Below, in pieces: positions 1 to 64,000 of a DNA stretch of 64,000 nt. Where the stretch lies: assembly GCF_004216575.1 (NCBI RefSeq), contig NZ_SGWW01000002.1, positions 310,001 through 374,000 on the forward strand. The letters are read 5' to 3'. The DNA comes from Microcella putealis (GTDB taxonomy: Bacteria; Actinomycetota; Actinomycetes; Actinomycetales; Microbacteriaceae). How positions within the stretch are numbered: the stretch's first letter is position 1; the number at the start of each line of letters is the position of its first letter. Made by a program: the position numbers and the translations under genes. The notes under the pieces are model-generated. The model was not told the DNA's origin and made no database searches. It saw only the letters and a list, made by a program, of their open reading frames with translations.

Positions 1-1
1 C

Positions 2-1207
2 GATGGGCGGCTGCGGCCCGTGCACGGCGTCTTGCCCGCGGTGCTCGCGGCCAAGCGCAGCGGGGCGCGCCGCGTCATCGTGCCAACCGGCAACGTCGAT
101 GAAGCCTCGCTGGTGAGTGGTATCGACGTCGTGGGGCTTCCGTCGCTGCGCGAGGTGTTGATTCGGCACGGTGCCGAGCTCGACGCCGAGCCGTGTGAGC
201 CGGTGATGCGCCCCGGCTCGGGCGGCGGAGCAGCCGCGGGTGATGCGACGTCGTCGGCAGACCTCGCCGACGTCGTCGGCCACCCCGACGCCATTGACGC
301 CCTCGTCACGGCCGCAGCGGGCGGGCACCACGTGATGATGCTGGGCCCCCCTGGTGCGGGGAAAACGATGCTCGCCTCCCGCCTTCCCGCGATCCTTCCC
401 GACCTCGACGCCGAAGCCGCAATCGAGGTGTCGTCTGTTCGGTCACTGTGCGGGGAGCCCGTCGATGCGCTCATCACGAGGCCACCGTTCGAGGCGCCGC
501 ACCACAGCGCCACGATGGCCTCATTGGTGGGCGGGGGCAGCGGCTTGGTACGCCCGGGCGCGATCTCCCGGGCCGCCCACGGGGTGCTCTTCCTCGACGA
601 AGCGCCCGAGTTCTCGGCGACCGTTCTCGACGCCCTCCGTCAGCCGCTCGAGACCGGCTGGATCACGATTCACCGCGCGCGAACCGTGGCGCGGTTTCCC
701 GCCCAGTGCCAGCTCGTGTTGGCAGCGAACCCGTGTCCGTGCGGCAACGCCGGCACGATCGATGGCGACTGCACCTGCACGCCGATCATGCGTCGGCGCT
801 ACCTGGGCCGGCTCTCCGGACCACTGCTCGACCGCATCGACGTTCACCTCGGTGTGCGCCGGGTGTCGACGGCCCACCTCATCGGGTCGAGCCGCGGTGA
901 ACGCACGACGGCCGACGCTCGCGCCGCCGTGGTGGCGGCTCGCGACGTGGCCGCCGAGCGCTGGGCGGCGCACGGCCACCGCCTCAATGCGCAGGTCCCG
1001 GGCGCCGTGCTGCGCGCAGCGCCGTGGCGATTGCCCGCCACAGCGAGGGCGCCCCTGGATCGCGCCCTCGAGCGCGGTGCCCTGACCATGCGCGGGTACG
1101 ACCGGGTGCTCCGGCTCGCGTGGACAGTCGCCGATCTGGCAGGAGCGGCAACCCCGAGCCTCGAGCACGTCGGTGCGGCGCTCTATCTGCGGAAGGGAGT
1201 GCAGTGA
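2..1207 (+). CDS. comM: ComM/YifB-family Mg-chelatase-like AAA+ ATPase, 5' truncated by window edge
   Basis: This is the C-terminal part of a ComM (YifB) protein, an AAA+ ATPase of the Mg-chelatase-like family that, where studied, acts as a helicase in branch migration during natural transformation. The frame is open from base 2, so the start lies outside the window; full family members are about 500 residues and about 400 are present. Visible motifs are the Walker A stretch GPPGAGKTML, a Walker B LFLDEAPEF, the family motif FEAPHHSATMASLVGGG, and a cysteine cluster ANPCPCGN...CTCTP. Its stop overlaps the ATG of dprA, which is the usual actinobacterial neighbour, so the two are translationally coupled and probably serve DNA uptake or recombination. 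Confidence 0.93.
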   Translation, partial: DGRLRPVHGVLPAVLAAKRSGARRVIVPTGNVDEASLVSGIDVVGLPSLREVLIRHGAELDAEPCEPVMRPGSGGGAAAGDATSSADLADVVGHPDAIDALVTAAAGGHHVMMLGPPGAGKTMLASRLPAILPDLDAEAAIEVSSVRSLCGEPVDALITRPPFEAPHHSATMASLVGGGSGLVRPGAISRAAHGVLFLDEAPEFSATVLDALRQPLETGWITIHRARTVARFPAQCQLVLAANPCPCGNAGTIDGDCTCTPIMRRRYLGRLSGPLLDRIDVHLGVRRVSTAHLIGSSRGERTTADARAAVVAARDVAAERWAAHGHRLNAQVPGAVLRAAPWRLPATARAPLDRALERGALTMRGYDRVLRLAWTVADLAGAATPSLEHVGAALYLRKGVQ

Positions 1208-2442
1208 TGTCGTCCACCCTCTGGCGCATCCCCGCCTCCCGCCTCGACGCGACGCTCGACAGGGTGGGGCGCCCTGTGCAGAGCACTGATGAACGCGACG
1301 ATCTCATCGCTCGGGCCTTCTGGCACGTGATTGCAGAACCCGGTGATGCCGCCGTCGGCTACCTCGCCGATACCGGCTCGCTCGTTGCCGCCGCGCAGGC
1401 GCTCATTGACGGATGCACCCCGGCGACGCTCGTCGCGTTATCGGCCGGTGAGCTCAGCGCTGAGGCGGCGACGAACGCTGTTCGCCGGTGGACCCCGCGC
1501 CTGAAATCAGAGGACGTAGTGCGAGCACTCGAGATCGCGGGCACCGTCGGCGCTCAGCTCTTGGCGCCCGACGACGACGGTTGGCCCGATGGGCTCGACC
1601 GCCTGGGGCCGCACCGGCCCCACCTGCTGTGGGTTCGCGGACGCACCGAGCTCGCGCCGCGACCCAGCGTGGCGCTGGTCGGAGCTCGGGCGGCCACCGG
1701 GTACGGCGAGCATGTCGCTATGGAATTCGCTGCGGGCCTCGCATCCCGCGACATGGTCGTGGTCTCGGGCGGGGCATACGGCATCGATGGCGCCGCTCAT
1801 CGCGCGAGCCTCGCCGCGCAGGGAGACACCATCGCCGTGCTCGCGGGAGGCGCCGACCGCCTGTATCCGAGCGGCCACGACGCACTGCTGACGCGCGTGA
1901 TCGATCAGGGCGCGGTACTGAGCGAAACGCCGTGCGGTACCGCTCCGACGCGATGGCGTTTTCTGCAGCGCAACAGGCTCATCGCCGCCATGAGTGACGC
2001 GGTGGTCGTCGTCGAAGCGGGGCACCGTTCGGGGGCTCTCAATACGGTTCACCACGCGCTCTCGGTCGGTGTTCCGGTGGGAGTTGTTCCCGGGCCGATC
2101 ACCTCGGCGGCCAGCGCGGGCTGCCATCGCACTCTGCGCACCTCCGACGCCCGCTGCATTACGTCCACCACCGAGATCATGGAGCTCGCGTTCGACTCAC
2201 CGAGCGGTGACGGCGCCGTGACACTCTCGGCCAGGCCCTCGGCGGGCAGTACGCGCGTGAGAGACGCACTTCGCCCGCGGCGCGCGCAAGGTGTCGACGA
2301 ACTCGCCCGCGCAACGGGCATGTCGGTCGATGAGGTACGTGCTGAGCTTGGCCTCCTGCAGTTCGAAGAACTCGCCGTCGAAGAGGCGAACGGAATGTGG
2401 CGAAAATCGAACAGTCCGCGCCCCGCACCCGCGCAGTTCTGA
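1207..2442 (+). CDS. dprA: DNA-processing protein DprA
   Basis: DprA protects incoming single-stranded DNA and loads RecA during natural transformation; in non-competent bacteria it is kept for reasons less well understood. The chosen ATG shares its A with the tga of the upstream comM frame and gives 411 residues. The Rossmann-like SMF/DprA domain is clear: VALVGARAATGYGEH, VVSGGAYGIDGAAHRASLAA, AGGADRLYPSGHDALL, RFLQRNRLIAAMSDAVVVVEA and SGALNTVHHALSVGVPVGVVPGPI. A C-terminal winged-helix-like segment follows (GVDELARATGMSVDEVRAELGL). The frame stays open 183 bases further upstream, but that part lies inside comM and has no support. A MarR gene and an exporter separate this pair from xerC, so the block is interrupted. 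Confidence 0.95.
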   Translation: MSSTLWRIPASRLDATLDRVGRPVQSTDERDDLIARAFWHVIAEPGDAAVGYLADTGSLVAAAQALIDGCTPATLVALSAGELSAEAATNAVRRWTPRLKSEDVVRALEIAGTVGAQLLAPDDDGWPDGLDRLGPHRPHLLWVRGRTELAPRPSVALVGARAATGYGEHVAMEFAAGLASRDMVVVSGGAYGIDGAAHRASLAAQGDTIAVLAGGADRLYPSGHDALLTRVIDQGAVLSETPCGTAPTRWRFLQRNRLIAAMSDAVVVVEAGHRSGALNTVHHALSVGVPVGVVPGPITSAASAGCHRTLRTSDARCITSTTEIMELAFDSPSGDGAVTLSARPSAGSTRVRDALRPRRAQGVDELARATGMSVDEVRAELGLLQFEELAVEEANGMWRKSNSPRPAPAQF

Positions 2443-2463
2443 AAACGCGTCACCCGAGCCGAG

Positions 2464-2469
2464 TAGCAT
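2464..2469 (+). promoter_or_regulatory. -10 box TAGCAT, leaderless arrangement
   Basis: TAGCAT ends exactly six bases before the ATG at 2476 of the metallophosphoesterase. With a normal -10 to +1 distance, transcription would begin at the start codon itself. No good -35 element is visible. Confidence 0.5.
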
Positions 2470-2475
2470 GCGCGC

Positions 2476-3411
2476 ATGACGCAGCTTGGCCAGTACCCCC
2501 CGCCCGTGCGCACCATCGTGCACCTTTCTGATACGCACCTGCTGGGCGACGGCCGGGCGCTCTACGGCAAGGTGCCGGTCGAAGAGCGGCTGCAACGAGC
2601 GCTGGAGCGCATCGAGGCGAGCGCGCTGTCGCCCGACGCCTTCGTCTTCACCGGCGACCTCACCGATCTCGGCGAGCCCGACGCGTACCGCCGCCTGCGC
2701 GCGACCGTCGAGCCCGTTGTTGCCCGCATGAACGCGCGCCTCATCTGGGTCATGGGCAATCACGACGAGCGAGCCGCTTACGCCTCGCTGCTCTGTGACG
2801 CCGAGCCCACCGACGCGCCACAAGACCGGGTCTACGACCTCGGAGGGCTCCGCGTCATCTCGCTCGACAGCACCGTGCCGGGGTACCACCACGGCGAGCT
2901 TGAGCCCGCCCAGCTCGAGTGGCTCGCTTCCGTGCTCGCCGAGCCAGCGCCGCTCGGCAGCATTCTCGCGCTTCATCATCCGCCGGTCCCCACACCGCTC
3001 GAGGTGATGTCCGTTCTCGAACTGCACGACCAGCCGGCGCTCGAGCGCGTCATCGCGGGCAGCGATATTCGGGCCATTCTGGGTGGGCACCTGCACTACT
3101 CGACGCACGGAACCTTCGCGGGCATCCCCGTCCACGTGGCGTCGGCAACCTGTTACACACTCGACCTCGGCGCGCCGGCGGAGCGCTTGCTCTCGGGAGT
3201 TGACGGCGCGCAGTCGTTCGACGTCATCAGCGTCTACGCCGACCGGGTCGTGTCATCGACGGTGCCGCTCGCTGCGGCCCCCGAAGTGACGGGTTTCGCG
3301 GCCACATACCGCCCGATGATCGAAGGCATGCCCGCTGACGTGCGGCTCGAGCAGTTGTCGAGCAAGTCGTCGAAGCTCAACCTGAACGAAGCGGCCGCGA
3401 GCGACGTCTAA
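2476..3411 (+). CDS. Calcineurin-like metallophosphoesterase (CpdA-type)
   Basis: A 311-residue cytoplasmic metallophosphoesterase. All metal-binding motifs of the class III cyclic-nucleotide phosphodiesterase group are present in order: LSDTHL near residue 18, FTGDLTD near 58, WVMGNHDE near 93, the LHHPP motif near 167, and a GGHLHYSTHG box near 204. This matches CpdA/Rv0805-like enzymes, which hydrolyse cAMP or other phosphodiesters; the true substrate cannot be read from sequence. There is no Shine-Dalgarno site, but a -10 box lies six bases upstream, so the mRNA is probably leaderless. The stop overlaps the stop of the convergent marR gene by four bases. Confidence 0.85.
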   Translation: MTQLGQYPPPVRTIVHLSDTHLLGDGRALYGKVPVEERLQRALERIEASALSPDAFVFTGDLTDLGEPDAYRRLRATVEPVVARMNARLIWVMGNHDERAAYASLLCDAEPTDAPQDRVYDLGGLRVISLDSTVPGYHHGELEPAQLEWLASVLAEPAPLGSILALHHPPVPTPLEVMSVLELHDQPALERVIAGSDIRAILGGHLHYSTHGTFAGIPVHVASATCYTLDLGAPAERLLSGVDGAQSFDVISVYADRVVSSTVPLAAAPEVTGFAATYRPMIEGMPADVRLEQLSSKSSKLNLNEAAASDV

Positions 3412-3890
3412 CTAATGCGCTCGGCGTGTGAGCGGTAGACCTCCACCACTCGCTGCAGATAGCTGCTGATCGCCTGCTGTTCCGCGGGTGAGAACTCGTC
3501 TAACACGGTGTCGATCGCACCGATCATCGGCATCAGCATGCCCATCGCCCGCGCGCGCGAGGCGGGGGAGGCCTCGACGATCACCCCCCGTCGGTCGGTC
3601 GGGTTCGCCGTGCGATGAACGTGGCCGAGCGCCTCGAGGCGGTCGATCGCGGTCGTGGTGGCCGCCGTCGAGAGGCCAAGGCGCTTCGCCAGTGCGCTGG
3701 GCGACAGGGGGCCCGCCATGATCAGGTGCTGCATGGCGTCGAGGTCGGTGGCATTGACCGAGAGCGATCCCGCCATGGCGCGCGAGAAGTCGTCCGTGAC
3801 GTCGATGACCTCGCGCAACGAGCGCGTCGCCGGACGCGCGGTGGGCGCCTCGGGAGGCCCTCCCTGTGCATCCGATGAGCGCATTTGCAT
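3408..3890 (-). CDS. MarR-family transcriptional regulator
   Basis: A 160-residue winged-helix repressor. The central region AMQHLIMAGPLSPSALAKRL, then LSTAATTTAIDRLEALGHV and RTANPTDRRGVIVEAS, is the MarR helix-turn-helix plus beta-wing with its conserved DRR. It is divergent from an MMPL exporter and separated from it by 89 bases containing an AT-rich island with inverted repeats, so it most likely represses itself and the exporter in response to a toxic ligand (inference from arrangement). A TAGGCT -10 box sits seven bases before the ATG, suggesting a leaderless message. Confidence 0.88.
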   Translation of the reverse strand: MQMRSSDAQGGPPEAPTARPATRSLREVIDVTDDFSRAMAGSLSVNATDLDAMQHLIMAGPLSPSALAKRLGLSTAATTTAIDRLEALGHVHRTANPTDRRGVIVEASPASRARAMGMLMPMIGAIDTVLDEFSPAEQQAISSYLQRVVEVYRSHAERIS

Positions 3891-3897
3891 GGTTCCC

Positions 3898-3903
3898 AGC
3901 CTA
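3898..3903 (-). promoter_or_regulatory. -10 box TAGGCT for marR, leaderless arrangement
   Basis: Read on the minus strand, TAGGCT is followed by seven bases and then the ATG of the MarR gene. The same box-to-start geometry recurs at several other genes in this window. Confidence 0.5.
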
Positions 3904-3917
3904 CCCGCTATCTTCTC

Positions 3918-3946
3918 GATTGTCTGATAGTTCGATAATCTAACTA
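3918..3946. promoter_or_regulatory. Probable MarR operator between marR and the MMPL exporter
   Basis: An AT-rich island in otherwise GC-rich DNA holds two overlapping inverted repeats. One is TAGTT (3928-3932) with AACTA (3942-3946) and a nine-base spacer. The other is GATTGTC (3918-3924) with GATAATC (3934-3940), one mismatch. Position and symmetry fit a MarR dimer site controlling both divergent genes; binding is inferred. Confidence 0.45.
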
Positions 3947-3979
3947 AATCCTCCGTTCTCCCGCCCGGAAAGGCGCCCC

Positions 3980-6136
3980 GTGTCTGGCTTCCTGCGCTTC
4001 CTCACTGCCAAATCCACCTCATGGATCGTTCTCGTGCTCACGGCGCTGGGGGCGACCGCCCTCTTCGCCACGGCGGGATACAGCGGCAACGACGAGGCCC
4101 CGCCCGTCGGGCTCCCCGACAGCGCCGAGTCGGTGCAGGTGGAGCAGCTGCAGGACGACTTCGCGTCGTCCGACGGCACGAGCGCACTCATCGTGTTCGA
4201 CGCGGGCGACGCGGCGCTCAGCGACGCTCAGCTCGCGGCGATCGCTGACAACTCGGTCGAGTTGGCCGATATCGCCGAGGCCGACTTCCTCCCGCCGCCC
4301 GTCGTGAGTGACGACGGATCGGTCGCATTCGTCGTCGTGCCGCTCGACCCGATCACCAGTGTGGGAGACCAGGCCGAGCGTGCAGACGCGCTCCGTGACG
4401 CTGCCTCGAGTGACCTCGACGAGCTCGACGTCTACTTGACCGGCGCGGAAGGTTTCGAGGTCGATATCGCATCGGTGTTCAGTGGCGCCAACTTCACGCT
4501 GCTCGGCACGACCGTGATCGTCGTCGCTGTGCTGCTGCTCATCACCTACCGCAGCCCGTGGCTGTGGCTCGTGCCGCTCGCCGTGGTCGGCCTCGGAGAC
4601 GTGCTGGCCGGCATCATCGCGCGACAGGTCGCCGGTGCCGTAGGAGTGCAGCTCGACGCGAGCGTGACGGGAATCTTGTCGGTGCTGGTGTTCGGTGCGG
4701 GGACGAACTACGCCCTCCTGCTGATCGCCCGGTACCGAGACGAGTTGCGGGTTTTCGAGGATCGCCGAGCGGCCATGCGTCGCGCGGTGCGCGGCACGGC
4801 TCCCGCCATCCTCGCCTCCGGTGGAACGGTTGCGCTCGCGCTGGCGACGTTGCTCTTCGGCGAGCTCGCCGGAAACCGGGCACTGGGTCTCGCCGGCGCG
4901 ATCGGCATCGTCGTCGCGATGTTCTTTGGCCTCGTCGTGCTGCCCCCGGCACTCGTGCTGTTCGGTCGCGGCCTCTTCTGGCCGTTCGTTCCCCGCTTTG
5001 GCTCGCCCGACATGGTGGCCAAAAGCCCGTGGGGCAAGCTGGGTCGGGCCGTGAGCCGTCGCCCTCTCGCTGTCGCCATCGTCGGATTCCTCGCGCTCGG
5101 AGCGTTTGCCGCAGGACTCAACGGTCTGACGGTCGGTCTGTCGCAGAACGAGCGCTTCATCGACAAACCGCAGGCGGTCATCGGCCAAGAGGTGCTCGCC
5201 GACGCGTTCTCGGCGGGAAGCACGTCGCCCGCGGCCGTCCTCGTGCCCACGGCCGATGCAGATGAGACGCTCGCTGCCATCCGCGGATTCGACGGGGTCG
5301 ACGCCGCCGAGCTCGGCGACGCGAGCGACGACTGGACACAAATCGACGTCACGATCGACGCGGACCCCGAAAGCGAGGCGGCGTTCGACACCATCGCGCA
5401 ACTGCGTGCCGATCTCGACGATGTCGGCGCCGGTGACGCGCTGGTTGGCGGCCTGGATGCTCGCGCCCTCGATGTCGCGGACGCTCAGGCACGCGATCAA
5501 GCGCTCGTCATCCCGCTGATTCTGGTTCTCGTGCTCATCGTGCTGATCGCGCTGCTGCGCTCGATCGTCGCACCCCTGTTGCTCCTCGGGGCCGTCGTCG
5601 CGAGCTTCTTCTCCGCCGTGGGCATCGCGTGGGTGCTGTTCCAAACGGTCTTCGGCTTCCCGGCGATCGACACGACGGTGCTGCTGTTCAGCTTCCTGTT
5701 CTTGGTCGCGCTCGGCGTTGACTACTCGATCTTCCTCGTCACGAGGGCGCAAGAGGAGGCCGAGACGCTGGGAATGCGCGAGGGCATGATTCGGGCGCTC
5801 GCCGCGACAGGCGCGGTCATCACGAGTGCGGGCATCCTGCTTGCCGCGGTCTTTGCCGTGCTGGGCGTGCTGCCCCTGATCACCCTGACCCAGATCGGCA
5901 TCATCGTGTGTATCGGTGTGCTGATCGACACGTTGCTCGTGCGCACGGTCATCGTGCCCGCCTTCGCGTTCCTCGCCGGCGACCGCTTCTTCTGGCCGCG
6001 CCGGCCGCGCATGACGGTGGCCGAGGCCGATCGGCTGGGTCTGAACGCACAAGACATGGGGGCGCTCGCCGAGCCCGTCGACGCGGGTGCCGCCGAGCCG
6101 AAGCTCGCCGGGGCGGGCGCGCCGAGCGAGCGTTAG
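3980..6136 (+). CDS. MMPL/RND-superfamily membrane transporter
   Basis: A 718-residue inner-membrane exporter of the MMPL family, powered by the proton gradient; relatives move lipids or drugs. The layout is one N-terminal membrane helix (residues about 13-33), an extracytoplasmic loop, five or six helices (about 170-340), a second loop, and another bundle (about 510-680). The two halves are homologous, as usual for RND proteins. Recognisable segments are FGAGTNYALLLIARYRDEL in the first half and VALGVDYSIFLVTRAQEE in the second, the MMPL signature region. The GTG start follows the AT-rich operator and heads the gene divergent from marR, so expression is probably MarR-controlled. The substrate is unknown. 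Confidence 0.9.
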   Translation: MSGFLRFLTAKSTSWIVLVLTALGATALFATAGYSGNDEAPPVGLPDSAESVQVEQLQDDFASSDGTSALIVFDAGDAALSDAQLAAIADNSVELADIAEADFLPPPVVSDDGSVAFVVVPLDPITSVGDQAERADALRDAASSDLDELDVYLTGAEGFEVDIASVFSGANFTLLGTTVIVVAVLLLITYRSPWLWLVPLAVVGLGDVLAGIIARQVAGAVGVQLDASVTGILSVLVFGAGTNYALLLIARYRDELRVFEDRRAAMRRAVRGTAPAILASGGTVALALATLLFGELAGNRALGLAGAIGIVVAMFFGLVVLPPALVLFGRGLFWPFVPRFGSPDMVAKSPWGKLGRAVSRRPLAVAIVGFLALGAFAAGLNGLTVGLSQNERFIDKPQAVIGQEVLADAFSAGSTSPAAVLVPTADADETLAAIRGFDGVDAAELGDASDDWTQIDVTIDADPESEAAFDTIAQLRADLDDVGAGDALVGGLDARALDVADAQARDQALVIPLILVLVLIVLIALLRSIVAPLLLLGAVVASFFSAVGIAWVLFQTVFGFPAIDTTVLLFSFLFLVALGVDYSIFLVTRAQEEAETLGMREGMIRALAATGAVITSAGILLAAVFAVLGVLPLITLTQIGIIVCIGVLIDTLLVRTVIVPAFAFLAGDRFFWPRRPRMTVAEADRLGLNAQDMGALAEPVDAGAAEPKLAGAGAPSER

Positions 6137-6161
6137 GCCGCACGGCGGGCATCCTGACGGG

Positions 6162-7118
6162 GTGCCCGCCGTGTCGACACCGCTCGAGTCCGCAGTAGCG
6201 GACTACCTGCGCGCGGTCACGCTCGAACGGGGGGCGTCACCACACACCGTGCGCGCGTACCGCGCCGATCTCGCATCCCTCGTCGATCACCTCGTCGCGC
6301 GGGGCGCGGAACCCGACCCGGCACTGCTTGATCTCGAAGTGCTGCGCGACTGGGCGTGGGCGCAACGCGACGCGGGGCTTGCGAGTTCAACTCTTGCACG
6401 GCGCGCATCCACCGTTCGGGGTTTCACGGCCTGGCTGGCTCGCACGGGGCGCGCGGCAGCCGATGCGGGGGCCCGCCTGCGGGCGCCACGCCCCGATCGC
6501 TCACTGCCCCGCGTGTTGACGCGGGCGCAGGTTGACGAGTTGCTTGCTCAGCTCGCCGATCACGCGAGCGGCGGAGATCCCGCCGCATTGCGTGACGTCG
6601 CCGTCATCGAGCTGCTGTACGCGAGTGCGTTGCGCGTGAGCGAGCTGGTCGGCCTCGACCGTGGCGACATCGATCACGAGCGTCGCACGCTGCGCGTCAC
6701 CGGAAAGGGCGCCAAGGAGCGCGTCGTGCCGTTTGGCGTGCCGGCCGGGCGCGCCCTGCGCGCGTATCTCGACGAGGGTCGCCCCGCTCTGGTGTCGACC
6801 GTGGATGCTCGCGACGGTCAGCGACCAACCGGCGCCCCCCACGACGCGGTGTTCGTGGGCGCGCGGGGGCAGCGACTGGGGAGCCGCTCGGTGTACGCAC
6901 TGGTTGCCTCTCTGTTGGCCGAGCTGCCCGGGGCAGGACCGTCTGGCCCCCACGCCTTTCGCCACACCGCGGCGACCCACCTGCTCGACGGCGGTGCCGA
7001 CCTCCGTGCCGTGCAAGAGTTCCTCGGCCACGCGAGCCTCGGCACCACTCAGATCTACACCCACGTGAGCGCGGAGCGACTGGCAAGCGCCTACCGGACG
7101 GCGCATCCGCGAGCGTGA
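6162..7118 (+). CDS. xerC: Tyrosine recombinase XerC
   Basis: A 318-residue site-specific recombinase that, with a XerD partner, resolves chromosome dimers at dif. The N-terminal SAM-like core-binding domain (residues about 5-100) is followed by the catalytic domain. The full set of active residues is visible: Arg158 (ASALRVSEL), Lys182 (TGKGAKERVV), His264 and Arg267 (HAFRHTAATHLL), His290 (LGHASLGTTQ) and Tyr299 (IYTHV). Its place between the dprA region and rpsB is the normal actinobacterial xerC location, so it is housekeeping rather than a phage integrase. The start is the GTG 25 bases after the exporter stop; a second in-frame GTG lies three codons later. Confidence 0.9.
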   Translation: MPAVSTPLESAVADYLRAVTLERGASPHTVRAYRADLASLVDHLVARGAEPDPALLDLEVLRDWAWAQRDAGLASSTLARRASTVRGFTAWLARTGRAAADAGARLRAPRPDRSLPRVLTRAQVDELLAQLADHASGGDPAALRDVAVIELLYASALRVSELVGLDRGDIDHERRTLRVTGKGAKERVVPFGVPAGRALRAYLDEGRPALVSTVDARDGQRPTGAPHDAVFVGARGQRLGSRSVYALVASLLAELPGAGPSGPHAFRHTAATHLLDGGADLRAVQEFLGHASLGTTQIYTHVSAERLASAYRTAHPRA

Positions 7119-7147
7119 GCGCGTCGCTGTCGGCGTACTGACCGCAC

Positions 7148-7687
7148 CTAGGGGGCCTCGAGGGGCAAGAGCACAGCGCGACGCAGCCCGCCCAGGTAGA
7201 GCAGCGGTGACACATACTCGCCCCGGAGGCGCACGCCGACATGCAGGCACTCCCGGGTGCCGCAGTGCCCGGGCTCGAGCAGGCCGATCGTGTCGCCCGC
7301 GCGCACGCTCTCGCCCTCGACAACGCCCGGGCCGACCGGTTCGAGCGTGACGAGCAGCTCTCCCGCTCGGATCGTGACGAGCGGACGGTCCACCACCATG
7401 CCGGCGAAGTGCACAACCCCGCTGACGGGCGCGACGACCGGCGCGCCGCGCGCGGGGGCCGCGAGATCCACGCCCCGGTGACCCGCGGCGTAGGGAGTGG
7501 GCGGCGCGGCGAATGGCCGCACCATCGTGCGCGGGCCGTCGACCGGCCATGCCCAGCCCGGATGCGCCTGAGAGACGCCCCCGTCGACGACGGGAGCGGC
7601 GCCGGAAACGAGCGCGAGCATCCCGACCGCCGCGACCGTGACGAGCGCGCGCCGAGCGCGCGAAGCGAAGACCCCCATAGACCGCAT
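7148..7687 (-). CDS. Secreted M23 (LytM-type) peptidase-like protein
   Basis: A 179-residue exported protein with a LytM/M23 fold. A signal peptide is visible (basic RSMGVFASRARR, then hydrophobic ALVTVAAVGMLALVSGAA). The zinc-site motif is GHRGVDLAAP (HxxxD). The later HxH motif reads CLHVGV, so the first catalytic His is Cys; as I recall, CLHxG is common in actinobacterial paralogues near rpsB. It may be a peptidoglycan endopeptidase or a non-catalytic activator. The ORF extends upstream to 7882, but those residues do not look like a protein and lie in the rpsB leader; the ATG at 7687 opens the signal peptide. Confidence 0.8.
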   Translation of the reverse strand: MRSMGVFASRARRALVTVAAVGMLALVSGAAPVVDGGVSQAHPGWAWPVDGPRTMVRPFAAPPTPYAAGHRGVDLAAPARGAPVVAPVSGVVHFAGMVVDRPLVTIRAGELLVTLEPVGPGVVEGESVRAGDTIGLLEPGHCGTRECLHVGVRLRGEYVSPLLYLGGLRRAVLLPLEAP

Positions 7688-7968
7688 CGTGGCCGCATCA
7701 CACGCGGCGGGGGATGCGCGCGGCACGATTCGGGGACGGGCGCGCCCCGCTGCCTCCCGTGGGGGAGGGGCGCTCACGGTGATAGAGTGTGCACAGCAGT
7801 CGCCCTGTGCGGCTGACTTCGCGTGTCCGAATTCGGCGCACACCCCATTCAGTCCCACACCGCTCGGGAAACCGGGCAACAACCGTGCGGGTCGGGGCAG
7901 CGCCCGGGCACCAGGGCCCCGGCCGACCGGCCACGGGCGACAACTGAGAACACAGAAGGAGTACGGCC
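7688..7968 (+). promoter_or_regulatory. rpsB-tsf promoter and leader region
   Basis: This gene-free stretch between the divergent M23 gene and rpsB holds a possible -10 box TAGAGT at 7783-7788 preceded by TG-like context, but no good -35. The following leader of about 170 bases is very GC rich and ends in a strong ribosome site, AGAAGGAG, just before the rpsB ATG. An S2-responsive leader would be expected from other bacteria but cannot be shown here. Confidence 0.4.
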
Positions 7969-8976
7969 ATGGCCGTCGTTACCATTCGCCAGCTGCTCGA
8001 CAGCGGCGTGCACTTCGGGCACCAGACCCGCCGCTGGAACCCGAAAGTCAAGCGCTTCATCCTGACCGAGCGCTCGGGCATCCACATCATCGACCTGCAG
8101 CAGTCGCTGGCCTACATCGACAAGGCCTACGACTTCGCGAAGCAGACCGTCGCCCACGGCGGCACCATCCTGTTCGTCGGCACGAAGAAGCAGGCGCAGG
8201 AATCGATCGCCGAGCAGGCGACCCGCGTCGGCCAGCCCTACGTCAACCAGCGTTGGCTCGGTGGCCTCCTGACGAACTTCCAGACCGTCTCCAAGCGCCT
8301 GCAGCGCATGAAAGAGCTGGAAGAGATCGACTTCGATGACACGACCAAGGGCTTCACCAAGAAGGAGCTCTTGATCAAGAAGCGCGAGCTCGACAAGCTG
8401 CACAAGTCGCTCGGCGGTATCCGTAACCTCACGAAGACCCCGAGCGCCATCTGGGTCGTCGACCCGAAGCGCGAGCACCTCGCGATCGACGAGGCCAAGA
8501 AGCTCGGCATCCCCGTGATCGGCATCCTCGACACGAACGCCGACCCCGACGAGCTCGCGTACCCGATTCCGGGCAACGACGACGCGATCCGATCCGTCGC
8601 GCTGCTGACGCGCATCATCGCCGACGCCGCCGCCGAGGGCCTGATCGAGCGCCACCAGGCGCCCGCCGCCGAGGGCAACGTCTCGGCCGTCGAGCCCATG
8701 GCCGAGTGGGAGCGCGAGCTGCTCGAGGCCGGCCAGGCCGAGGCTGCTGCCGAGACGCCCGCCGCCGAGGACGCCCCCGCTGCGGAAGCTTCTGCTGCCG
8801 AGGAAGCGCCCGCTGCCGAGGAAGCCCCCGCTGCTGACGAGGCCCCTGCCGCTGAGGAGGCGCCCGCCGCCGAGAAGCCGGCGAAGAAGGCTCCTGCCAA
8901 GAAGGCCCCCGCGAAGAAGGCTGCCGCGACGAAGACCGAGGCTGACGCCGAGGCCGCGGCCCCCGCATCCGAGTAA
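7969..8976 (+). CDS. rpsB: 30S ribosomal protein S2 (uS2) with long Ala/Glu/Lys tail
   Basis: Ribosomal protein S2, a late-binding component of the small subunit. Family blocks are intact: [19 protein letters not shown] at the start, [13 protein letters not shown], the central coiled-coil region, [20 protein letters not shown] and [18 protein letters not shown]. The core is about 245 residues. A further 90 residues form a low-complexity tail of EEAPAA-type repeats ending in Lys/Ala units ([14 protein letters not shown]). Such tails are typical of actinobacterial S2. A strong ribosome site lies just upstream. It is co-transcribed with tsf. Confidence 0.97.
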
Positions 8977-9003
8977 CGAACCTATTGAGGGAGACACATT
9001 TCC

Positions 9004-9831
9004 ATGGCTAACGTGAGCCTGGCCGACATCAAGGCCCTGCGCGAGCAGCTGGGCACCGGCATGGTCGACACCAAGAACGCCCTTGTGGAAGCCGACGGCG
9101 ACATCGCCAAGGCCACCGAGATTCTGCGCCTGAAGGGTGCGAAGGGCAACGCGAAGCGCGCCGACCGCTCGACGAGCGAGGGCCTCATCGCCGCCCACGA
9201 GGGCGACGGCGCCGTCACGATGATTGAGCTCGCCTGCGAGACCGACTTCGTGGCCAAGGGTGAGAAGTTCGGCGCTCTCGGCGAGAAGGTGCTCACGGCG
9301 GTTGCCGCCGCCGGCGCCTCGACCGCCGAGGAGGGCGCTTCCGCTCCCGCCGACGGCGGCACGGTCGCCGAACTGATCGACGGCGAAGCCGCGATCATCG
9401 GCGAGAAGATGGAGCTGCGCCGCGTCGCGCGTCTGACCGGCGAGAAGTTCGCCGTCTACCTGCACCGCACCAACAAAGACCTGCCTCCGCAGGTCGGCGT
9501 GGTGGTTGCGTACTCGGGTGACGACGCCGAGACGGCGCGCAGCATTGCGCAGCACATCTCGTTCGCCGACCCGCAGTTCCTCACGCGGGAGGACGTTCCG
9601 GCCGAGACGGTCGACAACGAGCGACGCATCGTCGAAGAGATCTCGCGCAACGAGGGCAAGCCCGAAGCTGCTCTGCCGAAGATCGTCGAGGGTCGCGTGG
9701 GTGCCTTTTTCAAGCAGGTTGCCCTGCTCGAGCAGGACTACGCCCGCGACAACAAGCTCTCGGTGGCGCAGGTGCTGAAGGATGCCGGTCTGACCGTGAC
9801 GGGCTTCGCCCGTTTCAAGGTCGGCGCCTAA
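9004..9831 (+). CDS. tsf: Translation elongation factor Ts
   Basis: EF-Ts, 275 residues, the guanine-nucleotide exchange factor for EF-Tu. The N-terminal UBA-like domain and signature are clear (LREQLGTGMVDTKNALVEAD; LRLKGAKGNAKRADR), followed by the conserved IELACETDFVAKGEKF motif and the core domain. The length is normal. It lies 27 bases after rpsB with its own ribosome site (GAGGGAG), as in nearly all bacteria, and is followed by a strong terminator. Confidence 0.97.
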   Translation: MANVSLADIKALREQLGTGMVDTKNALVEADGDIAKATEILRLKGAKGNAKRADRSTSEGLIAAHEGDGAVTMIELACETDFVAKGEKFGALGEKVLTAVAAAGASTAEEGASAPADGGTVAELIDGEAAIIGEKMELRRVARLTGEKFAVYLHRTNKDLPPQVGVVVAYSGDDAETARSIAQHISFADPQFLTREDVPAETVDNERRIVEEISRNEGKPEAALPKIVEGRVGAFFKQVALLEQDYARDNKLSVAQVLKDAGLTVTGFARFKVGA

Positions 9832-9843
9832 CTCGTGCTGACA

Positions 9844-9880
9844 GGGGTCCGATCCGCATCGCGGGTCGGACCCCTTCTTT
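9844..9880 (+). terminator. Rho-independent terminator after tsf
   Basis: Arms 9844-9857 and 9861-9874 form a near-perfect 14-bp stem with one T-G wobble and an ATC triloop, followed by the T-rich TTCTTTCT. It lies 12 bases after the tsf stop and should end the rpsB-tsf transcript. Confidence 0.85.
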
Positions 9881-9945
9881 CTGCCCCGCGTACCCCGCTA
9901 GCCTGAACCCGCCCGTCCGCTTGCTGTTTGCCGTCAAGGAGCCCC

Positions 9946-10659
9946 GTGTCTGAAACCCGCCGCCGTGTCCTGTTGAAGCTGTCCGGAGAGGCGTTCGGGG
10001 GAGGCCAGCTGGGCGTGAACCCCGACGTGGTGGGGGCCATCGCCCGCGAGATCGCGGAGGCGGCGGCGAGCGGAGTCGAGGTCGCGATCGTCGTCGGCGG
10101 CGGCAACTTCTTCCGCGGTGCCGAGCTCAGCCAGCGTGGCATGGAGCGGGGCCGGGCCGACTATATGGGCATGCTCGGCACGGTCATGAACGCCCTCGCG
10201 CTGCAAGACTTCCTCGAGCAGGCCGGCGCGAACGTGCGTGTTCAGTCGGCGATTCAGATGACGCAGGTCGCCGAGCCCTACATCCCCCTGCGCGCGGTGC
10301 GTCACCTCGAAAAAGGCCGCGTCGTCGTGTTCGGCGCCGGCGCGGGGCTGCCGTACTTCTCGACCGACACGGTTGCGGCCCAGCGTGCCCTCGAGATCAA
10401 GGCCGACGAGGTATTGGTCGCGAAGAACGGTGTCGACGGCGTGTACAGCGCCGACCCGCGCACGAACCCCGACGCGCACAAGCTCGACGCGATCACCTAC
10501 CAAGACGCCCTCGTGCGCGGCCTCAAGGTCGTCGACTCGACCGCCTTCAGCCTGTGCATGGACAACGGGATGCCCATGGTCGTCTTCGGCATGGAGCCGC
10601 AGGGCAACATCGCCAAAGCGATCCGCGGCGAGTCCCTTGGCACCCGCGTCACCCGCTAG
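9946..10659 (+). CDS. pyrH: Uridylate kinase
   Basis: UMP kinase, converting UMP and ATP to UDP and ADP in pyrimidine synthesis; an amino-acid-kinase-fold hexamer. Seen are [27 protein letters not shown], the UMP-site [20 protein letters not shown], and the C-terminal [19 protein letters not shown]. The GTG at 9946 was chosen because AAGGAG lies four bases before it; an upstream TTG at 9928 would precede that ribosome site. The length is 237 residues, normal for the family. A TAGCCT box about 45 bases upstream may be its promoter, since the tsf terminator intervenes. Confidence 0.95.
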
Positions 10660-10728
10660 TGCGGCAGTGCCTCGCTCTGAGGCCCGCCCACTAGACTCGA
10701 CACCGACCTGAACCGAGGAGTGGTGCGC

Positions 10729-11283
10729 GTGATCGCGGATGTACTGGCGGAAGCCGCCGAGAAGATGACCAAGGCTGTCGACGTGGCAAAGGAAGACTTC
10801 GCCACCGTGCGCACGGGCCGCGCGAACCCCCAGCTGTTCCAGAAGATCATGGTCGAGTACTACGGCACCCCGACGCCGCTCGCGCAGCTGGCCAGCCTGC
10901 AGAACCCCGAGGCGCGCGTGCTCATCATCACGCCGTACGACAAGAGCGCCCTCAAAGAGATCGAGCGCGCGATTGTTAACTTCCCGAACCTGGGCGCAAC
11001 GCCGAACAACGACGGCGAGATCATCCGCGTCACGATGCCCGAGCTGACGGAAGACCGTCGCAAAGAGTACGTGAAGATCGTCAAGGGCAAGGCCGAAGAC
11101 TGCAAGGTCTCGATCCGCAACGTTCGCCGCAAGGCCAAGGAAGACCTCGACAAGCTCAAGAGCGAGGTCGGCGACGACGAGGTGGCGCGCGCCGAGAAAG
11201 AGCTCGAGGCGCTCACGAAGCGTCACACCGACGCCGCCGACGAGGCGTTGAAGAAGAAGGAAGCCGAGCTGCTCGAGGTCTAA
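10729..11283 (+). CDS. frr: Ribosome recycling factor
   Basis: RRF, 184 residues, which with EF-G splits the post-termination ribosome. Family hallmarks are the start [12 protein letters not shown], the [11 protein letters not shown] motif, the domain II sequence [10 protein letters not shown], and [20 protein letters not shown]. The GTG at 10729 gives the canonical N terminus and sits eight bases after GAGGAG; three in-frame codons upstream would also be open. The stop overlaps the cdsA ATG by one base (TAATG), indicating coupling. Confidence 0.96.
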
Positions 11284-12275
11284 TGGCCGACGGCACCGAC
11301 GATCAGGCGTCGAACGCGACGCAGCGCATCCGTCGCCGGGCGCAGACCGCCCGCGAGGAGGTCGAGGGGCGCATTCACGACGTCGAGGAGCGCATCCACG
11401 ATATCGAGGCGCGCGCTCGTGAAATGGATGCGCGCATTGAGAAGCGGGTCGGGCGCAACCTTCCGAAGGCGCTCTTTTTTGGGCTCGTGCTGGGCCTCTC
11501 GCTGCTGTTCAGTCTGATCTTCGTCACCGAGCTGTTCATGCTCTTTGGCGCCGCGCTCGTCGTCTTCACCTCGTACGAGTTGGCGAGCGCGCTGCGCTTT
11601 GCGGGCCGCGACGTTCCGCGGATCCCGGTGGTGGTTGCCTCGCTCGGGGTGATTGCTCCCGCGTATTACTTCGGTGCCGTCGGACTCTGGGCGGCGTTCC
11701 TTGCCGGTGTGGCACTCGTGACGGTCTGGCGCCTTGTCGAACAGCTCAGGCCGTCGCTGCGCAATGACCCTGCCGTGTCTCTGCCGACCGACCTTGCTGC
11801 GGGCATCTTTGTGCTGGCGTATGTGTCACTCCTCGGAGGCTTCGCGGTCGTGATGACGGCGACCGATGGCGGCGAGTGGTGGACGCTGGCGTACCTGATC
11901 ATCGTCATCTGCATTGACATTGGCGCCTACGCCAGTGGGCTGGCCTTCGGCAAGACGCCAATGGCGCCGCGCATCAGCCCCAAGAAGACGTGGGAGGGGT
12001 TCGCGGGGGCCGTGGCCGTCGCGCTCATCGCCGGGGTGTTGCTTGCGCTGTTCATGCTCGGCCAGCCGTGGTGGGTGGGGCTGATTCTCGCCGCGGCGAT
12101 GGTCGTCACCGCGACGGTCGGCGATTTGACTGAGTCGCTCGTCAAACGCGACCTCGGCATCAAGGACATCTCCACATGGTTGCCGGGCCACGGCGGCTTC
12201 CTCGATCGACTCGATTCGATCCTGCCGTCGACGGTGGCGGCCTACCTGGTCTTTCTCGCCTTCGGAGTTGCGTGA
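11283..12275 (+). CDS. cdsA: Phosphatidate cytidylyltransferase with helical N-terminal extension
   Basis: CDP-diacylglycerol synthase, an integral membrane enzyme making CDP-DAG from phosphatidate and CTP for all phospholipids. The C-terminal family signature is complete (VKRDLGIKDISTWLPGHGG, then FLDRLDSIL), together with SPKKTWEGFAGA. About eight membrane helices follow residue 60. The first 55 residues are hydrophilic and strongly helical, with a repeated HDVEERIHDIEAR pattern; the E. coli enzyme has no such segment. It overlaps frr by one base and continues the pyrH-frr-cdsA unit. Confidence 0.94.
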   Translation: MADGTDDQASNATQRIRRRAQTAREEVEGRIHDVEERIHDIEARAREMDARIEKRVGRNLPKALFFGLVLGLSLLFSLIFVTELFMLFGAALVVFTSYELASALRFAGRDVPRIPVVVASLGVIAPAYYFGAVGLWAAFLAGVALVTVWRLVEQLRPSLRNDPAVSLPTDLAAGIFVLAYVSLLGGFAVVMTATDGGEWWTLAYLIIVICIDIGAYASGLAFGKTPMAPRISPKKTWEGFAGAVAVALIAGVLLALFMLGQPWWVGLILAAAMVVTATVGDLTESLVKRDLGIKDISTWLPGHGGFLDRLDSILPSTVAAYLVFLAFGVA

Positions 12276-12307
12276 GCGCCGATTCGGCGCAGCGGAGGCG
12301 GGCGCGG

Positions 12308-12313
12308 CAGAAT
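12308..12313 (+). promoter_or_regulatory. Possible -10 box CAGAAT, leaderless arrangement
   Basis: CAGAAT ends six bases before the GTG at 12320. It matches -10 position 2 (A) and position 6 (T) and supports that GTG as the start in the absence of any nearby Shine-Dalgarno site. Confidence 0.3.
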
Positions 12314-12319
12314 AGCGAC

Positions 12320-12868
12320 GTGTCGTCGACGTTTCCCTACGCCGCTCGTCGCGAGCCGGCGTATGACGTGCAGCAGGTCGATCAGTTTCTCGCCGATGCA
12401 CGCGAGGCCTATGCCGACGACTCGGCCACCTCGCTCACCAGCGACGAGATCCGGCGAGCGGCGTTCCGCGTCGTGCGCCGCCGGGGCTACGCGGCCGAAC
12501 AGGTGGACGCAGCGCTCGAGCGTCTCGAGGAGGCCTTTGCCGCCCGCGAGCGAGAGCAGGCGATCGCCGCGCAGGGCGAGGCGGCGTTCTATGCCGAGGT
12601 GCGCGCCGCGGCGCAAGAGATCGTCGACCGCCTGGCCCGCCCCGAGGGCTCGCGGTTTCGCCGCGTCGGGCCCCTCACCCGCGGCTACCGAGTCGACGAC
12701 GTCGATGCGCTGTGCGACCGACTGTCTGGCTACTTCCAGCGGGGTGAGGCCGTCGCGGTTCACACGGTTCGCTCAATCGCCTTCCGGCCCCGATTGGGCG
12801 GCTACGACGAGGCTCAGGTCGACTTCCTTCTCGACACGGTCATTCGCGTGATGCTGGCTGTTCGCTGA
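12320..12868 (+). CDS. Small protein with four DivIVA-type motifs
   Basis: A 182-residue protein with four copies of the DivIVA-domain signature (hydrophobic-GY-x4-VD-x2-L): around residues 14-24 (AYDVQQVDQFL), 56-66 (GYAAEQVDAAL), 122-132 (GYRVDDVDALC) and 161-171 (GYDEAQVDFLL). DivIVA proteins sense curved membrane and organise polar growth in actinobacteria; this one lacks the long coiled coil of Wag31. It follows cdsA, a usual position in Microbacteriaceae. The start is uncertain: GTG at 12320 fits the common SSTFPYAAR N terminus, while GTG at 12272 overlaps the cdsA stop and would add 16 residues. Confidence 0.72.
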   Translation: MSSTFPYAARREPAYDVQQVDQFLADAREAYADDSATSLTSDEIRRAAFRVVRRRGYAAEQVDAALERLEEAFAAREREQAIAAQGEAAFYAEVRAAAQEIVDRLARPEGSRFRRVGPLTRGYRVDDVDALCDRLSGYFQRGEAVAVHTVRSIAFRPRLGGYDEAQVDFLLDTVIRVMLAVR

Positions 12869-12914
12869 CCCCGGATGTGACCGATTCGTAACCGTCGGCT
12901 AGACTCTCGTTCTC

Positions 12915-13604
12915 GTGGGTAGGCATTCTGTGACTGAGGAGCGCCCGGGGTCGACCTTCTCGTCGGCACCGAGCGGCGTTCGCCGTACCCCGCCCGCCGC
13001 GAGCCTCCGGTCGTCCGCCTCCGCCGAGCGCCACGTGCGCCGCGCGTGGACGCTTCCCGTTTTCTCGTTTATTGCCACCCTGTCGTTCGTCATGGTGTCG
13101 GTCATCGATCCCACCTCGGGCGCCGCCGCGGAGGTTGAGACGTATGCTCCGGCCGACCGCGCACCCGTGCAGCAGTTCGCCGCCGACAGCGACGCGACTG
13201 CCGTGGTCGAGACGGCGTCGTACGAGATCATCGCGCCCCCGGAGCCCGAACCTGAGCCCGAGCCCGCTCGCGGCTTTGCGCCGTCCGCCGGCACCCCTGA
13301 CCCGGGCACCGCGCAGGCCATTGCCGCTGAGATGGTGGCGGCTCGCGGTTGGGGGCCGGGCGAATTCGACTGCCTCGTCGCTCTCTGGAACAAAGAGTCT
13401 GGCTGGAATGTCTACGCGATGAACCGCTCTTCCGGTGCCTACGGCATCCCGCAGTCGCTTCCCGGCGACAAGATGGCGAGCGCTGGCGCCGACTGGCAGA
13501 CGAACCCCGCGACGCAGATCACCTGGGGCCTCGGCTACATTCAGGGCCGCTACGGCTCGCCGTGCGGCGCCTGGGCGCACAGCCAGCGAGTCGGCTGGTA
13601 CTAG
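12915..13604 (+). CDS. Exported lytic-transglycosylase-like protein
   Basis: A 229-residue protein with a cytoplasmic basic N terminus, one membrane or signal segment (about residues 48-65, PVFSFIATLSFVMVSVI), a Pro/Glu-rich linker (EPEPEPEPA near 110) and a C-terminal SLT/Rpf-like domain. That domain contains FDCLVALWNKESGWN, with the likely catalytic Glu, then SGAYGIPQSLPGDKMASAG and WGLGYIQGRYGSPCGAW. The two cysteines could form a disulfide. Such proteins cleave or remodel peptidoglycan. A TAGACT box lies nine bases before the GTG start. Confidence 0.8.
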   Translation: MGRHSVTEERPGSTFSSAPSGVRRTPPAASLRSSASAERHVRRAWTLPVFSFIATLSFVMVSVIDPTSGAAAEVETYAPADRAPVQQFAADSDATAVVETASYEIIAPPEPEPEPEPARGFAPSAGTPDPGTAQAIAAEMVAARGWGPGEFDCLVALWNKESGWNVYAMNRSSGAYGIPQSLPGDKMASAGADWQTNPATQITWGLGYIQGRYGSPCGAWAHSQRVGWY

Positions 13605-13613
13605 GTCGCGGCT

Positions 13614-13916
13614 ATGCCGCGCAGCAACAAACCGAAGCGCCGTCGCGGCGGCGACGGAGACGTTCCCCCTCTCGACCTCAGTCGCATCCAGGGTGGCCTC
13701 AAGCGCACCGAGCACAAGCGCTCGGGTTCGTGGTGGGTGCAGCCGTCGGGGGCCGCATCCGCCCAGAAGTCGTACAGCTGTCCCGGGTGCACCGCGCCGA
13801 TTAGCCCCGGTATGGCGCACGTCGTGGTGTGGCGTGCTGACCACATGATGGGCGATGATGCGGCGCTCGTCGACCGGCGGCACTGGCACACGCGCTGCTG
13901 GCGCATCGAACCCTAA
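13614..13916 (+). CDS. Conserved small Cys-rich protein of unknown function
   Basis: A 100-residue basic protein: a Lys/Arg-rich N terminus (RSNKPKRRRGG), then GSWWVQPS, a CPGCTAPI knuckle near residue 57 and a single later Cys in WHTRCWRI. The CxxC plus H..C arrangement suggests a small zinc ribbon. I recall homologues in many actinobacteria under the uninformative name ATP/GTP-binding protein, with no nucleotide motif visible here. It lies 20 bases before a hydrolase gene and may be co-expressed with it. Confidence 0.7.
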   Translation: MPRSNKPKRRRGGDGDVPPLDLSRIQGGLKRTEHKRSGSWWVQPSGAASAQKSYSCPGCTAPISPGMAHVVVWRADHMMGDDAALVDRRHWHTRCWRIEP

Positions 13917-13936
13917 ACCTTCGCGAAGGAGCAGTC

Positions 13937-14653
13937 GTGACCGAGGAAATTCGCGGCAGCACGGTGCTGCCCGCCCACCGCGAGAACATCGAGTTCGTCA
14001 CGGCCGATGGACTCACCCTGGTCGGCGAACTCGCCCTGCCGGAGCACGGCAATCCCGTGGCGATGCTCGTGTGTCTGCATCCGCTGCCCACGGCCGGGGG
14101 ATTTATGGACTCCCACATCATTCGCAAGGCCGCCGCGCGGCTGCCCGCGCTCGCCGACGTCGCGGTGCTGCGGTTCAACTTCCGCGGTGTGTCGTCGCCG
14201 CGTGGCACCTCGCAGGGGGAGTTTGGCCACGGTGACCTCGAGCGCCTCGACCTGGCAGCCGCTGTCGCGTGGGCGGCCGAGCGTGGGCTGCCGCAGCCGT
14301 GGTTGCTCGGCTGGTCGTTCGGAACCGAGGTGGCGCTCAAACACGGGCTGAGCGAAGACGTCGTGGGCGCGATTCTGCTCTCGCCGCCCCTGCACCGCAC
14401 GAGTGCCGATGAGGTCGCGGCGTGGGCAGGCAGCGGTAAGCGGCTCGTCGCGGTCATCCCCGAGCTCGACGACTACCTGCGGCCGGATGAAGCGCGTCAG
14501 CGCTTTGCCTCGGTGCCCGAGCTCGACTTCGTCGCCGTCGAGGGCGGCAAGCACCTGTGGGTGGGCGAGCAGCAGACGTATCGTGTGCTCAGCGAGATCG
14601 TCGAGCGCCTGAACCCGGCCGTGCTTCCGCTGCCGACGCAGTGGCCCGCCTAA
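13937..14653 (+). CDS. Alpha/beta-fold hydrolase
   Basis: A 238-residue cytoplasmic hydrolase of the dienelactone-hydrolase/KANL3-like type. The nucleophile elbow is GWSFGTE (Ser near residue 118), the oxyanion region CLHPLPTAGGFMD, an RFNFRGV strand, a candidate Asp in VIPELDDYL and the catalytic His in EGGKHLW. The substrate is unknown. A GAAGGAG ribosome site lies before the GTG start. It follows the small Cys-rich gene in the same direction. Confidence 0.82.
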   Translation: MTEEIRGSTVLPAHRENIEFVTADGLTLVGELALPEHGNPVAMLVCLHPLPTAGGFMDSHIIRKAAARLPALADVAVLRFNFRGVSSPRGTSQGEFGHGDLERLDLAAAVAWAAERGLPQPWLLGWSFGTEVALKHGLSEDVVGAILLSPPLHRTSADEVAAWAGSGKRLVAVIPELDDYLRPDEARQRFASVPELDFVAVEGGKHLWVGEQQTYRVLSEIVERLNPAVLPLPTQWPA

Positions 14654-14695
14654 CGCGGCCGGTCAGCGCTGGGTGCGAGCGGGCGTGATTGCGCG

Positions 14696-15763
14696 CTAGG
14701 CAGCATCCTGACGCGGTACGACGACCTGGTCGATGATGATCAGGATTGACGCCGCGACGGGGATGGCGATGAGGGCGCCGAGCACGCCGAGCAGGGTGCC
14801 GCCGGCGAGGGCAGCGATCACGACAACCACACCGGGGACGCGCACCGCCCGGCGCATGATGTTCGGGCTCAGCAGGTACGCCTCGACCTGCATGTAGACC
14901 AGGTAGTAGATCGCCGCCGCGATCACGGTGGCGATCGATTCAGGGTTCACGAGCAGCTGCATCAGCACGATCACGGTCGAGCCCGAGAGCGTTCCGACGA
15001 GGGGCACCAGCGAGAACAAGAACGCGATGAAGGCGAACAGTGCGGGGTACTGGGCTCCGATGATCGACAGGAACGCGAAGCTCAGCACGCCGTTGCAGAG
15101 CGCGAGCGTGACCTGGCCCACCACGTAGCGGCCGACCGCCATCGACACCTGCTCGGCGATGCGGATGAAGCCCTCGCGACGCGACGCCGGCACGAGCCGG
15201 TACAGGGCCGACTTCATCGAGGTCAGCGACGAGGCAAAGAAGAGCGTGAGAATCAGGATGATCAGCCCACCGAAGACACCGGTCGCGATTCCGATTCCCA
15301 CCGACAGCACCCCGCCGCCAATTTCCGCCAGGTTGGCCGGGTCGCTCAAGAAGGCGAGGGCCGACTCGGCCGCCTCGCGCACGTTGAGCACTTCGACGGG
15401 GATAAAGACCTGCACCGATTCGAAGAAGTCGTCGAGGCTCTCGATGGTCTGCAGATACCGCGCGCTTTGCCCAATCAGCCGTTGGGACTGCTCGACGATG
15501 ACGGGGACCAGTGCGAAGACAAGGCCCGTGAACAGGCCCACAACGCCGGTCAAGACCGTCAGGATTGCCGACCAGCGGGGCCAGCCACGCTTCTCCAGCC
15601 ACGTGATGAGTGGGTCGAGGCCGAGAGCGAGGAACAGGGCGGCGCCGATGTAGGTGAGGATCGTCGCGAGTGAGGCGAGTGCGCCGCCAATGAACAGGGC
15701 GGCAATGGCCCCGAGCCCCCCGAATAGGCCCAGGCGGAAGGCGTTTTGAATCTTCACGGCCAC
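14696..15763 (-). CDS. AI-2E family transporter (TqsA/YdiK-like permease)
   Basis: A 355-residue membrane protein of the AI-2 exporter superfamily. About eight membrane helices are visible: three near the N terminus, a long loop (residues about 90-150, with YLQTIESLDDFFESVQ), and a C-terminal bundle including the family motifs LFSLVPLVGTLSG and IAIPVAASILIIIDQ. Members are named after E. coli TqsA, but some export other ions or solutes, so no substrate is assigned. It begins 27 bases after the coiled-coil gene and is probably co-transcribed with it. Confidence 0.85.
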   Translation of the reverse strand: MAVKIQNAFRLGLFGGLGAIAALFIGGALASLATILTYIGAALFLALGLDPLITWLEKRGWPRWSAILTVLTGVVGLFTGLVFALVPVIVEQSQRLIGQSARYLQTIESLDDFFESVQVFIPVEVLNVREAAESALAFLSDPANLAEIGGGVLSVGIGIATGVFGGLIILILTLFFASSLTSMKSALYRLVPASRREGFIRIAEQVSMAVGRYVVGQVTLALCNGVLSFAFLSIIGAQYPALFAFIAFLFSLVPLVGTLSGSTVIVLMQLLVNPESIATVIAAAIYYLVYMQVEAYLLSPNIMRRAVRVPGVVVVIAALAGGTLLGVLGALIAIPVAASILIIIDQVVVPRQDAA

Positions 15764-15790
15764 CTCGCGTGTGGTTGACGACCGGGGCGG

Positions 15791-18073
15791 CTACTCCGCT
15801 CCGGTGAGCTTCTCTGCCTGCGACAGTACTCCGCGCATGCTTTCGAAGTAGCCAGCCACGGCGTCGCGCTCCACGCGGATGCGCGCCAAGCGTTCTTCGG
15901 CGTCGGCAACGAGCGCCGCGGTGCGTTCTTCGGCATCCGCGATCATTGCGGCCGCGCGCCGTTCCGCGTTCTCCAGCACCTCCCGTGCCGTGCGGTCTGC
16001 CTCGGCGCGCAGGGCCTCGGCGTCGCTCTGCGCGCTGGCGTCCAACTCGCTCGCGATGCGTCGCGCCTCGGCGGCGCGGTTCTGCGCCTCGGCGAGCTGC
16101 GCGGTCGCCTCGTCGAGGTAGGCCTTCGTCTGGGCGACCGCCTCCTGCTGTCGCGCCAAGTACTCCTGCTCGGCTTCGTCGCGGCGGGCGGTGAGCTCAA
16201 CCTCGAGGTCAACGCGCGCCTGCTCGGCGTCGCGCGCCATGCGCGTGCGCTGTTCGTCGGCCTCGTGCGTCAGTTCGGCGCGCAGCCTGGCCAGTTCGTC
16301 GGTCAAGCGAATGCGCTCGGTCTCAAGCTCGTGCAGGCGAGTTGCGCGCTCCGATTCGAGTTCCCGCTCCGCCTCGAGGCGCGCGGCGGACAGCTCACGG
16401 TCGAGCGCCTCGCGTGCTGCGGACTGCTCGATGGCGAGTTGTTCTCGGGCCGCGTCGACATCGGCGTCGAGTTGAGCGCGAGTGGCGGTGACGTAGCGGT
16501 CGGCGTCGGCTCGTGCCGTCGTCGTGTCGCGCTCGAGCTCGGCACGCGCCGCCGCGATGTCTCGCTCGAGCGCTGAGCGCGCTGCGCTCGTGTCGCGCTC
16601 GAGATCGGCGCGGGTTTCGGCAACCTCTTGCTCGAGGGCCGTGCGTCGCTCGGCCTGCTCGCGGTCGAATGCGGCTGCGGCTTCGGCCCGCAGTCGCTCG
16701 GCCTCGGCGCGGGCCTCGGCGATCTCCCGGTCTGCGCTGCTGCGCGCCTCGTCGAGTTCGCGCTCGAGGTCGGCGCGGGCCTCGGCGAGTTCGCGGGCGA
16801 GTCCGGCACGCGCTTCCGCCAGTTCGCGCTCGAGGTCGGCGCGCGCCTCGGCCAGCTCACGGTCGAGGTCGGTGCGCGTGCGCTGCACGTCGGCGGCCAA
16901 CTCCGCGCGCGCTCGCGTCAGCTCCTGGTCGAGTGCGCTGCGCGCCTCGCTCTGTTCGCGCTCAAGCGCCGCGCGTGCCTCGCTCAGTTCTGCTGTCAGC
17001 GCGGCGCGTGCCTCTGCCTGCTCGTGCTCCAGGTCGGCCCGCGTCTCGGAGACCTGGCGATCCAGCTCAGCGCGGGTGGTGGTCTGCTCTCGGTCGACGT
17101 CCGCACGCGTGCGCGCGACCTCCTCGGCGAGCGCGGAGCGTGCCTCGGCGAGTTCCGCCTCGAGGCGTGCCCGCGCATCCGTGATTTCGGTCTCGAGGGC
17201 GCCGCGCGAGCGCGCCTCGAACTGCTCGACGGCGGCGCGACGGCGGTGCTCTTCGGCGTCCCACGCCTGACGGCGCCCGTCGAGCTCGGCGGTGAGCCGT
17301 TCCCGCTCGCCGACGACGTCGATCTCGAGTTCCGCGCGCTGGGCGGCAAGGTCGGCCTCCCACTGAGCGCGCTCGGCCGCCATACGACTGTCGAACTCGG
17401 CGCGTTCGCGCTCGGTCTCGCGGGCGAGGGTGGCGGCGGCGTCGCGGGCCGCGGCCGCCTCGCGGTCGGCGACCACGCGCAGTTCGGCGAGCTCGCGCTC
17501 TACCTCGGCGCGGAGCGCGGCCGATTCCCGCTTCGCCGTCGTGCGGGTTTCTGCCGCCTCCGTGGCGACGGCGCCGCGCACGGCCGCCGCCTCCCGTTCG
17601 GCCTCCTGGGCGAGCTGTGCGGCGTCGAAGCGCGCGCGTTCCAGCAGATCGGCGGCGTCTCGCTGGGCGTTCGTCATAAGACTTTCGGCCCGTGCGCTCG
17701 CGTCGGCGACGAGTCGTTCGGTGCGCTCCGCCGTTTCGGCCTGCAGACGCTCTGCCTCGGCGCGCGCGTCGGTGCGCACACGCTCGGCGTCAATGTCGGC
17801 CTGGCTGATCAGTCGCGTCGACTGCTCTTCGGCAACGCGGAGGGTCTGCTCAAGCTTCGACCCGAGACCCGAATAGGTGGGGCGGCCGACTTCGTCGAGT
17901 TCTTCCTGCAGGTCGGCGAGGGCCGCCTGCAGACGCTTGACCTCTTTGGCCGTCTCGGCGCGCTCAGTGTTCGCCTGAATGAGTTCTCGGCGAAGGTCGG
18001 TGAGGGCCCGGTCAACGTCCTCGCGCTTGTAGCCGCGCATCTCCGTGCCGAAGGTCGCATCGTTCGCTGCCAC
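15791..18073 (-). CDS. Giant hendecad coiled-coil protein, Scy/FilP-like, with DivIVA-type N terminus
   Basis: A 760-residue cytoplasmic filament-type protein. Residues 8-24 (FGTEMRGYKREDVDRAL) match the DivIVA polar-targeting motif. Nearly all the rest is coiled coil. From about residue 212 to 640 the sequence runs in register with an 11-residue period (x-R-A-x-L-x-R-E-x-x-E), 39 units without a break. This predicts a very long rod. Scy and FilP of Streptomyces, which organise polar growth, also use hendecad-based coils; assignment to that group is by composition and repeat, not alignment. The C terminus holds an EERTAALVADAEERLAR segment. Start: GTG 18073 after GGGAGTAGGA. Confidence 0.8.
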   Translation of the reverse strand: MAANDATFGTEMRGYKREDVDRALTDLRRELIQANTERAETAKEVKRLQAALADLQEELDEVGRPTYSGLGSKLEQTLRVAEEQSTRLISQADIDAERVRTDARAEAERLQAETAERTERLVADASARAESLMTNAQRDAADLLERARFDAAQLAQEAEREAAAVRGAVATEAAETRTTAKRESAALRAEVERELAELRVVADREAAAARDAAATLARETERERAEFDSRMAAERAQWEADLAAQRAELEIDVVGERERLTAELDGRRQAWDAEEHRRRAAVEQFEARSRGALETEITDARARLEAELAEARSALAEEVARTRADVDREQTTTRAELDRQVSETRADLEHEQAEARAALTAELSEARAALEREQSEARSALDQELTRARAELAADVQRTRTDLDRELAEARADLERELAEARAGLARELAEARADLERELDEARSSADREIAEARAEAERLRAEAAAAFDREQAERRTALEQEVAETRADLERDTSAARSALERDIAAARAELERDTTTARADADRYVTATRAQLDADVDAAREQLAIEQSAAREALDRELSAARLEAERELESERATRLHELETERIRLTDELARLRAELTHEADEQRTRMARDAEQARVDLEVELTARRDEAEQEYLARQQEAVAQTKAYLDEATAQLAEAQNRAAEARRIASELDASAQSDAEALRAEADRTAREVLENAERRAAAMIADAEERTAALVADAEERLARIRVERDAVAGYFESMRGVLSQAEKLTGAE
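16154..17440 (-). repeat. In-frame 33-bp tandem periodicity encoding 39 hendecads
   Basis: The part of the coiled-coil gene coding residues 212-640 repeats every 33 bases, with codons for Glu, Ala, Arg and Leu in fixed positions. Units such as ARADLERELAE, ARAGLARELAE and ARADLERELDE follow one another directly. The DNA repeats are diverged, so this is an old protein-level repeat rather than recent slippage, although the most similar units (residues 399-453) could still recombine. Confidence 0.85.
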
Positions 18074-18362
18074 GTGTCGTCCTACTCCCGGGTGTTGACC
18101 GCCTCTGCCCTGTCGAGTGTAACGAGGGGACTATGGGGCGGCCGACGGGCGCTGGATGCGCGGAATCGGGCCCGCTCAGGGGGCGGATGCGCGCATCCGC
18201 TATTCTGGAACGTCTTTGTTCTGCTGGCCCGCCCCGACCATTCGGGGCGACCGCCCGATGACGCGCACCGCCGGAACCCCAGCTGTCTCGGTCCCGCCGC
18301 AGTGCTGACGGCCTCGGGCCGCGCAGCTCATGCGCGGCGGGCCGGCCGGAAAGGAGAAGCTC

Positions 18363-20255
18363 GTGCGATTCGTTCTCGCCATCGTGCTATTTGTCGCCGC
18401 CGTCGTGACCGGAGGCCTCGGCATCGCGCAGCGCACCGTGCTCGCGCCGCCCGACTCGGTCACCTCGGAACTCGAACTGACGGCGACCGCCCCCGTCACC
18501 GTCATTGACGGTGCGGCGCTCAACGCCTACGAGGGCACTCAGACGATCGCTATTCGCGGGGGCGTCGAGGCCGCCCCGGTCGAGTCGCCGAGCCCGTCGG
18601 CAAGCCCCGAACCGGCCGACGCGGAGGCGCCAGCAGAGGGCGAAGTCCCGGCCGACGGTGAGGCGCCCGCCGACGGCGAGGCGGCGGCAGATGACGCGGC
18701 GACCGAGACCGACGCCATCGCCGTGACCTACGGCCGCACCGTCGACGTGATCGGGTGGGTCGGCGAGGCAGAGCACACGCTCATCACGGTCGACGCTGAG
18801 ACCGGAGAGCTCGTGGCGCAGACCGTACGCGGCAGCGAGGCGCAGGTTCCGAGCCCGCTCGGCAGCGACCTGTGGTTCGGTGAGTTTGAGGGTGCGGGCG
18901 AACTCGGCCTCACTCTGAACGTTCCGTCAGATGTGTCGCTGCTCGTCGTCTCGGACGGCACGCTGCCTGCCCCGCAGGACTACCGCGTCACCTGGCCGCT
19001 CGACAGCTCGACGCCGTACGCCGGCTGGCTGATCATCGCCGGCATCTCGCTCATGGTGCTCGGTTTCATCGCTCTGTTGTGGGCGCTCTGGCACTGGCGC
19101 CGCCAGCGCGGACCTCGCCGTAAGAACCCCCGAATGCCGACGGCCCCGCGACCCTCGCGCTACCGCCCGACGCGCCCGCGCGCCGTCGTCGCCCGACCCA
19201 AGGGTCGACGTTCCATCGGTCGCTCGATGGTCGTCCCGACCGTCGCCCTCGGTACGGTGCTTGTGCTCGGTGCCTGCTCCGCAGACGCGCCGTTCACCAT
19301 CGGGCCGAGCCCTGAGCCATCGGCGAGTGATGCACCGGTCGAGCCATCGACGCCTCCGATCGCGGTGAACGAGCGCCAGCTCGAGCGCATCGTCGCCCGG
19401 GTTGCCGAGCGCATTGGTGAAGCCGACGAAACACTGGACGCCGAACTCGCGGCGACCCGCATGGCGGGCCCGGCCCTCGAGCTGCGCGCGGCGAGCTACC
19501 AAATCCGCTCCGCGAACGCCGAGCTGGGGGCCCTGCCGGCAATCCCTGTCGGCAACGTGCAGGTCGCGTTGCCCCAGCAGACCGACATTTGGCCCCGCAC
19601 CGTTTTCGCCGTCGTCGAAGATGCTGACGACGAGACGGTGCCGCCGCTCGCCATGGTGCTGATCCAGGAGGATCCGCGCAGCCAGTACCAGGTGCACTAC
19701 GCGGTGACCGTGGTGCCCGGCAACCCCTTCCCCGACAGCCCGCCGGCGAGTCTCGGTACGGCCCGACTGCCCGCCGATACGCCGCTGCTTTCGGTGCCGC
19801 CGAGCAACGTGGCTCCCGCCTACGCCGAGCTGTTGCTCGCCGGCCCCGAGTCGGAGGGCGCCCAACTCTTCGACCTCGAGAGCGACTCGCTCATCTCGCA
19901 GATCGGTGCCGCGGCGAAGGCTGAGCGTGCCGCGGCGCTTCCGGAGACCGCGCAGATCACCTTCGAGAACGCCGTCGGTGAGGGCGAGACCATCGTGCTC
20001 GCGACCGCCGATACGGGTGGGCTGGTGACCGGCTACATCGTCGAAACCGAGACGGTTACCCCGGTTCAGGAGGGCGCGGCGGTCAACGCCAGTGGCGCGG
20101 TGCAGGCGCTGTCAGGTGTCGAGCAGTCCACCGCCGGCGTTGTGGCTCGTTACGGCGTGCAGGTGCTCTTCTACGTTCCGCCGCTCGGCGCGGAAGCGCC
20201 CGTGCTGCTGCTCGGCTTCACCCAGGGACTCATCTCAGCATCGGAGGTATCGTGA
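18363..20255 (+). CDS. Multi-spanning membrane protein with internal lipoprotein-like signal (unknown function)
   Basis: A 630-residue protein I cannot assign to a named enzyme. An N-terminal signal/TM segment (RFVLAIVLFVAAVVTGGLG) is followed by an extracytoplasmic domain with an acidic Pro/Ala/Glu repeat (near residues 85-112), a second TM (about 219-245), a short basic cytoplasmic stretch, and then a third hydrophobic segment ending LVLGACSADA, a textbook lipobox with Cys305. The remaining 325 residues look exported. It resembles two proteins joined: a membrane protein and a lipoprotein. The GTG start follows AAAGGAG. It overlaps the next gene by GTGA. Expression as two products from the internal ATG at 19227 is possible. 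Confidence 0.65.
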   Translation: MRFVLAIVLFVAAVVTGGLGIAQRTVLAPPDSVTSELELTATAPVTVIDGAALNAYEGTQTIAIRGGVEAAPVESPSPSASPEPADAEAPAEGEVPADGEAPADGEAAADDAATETDAIAVTYGRTVDVIGWVGEAEHTLITVDAETGELVAQTVRGSEAQVPSPLGSDLWFGEFEGAGELGLTLNVPSDVSLLVVSDGTLPAPQDYRVTWPLDSSTPYAGWLIIAGISLMVLGFIALLWALWHWRRQRGPRRKNPRMPTAPRPSRYRPTRPRAVVARPKGRRSIGRSMVVPTVALGTVLVLGACSADAPFTIGPSPEPSASDAPVEPSTPPIAVNERQLERIVARVAERIGEADETLDAELAATRMAGPALELRAASYQIRSANAELGALPAIPVGNVQVALPQQTDIWPRTVFAVVEDADDETVPPLAMVLIQEDPRSQYQVHYAVTVVPGNPFPDSPPASLGTARLPADTPLLSVPPSNVAPAYAELLLAGPESEGAQLFDLESDSLISQIGAAAKAERAAALPETAQITFENAVGEGETIVLATADTGGLVTGYIVETETVTPVQEGAAVNASGAVQALSGVEQSTAGVVARYGVQVLFYVPPLGAEAPVLLLGFTQGLISASEVS

Positions 20256-21193
20256 CCGACGCATCACTGAACCCCGCCGCCCTGCGCGGCGCCGTCGACC
20301 TGTCGTCGCTCGTGCGTAGCGCGCAGCAGCCGAGCCCCGGTGCCGCGCCCGCGTCGGGCAACGTCGCGGCGGCCTCCGGTTCCGCGCCGGCGGGCATTGT
20401 TTCGGAAGCCGACGATCGCAGCTTTGGCCAGGCGGTCGAGCTGTCGCGCCAGGTGCCCGTCATCGTCGAGTTTTACGGCGGCGGCGTGGCGCCGTTCTTG
20501 CCGTCGATCGTCGAGAGCTACTCGGGTCGCCTGGCGCTCGTCACGGTCGATGGCAACCGGTCGCCGCAGGTCGCGCAGGCGTTCCAGATCACGCAGGTAC
20601 CGGCCGTCGTTGCGCTCATCGGCGGTCGACCCGTGCCGCTGTTCGTCGGCATGGCGGCCGACGAGGAGGTGCGCCAGGTGTTCGAGCAGGTGCTCGAACT
20701 CGCCGCGCAGAACGGCGTGACCGGCACCGTCACGGGGGTCGCCGACGACGACGCTGACACGGAGCCCGCGGAAGAACCCCTTCCGCCCCTCCACCAGGAG
20801 GCGTACGACGCGGTCGAACGCGGCGACCTGGATGCGGCGATCACCGCCTTCGAGACGGCCATCGCCCAGAATCCCCGCGACGACGACGCGGTGGCGGGCC
20901 TCGCGCAGGTGTCGCTGCTGAAGCGGCTGGCGGGAGCGGATGCGGCGACGATCCGTCAGAACGCGGCCGAGCATCCGGATGACGCTGCCGCGCAGCTCGC
21001 GATTGCTGACCTGGATGTCAGCGGTGGCCACATCGAGGATGCGTTCGCCCGCTTGCTCACGGTCTTTCCGCGCCTCGACGCTGAGGGCAAGGCGGAGGTG
21101 CGTGCGCGGATGCTCGACTTCTTCGCGCTTGTCGGAGCCGAGGACCCGCGCGTCGCCGCCGCCCGTCGGCAGCTGACGAACCTGCTCTACTGA
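20252..21193 (+). CDS. Thioredoxin-fold/TPR protein (CnoX/YbbN-like) lacking the CxxC
   Basis: A 313-residue cytoplasmic protein: a flexible N terminus, a thioredoxin fold (about residues 60-155; VPVIVEFYGGGVAPFLPSI, then QITQVPAVVALIGGRPV), and C-terminal TPR-like helices (HQEAYDAVERGDLDAAITAF onward). This is the layout of CnoX (YbbN), a chaperone that hands clients to GroEL or DnaK. The active-site WCxxC is replaced by YGGGVAP and the protein has no cysteine there, so it cannot act as a redox thioredoxin. Its start overlaps the previous stop (GTGA), coupling it to the membrane-protein gene. Confidence 0.82.
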   Translation: MTDASLNPAALRGAVDLSSLVRSAQQPSPGAAPASGNVAAASGSAPAGIVSEADDRSFGQAVELSRQVPVIVEFYGGGVAPFLPSIVESYSGRLALVTVDGNRSPQVAQAFQITQVPAVVALIGGRPVPLFVGMAADEEVRQVFEQVLELAAQNGVTGTVTGVADDDADTEPAEEPLPPLHQEAYDAVERGDLDAAITAFETAIAQNPRDDDAVAGLAQVSLLKRLAGADAATIRQNAAEHPDDAAAQLAIADLDVSGGHIEDAFARLLTVFPRLDAEGKAEVRARMLDFFALVGAEDPRVAAARRQLTNLLY

Positions 21194-21204
21194 GCCGACG
21201 ACAA

Positions 21205-21241
21205 CGACGGGGTCCGCGCGTGATGTGCGCGGGCCCCGTCG
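21205..21241. terminator. Bidirectional terminator between convergent genes
   Basis: Arms 21205-21219 and 21227-21241 pair over 15 bp with a single G-T wobble and a seven-base loop. It lies between the stop of the thioredoxin-like gene and the stop of glgB. The T-run is short (ATTT on the plus side). Confidence 0.65.
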
Positions 21242-21253
21242 GCATTTCGGGAT

Positions 21254-23437
21254 CTACTGGGGCTGCAGCCAGAGGCCAGCGAGCGGCGGCAAGGTGAGTT
21301 CGACCGAGGCCGGCTGACCGCCCCACGGGGTGGTGTCTCCCTCGACGGCGCCGAAGTTACCGACGCCCGAACCGCCGTACTCGGTCGCGTCGGTGTTGAC
21401 GACCTCGCGCCAGCGGCCGGCGTGGGGGAGCGGCAGGCGGTAGGGCCCGACGGGGTTCCCGCTGAAGTTGAAGGCGCACACGGTCGGTGTGCCATCGTCG
21501 CCGCGGCGCACGAACGCGATGACGTTGTTGCCCGCATCGCCCCCCTCCAACCACTCGAAACCGTCGGGGGTGTTGTCGCGTTGCCAGAGCGAGGGCGAGT
21601 CGCGGTAGACGCGGTTCAGCTGACGTACGAGGCCGAGCAGGCCCTGGTGTACCGGCTGGTCGAGAATCCACCAGTCGAGGCCGCGCTCTTCGCTCCACTC
21701 GCTGGGTTGCCCGAACTCTTGGCCCATGAACAGCAGCTGCTTGCCGGGGTGCGCCCACATGAACGAGAAGTAGGCGCGCACATTGGCGAGCTTCTGCCAC
21801 TGGTCGCCGGGCATCTTGTGCAGGAGGGAACCCTTGCCGTGCACGACCTCGTCGTGGCTGATCGGCAGCATGAAGTTCTCGCTAAACGCGTACAGGAAGC
21901 TGAAGGTGATCTCGCCGTGGTGGTGCGATCGCCACATGGGGTTGCGCTGGAAGTACGACAGCGTGTCGTGCATCCAGCCCATGTTCCACTTCATGCCGAA
22001 GCCGAGCCCGCCCGCGTCGGTGGGGCGGCTGACACCCGGATAGGAGGTCGACTCCTCCGCGATCATGATGATGCCGGGCACGCGCTTGTACGCGGTGGCC
22101 GTCGCCTCCTGCAGGAAGGCGATTGCCTCGAGATTCTCGCGGCCCCCGTGCTGATTCGGCAGCCACTCACCCTCGGCGCGCGAGTAGTCGAGGTACAGCA
22201 TGCTCGCGACCGCGTCGACGCGCAGGCCGTCGATGTGGAACTCTTCCAGCCAGTAGAGTGCGTTCGCGACGAGGAAGTTGCGCACCTGGCTGCGGGCGAA
22301 GTCGAAGATGTACGTGCCCCAGTCGGGGTGCTCTCCACGCCGCGGGTCGGGGTGCTCGTACAGCGCCACGCCGTCGAAGCGGCCGAGAGCCCACTCGTCT
22401 TTCGGGAAATGGGCCGGAACCCAGTCCATGATCACGCCGATGCCCGCCTGGTGCAGGCGGTCAATCAGGTAACGCAGGTCGTCGGGGTGGCCGAAGCGCG
22501 AGGTCGGGGCGAAGTAGCCCGTGACCTGGTAGCCCCAGCTGGGGCCGTAAGGGTGCTCGGCCAGCGGCAGGAATTCGACGTGCGTGAAGCCCGTGTGCTC
22601 GAGGTACTCGATGAGCGGGTCGGCGATGTCGCGGTAGCCGAGGCCCGGCTTCCATGAACCCAGGTGCAGTTCGTAGACGCTCATCGGCCCGTTGTGCGGG
22701 TCGCGGGCGGCCCGGGCCGCCATCCAGTCGCCGTCGCCCCACTCGTAGCTGCTCTCGCCGACAATGCTCGCCGTCGCGGGCGGCGTCTCGGTGTAGCGCG
22801 CCATGGGGTCGGCGCGGGTGACCCACTGGCCGGCCGGCGTCAAGATCTCGAACTTGTACGTCGAGCCGGCGCCGAGGCCGGGGATAAACAGCTCCCACAC
22901 ACCCGTGTCGTCGAGGCGGCGCATGGCGTACAGGGCGCCGTTCCAGTTATTGAAGTCGCCGACCACCCGCACGGCCTGCGCGTTCGGCGCCCACACGGCA
23001 AAGCCGGTGCCGTCGACGTCTTCGTGGCGCTTGCGGTGGGCGCCCAACACCTGCCAGATCTGCTCGTGGCGGCCCTCGCCCCACAGGTAGAGGTCGGTTT
23101 CACCGACGCTCGGCACGAAACGGTACGGGTCGTCGGCGTGCCAGTCAGGGCCGCCGTCGTACGTGGTGTGCACCGAGTACGCCTGGCCATCAGCCGGGCC
23201 GCCGGGCAGCAGCCCGTGCCAGAGGCCGTCGGCGTCGTGGGCCAGCGCGTGGCGGGTGCCGTCCGCCCGTTCGACCGTGACGGTCGATGCGAGGGGGCGC
23301 AGCACGCGCACCACCCAGCCGCCCTCGACAGCGTGTTGCCCGAGGGCGTCGTGGGGCCGCGGGTGGTGGGCGTCGACAAGTGCCTGTCGATGCTCGGGGT
23401 GCAGGATCGGAATGGTGGTGGCCGGAAGCTTGGGCAT
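21254..23437 (-). CDS. glgB: 1,4-alpha-glucan branching enzyme
   Basis: GlgB (GH13_9), 727 residues, cuts alpha-1,4 chains and re-attaches them as alpha-1,6 branches. An N-terminal domain and CBM48 ([20 protein letters not shown] near 125) precede the catalytic barrel. Conserved regions are [14 protein letters not shown], the nucleophile region [18 protein letters not shown], the acid region [13 protein letters not shown] and [14 protein letters not shown]. The C-terminal beta domain is present. The ATG shares its A with the glgE stop; a GTG one codon earlier is equally possible. GlgE and GlgB work in sequence: GlgE extends linear glucan and GlgB branches it. Confidence 0.96.
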
Positions 23438-25455
23438 CACACGCCCTTCGGGTAGTCGATGCGGAGAATGTGCACGGGGTTCTGGAAGGCGTCGAGTCTG
23501 ACGTAGTTGTCGGCTCCCCAGCGATACCGCTCCCCGGTAATCAGGTCGGTCACATCAAACGTTGATCCGTGTTCCAGCCCGAGCCCCGCCAGGTCGAGGT
23601 GCACGGTTGTTTCGCGCACCGAGTGCGGGTCGACGTTGGCGACCACAATGACGCCGTCGGGGCGTCCGGTGCCCGTGAAGCGCGCATCCATGACCTTCGA
23701 ATAGACGAGGATCGCGTCGTCGTCGCTCCAGTGCACGCGGAGGTTGCGCAGCTGGCGTAGCGCCGGATGAGCGGCGCGGATGCTGTTCAGCTGGGTGATG
23801 AACGGCGCGATCGAGCGCCCCTCGGCCTCGGCTGAGGCCCAGTCGCGCTGCTTGTATTCGTACTTCTCGTTGTCGATGTTCTCTTCGCTGCCGGGTCGCG
23901 CGACGTTTTCGATGAGTTCGTAGCCGGCGTACATGCCCCAGATCGGGCTCGAGGTCGCGGCAATCGCGGCGCGAATCTTGTAGGCGGGCACGCCACCGAA
24001 CTGCAGGTACTCGGTCAAGATGTCGGGCGTGTTGACGAAGAAGTTCGGGCGGAAGTGGGTCGAGGTGACCTGTGACACCTCGGTCAGATACTCCTCTAGC
24101 TCACCCTTCGTGTTGCGCCACGTGAAGTACGTGTACGACTGATGGAACCCGGCCGCTGCGAGCGACTGCATCATCGCGGGGCGAGTGAACGCCTCGGCGA
24201 GGAAGACCACGTCGGGGTAGCGGTCGCGCACCTCGGCGAGCAGCCACTCCCAGAAGCCCAGCGGCTTCGTGTGGGGGTTGTCGACGCGGAAGATGCGCAC
24301 GCCGAGCTCGATCCAGTGCACGACGATGCGCAGAATCTCGGCGCTCAGGCACTCGGGGTCGTTGTCGAAGTTCAGCGGGTAGATGTCTTGGTACTTCTTC
24401 GGCGGGTTCTCGGCGTACGCGATCGAGCCGTCGGGCAGCGTCGTGAACCACTCGGGGTGCTCGGTAACCCACGGGTGGTCGGGTGCGCACTGCAGGGCCA
24501 GGTCGATCGCGAGTTCGAGGCCGTTCTTGGTCACGGCCGCGACGAAGGCGCGGAAGTCGGCCTCGGTGCCGAGGTCGGGGTGGATCGCGTCGTGACCGCC
24601 CGCAGCTGAGCCGATCGCCCAGGGGCTACCCGGGTCATTCGGCCCCGGCGTGAGCGTGTTGTTGGGGCCCTTGCGGTTGATGGTGCCGATCGGGTGAATC
24701 GGCGGCAGGTACAGCACGTCGAAGCCCATCTTCTTCACCGCGGGCAGACGCTTCTGCGCGGTGCGGAAGGTGCCCGACGTCCACGAGCCGTCCTTCTTTT
24801 GCTTCGCGCCCTCGCTGCGCGGGAAGAATTCGTACCAGGCGCCCACGCCGGCGCGGGTGCGCTCGACGCGCAGCGGGATGGTCTCGGACAGCGTCTCGAG
24901 GCTCGTCGGTCGGTGCTCGGCGATGGCCCGCGCGACGCGGGGGTCGCTCGCGACGGCGAGGCGCTCGGCCGGCGACTTCGTGGTCTTCAGCATCGCCGTT
25001 CGGGCGCTCGAGAGCACGCGCTGCGAGGGGGTGCCCTTCGCGAGCTTTCCCGCCCGCGCGAGCAGTTCGGCGCCGGCGAGCAGCATGACCTCGACGTCGA
25101 CACCGGCGGCGATTTTGACGCTCGCCGCGTGCATCCAGGTCGCCCAGTCGTCGCCGTAGGCGCGCACCTGCCAGTGCCAGTCGCCCTCCGTATCGACGAG
25201 CGCCTCGGTGTGCCAGCGGTCGGTACCCGGCGCGCCGATCGTGAGCGGGTGAGTGGTGATCTCGCCCGTGGGCGAGGTCAGCAGCAGCTCAGCGCCGAGG
25301 GCGTCGTGCCCCTCGCGGAAGATCGTGGCCGCGAAGGGCACAACCTCGCCGACGACGGCTTTTGCCGGCCAGCGGAATTCTGGTTGTTGCGGGCTCAGGT
25401 GACGAATCGGGATGCGCCCGATGCGTCCGGTAAAGGTCGTCGTCTCATTCGCCAC
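23437..25455 (-). CDS. glgE: Alpha-1,4-glucan:maltose-1-phosphate maltosyltransferase
   Basis: GlgE (GH13_3), 672 residues, adds maltosyl units from maltose-1-phosphate to alpha-glucan. The family hallmarks are seen: [39 protein letters not shown], the nucleophile motif [10 protein letters not shown] (Asp392), the acid FLAEAF (Glu421) and [13 protein letters not shown]. The GTG at 25455 was chosen because the N terminus [17 protein letters not shown] is family-like; 88 further upstream codons are low-quality intergenic DNA. TreS and maltokinase, which would supply maltose-1-phosphate, are not in the window. It is co-transcribed with glgB. Confidence 0.95.
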
Positions 25456-25517
25456 CCCTCGACCGTACCCGTCGACCGTCGGCGTGGGGAGGGGGGTGTG
25501 CGTGACCCCCGAACGAG

Positions 25518-25537
25518 TGTCCGCACTTGGGCGGACA
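25518..25537. promoter_or_regulatory. Inverted repeat TGTCCGC-N6-GCGGACA
   Basis: Perfect seven-base arms separated by six bases, 63 bases upstream of the glgE GTG. Size and spacing suit a dimeric repressor or activator; the factor is unknown. Confidence 0.45.
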
Positions 25538-25541
25538 AAAT

Positions 25542-25559
25542 GTACCCCGGCCGGGGTAC
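25542..25559. promoter_or_regulatory. Perfect 18-bp palindrome GTACCCCGGCCGGGGTAC
   Basis: All 18 bases are self-complementary without a spacer. It lies four bases from the neighbouring inverted repeat, between the two divergent transcription units. Likely a protein-binding site. Confidence 0.5.
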
Positions 25560-25778
25560 GCGAATCCTTGTCATTACCCTTGCCAACGCGGCGGCGCGGA
25601 GTAACGTGATGTTCGGAAATCGAATACGGCGGAATACCCGAATCCGCAGTGTTTACCCGAACGTCACGCGGCGACCCGAGCGATCGCGTGAACCAGGACC
25701 GTGACTCGCATCCCCCCAATCGCGAGACCGGTCCTGTTCGGCGTTAACGGGGGATGCGCATCCATCGATCGCGAATCT

Positions 25779-25790
25779 GGAACCGGTTCC
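25779..25790. promoter_or_regulatory. LacI-family-type operator GGAACCGGTTCC
   Basis: A perfect 12-bp palindrome with the central CG that LacI/GalR-family sites share (AACCGGTT core). It is centred about 26 bases before the TAGGCT -10 box of glgP, where a bound repressor would cover the -35 region. A maltose/glucan-responsive regulator is a reasonable guess. Confidence 0.5.
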
Positions 25791-25863
25791 CGAAACGGCC
25801 GGGCCTCGCTTAGGCTGGGCCCTTGGGCTCACGCCCATTCGACACCGGCCGAGGAGTTACCGC

Positions 25864-28416
25864 GTGAAGGCGATCCGCCGTTTTACCGTCCGCACTGTCC
25901 TGCCGACCGAGCTTGCCGCCGTTGGCCAGCTCGCCGCGAACCTGCGCTGGTCGTGGCACGAGCCGACGAGGCGCCTGTTCGCCTCGATCGACCCCGTGCT
26001 CTGGAACGAGCTCGACCACGACCCCGTCGCGCTCTTAGGTGCCGTTGAGCCCAGCCGCCTCGACGCGCTGGCCCACGACGGCGCCTTCATCGCCGAGGCC
26101 GAGCGCCTCGTGGCCGACCTCGAGTCGTACCTCCGCGAGCCGCGCTGGTACCAGGGCCTCGCCGATGCCCCGGCCCGCATCGCCTACTTCTCGCCTGAGT
26201 TCGGCATCGCCAGCGCGATTCCTCAGTATTCGGGCGGACTCGGCATTCTGGCCGGTGACCACCTGAAGAGCGCGAGCGACCTGGGCGTCCCGCTGATCGG
26301 CGTTGGCCTGTTCTACCGCGCCGGTTACTTCCGCCAGGCAATCGACCGCGACGGGTGGCAGAAAGAGAGCTACCCCGTGCTCGACCCCGACGGTCTGCCC
26401 ATGCAGATGCTGAAAGAGCACGACGGCACCGCGGTGCGCATCACCCTCGCGCTGCCCGAGGGGCGCGCCCTGCACGCCCGCGTCTGGAAGATGCAGGTCG
26501 GCCGCGTCGAGCTGCTGCTGCTCGACACCGATATCCCCGACAACGGCGACGATCTGCGCGGCGTCACCGACCGTCTCTACGGCGGCGGCGGCGAGCACCG
26601 CCTGCTGCAAGAGCTGCTGCTCGGCATCGGGGGCGTGCGTGCCGTCGGCCGCTACGTCGAGCTCACCGGCACCGAGGCGCCCGAAGTGTTCCACACCAAC
26701 GAGGGGCACGCCGGCTTCCTGGGGCTCGAGCGCATCAGCGACCTCATCGCCGAGGGCCTGAGCTTCGCCGAGGCGCTGCAGGTCGTCCGCGCCGGCACCC
26801 TGTTCACGACCCACACGCCCGTGCCGGCGGGTATTGACCGCTTCGACATCGGCCTCATCGAGCGCTACTTCTCGACCGAGCTGCTGCCGGGCGTCGACGT
26901 GCACGACGTGCTCGCCCTCGGCGCGGAAGACTACGACTCTGGCGACAGCGGCGTCTTCAATATGGCCGTGATGGGCCTGCGCCTCGCCCAGCGCGCGAAC
27001 GGCGTCTCGCAGCTGCACGGCGACGTGTCGCGCGGCATGTTCGGCCAGCTGTGGCCCGACTTCGACCAGGACGACGTGCCGATTACCTCGGTCACGAACG
27101 GCGTGCACGCCCCCACCTGGACCGACCCCATGATGATGGCGCTCGCGAAAGAGAAGCTCGGCACCTACGACACGGCCGCCGCCGACTGGGCGTCGGACGC
27201 GGTCAGCGACGCCGAACTCTGGGCGGTCCGTCGACGGATGCGCGAGCAGCTTGTTCAGGACGCTCGCCAGCGCGTCGTCGCCGCCTTCGAGGAGGAACAC
27301 CCCGGCGCGACCGCCCCGGCGTGGATGCACAACGTGCTCGACCCCGACGTGCTCACCATCGGCTTCGCGCGCCGCGTGCCCACCTACAAGCGCCTGACGC
27401 TGATGCTGCACGACCAGGATCGACTGCGGGCCCTCCTCACCGACCCCGAGCGGCCCGTGCAGCTCGTCATCGCCGGCAAGTCGCACCCCGCCGACGACGC
27501 GGGGAAGGCGCTCATTCAGCGCCTCGTGAAGTTCGCGCAGCATCCAGATGTGCGCGAGCGCATCGTCTTCCTGCCGAACTACGACATCGCGATGGCGCGC
27601 CTGCTGTACCCGGGTACCGACATCTGGCTCAACAACCCGCTGCGGCCGCTCGAGGCGTGCGGCACCTCGGGGATGAAGGCGGCGCTCAACGGTTCGCTGA
27701 ACCTGTCGATCCTCGACGGCTGGTGGAACGAGTACTACGACGGCGAGAACGGCTGGGCGATCCCGTCAGCCGATGCCGCCGGTGACGGCGCCGAGCGCGA
27801 CGCCCTCGAAGCGCAGTCGATGTACGACCTCGTAGAGCACCAGATCGCTCCGCGCTTTTACGCGCGCGACGCCGACGGTCTGCCGCGCCGCTGGCTGCAG
27901 TCGATTCGTCACACCCTCTCGACGCTCAGCCCCGAGCTGTCCGCCGACCGCATGGTGCGCGAGTACGTCGAGCGTCTGTACGTGCCCGCTGCCCACAGCC
28001 GCCGCACGATCACGGCGCACGGCCTGCAGCTGGCCCGCGAGCTCGCCGCTTTCAAGGTGCGGGCCGCCCAGCAGTGGGGACACGTTGCCGTCACGCACGT
28101 CGAGTCGGGCGGGGTGCAGAGCCCTCAGGTGGGCGACGAGCTGAAGGTGCGGGCGCACGTACAGCTCGCCGAGCTCGACCCGAGCGAAGTGCTCGTCGAG
28201 GTCGTGTTCGGCCGCGCCGGCTCGGGTGACGACCTCGCCGAGACGCACCGCCGTGAGCTGGTGCTCGACTCGAACGAGCTCGGCCAGCCCGCGACGTTCG
28301 TCGGCACGGTGCCGCTCGAGCGCTCGGGCTCGTGGGGCTACAACGTGCAGGTCACGCCGCGCCACGCGCTGCTCGCGAACCGAGCCGAGACCGGCCTCGT
28401 GGCCGTCGCGCACTAG
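25864..28416 (+). CDS. glgP: Alpha-glucan (glycogen/maltodextrin) phosphorylase
   Basis: A GT35 phosphorylase of the shorter GlgP/AgpA type, 850 residues, releasing glucose-1-phosphate from alpha-1,4-glucan. It opens with a DUF3417-type N-terminal region (LAANLRWSWHEPTRRLF), then IAYFSPEFGIASAIPQYSGG, FHTNEGHAGFLGLERI and FTTHTPVPAGIDRF. The pyridoxal-phosphate site is EACGTSGMKAALNGSLNLS, with Lys605 holding the cofactor. A C-terminal beta domain follows residue 740. The start is the GTG after GAGGAG. Divergent from glgE, with shared control likely. Confidence 0.94.
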   Translation: MKAIRRFTVRTVLPTELAAVGQLAANLRWSWHEPTRRLFASIDPVLWNELDHDPVALLGAVEPSRLDALAHDGAFIAEAERLVADLESYLREPRWYQGLADAPARIAYFSPEFGIASAIPQYSGGLGILAGDHLKSASDLGVPLIGVGLFYRAGYFRQAIDRDGWQKESYPVLDPDGLPMQMLKEHDGTAVRITLALPEGRALHARVWKMQVGRVELLLLDTDIPDNGDDLRGVTDRLYGGGGEHRLLQELLLGIGGVRAVGRYVELTGTEAPEVFHTNEGHAGFLGLERISDLIAEGLSFAEALQVVRAGTLFTTHTPVPAGIDRFDIGLIERYFSTELLPGVDVHDVLALGAEDYDSGDSGVFNMAVMGLRLAQRANGVSQLHGDVSRGMFGQLWPDFDQDDVPITSVTNGVHAPTWTDPMMMALAKEKLGTYDTAAADWASDAVSDAELWAVRRRMREQLVQDARQRVVAAFEEEHPGATAPAWMHNVLDPDVLTIGFARRVPTYKRLTLMLHDQDRLRALLTDPERPVQLVIAGKSHPADDAGKALIQRLVKFAQHPDVRERIVFLPNYDIAMARLLYPGTDIWLNNPLRPLEACGTSGMKAALNGSLNLSILDGWWNEYYDGENGWAIPSADAAGDGAERDALEAQSMYDLVEHQIAPRFYARDADGLPRRWLQSIRHTLSTLSPELSADRMVREYVERLYVPAAHSRRTITAHGLQLARELAAFKVRAAQQWGHVAVTHVESGGVQSPQVGDELKVRAHVQLAELDPSEVLVEVVFGRAGSGDDLAETHRRELVLDSNELGQPATFVGTVPLERSGSWGYNVQVTPRHALLANRAETGLVAVAH

Positions 28417-28481
28417 GCCTCGCGAACGACGATCGCTGACGGCGTGCGGTGCACACATCGGTGACGCACACGAATGCCCGT

Positions 28482-28535
28482 GAAACGTCAGTAATGGGGC
28501 TTTCGTACTCTCGAGAGCCCCACTACTGACGTTTC
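28482..28535. repeat. 54-bp inverted repeat (20-bp arms) in the glgP downstream gap
   Basis: Arms 28482-28501 and 28516-28535 are complementary at 19 of 20 positions around a 14-base loop. The CTCGAGAGC in and beside the loop recurs at 28542-28550. No T-run follows, so it is not a classical terminator. It may be a REP-type intergenic element or a factor-dependent terminator of glgP. No second copy was seen in the window. Confidence 0.6.
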
Positions 28536-28626
28536 GTGACCCTCGAGAGCGGAAACATTGTGCGAGTGCACCACCCGACGCGCTCGTGGCCGTGACGCCT
28601 TTCTGGTAGTGAGCATCGGTCAGTGC

Positions 28627-28632
28627 TAGTCT
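28627..28632 (+). promoter_or_regulatory. -10 box TAGTCT, leaderless arrangement
   Basis: TAGTCT ends six bases before the ATG at 28639 of the unknown gene. This gives that ORF independent promoter support. Confidence 0.5.
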
Positions 28633-28638
28633 CGCGGC

Positions 28639-29778
28639 ATGACCCTGTCCGCCCGCACGTTGCTGGAGGGGCCGCGGGGTCGACGGCTCGTGCTCGAGTG
28701 GCTGGCCGCGCGCGGAGAAGCCGGGCCGGCATACCAACGACTGCGAGAGGTGCTGTTTCACGCTGCCCATGTGCAGGAGCGTGACCGCGGTCACTCCGTC
28801 ACGGCGTTTGGCCCCGGAGCTGAACGGCTGCGGTCGTCAACGACGAACCCCGATCAGGTCGCGGCCGCGATCGACGCGATTCAGGATGCTGTGCCCCCGT
28901 CCGCGGGAGAGCTGCGGTCCGCGCTTCGCGCTTCCGTCGATGCGGCCCGCTACTGGCAGGACCGAGATGGCGACGACCACGTCGCCGCCGCCCCGAGCGT
29001 CGCTGCGGCGCTCGAACGTTTCGCCGCTCTTGTCGCCAGTAGCCCCCACACGGTGGATTGGTCAGCTCCGGTCTCCTCGTCGACCCAGCAGTCGGTGCGC
29101 TGGGAGGCTGAGCCCCATGGCCCTCGGGTTACTGCTGTGGATGACCGTCGTTCCGCCGAAAAACTGGCGGCGTGGCGCACCGGCACGATTGACAGTGATC
29201 TGCGGGCGCACCGCGAGCGACCCGCCGACCCCGCGGCGCCCTTCTCCGGAGCGTGGTGGTCGATTCCTCCACACAGCCTGCTGCGGTCAACAGGATGCCT
29301 CGTTGACGGCCGGCCCGCGGCGCTGGAGTTCGTTGAAGATCGTTTCGGGTGGAGCGCAGCCGACGTGCGCCCGGTTCGCGTGCCTCAGGGGCTTCGGGTG
29401 ATCGAATTGCGAACCCCCGATGACTGGTCGGCTCTCTGTCAGGCGTATCCCCTCGACGTCAGTGGAGAGAAGCGACACGACTGGTTTGAGACCACGGGCC
29501 GCGATGAACGGTGGGTGATTCCTGATTGGGCGGCGATCGCCCGTGAGGCCGACGGCGTGCATCTGACGATAGAGGGTTACCTCCGGTGTGCCGGTGTCGC
29601 GATCGATATCGAGCTCAGTGGTTCACTCACGGGTCGCGCGGCGAGCGTTATCGCCGGGTGGAACCCGGACGAGACGTGGTGGCTCACCGACGCGGTTGAG
29701 GTCGTGGACGAACCCGAGCGCTGGGTGTGGTTCGACTCGATTGGATGGGCACGTGCCTCGGCCCCGCCCTCGCCGTAA
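28639..29778 (+). CDS. Unknown protein of 379 residues in the glycogen region
   Basis: I do not recognise a family. The protein is soluble, Arg/Trp rich and acidic at its end, with no signal peptide, membrane helix or cofactor motif. The N terminus (TLSARTLLEGPRGRRLVLEW) and repeated Trp-Asp patterns in the C-terminal third (FGWSAADVRPV, HDWFETTGRDERW, DETWWLTDAVEV) suggest one or two beta-rich domains. GC content and codon use match its neighbours, and a -10 box sits six bases before the ATG, so it is very likely a real gene. It lies tail to tail with ybaK, three bases apart. Confidence 0.7.
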   Translation: MTLSARTLLEGPRGRRLVLEWLAARGEAGPAYQRLREVLFHAAHVQERDRGHSVTAFGPGAERLRSSTTNPDQVAAAIDAIQDAVPPSAGELRSALRASVDAARYWQDRDGDDHVAAAPSVAAALERFAALVASSPHTVDWSAPVSSSTQQSVRWEAEPHGPRVTAVDDRRSAEKLAAWRTGTIDSDLRAHRERPADPAAPFSGAWWSIPPHSLLRSTGCLVDGRPAALEFVEDRFGWSAADVRPVRVPQGLRVIELRTPDDWSALCQAYPLDVSGEKRHDWFETTGRDERWVIPDWAAIAREADGVHLTIEGYLRCAGVAIDIELSGSLTGRAASVIAGWNPDETWWLTDAVEVVDEPERWVWFDSIGWARASAPPSP

Positions 29779-29781
29779 GCC

Positions 29782-30261
29782 CTAGCGGGCGATGTCGGCG
29801 ACCGTCGCGCTCGTCACCGCGATGAGGTCGGTGGGGGCGAGTTCGATGTCGAAACCGCGTCGGCCGCCCGATACGAGCACGGTGTCGAACAGCTCGGCGC
29901 TCTCGTCGATGACGGTCGGGTGCGCGGTTTTCTGGCCGATGGGGGAGATGCCCCCGACAACGTAACCGGTCCGGCGTTCGGCGAGGCGGGCATCCGCCAT
30001 CGCCGCCTTCTTGCCGCCGACGGCGCGCGCGAGAGCCTTCAGATCGAGCGTGGTTGAGACCGGAACGATGCCCACGACGAGCTGGCCGTCGACGTCGGCA
30101 AGCAGGGTCTTGAAGACGCGCTCGGGCTCGACGCCGAGGGCCTCGGCCGCCTCGAGCCCGAAGGTGGTCGTGGCCGGGTCATGCGTATATTGCCGTGCCG
30201 TGAACGCGATGCCCGCCGCCGTCAGCGCAACGGTTGCGGGGGTGCCGGGCGCCTTAGTCAT
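29782..30261 (-). CDS. ybaK: YbaK/EbsC-family Cys-tRNA(Pro) deacylase
   Basis: A 159-residue editing factor that hydrolyses Cys-tRNA(Pro) or related mischarged tRNAs in trans. Motifs are FKTLLADVDGQLVVGIVPV, LAGKK-like AVGGKKAAMADARLAERRTG and GYVVGGISPIGQK, the family core, with the catalytic Lys in FKTL. The ATG at 30261 overlaps the last eight bases of glgX; the longer ORF upstream is inside glgX. It is probably translated from the glgX message, but no functional link to glucan breakdown is known. Confidence 0.9.
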   Translation of the reverse strand: MTKAPGTPATVALTAAGIAFTARQYTHDPATTTFGLEAAEALGVEPERVFKTLLADVDGQLVVGIVPVSTTLDLKALARAVGGKKAAMADARLAERRTGYVVGGISPIGQKTAHPTVIDESAELFDTVLVSGGRRGFDIELAPTDLIAVTSATVADIAR

Positions 30262-32386
30262 CGACCTCGTCAGCGGCGTCCGCGTCGGCAGCCGCGGCAT
30301 CGGCCTCGTCAGCGCGCGCATCCGCGACAACGACCTGCTCGCCGTGCGCGACGAACAGCAGCATCGAGGTGGGGCCCACCTCGAGCCGCTCGCCGGGAAC
30401 GTGATGTCGCTCGATGCCGGTGATGTCGTCGTGCGCCGAGTCCCAGACGAGGGTGTAGCCGTCGACACCGGCGTGGGTCGGCAGCGTGACGGTGACGGCT
30501 TGCTCGAGCCCGTGCACGATCAAGAGGATGCGGTTGAACGCTTCGTGCTCGGGCGTCGAGGCGGCGAGGTACTGCAGGGTGCGTTCTGACGGCGAGTCCC
30601 AGTCGTCCATCGTCATCGACTCGCCGGCCTTGTTGTACCAGTCCATCTGCGTCGCGCTCGGCACGGTCTCACCGAAGCGGCCGTACCGCGAGGGGCGCAG
30701 AGCCGGGTTGTCGCGGCGCAGCTGGATGAGCTTCCGCGTGACGCGGTACAGGTCCTCCTGCCAGCCGGCGGTGTCCCAGTCGACCCAGGTGAGCTCGCTG
30801 TCGTGGCAGTAGGCGTTGTTGTTGCCGCGTTGGGTGCGGCCGCGCTCGTCGCCCGCGGTGATCATGGGGATGCCCGCGCTGAGCAGCAGGGTTCCCATCA
30901 GGTTGCGCATGGCGCGGCGCCGATCGCGTAGCACGTCACGGTCGGCGGTCGGGCCCTCGAGACCGTGGTTGAACGAGCGGTTGTTGTCGGTTCCGTCTCG
31001 GTTGTCTTCGCCGTTGCCGAGGTTGTGCTTGTGGTCGTAGCTCGTCAGGTCGGCGAGCGTGAAGCCGTCGTGGGCGGTGACGAAGTTGAGGCTTGCGAGG
31101 GGCCCGCGCTCGGCGGCGAACACGTGGGCGCTGCCGGTGATGCGGCGGGCGAGGGGGCCGATGCCGTGCGGCGCCGAGCCGTGGGCGCGCGCGTCGCGCA
31201 CGTCGGTCAGCCAGAACGCGCGGGCGCGGTCGCGGAACCCGTCGTTCCACTCGCTGTAGCCGTGCGGGAAGTTGCCGACCTGCCATCCGCCCATGCCGAC
31301 ATCCCACGGTTCGGCGATCATCTTCGCGTCGGCGAGCACCGGGTCATTGAGGATCGCCAGCAAGAGAGGATGCTCGGGGTCGAATTCGACGCGCTTGTCG
31401 CGCCCCAGGGTTGCCATCAGATCGAAGCGGAATCCGTCGATCTGCACCTCGTCTGCCCAGTAGCGCAGGCTGTCGAGCACGAGGCGCTGCGCGGCCGGGA
31501 GCGAAAAATCGACCGTGTTGCCGCATCCGGTCACGTCGATGTAGCGACCGTGCGCATCCTGTCGGTAGTAGTGCTGGTCGTCGAGGCCGCGCAGGCTGGT
31601 CGTGGGGCCGTCGACGCCCTCTTCCGCGGTGTGGTTGTAGACGACGTCGAGGATCACCTCGATGCCAGCCTCGTGCAAGAGCTTCACCATGCCCTTGACC
31701 TCGCGCAGCACGGCGCCCGGCCCACCATTTTGGGCCGCCGCCGTGGCGTACTGCGTGTGCGGGGTGAAGAAGTTGAGGGTGTTGTAGCCCCAGTAGTTCG
31801 TCAGGCCCTGGGCGAGCAGCCGCTGTTCGCTGAGCGACTGGTGAATCGGCAGCAGTTCGACGGCGGTCACGCCGAGGTCGTGCAGGTACGCGATCGTGGC
31901 GGGGTGCGCGAGGCCGGCGTAGGTGCCGCGCAGTTCGGGTGGCAGGTCGAGGTTCGCGGCGGTCAGGCCCTTGACGTGGGCTTCGTAGATGACGGTGCGG
32001 TCGAGGGGGGTGCGCGGCTTCTGCGCCCCGGCCCAGTCGAAGCCGCCGTCGTGCACGTAGGCGCGCCATTCGCCGTCGTGGGTGCGCACGAGCCCCTTGG
32101 CGTACGGGTCGATGAGGTGCTGCTCAGGGTCGAAGCGGTGCCGCCGGCCGTCGTGGCCGTGGGCGCGCAGCGAGTAGCGGGTGCCCGGGGTGAGCCGCTC
32201 ATCGGCGACGTGCCAGACCTTGCCGGGCCCGCGGTGCATCGGCACGCGGTCGGTGATCCACGTCGGGTCGGCGGCGTCGAGCAGGCAGAGTTCCATGCGC
32301 GAGGCCGACGCGCTGTACACGCGCAGTTCGCCGCCGCGCTCGGTGGGCGTGACGCCGAGCGCTCGCAGCGGATCCCTGGCACTCAT
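30254..32386 (-). CDS. glgX: Glycogen debranching enzyme GlgX
   Basis: A GH13_11 isoamylase-type debranching enzyme, 710 residues, hydrolysing alpha-1,6 branches in phosphorylase-limit glycogen. A CBM48-like N-terminal domain (about 10-110) precedes the catalytic barrel with VILDVVYNHTAEEG, the nucleophile region IDGFRFDLMATLGRD, the acid region AEPWDVG and the FVTAHDGFTLADL motif. The family pattern NDGFRDRARAFW is present. It should act together with the nearby GlgP. The last 25 residues are a poor acidic Ala/Asp tail. A TAGCCT box six bases before the ATG suggests a leaderless message. Confidence 0.94.
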   Translation of the reverse strand: MSARDPLRALGVTPTERGGELRVYSASASRMELCLLDAADPTWITDRVPMHRGPGKVWHVADERLTPGTRYSLRAHGHDGRRHRFDPEQHLIDPYAKGLVRTHDGEWRAYVHDGGFDWAGAQKPRTPLDRTVIYEAHVKGLTAANLDLPPELRGTYAGLAHPATIAYLHDLGVTAVELLPIHQSLSEQRLLAQGLTNYWGYNTLNFFTPHTQYATAAAQNGGPGAVLREVKGMVKLLHEAGIEVILDVVYNHTAEEGVDGPTTSLRGLDDQHYYRQDAHGRYIDVTGCGNTVDFSLPAAQRLVLDSLRYWADEVQIDGFRFDLMATLGRDKRVEFDPEHPLLLAILNDPVLADAKMIAEPWDVGMGGWQVGNFPHGYSEWNDGFRDRARAFWLTDVRDARAHGSAPHGIGPLARRITGSAHVFAAERGPLASLNFVTAHDGFTLADLTSYDHKHNLGNGEDNRDGTDNNRSFNHGLEGPTADRDVLRDRRRAMRNLMGTLLLSAGIPMITAGDERGRTQRGNNNAYCHDSELTWVDWDTAGWQEDLYRVTRKLIQLRRDNPALRPSRYGRFGETVPSATQMDWYNKAGESMTMDDWDSPSERTLQYLAASTPEHEAFNRILLIVHGLEQAVTVTLPTHAGVDGYTLVWDSAHDDITGIERHHVPGERLEVGPTSMLLFVAHGEQVVVADARADEADAAAADADAADEVDD

Positions 32387-32392
32387 TTGCCT

Positions 32393-32398
32393 AGGCTA
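32393..32398 (-). promoter_or_regulatory. -10 box TAGCCT for glgX, leaderless arrangement
   Basis: On the minus strand TAGCCT is followed by six bases and then the ATG of glgX. Confidence 0.5.
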
Positions 32399-32466
32399 TG
32401 CGGTGGGCGCGCGCCATTCTGACCACGCCGCATCACGATTCGACCCCGTGCCGGAGGGAGGCCGCC

Positions 32467-33666
32467 GTGACCGTCTACCTCGACCACGCCGCCACCTCAC
32501 CCATGCCGCCGAGCGTGCGTGCCGCCTTCGCCGATGCGCTCGCCGTGGTCGGCAACCCGTCGTCGATCCACTCGGCCGGGCAAGGCGCCCGCGCCGTTCT
32601 AGATGACGCCCGCGCCCGCATCGCGGCGACGCTCGGCGTCGACGCGGTCGAACTGACCCTCACCGGCGGGGGCACCGAGGCGGTTAACACGGGCGTCAAG
32701 GGCCTCTACTGGCGACGCCAGCGCGACGGGGCGCGCCCCGTGATTCTCATGACGGCCGCCGAGCATCACGCCACGCTCGACGCCGTCGACTGGCTGGTGG
32801 CGCACGCGACCGCCGAGCTCGTCACGATCCCGGTCGATCCGGCGGGGCGGATGCGCATCACCGCCCTCGAGGAATCGCTCGTCGCCCACGGCGACCGCGT
32901 CGCCCTCGTCACGATGCTTGCCGCGAACAATGAGGTCGGCACGCTGCAGCCGGTGGCGGACGCTGCTCGGCTGGCGGCCGCGCGCGGCGTTCCTCTGCAC
33001 GTCGACGCGATCGCCGCGTACGGCCAGGTGCCGCTCGCGCCGCTGCCGGCGGGCGTCAGCGCCCTGTCGATCTCGGCCCACAAGGTGGGCGGCCCGGTCG
33101 GCGTGGGCGCGCTCGTGATTCGCCGCGGCGTTGACGTCGAGCCGCTGTTGCACGGAGGCGGCCAGCAGCGCGGTCGCGCCGGAACGATGGATGCCGCGGG
33201 TGCTGTCGCCTTTGCGATCGCCGCCGAGGAGGCGCATGCCAGCCTCGCCGAGCGGGCGGCGCACAAGGCGAGCCTGCGCGACCGGCTGGCGGCGGGCATC
33301 CGTTCTCGTGTTCCGGAGGCCGTGCTGTCGGGGGCACTCGCCGAGGGCGCGCTGGAGGAGGCGCTGCCCGGAACGGTGCACCTGCGGGTGCCGGGCGCCG
33401 AGGGCGACTCGCTGCTGTTCCTGCTCGACCAGGCGGGGTTCGCGGTGTCGACCGGCTCGGCCTGCCAGGCAGGGGTTCCGGAGCCGTCACACGTCTTGCT
33501 CGCCATGGGGGTCAGCGCGTCGGATGCCCGGGGTGCCCTGCGCATGACCCTCGGCCCCGAGACGACGGCCGACGACATCGATGCTCTCGTGGCCGCGCTG
33601 CCGGCGGCCGTTGAGCGGGCGCTCGCCGCGGGGCTCGCGGCGCGCACTCCGCGGCTCGGCCGCTGA
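32467..33666 (+). CDS. Cysteine desulfurase (NifS/IscS-like)
   Basis: A 399-residue pyridoxal-phosphate enzyme producing persulfide sulfur from cysteine. It has [11 protein letters not shown], the [11 protein letters not shown] and [11 protein letters not shown] motifs, His100/101 (AAEHHATLD), Lys206 ([15 protein letters not shown]) and the catalytic Cys333 in the loop STGSACQAG. Odd point: the HVDAxQ motif reads HVDAIAAYG, so the usual PLP-contacting Gln is Ala183. The GTG at 32467 follows GGAGG and gives the family N terminus; upstream codons are intergenic. The next gene, mnmA, is the expected sulfur acceptor pathway. Confidence 0.9.
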
Positions 33667-33710
33667 GCCGAGGCGACGCCGCGACCCCGGCTCGATTTGC
33701 GACCCCCGCG

Positions 33711-33716
33711 TACCCT
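33711..33716 (+). promoter_or_regulatory. -10 box TACCCT for mnmA, leaderless arrangement
   Basis: TACCCT ends six bases before the mnmA ATG at 33723, so mnmA may have its own leaderless promoter in addition to read-through from the desulfurase gene. Confidence 0.4.
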
Positions 33717-33722
33717 GGTGGT

Positions 33723-34874
33723 ATGCGTGTATTGGCGGCGATGAGTGGCGGGGTCGACTCGGCGGTGGCTGCCGCGCGCGCCGTCGATGCCGGGCACGAG
33801 GTCGTGGGCGTGCACCTGGCGCTGAGCCGCATGCCCGGCACGCTGCGCACCGGTAGTCGCGGCTGCTGCACGATCGAAGACTCGTTGGATGCGCGCAGAG
33901 CCGCCGAGAAGCTCGGCATTCCGTTCTACGTCTGGGACTTCTCGGAGCGCTTCGCTGACGACGTCGTTGGCGACTTCATCGACGAGTACGCGGCCGGTCG
34001 CACCCCGAACCCGTGCATGCGCTGCAACGAGCGCATCAAGTTCGCCGCCGTGCTCGAGAAGGCCCTCGCGCTCGGTTTTGACGCCGTCGTCACCGGCCAC
34101 TACGCGCACATCGTCACCGACGAGCACGGAAATCGCGAACTGCACCGCGCGGGCGACGAGGCGAAAGACCAGTCGTACGTGCTGGGCGTCTTGACGAGCG
34201 AGCAGCTCGCGCACGCGATGTTCCCGCTCGGCACCACGCCGTCGAAGGCCGAGGTGCGCGCCGAGGCCGCCGCGCGGGGCCTCAGCGTGGCGCAGAAGCC
34301 GGACAGCCACGACATTTGCTTCATCCCTGACGGCGACACGCGCGCCTGGCTGGGTGAGCGCATCCCGCCCCGCGAGGGGCTCATCGTCGACCGCGACGGT
34401 GCACCCGTCGGCGAACACGACGGCGCCACGAGCTTCACGGTCGGTCAGCGCCGCGGCCTGAACCTCGGCCGCCCGGCACCTGACGGCCGGCCCCGCTTCG
34501 TACTCGAGGTGCGCCCGAAAGACAACACGGTCGTGGTCGGCCCGAAGGAGGCGCTCGCGATTCGCGAGCTCGCCGGTGCGCGCTTCACGTGGGCCGGGCT
34601 CGATCCGGTCGCGAGCGGCATTGCCGCCGCGGGGGATGCCGTCGGTCACGTCACCGAGTTCGCCTGCGAAGTGCAGGTGCGCGCGCACGCTGACCCGGTG
34701 CCGGCGACAGCCTCGGTGACGGGGGAGGGCGACGCGCTCGAGCTGGTCGTGCGGGTTGACGAGCCGCTCATGGGTGTCGCGCCCGGACAAACCGCGGTGA
34801 TCTACGTCGGCACCCGCGTGCTCGGGCAGTGCACGATCGACCGCACGGTGAGCGCCGTGCCCGTCTCGGCGTAG
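33723..34874 (+). CDS. mnmA: tRNA-specific 2-thiouridylase
   Basis: MnmA (TrmU), 383 residues, adenylates and then thiolates U34 of tRNA-Lys, -Glu and -Gln. The PP-loop is MSGGVDSAV (residues 7-15). Catalytic Cys98 is in [12 protein letters not shown] and Cys199 in [10 protein letters not shown]. The C-terminal beta barrels begin near residue 220 ([13 protein letters not shown]). Length and motif order are normal. Lying just after a cysteine desulfurase, it probably receives its sulfur from that enzyme. Confidence 0.96.
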
Positions 34875-37289
<2,415 letters not shown>

Positions 37290-37361
37290 CAAGCCCCTCC
37301 GAATTCTGCGCAAAATTCACGCGCATCCCGCACCCCCCTGCTTGACTGGGAGCGTGCTGGG

Positions 37362-37378
37362 CGCGCGCTCAGCGCGCG
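37362..37378. other. GC hairpin in the osmoprotectant operon leader
   Basis: Seven-base arms (37362-37368 and 37372-37378) of alternating CG with a three-base loop, lying between a possible -35 (TTGACT near 37342) and the ribosome site of the ABC gene. It may be an operator or leader hairpin; the role is unknown. Confidence 0.3.
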
Positions 37379-37411
37379 AATTCCCGATTCGCCGCAAGGA
37401 GACGACGCAGC

Positions 37412-38236
37412 ATGATCGAGTTCCGCTCCATCGAGAAGGTCTTCCCCGACGGCACGCGCGCTGTAGATGACTTCAGCCTCGTGATTCCGTCGCGCAAGAC
37501 GACCGTCTTCGTCGGCTCGTCCGGCTGCGGCAAGACGACGCTCTTGCGCATGATCAACCGCATGGTCGACGCCACCGGCGGCGAGCTCGAGATCGACGGC
37601 GAAAACGTCTCGAGCATCGAGGCGGTGAAGCTGCGCCGCCGCATCGGCTACGTCATGCAGAACTCGGGGCTGCTGCCGCATCGCACGGTCGTTGACAACA
37701 TTGCCACCGTGCCGCGCCTCACCGGGGTGTCCAAGAAAGACGCGCACGCTCGCGCCCTCGAACTCATGGACACGGTCGGCCTCGACCGCGCCATGGCCGA
37801 CCGGTACCCGGCACAGCTTTCGGGCGGCCAGCAGCAGCGCGTCGGGGTCGCTCGCGGGCTCGCCGTCGACCCGAACATCCTGCTCATGGACGAGCCCTTC
37901 GGGGCCGTCGACCCGATCGTGCGCGCCGAGCTGCAGCAGGAGTTGTTGCGCCTGCAGCGCGAGCTCGGCAAGACGGTCGTGTTCGTGACGCACGACATTG
38001 ATGAGGCGTTCCTGCTGGGCGACCAGGTCGTCATTCTCGAAAAGGGGGCCCGCATCGCCCAGAAGGGCGCTCCCGAGGAGATCCTCGCCAATCCCGCCAA
38101 CGACTTCGTGGCCTCGTTTATTGGCGCCGATCGCGGCAAGCGCGCCCTGAGCATCCGCGAGGTTGACGGGCAACGCGTCGTCGTTGACGCCGAGGGCACC
38201 GTCGCGGGCCGCTTGTCGGAGCCGGGCGCCGCGTGA
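37412..38236 (+). CDS. Osmoprotectant ABC transporter ATP-binding protein (OpuCA/YehX-like)
   Basis: A 274-residue ATPase subunit. Walker A is GSSGCGKTT, the Q-loop VMQNSGLLPHRTV, the signature LSGGQQQRVGVARG, Walker B ILLMDEPFGAVDP and the switch His in VFVTHDIDEA. The DEPFGAVDPIVR and HRTVVDNIA patterns are typical of glycine betaine/choline importers. The CBS pair found at the end of OpuCA/ProV for ionic-strength sensing is absent: the protein ends about 40 residues after the ATPase core. It heads a four-gene operon, overlapping the permease gene by four bases. Confidence 0.92.
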   Translation: MIEFRSIEKVFPDGTRAVDDFSLVIPSRKTTVFVGSSGCGKTTLLRMINRMVDATGGELEIDGENVSSIEAVKLRRRIGYVMQNSGLLPHRTVVDNIATVPRLTGVSKKDAHARALELMDTVGLDRAMADRYPAQLSGGQQQRVGVARGLAVDPNILLMDEPFGAVDPIVRAELQQELLRLQRELGKTVVFVTHDIDEAFLLGDQVVILEKGARIAQKGAPEEILANPANDFVASFIGADRGKRALSIREVDGQRVVVDAEGTVAGRLSEPGAA

Positions 38237-38940
38237 ACTGGCTGCTCGACAACCTCGAGCTGATCGGTGAGCTCACCGTTCAGCACCTGCGCTTGAGCGC
38301 AATCCCGATCGTGCTCGGGTTCGTCCTGGCGATCCCCCTTGGCTGGGTCGCCTATCGCTACAAGCTCACCCGAGGGCTGATCTTGACCTTCGTGGGACTG
38401 CTGTACACGATCCCCTCACTGGCGATGTTTGTGATCCTGCCGCCCATCATCGGCACCCCCTACATCAGCGAGGCGAACGTCGTCATCGCGCTCACGATTT
38501 ACGCGGTCGCGATCATGGCGCGCTCCGTGGCGGATGCCCTCGCCAGCGTTGATGGGGACGTCAAGCAGGCCGCGACGGCCATGGGGTACGGCGGCTTCCG
38601 GCGATTCTGGACGGTCGACTTTCCGCTGGCGGGGCCCGTGGTGCTCGCCGGCCTGCGCGTCGTCGCCGTGAGCACCATCAGCCTGCTCACGATTGGATCC
38701 GCGATCGGGGTGAGCACGCTCGGGTACCTCTTCACGAACGGGAACCAGCGGGGCATTGTCGTGTCGGTGCTGACGGGCGTCATCGTGACGGTCATCATTG
38801 CCCTCGTCGTCGATCGCTTACTCGTTCTGCTCGGCCGGCTGCTCATGCCGTGGACACGCGCGATGGCGCAACCCGGCGCGCAACGTCGTGCTCTCGCCAG
38901 TGCATCGGGTCGGTCCCGTGCAGCGGAGGTGGCGACATGA
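38233..38940 (+). CDS. Osmoprotectant ABC transporter permease (OpuCB-like)
   Basis: A 235-residue permease with five or six membrane helices and the binding-protein-dependent transport motif near residues 95-125 (MARSVADALASVDGDVKQAATAMGYGG). The segment LYTIPSLAMFVILPPI is characteristic of ProW/OpuC-type quaternary-amine importers. It overlaps the ATPase gene and the second permease (ATGA), so the pair should be made in equal amounts and form a heterodimer. Confidence 0.9.
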   Translation: MNWLLDNLELIGELTVQHLRLSAIPIVLGFVLAIPLGWVAYRYKLTRGLILTFVGLLYTIPSLAMFVILPPIIGTPYISEANVVIALTIYAVAIMARSVADALASVDGDVKQAATAMGYGGFRRFWTVDFPLAGPVVLAGLRVVAVSTISLLTIGSAIGVSTLGYLFTNGNQRGIVVSVLTGVIVTVIIALVVDRLLVLLGRLLMPWTRAMAQPGAQRRALASASGRSRAAEVAT

Positions 38941-39695
38941 ACCTGTTCACTGACGCGATTGCGTGGCTCGCGGACCCCACGAACTGGGCAGACGGTGGCC
39001 CGATTCCCCAGTGGATCGCTGACCATCTCTGGTTTACGGCGATCGCGATGCTTCTCGCGAGCGCCATCGCGATCCCGCTCGGCTGGTACATCGGCCACAC
39101 CGGCCGTGGTCGCGACGCCGCGGTTGCCGTGACGGGCGCCGCGCGCGCCCTGCCGTCCTTCGGTCTGCTCTTTCTCTTCGTCATGCTGGGAGGGGTTGCG
39201 AACCGCGACCTCTCGGCGATCGTGGTGCTCGCCCTGCTCGCCATCCCGCCGATCCTCGCGGGCGCCTACGCCGGCTTCGAGGCCATCGACCGTCGCGTGA
39301 TCGACGCCGCACGTTCGATGGGCATGACGGAAAAGCAAATCGTCGCGCGCGTGGAGATTCCGCTCGGGCTGCCGCTGCTGTGGGGTGGCCTGCGCAATGC
39401 GGTGCTGCAGGTCGTCGCGACCGTGGTGTTGGTCGGCTTCGTGCGCAACGCGGGCCTCGGCTTCCCCATCGTGCAGGGCATCCAGATTCGCAGCTACGAC
39501 CAAATGCTGGGCGCCGCAATTCTCATCATCGTCCTCGCGCTGCTGCTCGACGCGATCTTCGCGCTGCTCGAGCGCTACGCCACACCGGCCGGCGTCCGCG
39601 CCGGCCGCACCCGAGACCACCGCACGTCGTCGACCCGACGCCGTTCGGCTGGCGGGGCAACTCCCGCCTCCACCAAGAAAGAAATGAGTGTGTGA
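38937..39695 (+). CDS. Osmoprotectant ABC transporter permease (second subunit)
   Basis: A 252-residue permease paralogous to the preceding gene: TGAARALPSFGLLFLFVML matches the first-helix region, and AIDRRVIDAARSMGMTEKQI is the EAA-type cytoplasmic loop. The ATG at 38937 overlaps the previous stop and follows GGAGG; the longer ORF upstream lies inside the previous gene. The last 30 residues form a basic cytoplasmic tail. It heterodimerises with the first permease (inference). Confidence 0.9.
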   Translation: MNLFTDAIAWLADPTNWADGGPIPQWIADHLWFTAIAMLLASAIAIPLGWYIGHTGRGRDAAVAVTGAARALPSFGLLFLFVMLGGVANRDLSAIVVLALLAIPPILAGAYAGFEAIDRRVIDAARSMGMTEKQIVARVEIPLGLPLLWGGLRNAVLQVVATVVLVGFVRNAGLGFPIVQGIQIRSYDQMLGAAILIIVLALLLDAIFALLERYATPAGVRAGRTRDHRTSSTRRRSAGGATPASTKKEMSV

Positions 39696-40621
39696 TGTTC
39701 ACAGCAAGGAACAAGGGCCGGTTCGCGCTCGTCGCGGCCGCGGCTGGGGTGTCATTGGCCCTCGCAGGGTGTGCTTCGGGCGATCCGCTCGACGAGACAC
39801 CTGACGCGACCACCGAGCCCGCCGAGCCGGGCACGAGCGAGTCGATCACCGTCGGTTCGCAGGGCTACTACTCGAACGAGATCATCGCCGAGATCTACGC
39901 CCAGGCCCTCGAGAACGGCGGCTTCGAGGTCAACCGCCAATTCAACATCGGTCAGCGTGACGCCTACATCCCCGCCATCGAGTCGGGCGAGGTCGACCTG
40001 TTCCCGGAGTACACCGGCAACCTGCTGCAGTACTACGTGCCCGAGACGACCGCGACGCAGGCCGACGAGGTCTACGCCGAACTGCAGGAGTCGCTGCCCG
40101 AGGGGCTGCAGGTTCTCGACCAGTCGAGCGCGACCGACCAAGACAGCTACAACGTCACCGCCGAGTTCGCGGAAGAGAACAACCTCACCTCCATCGCCGA
40201 CCTGGCCGGCGTTGAGGGCCTGATTCTCGGTGGCGCCCCCGAGCTCGCCGAGCGCCCCTACGGCCCGAGCGGCCTTGCCGAGGTCTACGGTGTCGAGGTC
40301 GAGCTCGACGCCACCGGTGACGCCACCGTTGACGCCCTGCTGCAGGGTGTCGTCAACGTTGCCAACGTCTTCAGCGCCGACCCCCGCATCGGCGAGAACA
40401 ACCTCGTCACGCTCGAGGACCCGGAGGGCCTGTTCCTCGCCTCGAACGTCGTGCCGATCGCGAGCATTGACCTGCCCGCAGAGGCCGTCGAGATCATCAA
40501 CGCCGTCAGCGCGGCCCTCACGCCCGAGGGTCTCGTGGCCATGAACGTCGAGTCGACGGTCAACGAGCGTTCGGCCGCTGACATCGCGACCGAGTGGCTG
40601 ACCGAGAACGGCCTCATCTAG
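39695..40621 (+). CDS. Osmoprotectant-binding lipoprotein (OpuCC/OsmF-like)
   Basis: A 308-residue solute-binding protein anchored to the outer face of the membrane. The signal peptide ends in the lipobox LALAGC near residue 26. The substrate domain begins ITVGSQGYYSNEIIAEIY and includes GQRDAYIPAIESGEVDLFPE and YTGNLLQYY, the pattern of betaine/choline/carnitine-type binders. The ATG shares its A with the permease stop. A strong terminator follows, so this closes the operon. Which solute is bound (glycine betaine, choline, ectoine-like) cannot be decided from sequence alone. Confidence 0.9.
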   Translation: MFTARNKGRFALVAAAAGVSLALAGCASGDPLDETPDATTEPAEPGTSESITVGSQGYYSNEIIAEIYAQALENGGFEVNRQFNIGQRDAYIPAIESGEVDLFPEYTGNLLQYYVPETTATQADEVYAELQESLPEGLQVLDQSSATDQDSYNVTAEFAEENNLTSIADLAGVEGLILGGAPELAERPYGPSGLAEVYGVEVELDATGDATVDALLQGVVNVANVFSADPRIGENNLVTLEDPEGLFLASNVVPIASIDLPAEAVEIINAVSAALTPEGLVAMNVESTVNERSAADIATEWLTENGLI

Positions 40622-40645
40622 CGAGAGAACAGCATCCTGGATGCG

Positions 40646-40676
40646 CGGGGCGGGGCCTGAAGGCCTCGCCCCGTTT
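40646..40676. terminator. Terminator after the osmoprotectant operon
   Basis: Arms 40646-40657 and 40662-40673 form a 12-bp stem with one G-T wobble and a TGAA loop, followed by TTT. It lies between the lipoprotein stop and the convergent DedA gene stop, so it may work both ways. Confidence 0.8.
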
Positions 40677-40677
40677 C

Positions 40678-41376
40678 CTATTTCTCGCCGTCCGTCTCCG
40701 CCGCGCCATCCTCGGAGGCGGCGGCGCGTAGTTCGGCCCGCGCGGCCGTGACGCGGGACACGTACCGGTCGAGCAGCCGCTTCACCGCGTAGATGAGCAG
40801 CCAAAAACCGACGATCGCGCCGACGAAGTAAAAGGCCGCCCCATCGAGGGTTCCCGCGGCGGCGCGATAGCCCTCCGCCGCGGCCGAGCCCACCGAGACG
40901 TAGGCGAAGGCCCAGATGATGCTGGCGGGCGCGAGCCACAGAATGAAAGTGCGGTAGCGCAGGTGGCTCATGCCGACAACGAGCGGCGTGAGCGAGTGCA
41001 ACACCGGCAGGAACCGTGAAATGAACACCGCGATGCCGCCGCGGTGGTCGAGAAAGTCTTGCGAGCGCTCCCAGTTCTTCTCGCCGATGCGGGCGCCGAG
41101 GCGCGACCGGCGCAGCCACGGCCCAAAGTGGCGGCCGATGAGGAAGCCGAGTGAGCCGCCAGCGAGGCTGCCGGCGATGATGACCGTGACGAGCGCGAAG
41201 TATTCGACGGGGTTCTCGACGCCCGTGCTGGCAACCAAGACGACGGTGTCGCCGGGCACGACGAGCCCGAGCAGCACCGTCGTTTCAAGCATGACGAGAA
41301 CACCCGCGAGCGTCGTTTTCAGCACCGGGTCGACGGCCGCGATCCACTCGAGAAAGCCGTCGAGAAGCTCGTTCAC
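40678..41376 (-). CDS. DedA-family membrane protein
   Basis: A 232-residue integral membrane protein of the DedA/SNARE-associated (VTT) family, whose members act as lipid scramblases or flippases, for instance for undecaprenyl phosphate. Hallmarks are ETTVLLGLVVPGDTVVLVAS, SLGFLIGRHFGPWLRR and FISRFLPVLHSLTPLVVGMS. The C terminus is a charged cytoplasmic tail. The start is GTG at 41376, with TAGGCT seven bases upstream; an ATG at 41424 would add 16 residues across that promoter box and is less likely. Confidence 0.85.
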   Translation of the reverse strand: MNELLDGFLEWIAAVDPVLKTTLAGVLVMLETTVLLGLVVPGDTVVLVASTGVENPVEYFALVTVIIAGSLAGGSLGFLIGRHFGPWLRRSRLGARIGEKNWERSQDFLDHRGGIAVFISRFLPVLHSLTPLVVGMSHLRYRTFILWLAPASIIWAFAYVSVGSAAAEGYRAAAGTLDGAAFYFVGAIVGFWLLIYAVKRLLDRYVSRVTAARAELRAAASEDGAAETDGEK

Positions 41377-41383
41377 GATGGCG

Positions 41384-41389
41384 AGCCTA
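41384..41389 (-). promoter_or_regulatory. -10 box TAGGCT for the DedA gene, leaderless arrangement
   Basis: On the minus strand TAGGCT is followed by seven bases and the GTG at 41376. It helps decide the DedA start. Confidence 0.45.
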
Positions 41390-41514
41390 GCGAGCGCATC
41401 TTCGCTTCCGCTGGGTTCGCTCAAGGGCCCACGACGAGGCGTGGCCGAGCGCTAGAGTGTGCGTGCCACCGCCACCGAAGTCGGATCTGACCACAAGGAA
41501 GAGGCACGCACAGC

Positions 41515-43047
41515 ATGGTGCGCACAACCGGACCAGCCCCCAGTTTCACGACCAGCGACGACGGGGTGCCGATCTATCGCCCCGGTATCGATAAAGACCC
41601 CGGTGCGCCGCGGGTGATGCGCACCGAGAGCGACTCCCTCGGTGAGATGCCGGTTCCCGCCGATGCCTACTGGGGCATCCACACCGCGAGGGCGCTCGAA
41701 AACTTCCCCATCACTCGCCGTGCTCTGTCGAACCACCCGAACCTTGTCATTGCGCTCGCGATGGTGAAGCAGGCCGCCGCTCGCGCCAACCGCGACATCG
41801 GCGTCTTGAGTGACGAGAAGTACGCCGTCATCGACCAGGCCTGCCAAGAGATCATCGACGGTGAGCTGCACGAACAGTTCGTGCTCGGCGTGCTGCAGGG
41901 CGGGGCCGGCACGAGCACCAACATGTGCGCGAACGAAATCATCGCGAACCGCGCGCTCGAGCTACTGGGCCACGAGAAGGGCCAGTACGAGCACCTGAGC
42001 CCGCTCGACGACGTCAACCGCAGCCAGTCGACGAACGACGTGTACCCGACGGCGATCAAGTTGGCCATGGTGTTCAGCCTCGCGCGCCTGCTCGACGAGC
42101 ACCGGCTGCTCATCGAGTCGTTCCGCGCGAAAGGCCGCGAGTTCGCCGAGATCCTGAAGGTGGGGCGCACGCAGCTGCAAGACGCGGTGCCCATGACCCT
42201 CGGCCAAGAGTTCCGCGGCTTCGCCACGACCCTGCAAGAGGATGTCGACCGGCTGAGCGAGGTGATTCCGTGGCTGAACGAGATCAACCTCGGGGCCACC
42301 GCCATCGGCACGGGCATCACCGCCGACCCGCGCTACGCCGAACTCGTGCGCCGCTACCTTACCGAGATCTCGGGCTACGAGATGGTGACCGCGCCCGACC
42401 TCATCGAGGCGACGAGCGACACGGGCATCTTCATGACCCTGTCGGGCACGCTGAAGCGGGCCGCCGTCAAGCTGTCGAAGATCTGCAACGACCTGCGGTT
42501 GCTGTCGTCTGGCCCGCAGGCGGGCCTTGGCGAGATCAACCTGCCCGCCCGTCAGGCCGGCAGCTCGATCATGCCGGGCAAGGTGAACCCAGTCATTCCC
42601 GAGGTGGTCAATCAGGTCGCCTTCTCGATCATTGGCGCCGATGCGACGGTCACGGCCGCCGCGGAGGCCGGACAGCTCCAGCTGAACGCGTTCGAACCCG
42701 TGATCACCTCGAGCATCATGCAGTCGCTCGCCTGGATGACGAACGGCTGCCGCACCCTGCGCCTGAACTGTGTTGACGGCATCACGGCCAACACAGCCCG
42801 CCTCGAGCAGATGGTCGAGTCGAGTGTCGGTGTCGTTACGGCGCTCACCCCGTACATCGGTTACAAGCAGGCCGCAGCTCTCGCCTACGAGGCGCTCGCC
42901 GGCGGCGGCTCGGTGCGCGAGCTGGTCATCGGTCGTGGCCTCATGGAGGCCGAACTCGTGCAGAAGGTGCTGTCGCCCGAGCGACTGTCGGGGGTCGTGC
43001 CGGCGACGGGCGCCATCGTGCTGCCGATGGTGCCGCCCGAGAACTAG
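41515..43047 (+). CDS. aspA: Aspartate ammonia-lyase
   Basis: Aspartase, 510 residues, of the fumarase/aspartase superfamily, converting aspartate to fumarate and ammonia. Diagnostic are QGGAGTSTNMCANEIIANRA, the substrate-loop signature GSSIMPGKVNP, and RSQSTNDVYPTAIK. It is about 35 residues longer at the N terminus than usual (the family start is near RTESDSLGE); this extension is kept because the ATG at 41515 is preceded by AAGGAAG and a TAGAGT box at 41453. Fumarase is the main alternative, but the TSTNM form favours aspartase. Confidence 0.9.
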   Translation: MVRTTGPAPSFTTSDDGVPIYRPGIDKDPGAPRVMRTESDSLGEMPVPADAYWGIHTARALENFPITRRALSNHPNLVIALAMVKQAAARANRDIGVLSDEKYAVIDQACQEIIDGELHEQFVLGVLQGGAGTSTNMCANEIIANRALELLGHEKGQYEHLSPLDDVNRSQSTNDVYPTAIKLAMVFSLARLLDEHRLLIESFRAKGREFAEILKVGRTQLQDAVPMTLGQEFRGFATTLQEDVDRLSEVIPWLNEINLGATAIGTGITADPRYAELVRRYLTEISGYEMVTAPDLIEATSDTGIFMTLSGTLKRAAVKLSKICNDLRLLSSGPQAGLGEINLPARQAGSSIMPGKVNPVIPEVVNQVAFSIIGADATVTAAAEAGQLQLNAFEPVITSSIMQSLAWMTNGCRTLRLNCVDGITANTARLEQMVESSVGVVTALTPYIGYKQAAALAYEALAGGGSVRELVIGRGLMEAELVQKVLSPERLSGVVPATGAIVLPMVPPEN

Positions 43048-43065
43048 CGCGTTTCTCGGTCGATC

Positions 43066-43107
43066 GAGCGGCCGGGGGCGAGGGGTTTCTCAGCCCGCCG
43101 GCCGCTC
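43066..43107. terminator. Inverted repeat at the end of aspA
   Basis: Ten-base arms (43066-43075 and 43098-43107) plus an inner four-base stem (43076-43079 with 43093-43096). It starts 18 bases after the aspA stop and covers the end of the convergent small ORF. There is no T-run, so termination is only likely. Confidence 0.4.
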
Positions 43108-43251
43108 GTCGTCGAGCGCAATGTCGGGGTCGGGCTCGGGCTCGACCCGCTCGTCGGGGTCGAGGGTTGGGGGCGGCAGCTCTGCGTCGGCGTCGTCGTC
43201 GACCTCGACAACGCGCTCGTCCTCAAGGTTCGGCTCGTACTCGCGGTCCAT
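43090..43251 (-). CDS. Small highly acidic protein of 53 residues (hypothetical)
   Basis: An ORF of 53 codons with an ATG at 43251 preceded by GAAGGGA eight bases upstream. The product has 22 Asp/Glu, only four Arg, no Lys and no Cys, and many prolines in an EPEPDPD pattern. It is probably disordered. It sits in the gap between aspA and the PrsW gene, which otherwise hold nothing on this strand. The ribosome site and clean start favour a real gene, but acidic short ORFs arise easily in GC-rich DNA, so this is tentative. Confidence 0.45.
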   Translation of the reverse strand: MDREYEPNLEDERVVEVDDDADAELPPPTLDPDERVEPEPDPDIALDDERPAG

Positions 43252-43356
43252 GATCGCTTCCCTTCGTTGCGTGCGTCATCGCTCGCGTTTCCATTGTGGT
43301 CGGATGCGCGGTGCGCGACCAGGCTCCGTCCACCGCTTCGCGTCGGTGCCGGCCAG

Positions 43357-43362
43357 TAATGT
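43357..43362 (+). promoter_or_regulatory. -10 box TAATGT for the PrsW gene, leaderless arrangement
   Basis: TAATGT ends six bases before the GTG at 43369. Confidence 0.5.
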
Positions 43363-43368
43363 GAGCGC

Positions 43369-44610
43369 GTGAGCGACTTCTCCCGCACGCCTGACTACAC
43401 CGCAACCGGCGTGCACCGCGTCGTGGCGCCCCTCGGCGATGCGCCCAGTCAGGTGCGCGCCGAGACGGGGGCGCACGCGATCACGCCGTCCGCGACGAGC
43501 GGTGCCGCACCGCGGCGCCGCGGTGCCGGGTGGAGCATCCTGATCGGAACGCTCGGTTTCACCGCGGTCGGGCTCGTCAGTCTCTTTGTGGTCGTCTATC
43601 TGGTGTCGGGGCTCGGGGCGACCAGTGTCGTGATCGGTGCGGTGCTCGCACTGGTGCCGCTCGGCATCGTGTTTTGGGGCGTGCGCTGGATCGACCGGTG
43701 GGAGCCCGAGCCGCGCACCGCGCTGTTCTTCGCCTTTCTGTGGGGTGCCGGGGCGAGCGTGTTCATTGCCCTCGCCGTCGACGCCGAGGTGCAGTCGATC
43801 GTGGCCGCCGCCGGCGGCTCGAGTGCCGCCAGCGAGTTCGTGGGGGCGGCGATTCAAGCGCCGATTGTCGAAGAGCTCGCGAAGGGCCTTGGCGTGCTGT
43901 TGCTCTTCCTCGGCGTGCGTCGCCGATTCGACGGGCCGGTCGACGGCATCGTGTACGCCGCGGTCGTGGCGGGTGGCTTCGCCTTCACCGAGAACATTCT
44001 CTACTTCGGGGTGGCGTTCGTTGAGGGTGGGTCGCTCGGCGAGACGTTCTTCGTGCGCGGGCTGATGTCGCCGTTCGCGCACGTCATGTTCACCGCCGCG
44101 ATCGGTGCGGCCCTGGGCTTCGCCGCCCGGCGAGGCGCTCGATTCCCTCTGGGGGCGTTCCTTCTCGGGCTCGTGCCCGCCATCGCCCTGCACGCCTTCT
44201 GGAACGGCGCGCTGTTCTTCGTCGGCGACTTCTACGGTTACTACCTGCTGGTGCAGGTGCCCATGTTCGTCATCGCGGTCGCCATCGTCACGATGTTGCG
44301 TGCGCAGGAGGGGCGCCTGATCGGTGAGCGCCTCGCCGAGTACGCGGCCGTCGGCTGGTTCCACCCACAAGAGGTGGCGATGCTGTCGAGCCGCAGCGGC
44401 CGCCGCACAGCCGAAGCGTGGGCGAAGGGCGTGGGGCTGGGGACGGTCATGCACGCGTTCATTCGCGATGCGACGCAGCTGGCCTACGCACGCCAGCGCG
44501 TCATCGCCGGTCGTGACCGCATCGGAGCCCAGCTCGACGAGCAGGCGTTGCTCGCTCGGGTGGCTGACGCTCGGCACCGGCTCGCGGCTCCGGGTGCGCG
44601 CTCGGGCTAG
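43369..44610 (+). CDS. PrsW-family intramembrane metalloprotease
   Basis: A 413-residue membrane protein of the PrsW/CAAX-protease (CPBP-like) group. In Bacillus, PrsW starts the cleavage of an anti-sigma factor. Eight or nine helices span residues 53-300. The conserved motifs are IVEELAKG (Glu168-Glu169), AFTEN (Glu208), FAHVMFT (His238) and LHAFWN (His275), expected to bind zinc and water. The N-terminal 50 residues and C-terminal 110 residues are cytoplasmic and not recognised. An anti-sigma factor is encoded 3.2 kb away, but nothing here shows that it is the substrate. Confidence 0.88.
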   Translation: MSDFSRTPDYTATGVHRVVAPLGDAPSQVRAETGAHAITPSATSGAAPRRRGAGWSILIGTLGFTAVGLVSLFVVVYLVSGLGATSVVIGAVLALVPLGIVFWGVRWIDRWEPEPRTALFFAFLWGAGASVFIALAVDAEVQSIVAAAGGSSAASEFVGAAIQAPIVEELAKGLGVLLLFLGVRRRFDGPVDGIVYAAVVAGGFAFTENILYFGVAFVEGGSLGETFFVRGLMSPFAHVMFTAAIGAALGFAARRGARFPLGAFLLGLVPAIALHAFWNGALFFVGDFYGYYLLVQVPMFVIAVAIVTMLRAQEGRLIGERLAEYAAVGWFHPQEVAMLSSRSGRRTAEAWAKGVGLGTVMHAFIRDATQLAYARQRVIAGRDRIGAQLDEQALLARVADARHRLAAPGARSG

Positions 44611-44626
44611 CCGCCACCGTTAACAG

Positions 44627-44677
44627 ACTCGCCGCCCAGTGGCGGGGCGATGCCTCCGGCGCTCCTGGGCGGCGAGT
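44627..44677. terminator. Probable terminator after the PrsW gene
   Basis: Perfect 13-base arms (44627-44639 and 44665-44677) with a 25-base GC-rich loop, followed by TGATCTTTCT. It starts 16 bases after the PrsW stop. A further eight-base hairpin with a CGAA tetraloop lies at 44741-44760, with no T-run after it. Confidence 0.55.
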
Positions 44678-44838
44678 TGATCTTTCTCCATGGTGCGCCG
44701 CGCATCCACAGAGGTCAAGCCTTTTTTCGCCGGAGCGGGCCGCCCCCGCGAACGGGGGCGCGCGGCGGGCTGGTGCACGTCAATACGCTGAGACGTGTCG
44801 CCGTTGCTGCGACGCCGATGTGGGGGAGGGGCTCGCGC

Positions 44839-45579
44839 ATGCTGCAGTGCACATCGTGTCGCGCGACTCTTCGCTCGGGCGTCCGCTTTTGCACGCAGTG
44901 CGGGGCGCCGTATTCGGCACCGCCCAGCGCGCCACCGCCGTCCGCGTCCGTGCATCCCCGTGACGAGCTTCCGTTCAGCCCGCCGGTGAGTGCCCAGGCG
45001 GTGCGCGACGCGTCGAGTGTGCCTACCAGTGCGCCGGTGGTGGCTGTGCCCGACTCGGCCGAGCTGTCCACGATCGTCATGGACGCGCCGGTACCGGCCG
45101 ACCACGCGGTCTCTCAGGAGGAGGCGCGCTCCCTCGAGGCGCCTCGCGACCGTGATTCTGTGTCGGATGCGCACAGCGCGCCGCTTACGGATGCTCCGCG
45201 ACGCACGCGCTCGCGCGTCGTTCGGCCGCCGGCCGAGCGCAGCACGGCGGCGACGTGGGCGTTGGTGACGGGGCTCGCGCCGTTCGTGGTGTCGGTCACG
45301 GGCAACCTCGTGGGCGCCGACGTCGGGGCGAGCCTCGGCGCGGGCACCGGATCGTTGGCCTCAGCGCTCGTCGTGTTCACGGTGGTCTTCGTGCTGAACG
45401 CTGCACTGCTCACGGTCTGCGGCATCATGGGCGGCCGCGGCATCCGCGAAACGTCAAACGGCTACACCAAGGGTCGGGGCCTCGCGATCGCGGGCATCAC
45501 CCTCGGAGGCGTGAATCTTGTGCTGTGGGTTGCGGGCATCGTCGTCAGCGTCACCGCCCTCGCGCCGTTCCTCCTCTAA
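44839..45579 (+). CDS. Zinc-ribbon membrane protein with DUF4190-like C terminus
   Basis: A 246-residue protein opening with a zinc ribbon (LQCTSCRATLRSGVRFCTQC, two CxxC pairs), followed by a disordered Pro/Ser/Ala linker (about 25-145) and two membrane helices (about 160-235) with the pattern ALVTGLAPFVVSV ... AIAGITLGGVNLVLWVAGI, as in DUF4190 proteins. The role is unknown; such proteins are common in actinobacteria. The ATG at 44839 lies eight bases after GGGAGGG; the ORF is open 63 codons further upstream but that part has no protein character. Confidence 0.7.
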   Translation: MLQCTSCRATLRSGVRFCTQCGAPYSAPPSAPPPSASVHPRDELPFSPPVSAQAVRDASSVPTSAPVVAVPDSAELSTIVMDAPVPADHAVSQEEARSLEAPRDRDSVSDAHSAPLTDAPRRTRSRVVRPPAERSTAATWALVTGLAPFVVSVTGNLVGADVGASLGAGTGSLASALVVFTVVFVLNAALLTVCGIMGGRGIRETSNGYTKGRGLAIAGITLGGVNLVLWVAGIVVSVTALAPFLL

Positions 45580-45679
45580 TCAGGCTGCTTCCAGCTTTCT
45601 ATCGGCTACCTGCCAGCCCTAGCCGCATCCAACGGCCCGCTTCAGTCAGAAGTATCCAGTGAAGGCAATTCCGCCTGAC

Positions 45680-45714
45680 CCCCGATCACGGGGAACTCTC
45701 CCCGATCGGGGAAC
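45680..45714 (+). repeat. Tandem palindromic elements before the DUF4397 gene
   Basis: CCCCGATC occurs at 45680-45687 and 45700-45707, exactly 20 bases apart, each followed within two bases by GGGGAAC. Each unit is itself a small palindrome. They lie just upstream of the ribosome site at 45721. The two-turn spacing suggests side-by-side protein binding or a leader hairpin. Confidence 0.5.
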
Positions 45715-45730
45715 CACAGTAGGAGGAACT

Positions 45731-46561
45731 ATGCGTAACCGTATTCTCGCGGGCGTCGGCGTCGCCGCTCTCGCCACGCTCGGCCTCGCCGCCCCGGCGA
45801 ACGCCACCGCTGCCGACACTTCGTCGGTGACCGTCGTCCACGGCATCCTGGGTGTCCCCGTCGACGTTTACCTCGCCGACGGCGCTGAGCCGCTGATCCC
45901 CGGGTTCGACCCGACCGACATTGCCGGCCCGCTCGACCTCGCTCCCGGTGACTACGACCTCGTGGTCGTCGCACAGGGTGGCGAGCTGGGCACCGACGAC
46001 ATCTTCGAGCAGACCGTCACGGTTCCCGAGGCCGGCCTGAACATCACGATCGTCGCCCACGCGACGGTTGAGGGTGGCCCCATCCTGACCCCGTTCGTCA
46101 ACAACATGGACGAGACCGCTGCTGGCGAAGGCCGCCTGAGCGTCCGTCACACCGCCAACTTCGGTGCCGTTGACATTCTCGCGAACGGCGCGCCCCTTGC
46201 TCCGTTCACGGGCGTGACCAACCCGCAGGGTGCTGACGCCGACGTTCCCGCCGCGACCTACGCGGCAGCCGTTGCCGCGGCCGGTTCGACCGAGCCGGCC
46301 ATCGGCCCGGCCGACGTGAACATCACCGAGGGCGTCAACACCCTCGTTTACGCAGTCAGCGACCTCGGCGGCGAGGAGTTCGGCCTGGTCGTTCAGACCA
46401 TCGAGGTCGGCGCAGCCGGCGTTGATGGCATTCCCGGCGGCGCTGCTGGCCTCGTTGCCGACAACAACACCGGTGCCCTCGTGGGTGGCGCCGCTCTTCT
46501 GATCGCGCTCCTGGCTGCCGCGGGTATCATCGCCCGTCGTGCGACCGTTTCGAGCAAGTAA
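45731..46561 (+). CDS. DUF4397 surface protein with C-terminal anchor
   Basis: A 276-residue exported protein. The signal peptide (RNRILAGVGVAALATLGLAA, cleavage near AANA) is followed by a DUF4397 beta-sandwich (SSVTVVHGILGVPVDVYLAD; LAPGDYDLVVVAQGG) that appears about twice (second copy near RLSVRHTANFGAVDILANG). The C terminus has the shape of a sortase signal: a short motif DNNTG (244-248), a 19-residue hydrophobic helix, then Arg-Arg and a basic tail, but no LPxTG. The next gene is a sortase, which makes this its likely client. AGGAGG lies just before the ATG. Ordinary membrane anchoring is the alternative. Confidence 0.82.
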   Translation: MRNRILAGVGVAALATLGLAAPANATAADTSSVTVVHGILGVPVDVYLADGAEPLIPGFDPTDIAGPLDLAPGDYDLVVVAQGGELGTDDIFEQTVTVPEAGLNITIVAHATVEGGPILTPFVNNMDETAAGEGRLSVRHTANFGAVDILANGAPLAPFTGVTNPQGADADVPAATYAAAVAAAGSTEPAIGPADVNITEGVNTLVYAVSDLGGEEFGLVVQTIEVGAAGVDGIPGGAAGLVADNNTGALVGGAALLIALLAAAGIIARRATVSSK

Positions 46562-46586
46562 GTCTGAAGAGAGCAACACCAGCATC

Positions 46587-47231
46587 ATGACGAGGGGGCT
46601 AACGGCGACCGCACTGGTGGCCGTTAGCCTCCTCGTTCTTTCCGGATGCGCAACTGCCCCGGCGACGGAACCGGCGGAAACACCCGAGCCGACGCCCTCT
46701 GCCGAGGCGCCCGCTCAAGCGAGCCGGCCCGCCATCGAAGTGCCGATCACCTCCGGAAGCCTGGACAACCAGCCTCAGTTTCCGACGGCCCCGGTGAGCG
46801 TGTCGGTGCCGTCTCTGGGCATTGATATGGCGGTGACTGACGTTGGTGTCGACGACGCCAACCTCATGGAGATTCCAGAGGACGTCGATATCGCAGGGTG
46901 GTATCGGTATGGCCCCGGGCCTGACAGTGAGCAGGGAACGACTGTCGTCGCGGCACACGTTGACTTTCCGGGTCAAGGGGTTGGCCCGTTCTCTCGTCTG
47001 CGCGATGCACAGGTCGGTGCGGACGTGACGATCACCGACGCAGCCGGCGTTGTACACACCTACCGTGTGCTCGGCGTTGAACGCATTCCGAAAGCCGAGG
47101 TACCACTGGACCAGGTGTTCGCGAAGAGTGGCCCACAGCTCGTGAAACTGGTCACCTGCGGCGGCAGCTTCGACCGCAACGCCGGTTCTTACTCTGACAA
47201 CTACATCGTGACTGCGGAAAAGGTGTCGTGA
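46587..47231 (+). CDS. Class F sortase with lipoprotein-type signal
   Basis: A 214-residue transpeptidase of the actinobacterial class F group. The catalytic residues are His124 (VVAAHVDFPG), Cys191 (VTCGGSF) and Arg197 (DRNAGSYSDN). Unusually, its signal ends LLVLSGCATAP, a lipobox with Cys21, suggesting it is tethered by lipid rather than by a transmembrane helix. A Pro/Glu linker (30-45) follows. It lies 25 bases after the DUF4397 gene and overlaps the sigma factor gene by GTGA, so substrate, enzyme and regulator appear to be one unit. Confidence 0.9.
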   Translation: MTRGLTATALVAVSLLVLSGCATAPATEPAETPEPTPSAEAPAQASRPAIEVPITSGSLDNQPQFPTAPVSVSVPSLGIDMAVTDVGVDDANLMEIPEDVDIAGWYRYGPGPDSEQGTTVVAAHVDFPGQGVGPFSRLRDAQVGADVTITDAAGVVHTYRVLGVERIPKAEVPLDQVFAKSGPQLVKLVTCGGSFDRNAGSYSDNYIVTAEKVS

Positions 47232-47869
47232 CGGGTTCACCCGCTAGCATGACGGCGTCCGACGGGGCTCGCCCCGTTCATCCGGCGCCGAAGGAGACCC
47301 GACCGATCGTGGCGACCGCAACAGACGACGCGACCGACATCGGGCGCCGGCTTCTTGCTGGCGACGAGCGAGCACTCGCCGACGCCTACCGCGAATGGTC
47401 GTCGCTGGTGTACTCACTCGCGATGCGTTCGCTCGGCGACACCTCCGACGCCGAAGACGTGACCCAGAAGGTCTTCGTCAAGGCGTGGCAGGGTCGGGCC
47501 GGTTTCGACCCGGCGAGGGCCGCGGTCCCCGCCTGGCTCGTGGGCATCACGCGCAACACCATCGCCGACACGCACGCGGCGCGTGCCCGACAGCGCGCAC
47601 TGGCCGATCAGCTCGGCGCGGTCACCATCGACGACAGCCACCCGTCACCCGAGGCGGGCATCGCCGAGCGGCTACTGATCGCCGACGAGATCGCCAAACT
47701 TGACCCTGAACCGCAGACCGTCGTCCGGCTCGCCTTTTTCGACGACCTGACGCACACACAAATTGCCGACCGGCTCGACATGCCGATCGGAACAGTGAAA
47801 TCCCACATCAAGAGAAGCCTGGCTCGACTGAGAAGCCGATTGGAGGTGAGTCATGGAGCAGCACTGTGA
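47228..47869 (+). CDS. ECF-type RNA polymerase sigma factor (SigK-like)
   Basis: A 213-residue sigma-70 family factor with region 2 (DERALADAYREWSSLVYSLA; SDAEDVTQKVFVKAW) and region 4 (LTHTQIADRLDMPIGTVKSH). It overlaps the sortase stop by GTGA and the anti-sigma gene by 17 bases, so the pair is co-made. The start is uncertain: the first 30 residues are disordered, and GTG at 47309 after AAGGAG or ATG at 47249 are alternatives. By analogy with SigK/RskA of mycobacteria it should be held inactive at the membrane and direct transcription of its own cluster; no target promoter is proven here. Confidence 0.88.
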   Translation: MTGSPASMTASDGARPVHPAPKETRPIVATATDDATDIGRRLLAGDERALADAYREWSSLVYSLAMRSLGDTSDAEDVTQKVFVKAWQGRAGFDPARAAVPAWLVGITRNTIADTHAARARQRALADQLGAVTIDDSHPSPEAGIAERLLIADEIAKLDPEPQTVVRLAFFDDLTHTQIADRLDMPIGTVKSHIKRSLARLRSRLEVSHGAAL

Positions 47870-48644
47870 CACCGGATCGCTCGCGCTCGGAGCACTCGGA
47901 GAGGCGCTCGACCGCGCCGCCGACGAGCACCTGCGCGAGTGCGGCCGCTGCCAGCACGAGCTGGCGCGCATGACCGCCACCGTGTCGGTCGCGCGATCGA
48001 CGCTCGGCGAGACCTCGCTGCAGAGCCCGCCGTCACGGGTCTGGCAGGGAGTGCACCGCGAGACGGGACTGGGGGCGGCGCTCCGGCGCGACCCACTCAT
48101 GCCCGCCGATTCGGACGCCGCTCTCGCCACGCGCCCCGCCGCTGCTGAGGCACCGCCCGCAGCGCCCGTCGTGTCACTGGCGGATGCGCGAGCGCGTCGC
48201 TCAGGAATCCGTCGCTTCGTGACGCCCCTGGTTGCTGCTGCTGCTGCTGCGGCACTCGTCGCCGGCATCGCTGTCGGCTGGCAGGCACTCGCCCCCCGCG
48301 CGAGCGACACCGTGCTCGCATCAGCGAGCCTCGAGGCGCTGCCCGCCTGGGCGGGATCAACCGGCGCGGCCGAAATTGTTGAGCGAGCCGACGGTGAACG
48401 CGTCGTGCGCATCGACATCGACGCACCCGCGGTCTCTGGCGCGGTGCACGAAGTGTGGCTGCTGACGCCCGAGGTTGATGGCCTGATTAGTCTCGGCCTC
48501 CTGGCCGACGCGGACGGTGAGTTCGTGATTCCTGCCGGCGTCGACCTCGAGCGGTACTCGGTCGTCGACGTGAGCGCTGAGCCGCTCGACGGTGACCCGG
48601 CGCACTCGGGCGACTCGGTCGTGCGCGGCGCGCTCGAATCCTGA
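47853..48644 (+). CDS. Anti-sigma factor, RskA/anti-sigma-K type
   Basis: A 263-residue single-pass membrane protein. The N-terminal zinc-binding anti-sigma domain carries HxxxCxxC (His26, Cys30, Cys33 in DEHLRECGRC). One membrane helix spans about 123-145, including a run of alanines coded by repeated GCT. The outside part is the anti-sigma-K fold (VHEVWLLTPEVDGLISLGLL, ERYSVVDVSAEPLDGD). It overlaps the sigma gene. Release normally needs stepwise proteolysis. Confidence 0.9.
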   Translation: MEQHCDTGSLALGALGEALDRAADEHLRECGRCQHELARMTATVSVARSTLGETSLQSPPSRVWQGVHRETGLGAALRRDPLMPADSDAALATRPAAAEAPPAAPVVSLADARARRSGIRRFVTPLVAAAAAAALVAGIAVGWQALAPRASDTVLASASLEALPAWAGSTGAAEIVERADGERVVRIDIDAPAVSGAVHEVWLLTPEVDGLISLGLLADADGEFVIPAGVDLERYSVVDVSAEPLDGDPAHSGDSVVRGALES

Positions 48645-48670
48645 ATCCCGCGCACCGCACTCCGCGCCCC

Positions 48671-48676
48671 TAGGCT
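48671..48676 (+). promoter_or_regulatory. -10 box TAGGCT, leaderless arrangement
   Basis: TAGGCT ends six bases before the ATG at 48683 of the hexapeptide-transferase gene. Confidence 0.5.
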
Positions 48677-48682
48677 TTCGCC

Positions 48683-49342
48683 ATGCCTGAAACCGTCGCC
48701 ATCGTCGGCGTTGCGAGCCCCTACGCGTGGGATGTCGTCGAGAGCGCGCGTCGCCTCGGCCTCGGAGTGACGGCGATCGACAACATTGGCAGTGCCGACG
48801 CCACGCTGCCGGGGTTGCACTACGACCCGACGCCGACCGACCTCGATCTCGGCAGCATCGTGGGCGTCGCCTCGGCCCAGCACCGGTTTCGCGCCCTCCA
48901 CGCCGCATACACGCTCGGCTTTTCGAACCCGGTCTGGATCGCCGACCCCTCGGCGACGCTCGCATCTACCGTGGTCGTCGGCCACATGGCCTACGTGAAC
49001 GCTGGCGCGGTCATTGGCTCGAACACCCGCATCGACTGCGCCGCGAACGTGAACCGGCTCGCCGCAGTCGGAGAATCCGTCGTGATCGGAATGGGCGCAT
49101 CCATTGGGCCGGGGGCCGTCATCGGCGCCCGCTCCCTCATCGCCTCGCGCGCCGCGATCGGCGCGGGCGCCATCGTCATGGATGGCCTGCGCGTGGGGGA
49201 GGGGGCCTACATTGCACCCGGTTCGGTCGTCACCGAAGCGGTGCCCGACTTCGCCGTCGTCGCCGGAAACCCGGGCCAGAGGATGGCGCCGCAAGAGCCC
49301 TGGGCGGTCGGTGCCGCCTGCCCGTACTGCATCAACGCCTGA
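48683..49342 (+). CDS. NeuD/PglD-like sugar acyltransferase (hexapeptide repeat)
   Basis: A 219-residue protein. The N-terminal Rossmann-like part (ETVAIVGVASPYAWDVVESA) resembles the PglD/NeuD nucleotide-sugar-binding domain. From about residue 90 it is a left-handed beta helix of hexapeptide repeats (VVVGHMAYVNAGAVIGSNT, VVIGMGASIGPGAVIGARS, IGAGAIVMDGLRVGEGAYI). Such enzymes use acetyl-CoA to acetylate sugars for surface glycans. It ends in CPYC, which is unusual. No other glycan gene is nearby, so the substrate is unknown. Confidence 0.8.
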   Translation: MPETVAIVGVASPYAWDVVESARRLGLGVTAIDNIGSADATLPGLHYDPTPTDLDLGSIVGVASAQHRFRALHAAYTLGFSNPVWIADPSATLASTVVVGHMAYVNAGAVIGSNTRIDCAANVNRLAAVGESVVIGMGASIGPGAVIGARSLIASRAAIGAGAIVMDGLRVGEGAYIAPGSVVTEAVPDFAVVAGNPGQRMAPQEPWAVGAACPYCINA

Positions 49343-49394
49343 TCAGGATGCTCGCGCGTGCCCGGGCAGGCCGCGCACATTCCGCCGCACACGG

Positions 49395-49820
49395 CTAGAA
49401 CCTCTCCGGTTCGGGCTGACGATCAAACTGACGCCCGGTGATCTCGTCGGCGTGGATCCGCACCCAGCGGTACTTCAGCGTCGGAATCCACGGGGCGAGC
49501 CCGAGCTGCTCGGCCCGGTCGATCTCGCCCTGCTTCTCGACGCGTTCGGCGCGGCCCTTCACGACGATGCTCCAGGCCGCGTCCGCGTCGTGGTCGTCGA
49601 CCTCGAAGGCCACACGATCGTTGATGGCGAGTTCGAGCAGCTTCGTGCCGGGAGCCGTGCGAAACAGCAGCGTGTGGTGCTCGTCCACCACGTAGTTGAC
49701 GGGGAATATGTCGATCTGGCCCGCCGCGCTCACCGCGATGCGGCCGAGCGAGGTGGCCGTGAGGCGCGCCCAGCAGTCGTCGGCGGTCATCACCGTGACC
49801 GCACCGCTTCCGATGTCCAT
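49395..49820 (-). CDS. Pyridoxamine 5'-phosphate oxidase-family FMN-binding protein
   Basis: A 141-residue split-barrel flavin-binding protein. Typical segments are CWARLTATSLGRIAVS, IDIFPVNYVVDEHHTLLFRT and AWSIVVKGRAERV. Members are F420- or FMN-dependent reductases or haem-binding proteins; this short form has no assigned substrate. The ATG at 49820 follows GAGGAGG, which settles the start against a longer ORF upstream. Confidence 0.85.
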   Translation of the reverse strand: MDIGSGAVTVMTADDCWARLTATSLGRIAVSAAGQIDIFPVNYVVDEHHTLLFRTAPGTKLLELAINDRVAFEVDDHDADAAWSIVVKGRAERVEKQGEIDRAEQLGLAPWIPTLKYRWVRIHADEITGRQFDRQPEPERF

Positions 49821-49896
49821 CGAGCCCTCCTCGCCAGCGTCGTGCCCTCCATGCTGGAGCGGCTCGTGGCGAACGGCCAGGGCCGAAGGTCCCTCT

Positions 49897-51075
49897 CTAG
49901 AGGCGGCAGCTTCCGCTCTCGACACTGCCGCTGAGTGTCGGTGCCGCCGCGATGACGGGGTCGAGCTCGGCCATCGTGTGCGCGTAGCCGATGTCGTCGC
50001 GCAATTGGGCCTTCGCGTAGACCATGCCCGCGACGGCGCCATCGAGCGTCAGAACCGGCCCGCCCGAGTTGCCCGGGTTCACGGTCGCGGCCAGCGTGTA
50101 CGAATCGCGGCTCGCGCGGCTCGACCCGTCGATGGACTCGGCCGCGATCTCGCCGACCGCAACCACCTCAGCACCGCCCGACTGGAAGCGTCCGCCGAAG
50201 GGATAGCCCTGCACCGCGCCGACGTCGCCGCGCTCGAGCGTTGTCGCCGTGGGCAGCACGCGGGCATCCAGCCCGTCGATCGCGATGACCGCGATGTCTT
50301 GCTGCGGGTCGAAGTAGACGATGCGACCCTCGCGCGCACCCGCGCCCGGAAGCTCGACAAGCGGGGTGTCAACGCCTGCAACGACGTGAGCATTGGTGAG
50401 CAGCCGATCGGGCCCAATGACGAAGGCGGTTCCCGACTGAATCTGGCCGCACGCGTAGGCGGCGCCCGTGACCCGGCCGACCGATGCCGCCGCCTCCGTG
50501 AGTGCGGCGCTTCCCGCGTCGATCGCGGGCGGTGACACGGGCCCCGCGCTGCCGAATGCCTCGGCGATGCGCGGGATTCCCTGGTCGACAACCGCGCCGC
50601 GCAGGGCGGCGATAGCCCGCGCGACCGGGTCGGGGGTCAGCCGGTCAATCGTGCGCAGCACGGCCGAGTTGGCCGTGCTGGACGAGACGACGGGGATGCC
50701 GAGGGCCGTCACCGTTGACCCTGCGAGCGCCATCACCAAGATGGCGACGATGCCTCCGGCGACAAAGCCGGCGACGCGGTCGAGGGGCCGGAGAGCTTTC
50801 ACGACGCCGCGACGAAGGGCGTGGCCGATCACCTCGCCGAGGCTCAGCCCGGCGGTGATCAGCACGAGCAGCATGCCGAGCGCGGCGACGGGCCGCCACA
50901 CGGGGTCGGGTACCCAGCCGCTGACGAGGGGAACGAGGAAGACGGCGGCGACGGCGCCCACCACGGCGCCGATCGTTGCTCCGAGGGTGAAGACAAAGCC
51001 CGCCCGCGCCCCGCGCACCAGACCACCGATGATGGCAATGATGAGCACGACGTCGAGAATGATCGTGAGTGTCAC
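49897..51075 (-). CDS. MarP-like membrane serine protease (CvpA domain plus trypsin fold)
   Basis: A 392-residue protein with four N-terminal membrane helices of the CvpA/colicin-V type (about 1-125) and a periplasmic trypsin-like domain. The triad is His230 ([10 protein letters not shown]), Asp260 ([10 protein letters not shown]) and Ser337 ([10 protein letters not shown]). Cys209 and Cys390 are placed like the disulfide of Mycobacterium MarP, a protease needed for acid and oxidative resistance. The GTG at 51075 follows GAGGAGGGAGG; the longer ORF reading upstream has no such site. It is divergent from rpsO. Confidence 0.88.
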
Positions 51076-51230
51076 GTCGGCGCCTCCCTCCTCTCGAATT
51101 GTCCCAGGTCGTTGATGCGCTGCGCCTGCTGGTAGTCTTGGGCGGTTGCCGTCACGACGGCCGCGGAGAAAGAGAGCCACAGCATCCGGCTGTGTGCGCC
51201 GCGCAACGAGCAGAGAAGGGGGTCACCTCT

Positions 51231-51500
51231 ATGGCACTGGACACCACCGCCAAGAAGGCGATCATCGACGAGTACGCTACCCACCCCGGTGACACCGGAT
51301 CCCCTGAGGTCCAGGTCGCGATCTTGACGCACCGCATCAAGGAGCTGACCGAGCACCTCAAGCAGCACAAGCACGACCACCACTCGCGTCGTGGCCTGCT
51401 GCTGCTCGTGGGCCAGCGTCGCCGTCTGCTGGGTTACCTGGCCGATGTCGACATCGAGCGTTACCGCTCGCTGATCGAGCGACTGGGCCTGCGCCGCTAG
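51231..51500 (+). CDS. rpsO: 30S ribosomal protein S15 (uS15)
   Basis: S15, 89 residues, binds 16S rRNA early in assembly. Core motifs are [20 protein letters not shown] and the [18 protein letters not shown] helix pair. The ATG at 51231 follows AGAAGGGGG and gives the standard length; a long upstream extension of the frame is intergenic. In most bacteria rpsO adjoins pnp; here about 2.3 kb with three small genes lies between. A strong terminator follows. Confidence 0.97.
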
Positions 51501-51526
51501 TCGATCGACACCGCGAACTTCTTCTG

Positions 51527-51563
51527 CGAAGGCCGCCCCCGAGTATTCGGGTGGCGGCCTTCG
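51527..51563 (+). terminator. Rho-independent terminator after rpsO
   Basis: Eleven-base outer arms (51527-51537, 51553-51563) and five-base inner arms (51538-51542, 51547-51551) with one bulged T and a GTAT loop, followed by TGGTTTC. It begins 27 bases after the stop. Confidence 0.8.
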
Positions 51564-51589
51564 TGGTTTCCCGCTCGATCTCTGGCACG

Positions 51590-52225
51590 ATGGCTCGGGT
51601 GTTGAGCAGCCCGACCGTCCGCCTCGCACGCGCGGCCCTCGGCGCGGGCGGCCTCGCGATCCTCGCCGCTGACCTTGCCGGCACGCTGCGCGCGAGCGGC
51701 GGCATTGACCTCGGCAACTACCTCGGTCAGTTCACGATCCTGAGCGTGGCGTTCACGAGCATCCTGATGCTGCTCGGTGCCGCGCGCGGCCGCGACGGGC
51801 GCGCGGGAGTGCACCTGCGCGCCATGGCGGTGACGGGGCTCGGCGTCGCCGCGGTGTTGCACGCGACCTTGCTCGGCGGCACGGCCGGCCCCAGCGGTGA
51901 GCTCGTGAACCAGCTGCTGCACACCGTGTTTCCGCTGCTCGCGCTCATGGAGTGGGCACTCGTGCGCTCGTCGCGCTCCGTTCGGTGGGTGACGCCGCTC
52001 ATGGGGCTCGCGTTCCCCGTCGTGTTTCTCGCCGGCACGCTCGTGCGCGGGGCTCTTGTCGACTGGTATCCCTACGAATTCGTAGACCCCGGGGCGCAGG
52101 GCGGGTACGCCGGTCTGGTCGGCAGCCTCGCGATCGTGCTGGTCGCTTTTCTTACCGTCGGCGCAGTCGTCGCTGTGATCGGGATGCTGCGCGACCGCGT
52201 GCGCGCCCGTCGCGTCGTCCGCTAG
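51590..52225 (+). CDS. Pr6Pr-family membrane protein
   Basis: A 211-residue protein with about six membrane helices. The family landmarks are FTILSVAFTSILMLLGAA, a conserved His in AAVLHATLLGG and LLHTVFPLLALMEW, and the DWYPYEFVDP motif between helices. The function of the family is unknown; eukaryotic relatives include androgen-induced FAR-17a-like proteins. ATG at 51590 was preferred to 51551, which falls inside the rpsO terminator. Confidence 0.75.
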   Translation: MARVLSSPTVRLARAALGAGGLAILAADLAGTLRASGGIDLGNYLGQFTILSVAFTSILMLLGAARGRDGRAGVHLRAMAVTGLGVAAVLHATLLGGTAGPSGELVNQLLHTVFPLLALMEWALVRSSRSVRWVTPLMGLAFPVVFLAGTLVRGALVDWYPYEFVDPGAQGGYAGLVGSLAIVLVAFLTVGAVVAVIGMLRDRVRARRVVR

Positions 52226-52298
52226 GCCGCCGTCGCAACTGCGGCGCTGCGCACTTCGCTCTCAGCGAGCGTGCGGCGCCCTGTGCGAGCGTGAGCGC

Positions 52299-52988
52299 AT
52301 GCGCCGCTCGAGTGCCGCGGCGGCCGCGACGGCCGCGATGGTGACACTGCTCGCCGCGTGCGCGCCGACACCATCGTCCCCCGCCGATCTTGACGAGCTG
52401 CTTGTCGAACGAGACCGTGCCGTGCTCGAGGTGCACAACGCCACGCTCGACCGCTTGGCCGGCTTTCTGCGCAACAACTGGGGCCCCGTCACGCTCCCCG
52501 ACGAGAGCGTCGAGCGTTTCGTCGTGGGGCGTGAGTGGGCGGGGGCCGTCGCGGCCTGTATCGGCACGCTCGGGTTTCCGGGTGTGGGCACGAGTGATGG
52601 GGGCGAACGACTCGACTTCAGTGCGGTCGACATCACGAGCCCGCGCGAGAACTACGAGATCGACGTCGCCACCTATCGGTGCTATGGGCGCTTTCCTGTG
52701 CGTACCCGCGACGACACCCGCATTCACGCCGTCGAGGCGCCGTGGGCGCACGCATTCACGCGCACGACGCAACTTCCCTGCATCGCGGCCGACGGGCATC
52801 CGGTGCCGCCCCTTCCCGAGCGTGACGTTTTCGCTGCGGTCTGGCGCACCGACGCCGCATACGACCCGTTCGCGTTGATCGCCGATCCTGCGAGCCGGGC
52901 GCGCGCCGAGGCGCGCTGCGCCGGCCCCGAACGGATGCTCGACGCCGCCATCGACAGCCCTGACCGTGCCGAGGCGGTCGCCCCGTGA
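52299..52988 (+). CDS. Putative lipoprotein of unknown function
   Basis: A 229-residue exported protein with a lipobox (VTLLAAC, Cys21) after a basic, Ala-rich signal. The mature part has about five cysteines in addition (AACIGTLG, YRCYGRF, LPCIAAD, EARCAGPE), enough for disulfides outside the membrane, and no recognised domain. It overlaps the following membrane-protein gene by GTGA, so the two are likely partners. Confidence 0.72.
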   Translation: MRRSSAAAAATAAMVTLLAACAPTPSSPADLDELLVERDRAVLEVHNATLDRLAGFLRNNWGPVTLPDESVERFVVGREWAGAVAACIGTLGFPGVGTSDGGERLDFSAVDITSPRENYEIDVATYRCYGRFPVRTRDDTRIHAVEAPWAHAFTRTTQLPCIAADGHPVPPLPERDVFAAVWRTDAAYDPFALIADPASRARAEARCAGPERMLDAAIDSPDRAEAVAP

Positions 52989-53467
52989 ACGACGCCGCAC
53001 CACGCCCCGTACTCGTGGTGCGCGCGAGTGTGGGCCGGTGGGGCTCACGCCTTGCGTGGGCGACGGCGGTCGTGGTGCTCGGCTCGGCGGCGGTGCTCAC
53101 CGGCGTCGTCGACGGGGTGCTGCGGGTCATCGCTCAGGTGAGCGTGGGTGTCGCCTACGCCCTCATGGTCGCGGCGCTCGCGATCGTCACGGTGCGTCTG
53201 CGCTCCAGCCTCCGCTCAGACGGGGAGACCCTCGTGGTGCGGGGGCCGTTTGGCGCCTCGGTGGTGCCGTTCCACGACGGGATCAGTATTAGCCGGTGGA
53301 TCGTCGACGGTCAGCGGCGCCCCGTGGTCTGGGTGCTCGACCACGGGGCGCCGGTGATTCGCGTCGACGGACGCATCGACCCCGTGCGCGTCGAGTTCTT
53401 CGCCGCGCGGGTGGGGGTGCCGATCAGCGACGAACCCGGTCAGCCTCCAGAACCGGCTGACGACTGA
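52985..53467 (+). CDS. Small membrane protein, PH-like (unknown)
   Basis: A 160-residue protein with two adjacent membrane helices (about 20-42 and 50-70) followed by a soluble beta-rich region (TLVVRGPFGASVVPFHDGIS, RPVVWVLDHGAPVIRVDGR) that looks like the bacterial PH domain found after paired helices. The start overlaps the stop of the lipoprotein gene. Its function is unknown. Confidence 0.68.
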   Translation: MNDAAPRPVLVVRASVGRWGSRLAWATAVVVLGSAAVLTGVVDGVLRVIAQVSVGVAYALMVAALAIVTVRLRSSLRSDGETLVVRGPFGASVVPFHDGISISRWIVDGQRRPVVWVLDHGAPVIRVDGRIDPVRVEFFAARVGVPISDEPGQPPEPADD

Positions 53468-53806
53468 GGGTCTGTCGTCAGCCGGGCCAGTTCGCACTGA
53501 GAAAGCATCGCCTCGTGTCGCTTACTAGGGCAGCGCACCCGCCCCTGGTAGCCTGAGACATGGCGCACTCGCGTCGATAAGTGAAAACCGTGTGTAGCAG
53601 GCCGGCTCGAAGCTGGTCACCGGTGGAGTTCTCCCGTTCCTCTCGAACGGTGGATGTCTACTGTTGGCCAGAACAGACACCGGCGGCGTATCCCGCCATC
53701 GTCCCTTCCTGCCTGCTTGCCTCGTGCGGTGCTCCGCGCATCCTGATCGCGTCTGAGACGCGTCATTCGGATGCCCGGTGCAAGAACTGCAAAGGAGAGA
53801 GACCTC
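53468..53806 (+). promoter_or_regulatory. Gene-free pnp leader region
   Basis: These 339 bases hold no convincing gene. A TAGCCT box at 53549-53554 could start a transcript with a leader of about 245 bases. The leader has several small palindromes (for example CACCGGTG near 53620) and ends in AAAGGAG. A long structured leader would allow pnp autoregulation as in other bacteria; I cannot show a specific fold. Confidence 0.4.
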
Positions 53807-56071
53807 GTGGAAGGTCCCGAAATCAAGTCCGCCGAAACCGTTATCGATAACGGTTCGTTCGGCACCCGCACTATCCGTTTTGAAACCGGTCGTCTCGCGC
53901 AGCAGGCGCAGGGCGCCGTTGCCGCGTACCTCGACGAGGAGACGATGCTGCTGAGCGCGACGAGCGCCGGCAAGCACCCCCGCGAGGGCTTCGACTTCTT
54001 CCCGCTCACCGTCGACGTCGAAGAGCGTTCGTACGCCGCGGGCAAGATCCCCGGCTCGTTCTTCCGTCGTGAGGGCCGTCCCTCGACCGAGGCGATCCTC
54101 GTCTGCCGTCTGATCGACCGTCCCCTGCGCCCCTCGTTTGTCGAAGGTCTGCGCAACGAGGTGCAGATCGTCATCACCGTGATGTCGATCGCCCCCGACG
54201 AGTTCTACGACGCACTCGCGATCAACGCCGCCAGCGCCTCGACGCAGATCTCGGGTCTGCCGTTCAGCGGCCCGATCGCCGGTGTGCGCATGGCACTCAT
54301 GCCGCGCCAAGACGGCACCGGCCAGTGGGTCGCGTTCCCGAAGCACTCGCAGCTCGCTGACGCCGTGTTCGACCTGACCGTCGCCGGTCGCGTCGTCACG
54401 AAGGCCGATGGCACCGAAGACGTCGCGATCATGATGGTCGAGGCCGAGGCCACCGAGTCGAGCTGGGGCCACATCCAGGCCGGCGCCATCAAGCCGAGCG
54501 AGGCCGTCGTTGCCGAGGGTCTCGAGGCGGCGAAGCCGTTCCTCGCCCAGCTGGTGAAGGCCCAGGTCGAGCTGGCCGCGCAGAGCGCCAAGGAGGTGCG
54601 CGAGTACCCCGTCTTCCTCAACTACAGCGACGAGCTGTACGCGGCGGTCGACGGCATCGCGCACGACGAGCTGGCGCGCGTCTACCAGATCGCTGACAAG
54701 GTCGAGCGTCAGAACGCCGATGACGAGCTCAAGGCTCGCGTCAAGGGCGAGATCGAGCAGAAGGTCGCCGCGGGCGAGCTGCCCGACTCGGCTCTCGCGC
54801 AGTTCGGTGCCGCCTACAAGGGCGTCTCGAAGAAGATCATGCGCAACCGCGTGCTCACCGAGGGCGTCCGCATCGACGGCCGCGGCCTTGCCGACATTCG
54901 CGCGCTCGACGCCGAAGTGCAGGTCATCCCGCGCGTGCACGGCTCGGCGATCTTCCAGCGCGGCGAGACGCAGATTCTCGGCGTCACGACGCTCAACATG
55001 CTGAAGATGGAACAGCAGATCGACTCGCTGAACCCCGTCACCAGCAAGCGGTACCTGCACCACTACAACTTCCCGCCCTACTCGACCGGTGAGACCGGCC
55101 GCGTGGGCAGCCCCAAGCGTCGCGAGATCGGGCACGGCTTCCTGGCCGAGCGTGCGCTCGTGCCGGTGCTGCCGACGCGCGACGAGTTCCCGTACGCGAT
55201 CCGTCAGGTCTCCGAGGCGCTCAGCTCGAACGGCTCGACCTCGATGGGTTCGGTCTGCGCCTCGACCCTGTCGCTGCTGAACGCCGGTGTGCCGCTCAAG
55301 GCCCCCGTCGCCGGAATCGCCATGGGTCTCATCAGCGACGAGATCGATGGTGAGACGAAGTACGCGGCCCTCACCGACATCCTCGGCGCCGAAGATGCTC
55401 TCGGCGACATGGACTTCAAGGTCGCCGGCACCCGCGAGTTCGTCACCGCGATCCAGCTCGACACGAAGCTCGACGGCATCCCGTCGTCCGTCCTGCAGGG
55501 CGCGCTGACGCAGGCCCGCGAGGCCCGACTGGCGATCCTCGACGTCATGAACCAGGCGATCGACGGCCCCGACGAGATGGCGCCGACCGCCCCGCGCGTG
55601 ATCAGCGTGCAGATCCCGGTCGACAAGATCGGTGAGCTGATCGGCCCGAAGGGCAAGACGATCAACGCGATCCAGGACGAGACCGGCGCGCAGATCTCGA
55701 TCGAAGAGAACGGCACCGTGTACATCGGCGCCGTCGACGGCCCGTCGGCCGAGGCCGCGCGCCTGCAGGTCAACGCGATCGCAAACCCGGTCAACCCCGA
55801 GGTCGGCGAGCAGTACCTGGGCACGGTCGTGAAGATCGCCGCCTTCGGCGCGTTCGTCTCGCTGCTTCCCGGCAAGGACGGCCTGCTGCACATCAGCGAG
55901 GTGCGCAAGCTCGCCGGTGGCAAGCGCGTCGAGAACGTCGAAGACGTGCTCTCGGTCGGCCAGAAGATCCTCGTCGAGATCACGAAGACCGACGACCGCG
56001 GCAAGCTCTCGCTTGCTCCGGTGCTCGCCGAGGGCGACGCCCCGGCCGAGGCCGAAGGCGAAGACGGCTAA
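53807..56071 (+). CDS. pnp: Polyribonucleotide nucleotidyltransferase (PNPase)
   Basis: PNPase, 754 residues, the phosphorolytic 3'-5' exoribonuclease of RNA decay. Two RNase PH-like domains flank an alpha-helical domain: [20 protein letters not shown] and [20 protein letters not shown] in the first, then [37 protein letters not shown], and [20 protein letters not shown] in the second. A KH domain ([20 protein letters not shown]) and an S1 domain ([20 protein letters not shown]) complete it. The GTG start follows AAAGGAGAG at nine bases. Note the GTG start and long leader. Confidence 0.97.
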
Positions 56072-56087
56072 CGCTGCTTCTCAGAAC

Positions 56088-56132
56088 ACGACGGATGCCC
56101 GTCCTGCTTCGCGCAGGGCGGGCATCCGTCGT
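56088..56132. terminator. Strong bidirectional terminator after pnp
   Basis: Perfect 14-base arms (56088-56101, 56119-56132) extended inward by a wobble and five more pairs around a TTCGC loop, about 20 bp in all. It lies between pnp and the convergent ABC permease gene. There is only a short T tract (GTTC). Confidence 0.75.
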
Positions 56133-56145
56133 TCACGGCACGCGG

Positions 56146-56940
56146 CTACACGCCGACATCGCGCCGTCGGAACGCGAGCACCGCGATCACGACCGCGGCA
56201 ATGGCGACCAGGTACAGCAGCCCGATGGCGGCATCGAGCCCGTCGGCAAGCGGATTCGCACCGAACGCCCAGTGGTACGGCGACACGGCGTGCAGCCACC
56301 TGAGCTCCTCGCTCTGATTGCCGAGCGCGTTCGCGGCATAGCCGGCCACGGCGACGCCGGCGGCGGCCCCGACGGCGATCGCACGTCGACCCATCACACC
56401 GCCCGCGAGTATCCCGATCATGGCGGTTGACAGCGCTGTGCCGAACAGCGCGAGCCCGCCCGCCACGATGCCATCGGCCTCGAGGCCAAGTTCGCTCGGG
56501 CCGTTGAGTATCGTCGCCAGCAGACTCACCCAGATCACGAGGATGGCGAGCTTCAGGGTGATCGCGGCCGCGCGCTCGAGCACGAGTTGCGTGCGGCTCA
56601 CTCCGTGGGCGAGGGTCAACTCCAGCGTCCCGCGCTCCTCATCGCCTGCGATCGCTGCCGCCCCCCATGACGTGGCCGCGATGGTGAGCAGCACGAACCC
56701 GAGCAGGCCGTAGACGGTGCCCTGGGTATAGCCGGCGCCGGAGGTGATCTGGTCGTAGTTGAGCGCCGACACGAGTTCGGGCGGCAGGCTCTCGATGATG
56801 GCGAGAAACTCGCTGTTGCCGCCGAACGACGGAAACAGTGGCAGGTACAAGCCGGTCACGGCAGCAAGCCCGAGGGCCCAGCCGATCAGCCCGCGCCACG
56901 AGTCGGCGAGGGTGCGGCGCATCAGGGGGAGAGCGCTCAT
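56146..56940 (-). CDS. ABC transporter permease (ABC-2 type)
   Basis: A 264-residue permease with six predicted membrane helices, a large first extracytoplasmic loop (about 38-75) and the segment SWGAAAIAGDEERGTLELTL, typical of ABC-2 exporters of the NatB/YhaP kind. It overlaps the ATPase gene by ATGA. Together with the TetR gene upstream it makes a three-gene exporter operon. The substrate is unknown, but drug or antibiotic export is common for this layout. Confidence 0.85.
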   Translation of the reverse strand: MSALPLMRRTLADSWRGLIGWALGLAAVTGLYLPLFPSFGGNSEFLAIIESLPPELVSALNYDQITSGAGYTQGTVYGLLGFVLLTIAATSWGAAAIAGDEERGTLELTLAHGVSRTQLVLERAAAITLKLAILVIWVSLLATILNGPSELGLEADGIVAGGLALFGTALSTAMIGILAGGVMGRRAIAVGAAAGVAVAGYAANALGNQSEELRWLHAVSPYHWAFGANPLADGLDAAIGLLYLVAIAAVVIAVLAFRRRDVGV

Positions 56941-57875
56941 TGCGCACCGCCTGTCTGCTCCGTCGCGGCGTCACTGTAGAAGCTGAGCACGGCGCGTTCG
57001 AGATCGGGTTCGGCAACCACAAGATCGAGCACGGGTTGCGCGGCCAGGGCGCTGACGAGTTCGTCCAGACCGGTCGACAGGCGGCCCCGAAGCACCACCG
57101 TCTCCCCGGCGTGCTGCGTCGAGAGGGCCGACATCCCGGGGAGCCGCTCAAGGTGCCCGGTCAACGCGGCCGCGTCGACGGCCCGCACGGTGACCCGCAC
57201 ATCGCGGTCGGCGGCGGCGCGGACCTCCGCGACGGTGCTGACCTGGGCGATGCGTCCATTTCGCAAAATCAGGACATCATCGGCCGCCTGGTCGATTTCG
57301 CTGATGACGTGCGAACTCAGCAGTACCGTTTGCCCTTCGTCGGTGGCTTCGCGCACGAGCGAGAGGAACGCCTGCTGCACGAGAGGGTCGAGTCCGCTCG
57401 TCGGCTCGTCCAAAATGAGCACATCCGGTCGGTGAGCAAAAGCCTGCACCAGCCCGACCTTCTGCTTATTGCCCTTGCTGAGCGCCGTCACCGGGCGCCG
57501 CAGGTCAAGACCGAGCCGGTCAGCCAGCTCGCCGATGCGCGGCGCCGCATTCGCCTCTCCGTTGAGGGCGGCGTAGTGCGTGAGCAGTCGGCCCGCCGTG
57601 ATGCGGGAGTCCATGATTAGCTCGCCCGGGAGGTATCCGATCCGCCGGCGCAGTCTCGGCCCTGCTTCGCGAGGATCGTCGCCGAGGACTCGGACGGTTC
57701 CGGATGTGGGGCGGATGATGTCCAGCAGGATGCGCATCGTTGTGGTCTTGCCGGCGCCGTTCGGGCCGATCAGGCCGACGACGCGGCCGGGTTCGACGCG
57801 GAGGTCGACCCCGTGTAGGGCGGTGCGGCGACCGTAACGCTTGGTGAGCGCGGTCGCCTCGATCGCGGCGGTCAT
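56937..57875 (-). CDS. ABC transporter ATP-binding protein (drug-exporter type)
   Basis: A 312-residue ATPase: Walker A GPNGAGKTTTM, Q-loop region IGYLPGELIMDSR, signature LSKGNKQKVGL, Walker B VLILDEPTSGLDP and switch His in LLSSHVISEI. The signature begins LSKGN rather than LSGGQ, a known variant of the CcmA/YhaQ-like subgroup. The last 90 residues are a DUF4162-like C-terminal domain. It overlaps both the TetR gene and the permease gene, so all three are translated in a coupled way. Confidence 0.92.
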   Translation of the reverse strand: MTAAIEATALTKRYGRRTALHGVDLRVEPGRVVGLIGPNGAGKTTTMRILLDIIRPTSGTVRVLGDDPREAGPRLRRRIGYLPGELIMDSRITAGRLLTHYAALNGEANAAPRIGELADRLGLDLRRPVTALSKGNKQKVGLVQAFAHRPDVLILDEPTSGLDPLVQQAFLSLVREATDEGQTVLLSSHVISEIDQAADDVLILRNGRIAQVSTVAEVRAAADRDVRVTVRAVDAAALTGHLERLPGMSALSTQHAGETVVLRGRLSTGLDELVSALAAQPVLDLVVAEPDLERAVLSFYSDAATEQTGGAQ

Positions 57876-58540
57876 GTCGAGTCGTCCTTTCGCGGAGTTT
57901 CTGTGCCATCGAGGGCTGCGCGAGCGGCGTCGATGACGTCCGTCGTCGCGTACAGGCCGTGTGTATAGAGATCGAGTGTGGGTAGGGTCATGCGGCGCAC
58001 CGCGTCGGCCGTCAGGCCTATCTCGCCGAGCGCACGGCCGATATGTCGTTCAAGCAGCAGGGGCACGAGGCCGTAGGCGGCGATGATGATGGCGCGCATG
58101 CGGGGGTCGGCGCTGTCGCGCATGGCCCCGGCCGCGACTCCCGCGGTGATCATGGCTTCGGTGCGGTCAACGAGTCCGTCCCACAGGCGCAAGCCGTCGT
58201 CGGTTCCGTCGAGGATGATGCGCGCGAGATAGTCGAACGCGGGCCGGAAGGTATCCATGTCTCCGATCCACTGCTGGATCGTCGCTCCGAGATCGGGGTT
58301 GTCAATGGCGTCGGCGTTGCGCCCCATCAGCTCGCCGAGAACGTAGTCGTCGCAGGCGCGTTGCAGGGCCTCTTTGCTGCCGTAGTGGTGGATCACGAGG
58401 GCAGGGCTCACCCTCGCGGCGGCTGCGATGGCGCGAACGCTCGTCGCGGCAACGCCCTGCGCTCCGAAGAGCGCGAGGGCGGCTGCACGAATGCGCAGAC
58501 GGGCGTCATCGGACGGGGGCACTGAACGCATGTTCAGCAC
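57872..58540 (-). CDS. TetR-family repressor of the ABC operon
   Basis: A 222-residue regulator. The TetR DNA-binding domain is clear (RIRAAALALFGAQGVAATSV then AIAAAARVSPALVIHHYGSK). The ligand domain holds a long hydrophobic helix (MRAIIIAAYGLVPLLLERHI). Two palindromes at and just before the start mark likely operators, so it should repress itself and the exporter genes that overlap its end. The start is either GTG 58540 or ATG 58531; both lie within the operator region. Confidence 0.9.
   Translation of the reverse strand: MLNMRSVPPSDDARLRIRAAALALFGAQGVAATSVRAIAAAARVSPALVIHHYGSKEALQRACDDYVLGELMGRNADAIDNPDLGATIQQWIGDMDTFRPAFDYLARIILDGTDDGLRLWDGLVDRTEAMITAGVAAGAMRDSADPRMRAIIIAAYGLVPLLLERHIGRALGEIGLTADAVRRMTLPTLDLYTHGLYATTDVIDAARAALDGTETPRKDDST
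58522..58537. promoter_or_regulatory. Palindrome CTGAAC-N4-GTTCAG at the tetR start
   Basis: Perfect six-base arms with a four-base spacer, covering the possible ATG at 58531. It shares the GAAC/GTTC half-site with the second palindrome six bases away. A repressor bound here would block initiation directly. Confidence 0.5.
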
Positions 58541-58542
58541 AC

Positions 58543-58556
58543 TAAACGATCGTTCA
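58543..58556. promoter_or_regulatory. Second tetR operator, AACGATCGTT core
   Basis: A perfect ten-base core (58545-58554) extended to TAAACGATCGTTCA. Together with the neighbouring palindrome it forms a double operator, centred 20 bases apart. Confidence 0.5.
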
Positions 58557-58580
58557 GCGCCCCGTCAAGGGTGGCGTGAG

Positions 58581-59108
58581 CTAGGCGGTGTGCGACACCC
58601 CCATCAACACCGCGCGGCCGAGGATGTGCTCGCGCAAGGTGAACCCGAGGAAGGCCGGTGTCGCATCGTCCGGAACGTCAAGGGACTCGACGGCGAGCGC
58701 TGACAGCACGAAGAAGTACCGGTGCTCACCGTGGCCCGATGGCGGCGCGGCCCCCAAGAATCGTGCGAGACGCAACTCGTTCGGCAGCGTGCGTGCCCCG
58801 TTGGGAAGGAGGGCGGCGTCGGGATCGCCCGCATTCTGGGCCAGCTCCGTCGCTGTACCCGGGATGTTGTACACGGCCCAGTGCCAGAACCCACTTCCCG
58901 TGGGGGCGTCGGGGTCGAACACGGTGAGAGCGAAGCTGCGGGTGCCATCCGGGGCGCCCGACCACTGGAGTGCGGGGGACCGGTCTTCGCCGCCGGCACC
59001 CGCGATGCCAGAGCGCGCCCACTGCGGCAGCGCCTCGCCGTCAGAAAAATCGGGACTCTCGAGCGTGAAGAGCGGCACCTCAGGAAGCTTCCAGAACGGG
59101 TCATTCAT
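58581..59108 (-). CDS. YbhB/YbcL-type PEBP-family protein
   Basis: A 175-residue protein of the phosphatidylethanolamine-binding family (Raf-kinase-inhibitor-like). The ligand-site motifs are SPALQWSGAPDGTRSFALTV, FDPDAPTGSGFWHWAVYNIP and HRYFFVLSALAVESLDV. The biological role in bacteria is unknown. The ATG at 59108 follows AAGGAGA; upstream codons of the long ORF belong to the intergenic region. It is divergent from the rhodopsin gene. Confidence 0.88.
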   Translation of the reverse strand: MNDPFWKLPEVPLFTLESPDFSDGEALPQWARSGIAGAGGEDRSPALQWSGAPDGTRSFALTVFDPDAPTGSGFWHWAVYNIPGTATELAQNAGDPDAALLPNGARTLPNELRLARFLGAAPPSGHGEHRYFFVLSALAVESLDVPDDATPAFLGFTLREHILGRAVLMGVSHTA

Positions 59109-59317
59109 GCGTGTCTCCTTGTCGTCGCACCCCAGTGTTGACGACCCGGCTGACCTCCCAGTTCGAGAACGGTCGACACACATCTTGTGCAAGGCGACCT
59201 CCCAGCCTATGAGCGCACCGTGAGAGCACTTCGCCCGGCCGGCTCCCGATCGCATGTCCGAGACGAGGATCGAATCCCCGATCGTGCGCGGCATCCCGCG
59301 AACGATTCCAGATCCAA

Positions 59318-60073
59318 ATGAGCATCATGGAATTCCAGATCGTCCAAGCATTCTTCATGCTGGGCTTCGTCGCGATGGCGGCGGGCGCCCTGTGGTTCTT
59401 CATGGAACGCAACGACTTGAAGCCGGAGCTGCGTCCGGTCGCGACGTACGCGACCGTTATCGCCTTCGTCGCCGCGATTCTGTACTACGTCATGAAGGAT
59501 GTCGTGCAGTTCCCCCTCGGCGAGATCGGGGTCGAGGCGATCCGTAACACGGTCGAGCTGCGCTACATCGACTGGCTGATCACGACCCCGCTGCTGCTCA
59601 TCGAGTTCGGCATCATCGTGGCGCTTGCCGGTGCGGCGAAGAAGGGCCTCATAACGCGCATCGTGATCGCTGACCTCATCATGATCGTCACCGGTTACCT
59701 CGGCGAGACGAGCGAGCCCGGCGCCCCCGGCACCGTCGTTCTCTTCGTGATTTCGTCGCTGGCGTGGTTCTACATCATCTACGAGATCTTCCGCATCGAC
59801 ATCTCGAACGGCCCGGCCCACGCCCAGCGTGCGGTCAAGATCATGCGCCTGTTTGTCGTCATCGGTTGGGCCATCTACCCGATCGCCACGGCGATCGAGC
59901 AGTTCCTGCAGATCGGCGGAGCCGACATTGCGCTCGCCGTCAGCATCGCCGCGTGCATCTACGTTGTCGCCGACGTCGTGAACAAGGTGGGCTTCGGTAT
60001 TGTCGCGATCCAGGCCGCCAAGGTCTCGTCGGGCATCCACGAGGTCGCCCCCTCGAGCGTCGACGCTAAGTAA
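59318..60073 (+). CDS. Microbial rhodopsin, proton-pump type (D-T-E) without the helix-B histidine
   Basis: A 251-residue seven-helix retinal protein. Helix C reads LRYIDWLITTPLLLIEF: Arg82, counter-ion Asp85, Thr89, and proton-donor Glu96, the D-T-E set of outward proton pumps. Leu93 is the spectral-tuning site and predicts green absorption. Helix G carries Asp219 and the retinal Lys223 (ADVVNKVGFG). Overall it resembles Exiguobacterium rhodopsin and proteorhodopsin. In those, a helix-B His pairs with the Asp; here the place is Leu55 (FVAAILYYVMKD). No retinal-synthesis gene lies in the window. No good ribosome site is seen; ATG 59327 is an alternative start. A strong terminator follows. Confidence 0.93.
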   Translation: MSIMEFQIVQAFFMLGFVAMAAGALWFFMERNDLKPELRPVATYATVIAFVAAILYYVMKDVVQFPLGEIGVEAIRNTVELRYIDWLITTPLLLIEFGIIVALAGAAKKGLITRIVIADLIMIVTGYLGETSEPGAPGTVVLFVISSLAWFYIIYEIFRIDISNGPAHAQRAVKIMRLFVVIGWAIYPIATAIEQFLQIGGADIALAVSIAACIYVVADVVNKVGFGIVAIQAAKVSSGIHEVAPSSVDAK

Positions 60074-60090
60074 CACCAGCACTCACCAGC

Positions 60091-60129
60091 GCGGGGCGGG
60101 CCAACAGGCTCGCCCCGCTGCTGCTTTTT
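60091..60129 (+). terminator. Rho-independent terminator after rhodopsin
   Basis: A 12-bp stem (60091-60102, 60107-60118) with one G-T wobble and an AACA loop, then TGCTGC and five T. It shows that the rhodopsin gene is a single transcription unit. Confidence 0.85.
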
Positions 60130-60243
60130 CCCCGTGATCGCGCATCGATAACGATCGCGCGCCGCTGAGCCCGCCGGGGTGCGCGCGGCGATACTCTCTC
60201 CTTCATCCTTCGCGGCACCCTCCGCGACCGAATCGAGGTCGGC

Positions 60244-61266
60244 ATGACGGCACCCTCCGGCAGCCCCCGGGCATCCGCCGGGGCGTTCGCCGCGCCGACA
60301 TCTGCGTCGAGCGCCCCCAGCGTGTCGGCGGCGAGCGGCCCGGTGCCCACCCTGCGACGCATCGGCACGAGCGCGCTGGCGGTGTACCCCATCGCCCTGA
60401 GCGGTACGGTGTTCGGCTGGACCACTGACGGGCCCACCACCACGGCCATCCTCGACCGATTTGCCGAGCTTGGAGGCTCGTTTATCGACACCGCCGATTC
60501 GTACGCGGGGGGCCGCAGTGAAATCATGATCGGCAATTGGATGCGCGCCCGCGGCAACCGCGACCAGGTCACGATCGCGACGAAGATCGGCAAGAGCGCC
60601 GACAATCCCGGCCTCTCGGCACGCGCGGTCGAGCGCGCCGTGGACGCCTCCCTCCAGCGGCTGCGCGTGAGCCACATCGACCTGCTGTATTTGCACATCG
60701 ACGACGAGACGGTGCCCTACGACGAGACGCTGCTCGCCGTCGACGAGTTGATTCGCGATGGTCGCGTTCGGTACTTCGGCGGCAGCCACCACACGGGCAA
60801 CCGCCTGCTAGAGGCGCGTATCGCGTCGGGGCAGCTCGGGGTGGCCCCCATGGTCGCCGTGCAAAATCACTACAACCTCGTGCACCGCAGCGAATACGAG
60901 GGTGACCTCGCGCGCATCGCGGCGCAGCTCGAGCTCGGGGTCATGCCGCGCTTCGCGCTCGCCGGCGGATTCCTCACCGGCAAGTACCGCTCGCGCGCCG
61001 ACCTCGAACGCTTCCGCCGAGGCGGAGACGCAGCCCCGCACTTGAGTCGGCACGGCTTGCGCCTGCTGCACACGATGGACCGAATCGCCAACGACACCGG
61101 CACGAGTGTCACGACGGTCGGCCTGTCGTGGCTCTTGTCGCGGCCGCGCATTGTCGCGCCGGTCGTGTCGGTGAGCTCGGCAGATCAGCTCGACGACGTC
61201 ATGGCTGCGCCGGTGACGTCACTCGGTCGGCACGAGCTGACCGAACTCGATCGCGTCAGCGCGTAG
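60244..61266 (+). CDS. Aldo/keto reductase
   Basis: A 340-residue NADPH-dependent oxidoreductase of the AKR fold. Seen are ELGGSFIDTADSYAGGRSE (catalytic Asp and Tyr), IATKIGK (Lys), IDLLYLHIDD (the usual catalytic-tetrad His), and the cofactor region TTVGLSWLLSRPRIVAPVVS. A 35-residue Ser/Ala-rich N-terminal extension precedes the barrel. The substrate is unknown. Its last 11 bases overlap the end of the convergent TetR gene. Confidence 0.87.
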   Translation: MTAPSGSPRASAGAFAAPTSASSAPSVSAASGPVPTLRRIGTSALAVYPIALSGTVFGWTTDGPTTTAILDRFAELGGSFIDTADSYAGGRSEIMIGNWMRARGNRDQVTIATKIGKSADNPGLSARAVERAVDASLQRLRVSHIDLLYLHIDDETVPYDETLLAVDELIRDGRVRYFGGSHHTGNRLLEARIASGQLGVAPMVAVQNHYNLVHRSEYEGDLARIAAQLELGVMPRFALAGGFLTGKYRSRADLERFRRGGDAAPHLSRHGLRLLHTMDRIANDTGTSVTTVGLSWLLSRPRIVAPVVSVSSADQLDDVMAAPVTSLGRHELTELDRVSA

Positions 61267-61885
61267 CGCTGCCACACTCGGCGACGAGCCGCTCGGCAAC
61301 GCGCCGTAGGCCGGCTCGGGCGGCGACATCGTCGGCCATATACGACCAGGCGTATGCGCCGTTGATGGCGAGCGTGAGCCCGTCAGCTGCGGCGCCCGGC
61401 AGGGGGTGTCCGAGGCTCGTAAACACCGTGGCGAGACGGGCGGAGACGTGGTCGGTGTAGGCCGCGGTGACCTGCCGAACAGGGTGCTGCCGGTCGGGGT
61501 ACTCGGCGGCGGCGTTCATGAAGGGGCAGCCGCGGTAGTCGCTCGACTCGATCGTCGACTCGACCATGTCGACGACGCGACCGATTGTCGCGGCGGCGCT
61601 GCGCGCATCCCCGATGGCGTCCTCCAGCGCGCTCTCGCCACGCTGACGCTGAATCTCGACGTAGTCGAGCACGAGGCGGTCTTTTGAGCCGAAGTGCTTG
61701 TAGAAGGTGGCCTTGGTCACCGACGACTCGGCGATCAGCAGGTCGACGCCGGTTGCCCGGATGCCCTCGTCATAGAACAACCGCAGGGCGGTTTCCAGGA
61801 TGCGCACCTTCGCCGGGGCCATGGGGCGCTCGCGACGCGCGGTCGACGACACAGCGGTGCTGGGGGGGAAAGCTGTCAGGGTCAC
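61256..61885 (-). CDS. TetR-family transcriptional regulator
   Basis: A 209-residue repressor. The HTH is VRILETALRLFYDEGIRATG followed by VDLLIAESSVTKATFYKHFG. The ligand domain has SSDYRGCPFMNAAAEYPD, as in the AcrR/NemR-like C-terminal family that often senses electrophiles through cysteine. The GTG at 61885 follows AAGGAG at six bases. A perfect 26-bp inverted repeat lies about 41 bases upstream. It may control itself and the divergent histidine phosphatase or the adjacent aldo/keto reductase. Confidence 0.9.
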   Translation of the reverse strand: MTLTAFPPSTAVSSTARRERPMAPAKVRILETALRLFYDEGIRATGVDLLIAESSVTKATFYKHFGSKDRLVLDYVEIQRQRGESALEDAIGDARSAAATIGRVVDMVESTIESSDYRGCPFMNAAAEYPDRQHPVRQVTAAYTDHVSARLATVFTSLGHPLPGAAADGLTLAINGAYAWSYMADDVAARAGLRRVAERLVAECGSATR

Positions 61886-61925
61886 CGGGGTCTCCTTGGT
61901 CGAGGGTGTGTCACGACTGTAGCAG

Positions 61926-61951
61926 GCGGACAGACAACCTCGTCTGTCCGC
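61926..61951. promoter_or_regulatory. TetR operator GCGGACAGAC-N6-GTCTGTCCGC
   Basis: Perfect ten-base arms with a six-base spacer, between the TetR gene and the divergent phosphatase gene. The ACAGAC/GTCTGT half-sites are typical of TetR-family operators. A weaker CCCCC-N5-GGGGG repeat lies at 61957-61971. Confidence 0.65.
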
Positions 61952-62071
61952 AAGTGCACCGGTCTGCCCCCAATTCGGGGGTACCGATGTTGCACTCTGC
62001 TGGGTGGGCGCGGCGTGGCGCTGATGCGCATGGCCTAGGCTCGACCGGGCGACAAAGGAGTGTGCAACGCA

Positions 62072-62674
62072 GTGTCTCGGTATGTGTACCTAGTGCGTCA
62101 CGGTGAGCAGCAGGATGCGGAACACGGTCTTCCCGACGGCCCGCTCAGCGGCCGTGGTCAACGGCAGGCGACGGCGATCGCCGAACGACTGTCGGGCGTT
62201 CCCTTCACGAGCGTGCACACCTCGCCGCTCCAGCGGGCGGTCGAGACCGCGAACTACATGACGGCTCGCATGCCCGCCATCGAGCCACAGTTGTCGGCGC
62301 TTCTCATGGACTGCATCCCGTCGGGGCCCGAGCCCGAGATGCCCACCGCCTTCGAGCCGTTCTTCGGAGGAGTGACTCCTGACGAGATCGCCGCGGGTCA
62401 GGCTCAAATGGCCGATGCGACGGCTGAGTGGCTGTCACCGTCGCGCGACGACCGCCACGACCTGCTCATCACCCACAACTTCGTCATTGCGTGGTTCGTG
62501 CGCGAGGTGTTCGGGGCTCCGGCCTGGCGGTGGATGGGCGTGAATCAGGCCAACTGCGGGCTCACGATCATTCGCGTTCGCTCGGCCAAGCCGCCGGTGC
62601 TCGTCACCCACAACGATCTCGGCCACCTGCCGACCGAGCTACGCACCGGCCTGCCCGTCGACCAGCCCTTCTAG
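62072..62674 (+). CDS. Histidine phosphatase-superfamily protein (phosphoglycerate-mutase-like)
   Basis: A 200-residue protein opening with YVYLVRHGEQQD, the RHG motif with the phosphorylated His, followed by SPLQRAVETANYM and the second catalytic His in LLITHNFVIAW. It is of the GpmB/SixA-like kind, dephosphorylating small phosphoesters or proteins. The start is GTG 62072, 11 bases after AAAGGAG; GTG 62060 overlaps that ribosome site and is rejected. A TAGGCT box lies at 62036-62041. Confidence 0.85.
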   Translation: MSRYVYLVRHGEQQDAEHGLPDGPLSGRGQRQATAIAERLSGVPFTSVHTSPLQRAVETANYMTARMPAIEPQLSALLMDCIPSGPEPEMPTAFEPFFGGVTPDEIAAGQAQMADATAEWLSPSRDDRHDLLITHNFVIAWFVREVFGAPAWRWMGVNQANCGLTIIRVRSAKPPVLVTHNDLGHLPTELRTGLPVDQPF

Positions 62675-62692
62675 CGGGGGCGCCCGCCGACG

Positions 62693-63604
62693 TCAGCGAC
62701 CGCGGTCGGCGCGTTCGGACGCAAGGCGATCGAGGCGCTGGAGCGTGTAGGCCATGCTCGATGACTGGGTGCCGAGCAGCCGCCGGGTGATGCCGAGCCC
62801 GATTCGGGTGGCGGTGATCGCGGGCCACCAGGGTCGACGCAGCCCCAGCAGTTTTCGGTATTCGGCCGGAAGCGAGGCAACCGCGCCAGCGAAGAAGATG
62901 CGGCACACCGGCCCGGCGCCCGCGCCGAGCGGCGGGTTCTTGAGCCAGCGCACGGCCGCGTCAACGCGGTCGTCGCGACGCAATACGGGTTTGTAGGAGG
63001 CGATGGCGGCGTGAAGCTCCGCGCGGCTGCGGGGAGGGTTGTGCATGCCCATGAGCTCGCCGGCAATCGCCCACTCGGCGACATAGGCGTCGGCGCCGCC
63101 GGGAATCGGGCCGCCCCAGGTCTCGTGGCTGCCGAGGAACGCGTCGGCGAAGACGCAGTGCACCCACCCGATGAGCTCGGCATCCTCGGCGCTGTACTCG
63201 ACGGTCTCTCCCTCGGCGGTGCGGTAGTCACCGCGCACCTTGCCGTGCAGTCGGGTGATCTGCTGGCAGACCTCTGTTGCGCGCGCCCGGTCGGCGAATG
63301 TTGTCGTCAAGACCCAGCGGACAGTTCCCGCGAGGCGGCCGAGCGGGTCCTCACGGTAGCGCGAGTGGTCGTGCACTCCGGCCATCGCCCCCGGGTGCAG
63401 GGTTTGCATGAGCAGCGCGCGAATGCCCGCGACCACGGTGGGAATGCCGTTGTGTACTTCCCAGACCGCCGATCCCGGTCCGAAAAAGCCGGCGTCCTCG
63501 CCCTCGGCGAGTTGCCGCACCCAGGCGGGCTGGCCATTCGCATCGCCCGAGAAGATGGTGAGGATTCGAGCGCGCATGCGGGTGGCGACAGCGAGGCGGG
63601 GCAT
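62693..63604 (-). CDS. MpaB/latex-clearing-type oxygenase (DUF2236)
   Basis: A 303-residue protein of the oxygenase MpaB family (DUF2236). Characteristic are GSAVWEVHNGIPTVVAGIRA, LLMQTLHPGAMAGVHDHSRY, AEDAELIGWVHCVFADAFLG and LMGMHNPPRSRAEL, with His residues likely to hold a haem-like cofactor as in rubber oxygenase. The substrate in this organism is unknown. It converges on the phosphatase gene, 18 bases away. ATG 63577 is an alternative start. Confidence 0.85.
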   Translation of the reverse strand: MPRLAVATRMRARILTIFSGDANGQPAWVRQLAEGEDAGFFGPGSAVWEVHNGIPTVVAGIRALLMQTLHPGAMAGVHDHSRYREDPLGRLAGTVRWVLTTTFADRARATEVCQQITRLHGKVRGDYRTAEGETVEYSAEDAELIGWVHCVFADAFLGSHETWGGPIPGGADAYVAEWAIAGELMGMHNPPRSRAELHAAIASYKPVLRRDDRVDAAVRWLKNPPLGAGAGPVCRIFFAGAVASLPAEYRKLLGLRRPWWPAITATRIGLGITRRLLGTQSSSMAYTLQRLDRLASERADRGR

Positions 63605-63686
63605 GATGACTCAGCGTCGCATATGCCCCTGAATGACGGGGGAGAGCGAGCTGACGGCCGCCCCGCCCGACGCGGCACAACTACCC

Positions 63687-63716
63687 TTGCACAAAATACC
63701 CCTGGGGGTATACGAT
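63687..63716 (+). promoter_or_regulatory. Promoter of the flavoprotein gene
   Basis: TTGCAC (63687-63692) as -35 and TACGAT (63711-63716) as -10, 18 bases apart, with the ATG six bases after the -10. The CsoR-type palindrome fills the spacer. Confidence 0.6.
63696..63711. promoter_or_regulatory. CsoR/CstR-type operator ATACCCC-TG-GGGGTAT
   Basis: Perfect seven-base arms around TG. This is the shape and sequence known for CsoR-family repressors, which sense Cu(I) (CsoR) or persulfides (CstR). It lies between the -35 and -10 boxes, so binding should shut the promoter. The downstream gene, with a conserved redox Cys, favours the persulfide branch. Confidence 0.7.
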
Positions 63717-63722
63717 GTGATC

Positions 63723-64000
63723 ATGTCTGAACCCCGCACTTTCGTCATCATCGGCGGCGTCGCGGGCGGCATGTCCGCCGCCACGCGCCTGCGTCGCCTC
63801 GACGAGCACGCCCGCATCATCGTTCTTGAGCGTGGCGAGCACGTGTCATTCGCGAACTGTGGCCTGCCGTACCACGTGGGCGGCGTCATCGAGAGCCGCG
63901 ATGCCCTCGTCTTGCAGACGCCGCAGGCGCTCGCGGCGCGCTTCACGCTCGACGTACGGGTGCGCACCGAGGCCGTCGCGATCGACCCGACGGAACGCAG
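63723..64000 (+). CDS. CoA-disulfide-reductase-like FAD oxidoreductase, truncated by window end
   Basis: The first 92 residues of a pyridine-nucleotide-disulfide oxidoreductase. The FAD-binding start is FVIIGGVAGGMSAATRLRRL, and HVSFANCGLPYHVGG carries the single redox Cys46 of the CoA-disulfide reductase/NADH oxidase/persulfide reductase group. Full members are about 450-550 residues, sometimes with a C-terminal rhodanese domain; the rest lies beyond the window. The CsoR/CstR-type operator directly upstream suggests induction by reactive sulfur or copper. Confidence 0.88.
   Translation, partial: MSEPRTFVIIGGVAGGMSAATRLRRLDEHARIIVLERGEHVSFANCGLPYHVGGVIESRDALVLQTPQALAARFTLDVRVRTEAVAIDPTER

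Follow-up and report, generated by a model that had tools for sequence, protein, structure and literature searches.

The pair formed by an aspartate and a histidine of helix B is the described, conserved proton acceptor of proteorhodopsins, yet exchanging this histidine for methionine raises the pKa of the acceptor in one pump and lowers it in another. The rhodopsin gene of Microcella putealis encodes a leucine at the place of the histidine, which raises the question whether this is an accident of one strain or the property of a lineage, and how such a protein would handle its protons. The window (the whole stretch of DNA analysed, 64,000 nucleotides) holds the gene in the following setting:

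59318 to 60073, forward strand: rhodopsin open reading frame, 251 amino acids; its residue numbering is used throughout
59327 to 60073, forward strand: likelier coding sequence, 248 amino acids (residue numbers minus 3), start placed from those of relatives
59316 to 59322, forward strand: altered ribosome-binding site AAATGAG, which creates ATG 59318; the closest relative (L052) has AAAGGAG
60091 to 60118, forward strand: intrinsic-terminator-like hairpin of 12 pairs (11 of them G-C), followed by a T-rich tail
58581 to 59108, reverse strand: phosphatidylethanolamine-binding-like protein gene (PF01161), divergent upstream neighbour, start inferred
60244 to 61266, forward strand: aldo/keto reductase gene (PF00248), downstream neighbour

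The coordinates, frame and length given for the open reading frame in the initial annotation were correct. Its 251-residue product matches the Pfam family Bac_rhodopsin (PF01036) with 152 bits and an E value of 2.2e-44, and the profile of this family matches one place in the 2.54 Mb M. putealis genome. An AlphaFold2 model based on an input alignment of 46 sequences has seven helices and a mean pLDDT of 93.3; with the Schiff base lysine in helix G and the family profile, these are the marks of a type-1 microbial rhodopsin. Translation probably begins at ATG 59327, three codons past ATG 59318, giving 248 residues, because relatives start there (eight of the nine compared have AAGGAG and then GTG at this place, the ninth AAAGGAA and then ATG) and because ATG 59318 sits inside the altered ribosome-binding site. 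Since the upstream neighbour is divergent and a terminator-like hairpin lies downstream, it was reasonable to call the gene monocistronic with its own terminator; terminator-like sites in the region number two, against 1.2 +/- 1.1 in shuffled sequences, and the hairpin at 60091 to 60118 is the longer one. No match to a sigma-70-type promoter for the gene was found in a sequence scan of the region.

The residue in question is the following:

59480 to 59482, forward strand: Leu55 (codon CTG), at the position of His57 in Exiguobacterium sibiricum rhodopsin (ESR), His75 in proteorhodopsin (PR) and Met56 in bacteriorhodopsin (BR)

In two alignments made with different programs, ESR His57 aligns to Leu55 and helix B is free of gaps. 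The residue of the E. sibiricum locus (L117) in this column is indeed number 57, and the column also contains the histidine of the proteorhodopsin 4jq6 and Met56 of BR. We also considered a histidine elsewhere in helix B, named at the outset as what would overturn the assignment; besides the ungapped helix B, there is no histidine in residues 1-167. The only two histidines, 168 and 241, are both distant from the chromophore, as had been claimed; in the model, the first lies where the sixth helix begins and the second in the C-terminal tail. A sequencing error behind Leu55 is unlikely, because the closest intact relative found, from a separate assembly and with 91% identity, also has leucine.

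The initial annotation treated the variant as a feature of one protein, and this view had to be given up. Using two sequence patterns, we scanned a collection of species genomes and found 188 relatives, of which the best 80 were kept, so that the sample leans to the query. Within these best 80 of 188, 51 relatives group with the window protein in a single clade of 52 rows, which has a support of 100/100 and a branch length of 1.05, and all 51 lack the histidine. Position 55 holds Met in 36, Leu in 13 (window included) and Phe in three of the 52 rows, i.e. it is nonpolar throughout, so the His-paired acceptor of proteorhodopsin/xanthorhodopsin-type pumps is missing in the window protein and its clade alike. 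The clade is mostly from Microbacteriaceae, with members named Microcella, Yonghaparkia, Alpinimonas, Pontimonas, Rhodoluna, Aurantimicrobium, Microbacterium, Auritidibacter and Cellulomonadaceae or labelled as Micrococcales or Actinomycetota assemblies. A second sample comprised 41 rows after removal of a duplicate (L001), a broken copy (L022 and L023) and a fragment (L024), one row (L002) being the window itself; the two samples are not independent, because 32 of its 40 other rows match proteins of the pattern-scan set.

Could Leu55 nevertheless be peculiar to one strain, or a sign of decay there, and thus meaningless? A relative of the same genus with a broken opsin copy speaks for this idea, but position 55 is nonpolar in 51/51 other clade loci and in 40/40 of the overlapping genome-sample proteins. 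Compared pairwise with L052, the window gene has a dN of 0.064 and a dS of 0.751, and by this estimate it is under purifying selection. Given the low dN/dS and the contradicting clade-wide pattern, the probability of a private change is close to nil; together with the tree, the clade-wide absence of histidine rules out a one-strain oddity.

Within the genus Microcella, an opsin match was found in 21 of 26 genomes (one of them a broken copy) and a match to beta-carotene 15,15'-dioxygenase in 15 of 26 (two of them partial). M. putealis itself carries the retinal-making genes, the dioxygenase gene adjoining that for lycopene cyclase. In a very close relative, the single-contig Microcella genome G003, the opsin (L151, G003:C1:1090700-1092000) is broken, with an internal stretch missing and the frame shifted. 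Its dioxygenase (L153, G003:C1:252000-260000) is broken as well, and within the 8 kb examined no more than the portion starting near residue 148 was found; by their sequences, it looks as if the light system had decayed as a whole. Microcella alkaliphila AC4r (G002, the source of L052) has an intact opsin with 91% identity to the window protein, but the beta-carotene dioxygenase profile found no match in its genome, so this strain may need retinal from outside or another enzyme.

The histidine is absent in several lineages, as read from their sequences, and the clade is the large one among those sampled. In the other 29 of the best 80 of 188 loci, histidine is present in 21 (20 with Lys96, one with Glu96) and absent in eight, which have Asn (four), Met (three) or Ile (one). 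These eight are loci from Comamonadaceae, Polaromonas and Brachymonas assemblies (L124, L126, L127, L131), with Met or Ile and a Lys donor, and from Verrucomicrobiota, Acidobacteriota and an Alphaproteobacterial assembly (L128, L129, L123, L122), with Asn and a donor Lys or Val; a strict coupling between loss of the histidine and change of the donor is thereby ruled out. Nineteen other rhodopsins of Microbacteriaceae, hand-chosen from a longer list and 24-34% identical, have His (12), Ser (six) or Ala (one) at this position. Those with Ser or Ala (L143, L144, L146-L150) form a separate branch of the same bacterial family, and one of them (L147) has Glu in place of Asp85. Among other Actinomycetota, matches were found in 37 of 396 genomes (the window's own included), and the nine other matches that were read all have the histidine, at 27-30% identity. 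No clade members were seen on plasmids, where 11 records match, all below 60% identity and those listed at 24-33%.

The other residues that bear on function are given below, with counts over the 52 clade rows:

59561 to 59563, forward strand: Arg82, in 52/52
59570 to 59572, forward strand: Asp85, putative proton acceptor and counter-ion by comparison with BR and ESR, in 52/52
59582 to 59584, forward strand: Thr89, in 52/52
59603 to 59605, forward strand: Glu96, proton donor position (Lys in ESR), Glu in 50/52 and Ser in 2/52
59972 to 59974, forward strand: Asp219 (BR Asp212), in 52/52
59984 to 59986, forward strand: Lys223, retinal Schiff base lysine, in 52/52
59357 to 59359, forward strand: Met14, where ESR-type rhodopsins and 4jq6 have Trp; Met in 45, Ile in six, Val in one
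59744 to 59746, forward strand: Phe143, at BR Trp138, Phe in 52/52
59888 to 59890, forward strand: Thr191, at BR Trp189 (Tyr in ESR and PR), Thr in 51/52
59948 to 59953, forward strand: Ala211-Ala212 (ESR Arg213-Glu214, BR Glu204-Thr205), Ala-Ala in 52/52

Asp85, Thr89, Glu96 and Lys223 are present as first described, as are Arg82 and Asp219; the helix-C set, Arg82 and the equivalent of Asp212 are those of a DTE/DTD-type pump. The donor is not strictly kept, since two clade rows have Ser96. These rows, L058 and L059 (in all likelihood identical to L020 and L021), combine the DTS set with the missing histidine. Ser or Gly at the donor position marks the mirror proteorhodopsins (DTG/DTS) described in PMC10154332; the window protein differs from them by its Glu96.

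By structure, ESR (PDB 4hyj) is the best match (Z 30.5, rmsd 1.7 over 227 residues, 45% identity); it is also ranked first by Foldseek and is the best match by sequence. Both proteins share Asp85 and Thr89, Trp86 and the NKVGFG motif around the Schiff base lysine, and they belong to neighbouring groups in the tree. Clade and ESR-like rows join with a support of 95/87, which is moderate in a tree where long branches meet elsewhere, and the clade forms a separate branch of length 1.05, not placed inside the ESR-like group. The window protein has Leu in place of ESR His57, Glu in place of Lys96, Met in place of Trp (position 14), Thr in place of Tyr (position 191) and Ala-Ala in place of Arg213-Glu214. 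The combination of His57 with Lys96 seen in the ESR group (His with Lys in 20 loci) is replaced in the clade by Leu, Met or Phe with Glu or Ser. In total, 16 columns with at least 90% agreement both within the clade and within 20 ESR-type rows set the two apart; in one of these columns ESR has a gap. Those bearing on mechanism are Lys96 to Glu, Arg213-Glu214 to Ala-Ala (Arg-Glu in 20/20 ESR-type rows) and Tyr to Thr191, and position 14 (Trp in 19/20 ESR-type rows, one row gapped) falls just under the threshold.

We take position 14 to be equivalent to what is presumably Trp34 of proteorhodopsin. In blue proteorhodopsin, Trp34 is reported to bond to the helix-B histidine of the neighbouring protomer (PMC6656774). 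A strict coupling of Trp14 and His55 does not hold, as 12 actinorhodopsin-type rows combine Ser14 with His55 and one row Trp14 with Asn55. Position 191 presumably belongs to the retinal pocket, by analogy with BR; it is aromatic in the other groups compared, and the Thr of the clade should leave room near the retinal ring. As for proton release, ESR Glu214 is the homologue of BR Glu204 according to PMC6677831. A BR-like release group Glu194/Glu204 was looked for and not found, the window protein having Phe196 and Ala211 at these places. Acidic residues at positions 194 and 195 are not universal either, with Glu or Gln in the clade and Gln-Gln in 12 of its 52 rows.

Proteorhodopsins, including the marine actinobacterial MAR/MacR (4jq6, 7avo), resemble the window protein in the DTE set, the fold and the lack of a BR-type pair of release glutamates, but have the His-Asp acceptor pair. 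As this pair is called fully conserved in the proteorhodopsin family (PMC12002130), the clade may lie outside what the authors of that paper count as proteorhodopsins. Actinorhodopsin/xanthorhodopsin-like pumps of Microbacteriaceae, a type assigned here from residues and tree, share the DTE set and the host family. At position 143, the 19 other Microbacteriaceae rhodopsins have Gly (18) or Ala (one), and we assume that Gly at the BR Trp138 position forms the opening for an antenna carotenoid. A role of this Gly in the carotenoid antenna is named in PMC9728251. Phe143 in 52/52 rows argues against a xanthorhodopsin-type carotenoid antenna, and together with the tree it rules out membership in the antenna type (xanthorhodopsin/actinorhodopsin). 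Bacteriorhodopsin of Halobacterium has Met56 at position 55, as has most of the clade; it differs in its Glu194/Glu204 pair, and the window protein is set apart by its Glu donor and its place beside ESR.

BR pumps with Met at position 55, and the absence of histidine is therefore nothing exotic for a proton pump. By analogy with characterised pumps, we consider it probable that the window protein is a light-driven outward proton pump with Asp85 alone as acceptor, Glu96 as donor and release past Arg82; pumping, its direction, the lone acceptor and the pH range are all inferred in this way. Light would isomerise the retinal on Lys223, and the Schiff base proton would pass to Asp85 alone, in a BR-like manner, and not to an Asp-His pair. 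Glu96 would then return a proton to the Schiff base from the cytoplasmic side, and release would run past Arg82 with neither of the BR release glutamates. Lacking the histidine, formation of the M intermediate would not have to wait for its deprotonation and should occur at neutral pH, Asp85 on its own would fix a single acid limit, and protomers would lose the contact that the histidine mediates. What the data show directly are the predicted fold, the key residues, the lack of the histidine across the clade, the conserved gene and its shared gene order, and the retinal-making genes of the genome. In favour of this reading, the H87M variant of Gloeobacter rhodopsin (GR) also appears to keep its pump ability, as a monomer (PMC6656774). 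The broken opsin copy of the very close relative G003 counts against this reading.

A function as sensor or weak pump, not as energy converter, seems improbable to us. It draws on a claim cited in the Pontimonas genome paper (PMC6106888), according to which the Exiguobacterium namesake pumps poorly and serves as a light sensor; the same paper itself argues for photoheterotrophy in Pontimonas, and ESR is called proton-pumping in PMC10138546. Moreover, no transducer was found among the nine neighbouring proteins scanned, and the DTE set, Arg82 and the retinal genes are kept.

The initial annotation expected the protein to behave differently, for example with a shifted pKa. That it differs from His-bearing pumps is a fair assumption and a shifted pKa is plausible, but the direction of the shift cannot be derived from the sequence, because published His-to-Met mutants disagree. 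Host names such as alkaliphila and alkalica suggest, as we presume, alkaline habitats, and the loss of histidine could have raised the pKa of Asp85 to about 6-7, leaving an outward pump that works only at neutral to alkaline pH. In ESR, the nearest characterised relative, H57M lifts the acceptor pKa from below 2 to 6.3 (PMC10743670), so that a BR-like low value is not the sole outcome of losing the histidine, and a paper on E17R argues that the histidine keeps the aspartate deprotonated (PMC4871484). On the other hand, the acceptor pKa of GR falls to about 3.7-4 in H87M (PMC6656774), and Asp85 of BR, with its Met56, titrates near 2.6 (table in PMC7541481). For PRs, PMC12002130 describes that the histidine raises the pKa to about 7 and that its change to Met restores function at low pH. 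ESR thus predicts the opposite of GR and PR; a further 16 columns set the clade apart from ESR, so that it may also have compensated. Overall, we regard a raised pKa as rather unlikely. The loss could also matter less than supposed, as the histidine of MAR does not interact with the aspartate in the ground state at pumping pH (PMC12002130).

Extending the lone-acceptor pump to the whole clade, we suggest only tentatively, at somewhat less than even chances, that it is an unrecognised pump subfamily in which the His-Asp acceptor, the Trp in contact across protomers and the release glutamate of ESR are all missing. Such pumps would have arrived by convergence at a BR-like lone aspartate acceptor without the BR release group, and would work over a wider, more acidic pH range with no His-dependent coupling in the oligomer. 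A low-pKa or BR-like bacterial pump would not be new, because the BR-type pump RxR and the cyanorhodopsin N2098R have counter-ion pKa values of 1.3 and below 2, respectively. What appears new is a His-less clade on the proteorhodopsin/ESR side. Rhodopsins of Pontimonas, Yonghaparkia, acMicro-4, Microcella and Rhodoluna are named in PMC6106888 and PMC12422013, and loci of those names fall in the clade by the tree (L055, L070 and the Pontimonas, Microcella and Rhodoluna loci). A word search of the main texts of both papers gave no hit for His57, His75, counterion or proton acceptor, and the single use of "histidine" in each text refers to two-component kinases. The initial annotation would have been undone by a good number of published close homologues with Leu; close homologues that lack the histidine are indeed numerous, but none was found described for this feature, and no such description of the clade was recognised in the open-licence literature searched. 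PMC6106888 places the Pontimonas protein in an Exiguobacterium subcluster and assigns a different rhodopsin to Microcella, which conflicts with our data, in which the Microcella loci fall in the clade.

The clade shows that not all bacterial relatives of proteorhodopsin and ESR have the His-Asp pair. Naturally His-less, with Met, Leu or Phe at this position and some of its hosts in culture, it allows the role of the histidine to be told apart from the harm that a single mutation causes, and it offers a natural test of what the helix-B histidine does.

Finally, the gene order around the opsin is partly shared. The phosphatidylethanolamine-binding-like gene also adjoins the opsin in L052-L055 and L057, and the aldo/keto reductase gene also lies 3' of it in several Microcella loci. 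The order PNPase, rhodopsin and histidine-phosphatase-family gene is common to Microcella and Pontimonas loci, in line with the vertical descent of the rhodopsin that PMC6106888 argues for Pontimonas, Yonghaparkia and acMicro-4. Beyond the histidine-phosphatase-family gene, the window encodes at 62693 to 63604 a match to the mpaB/rubber oxygenase catalytic domain family (PF09995).
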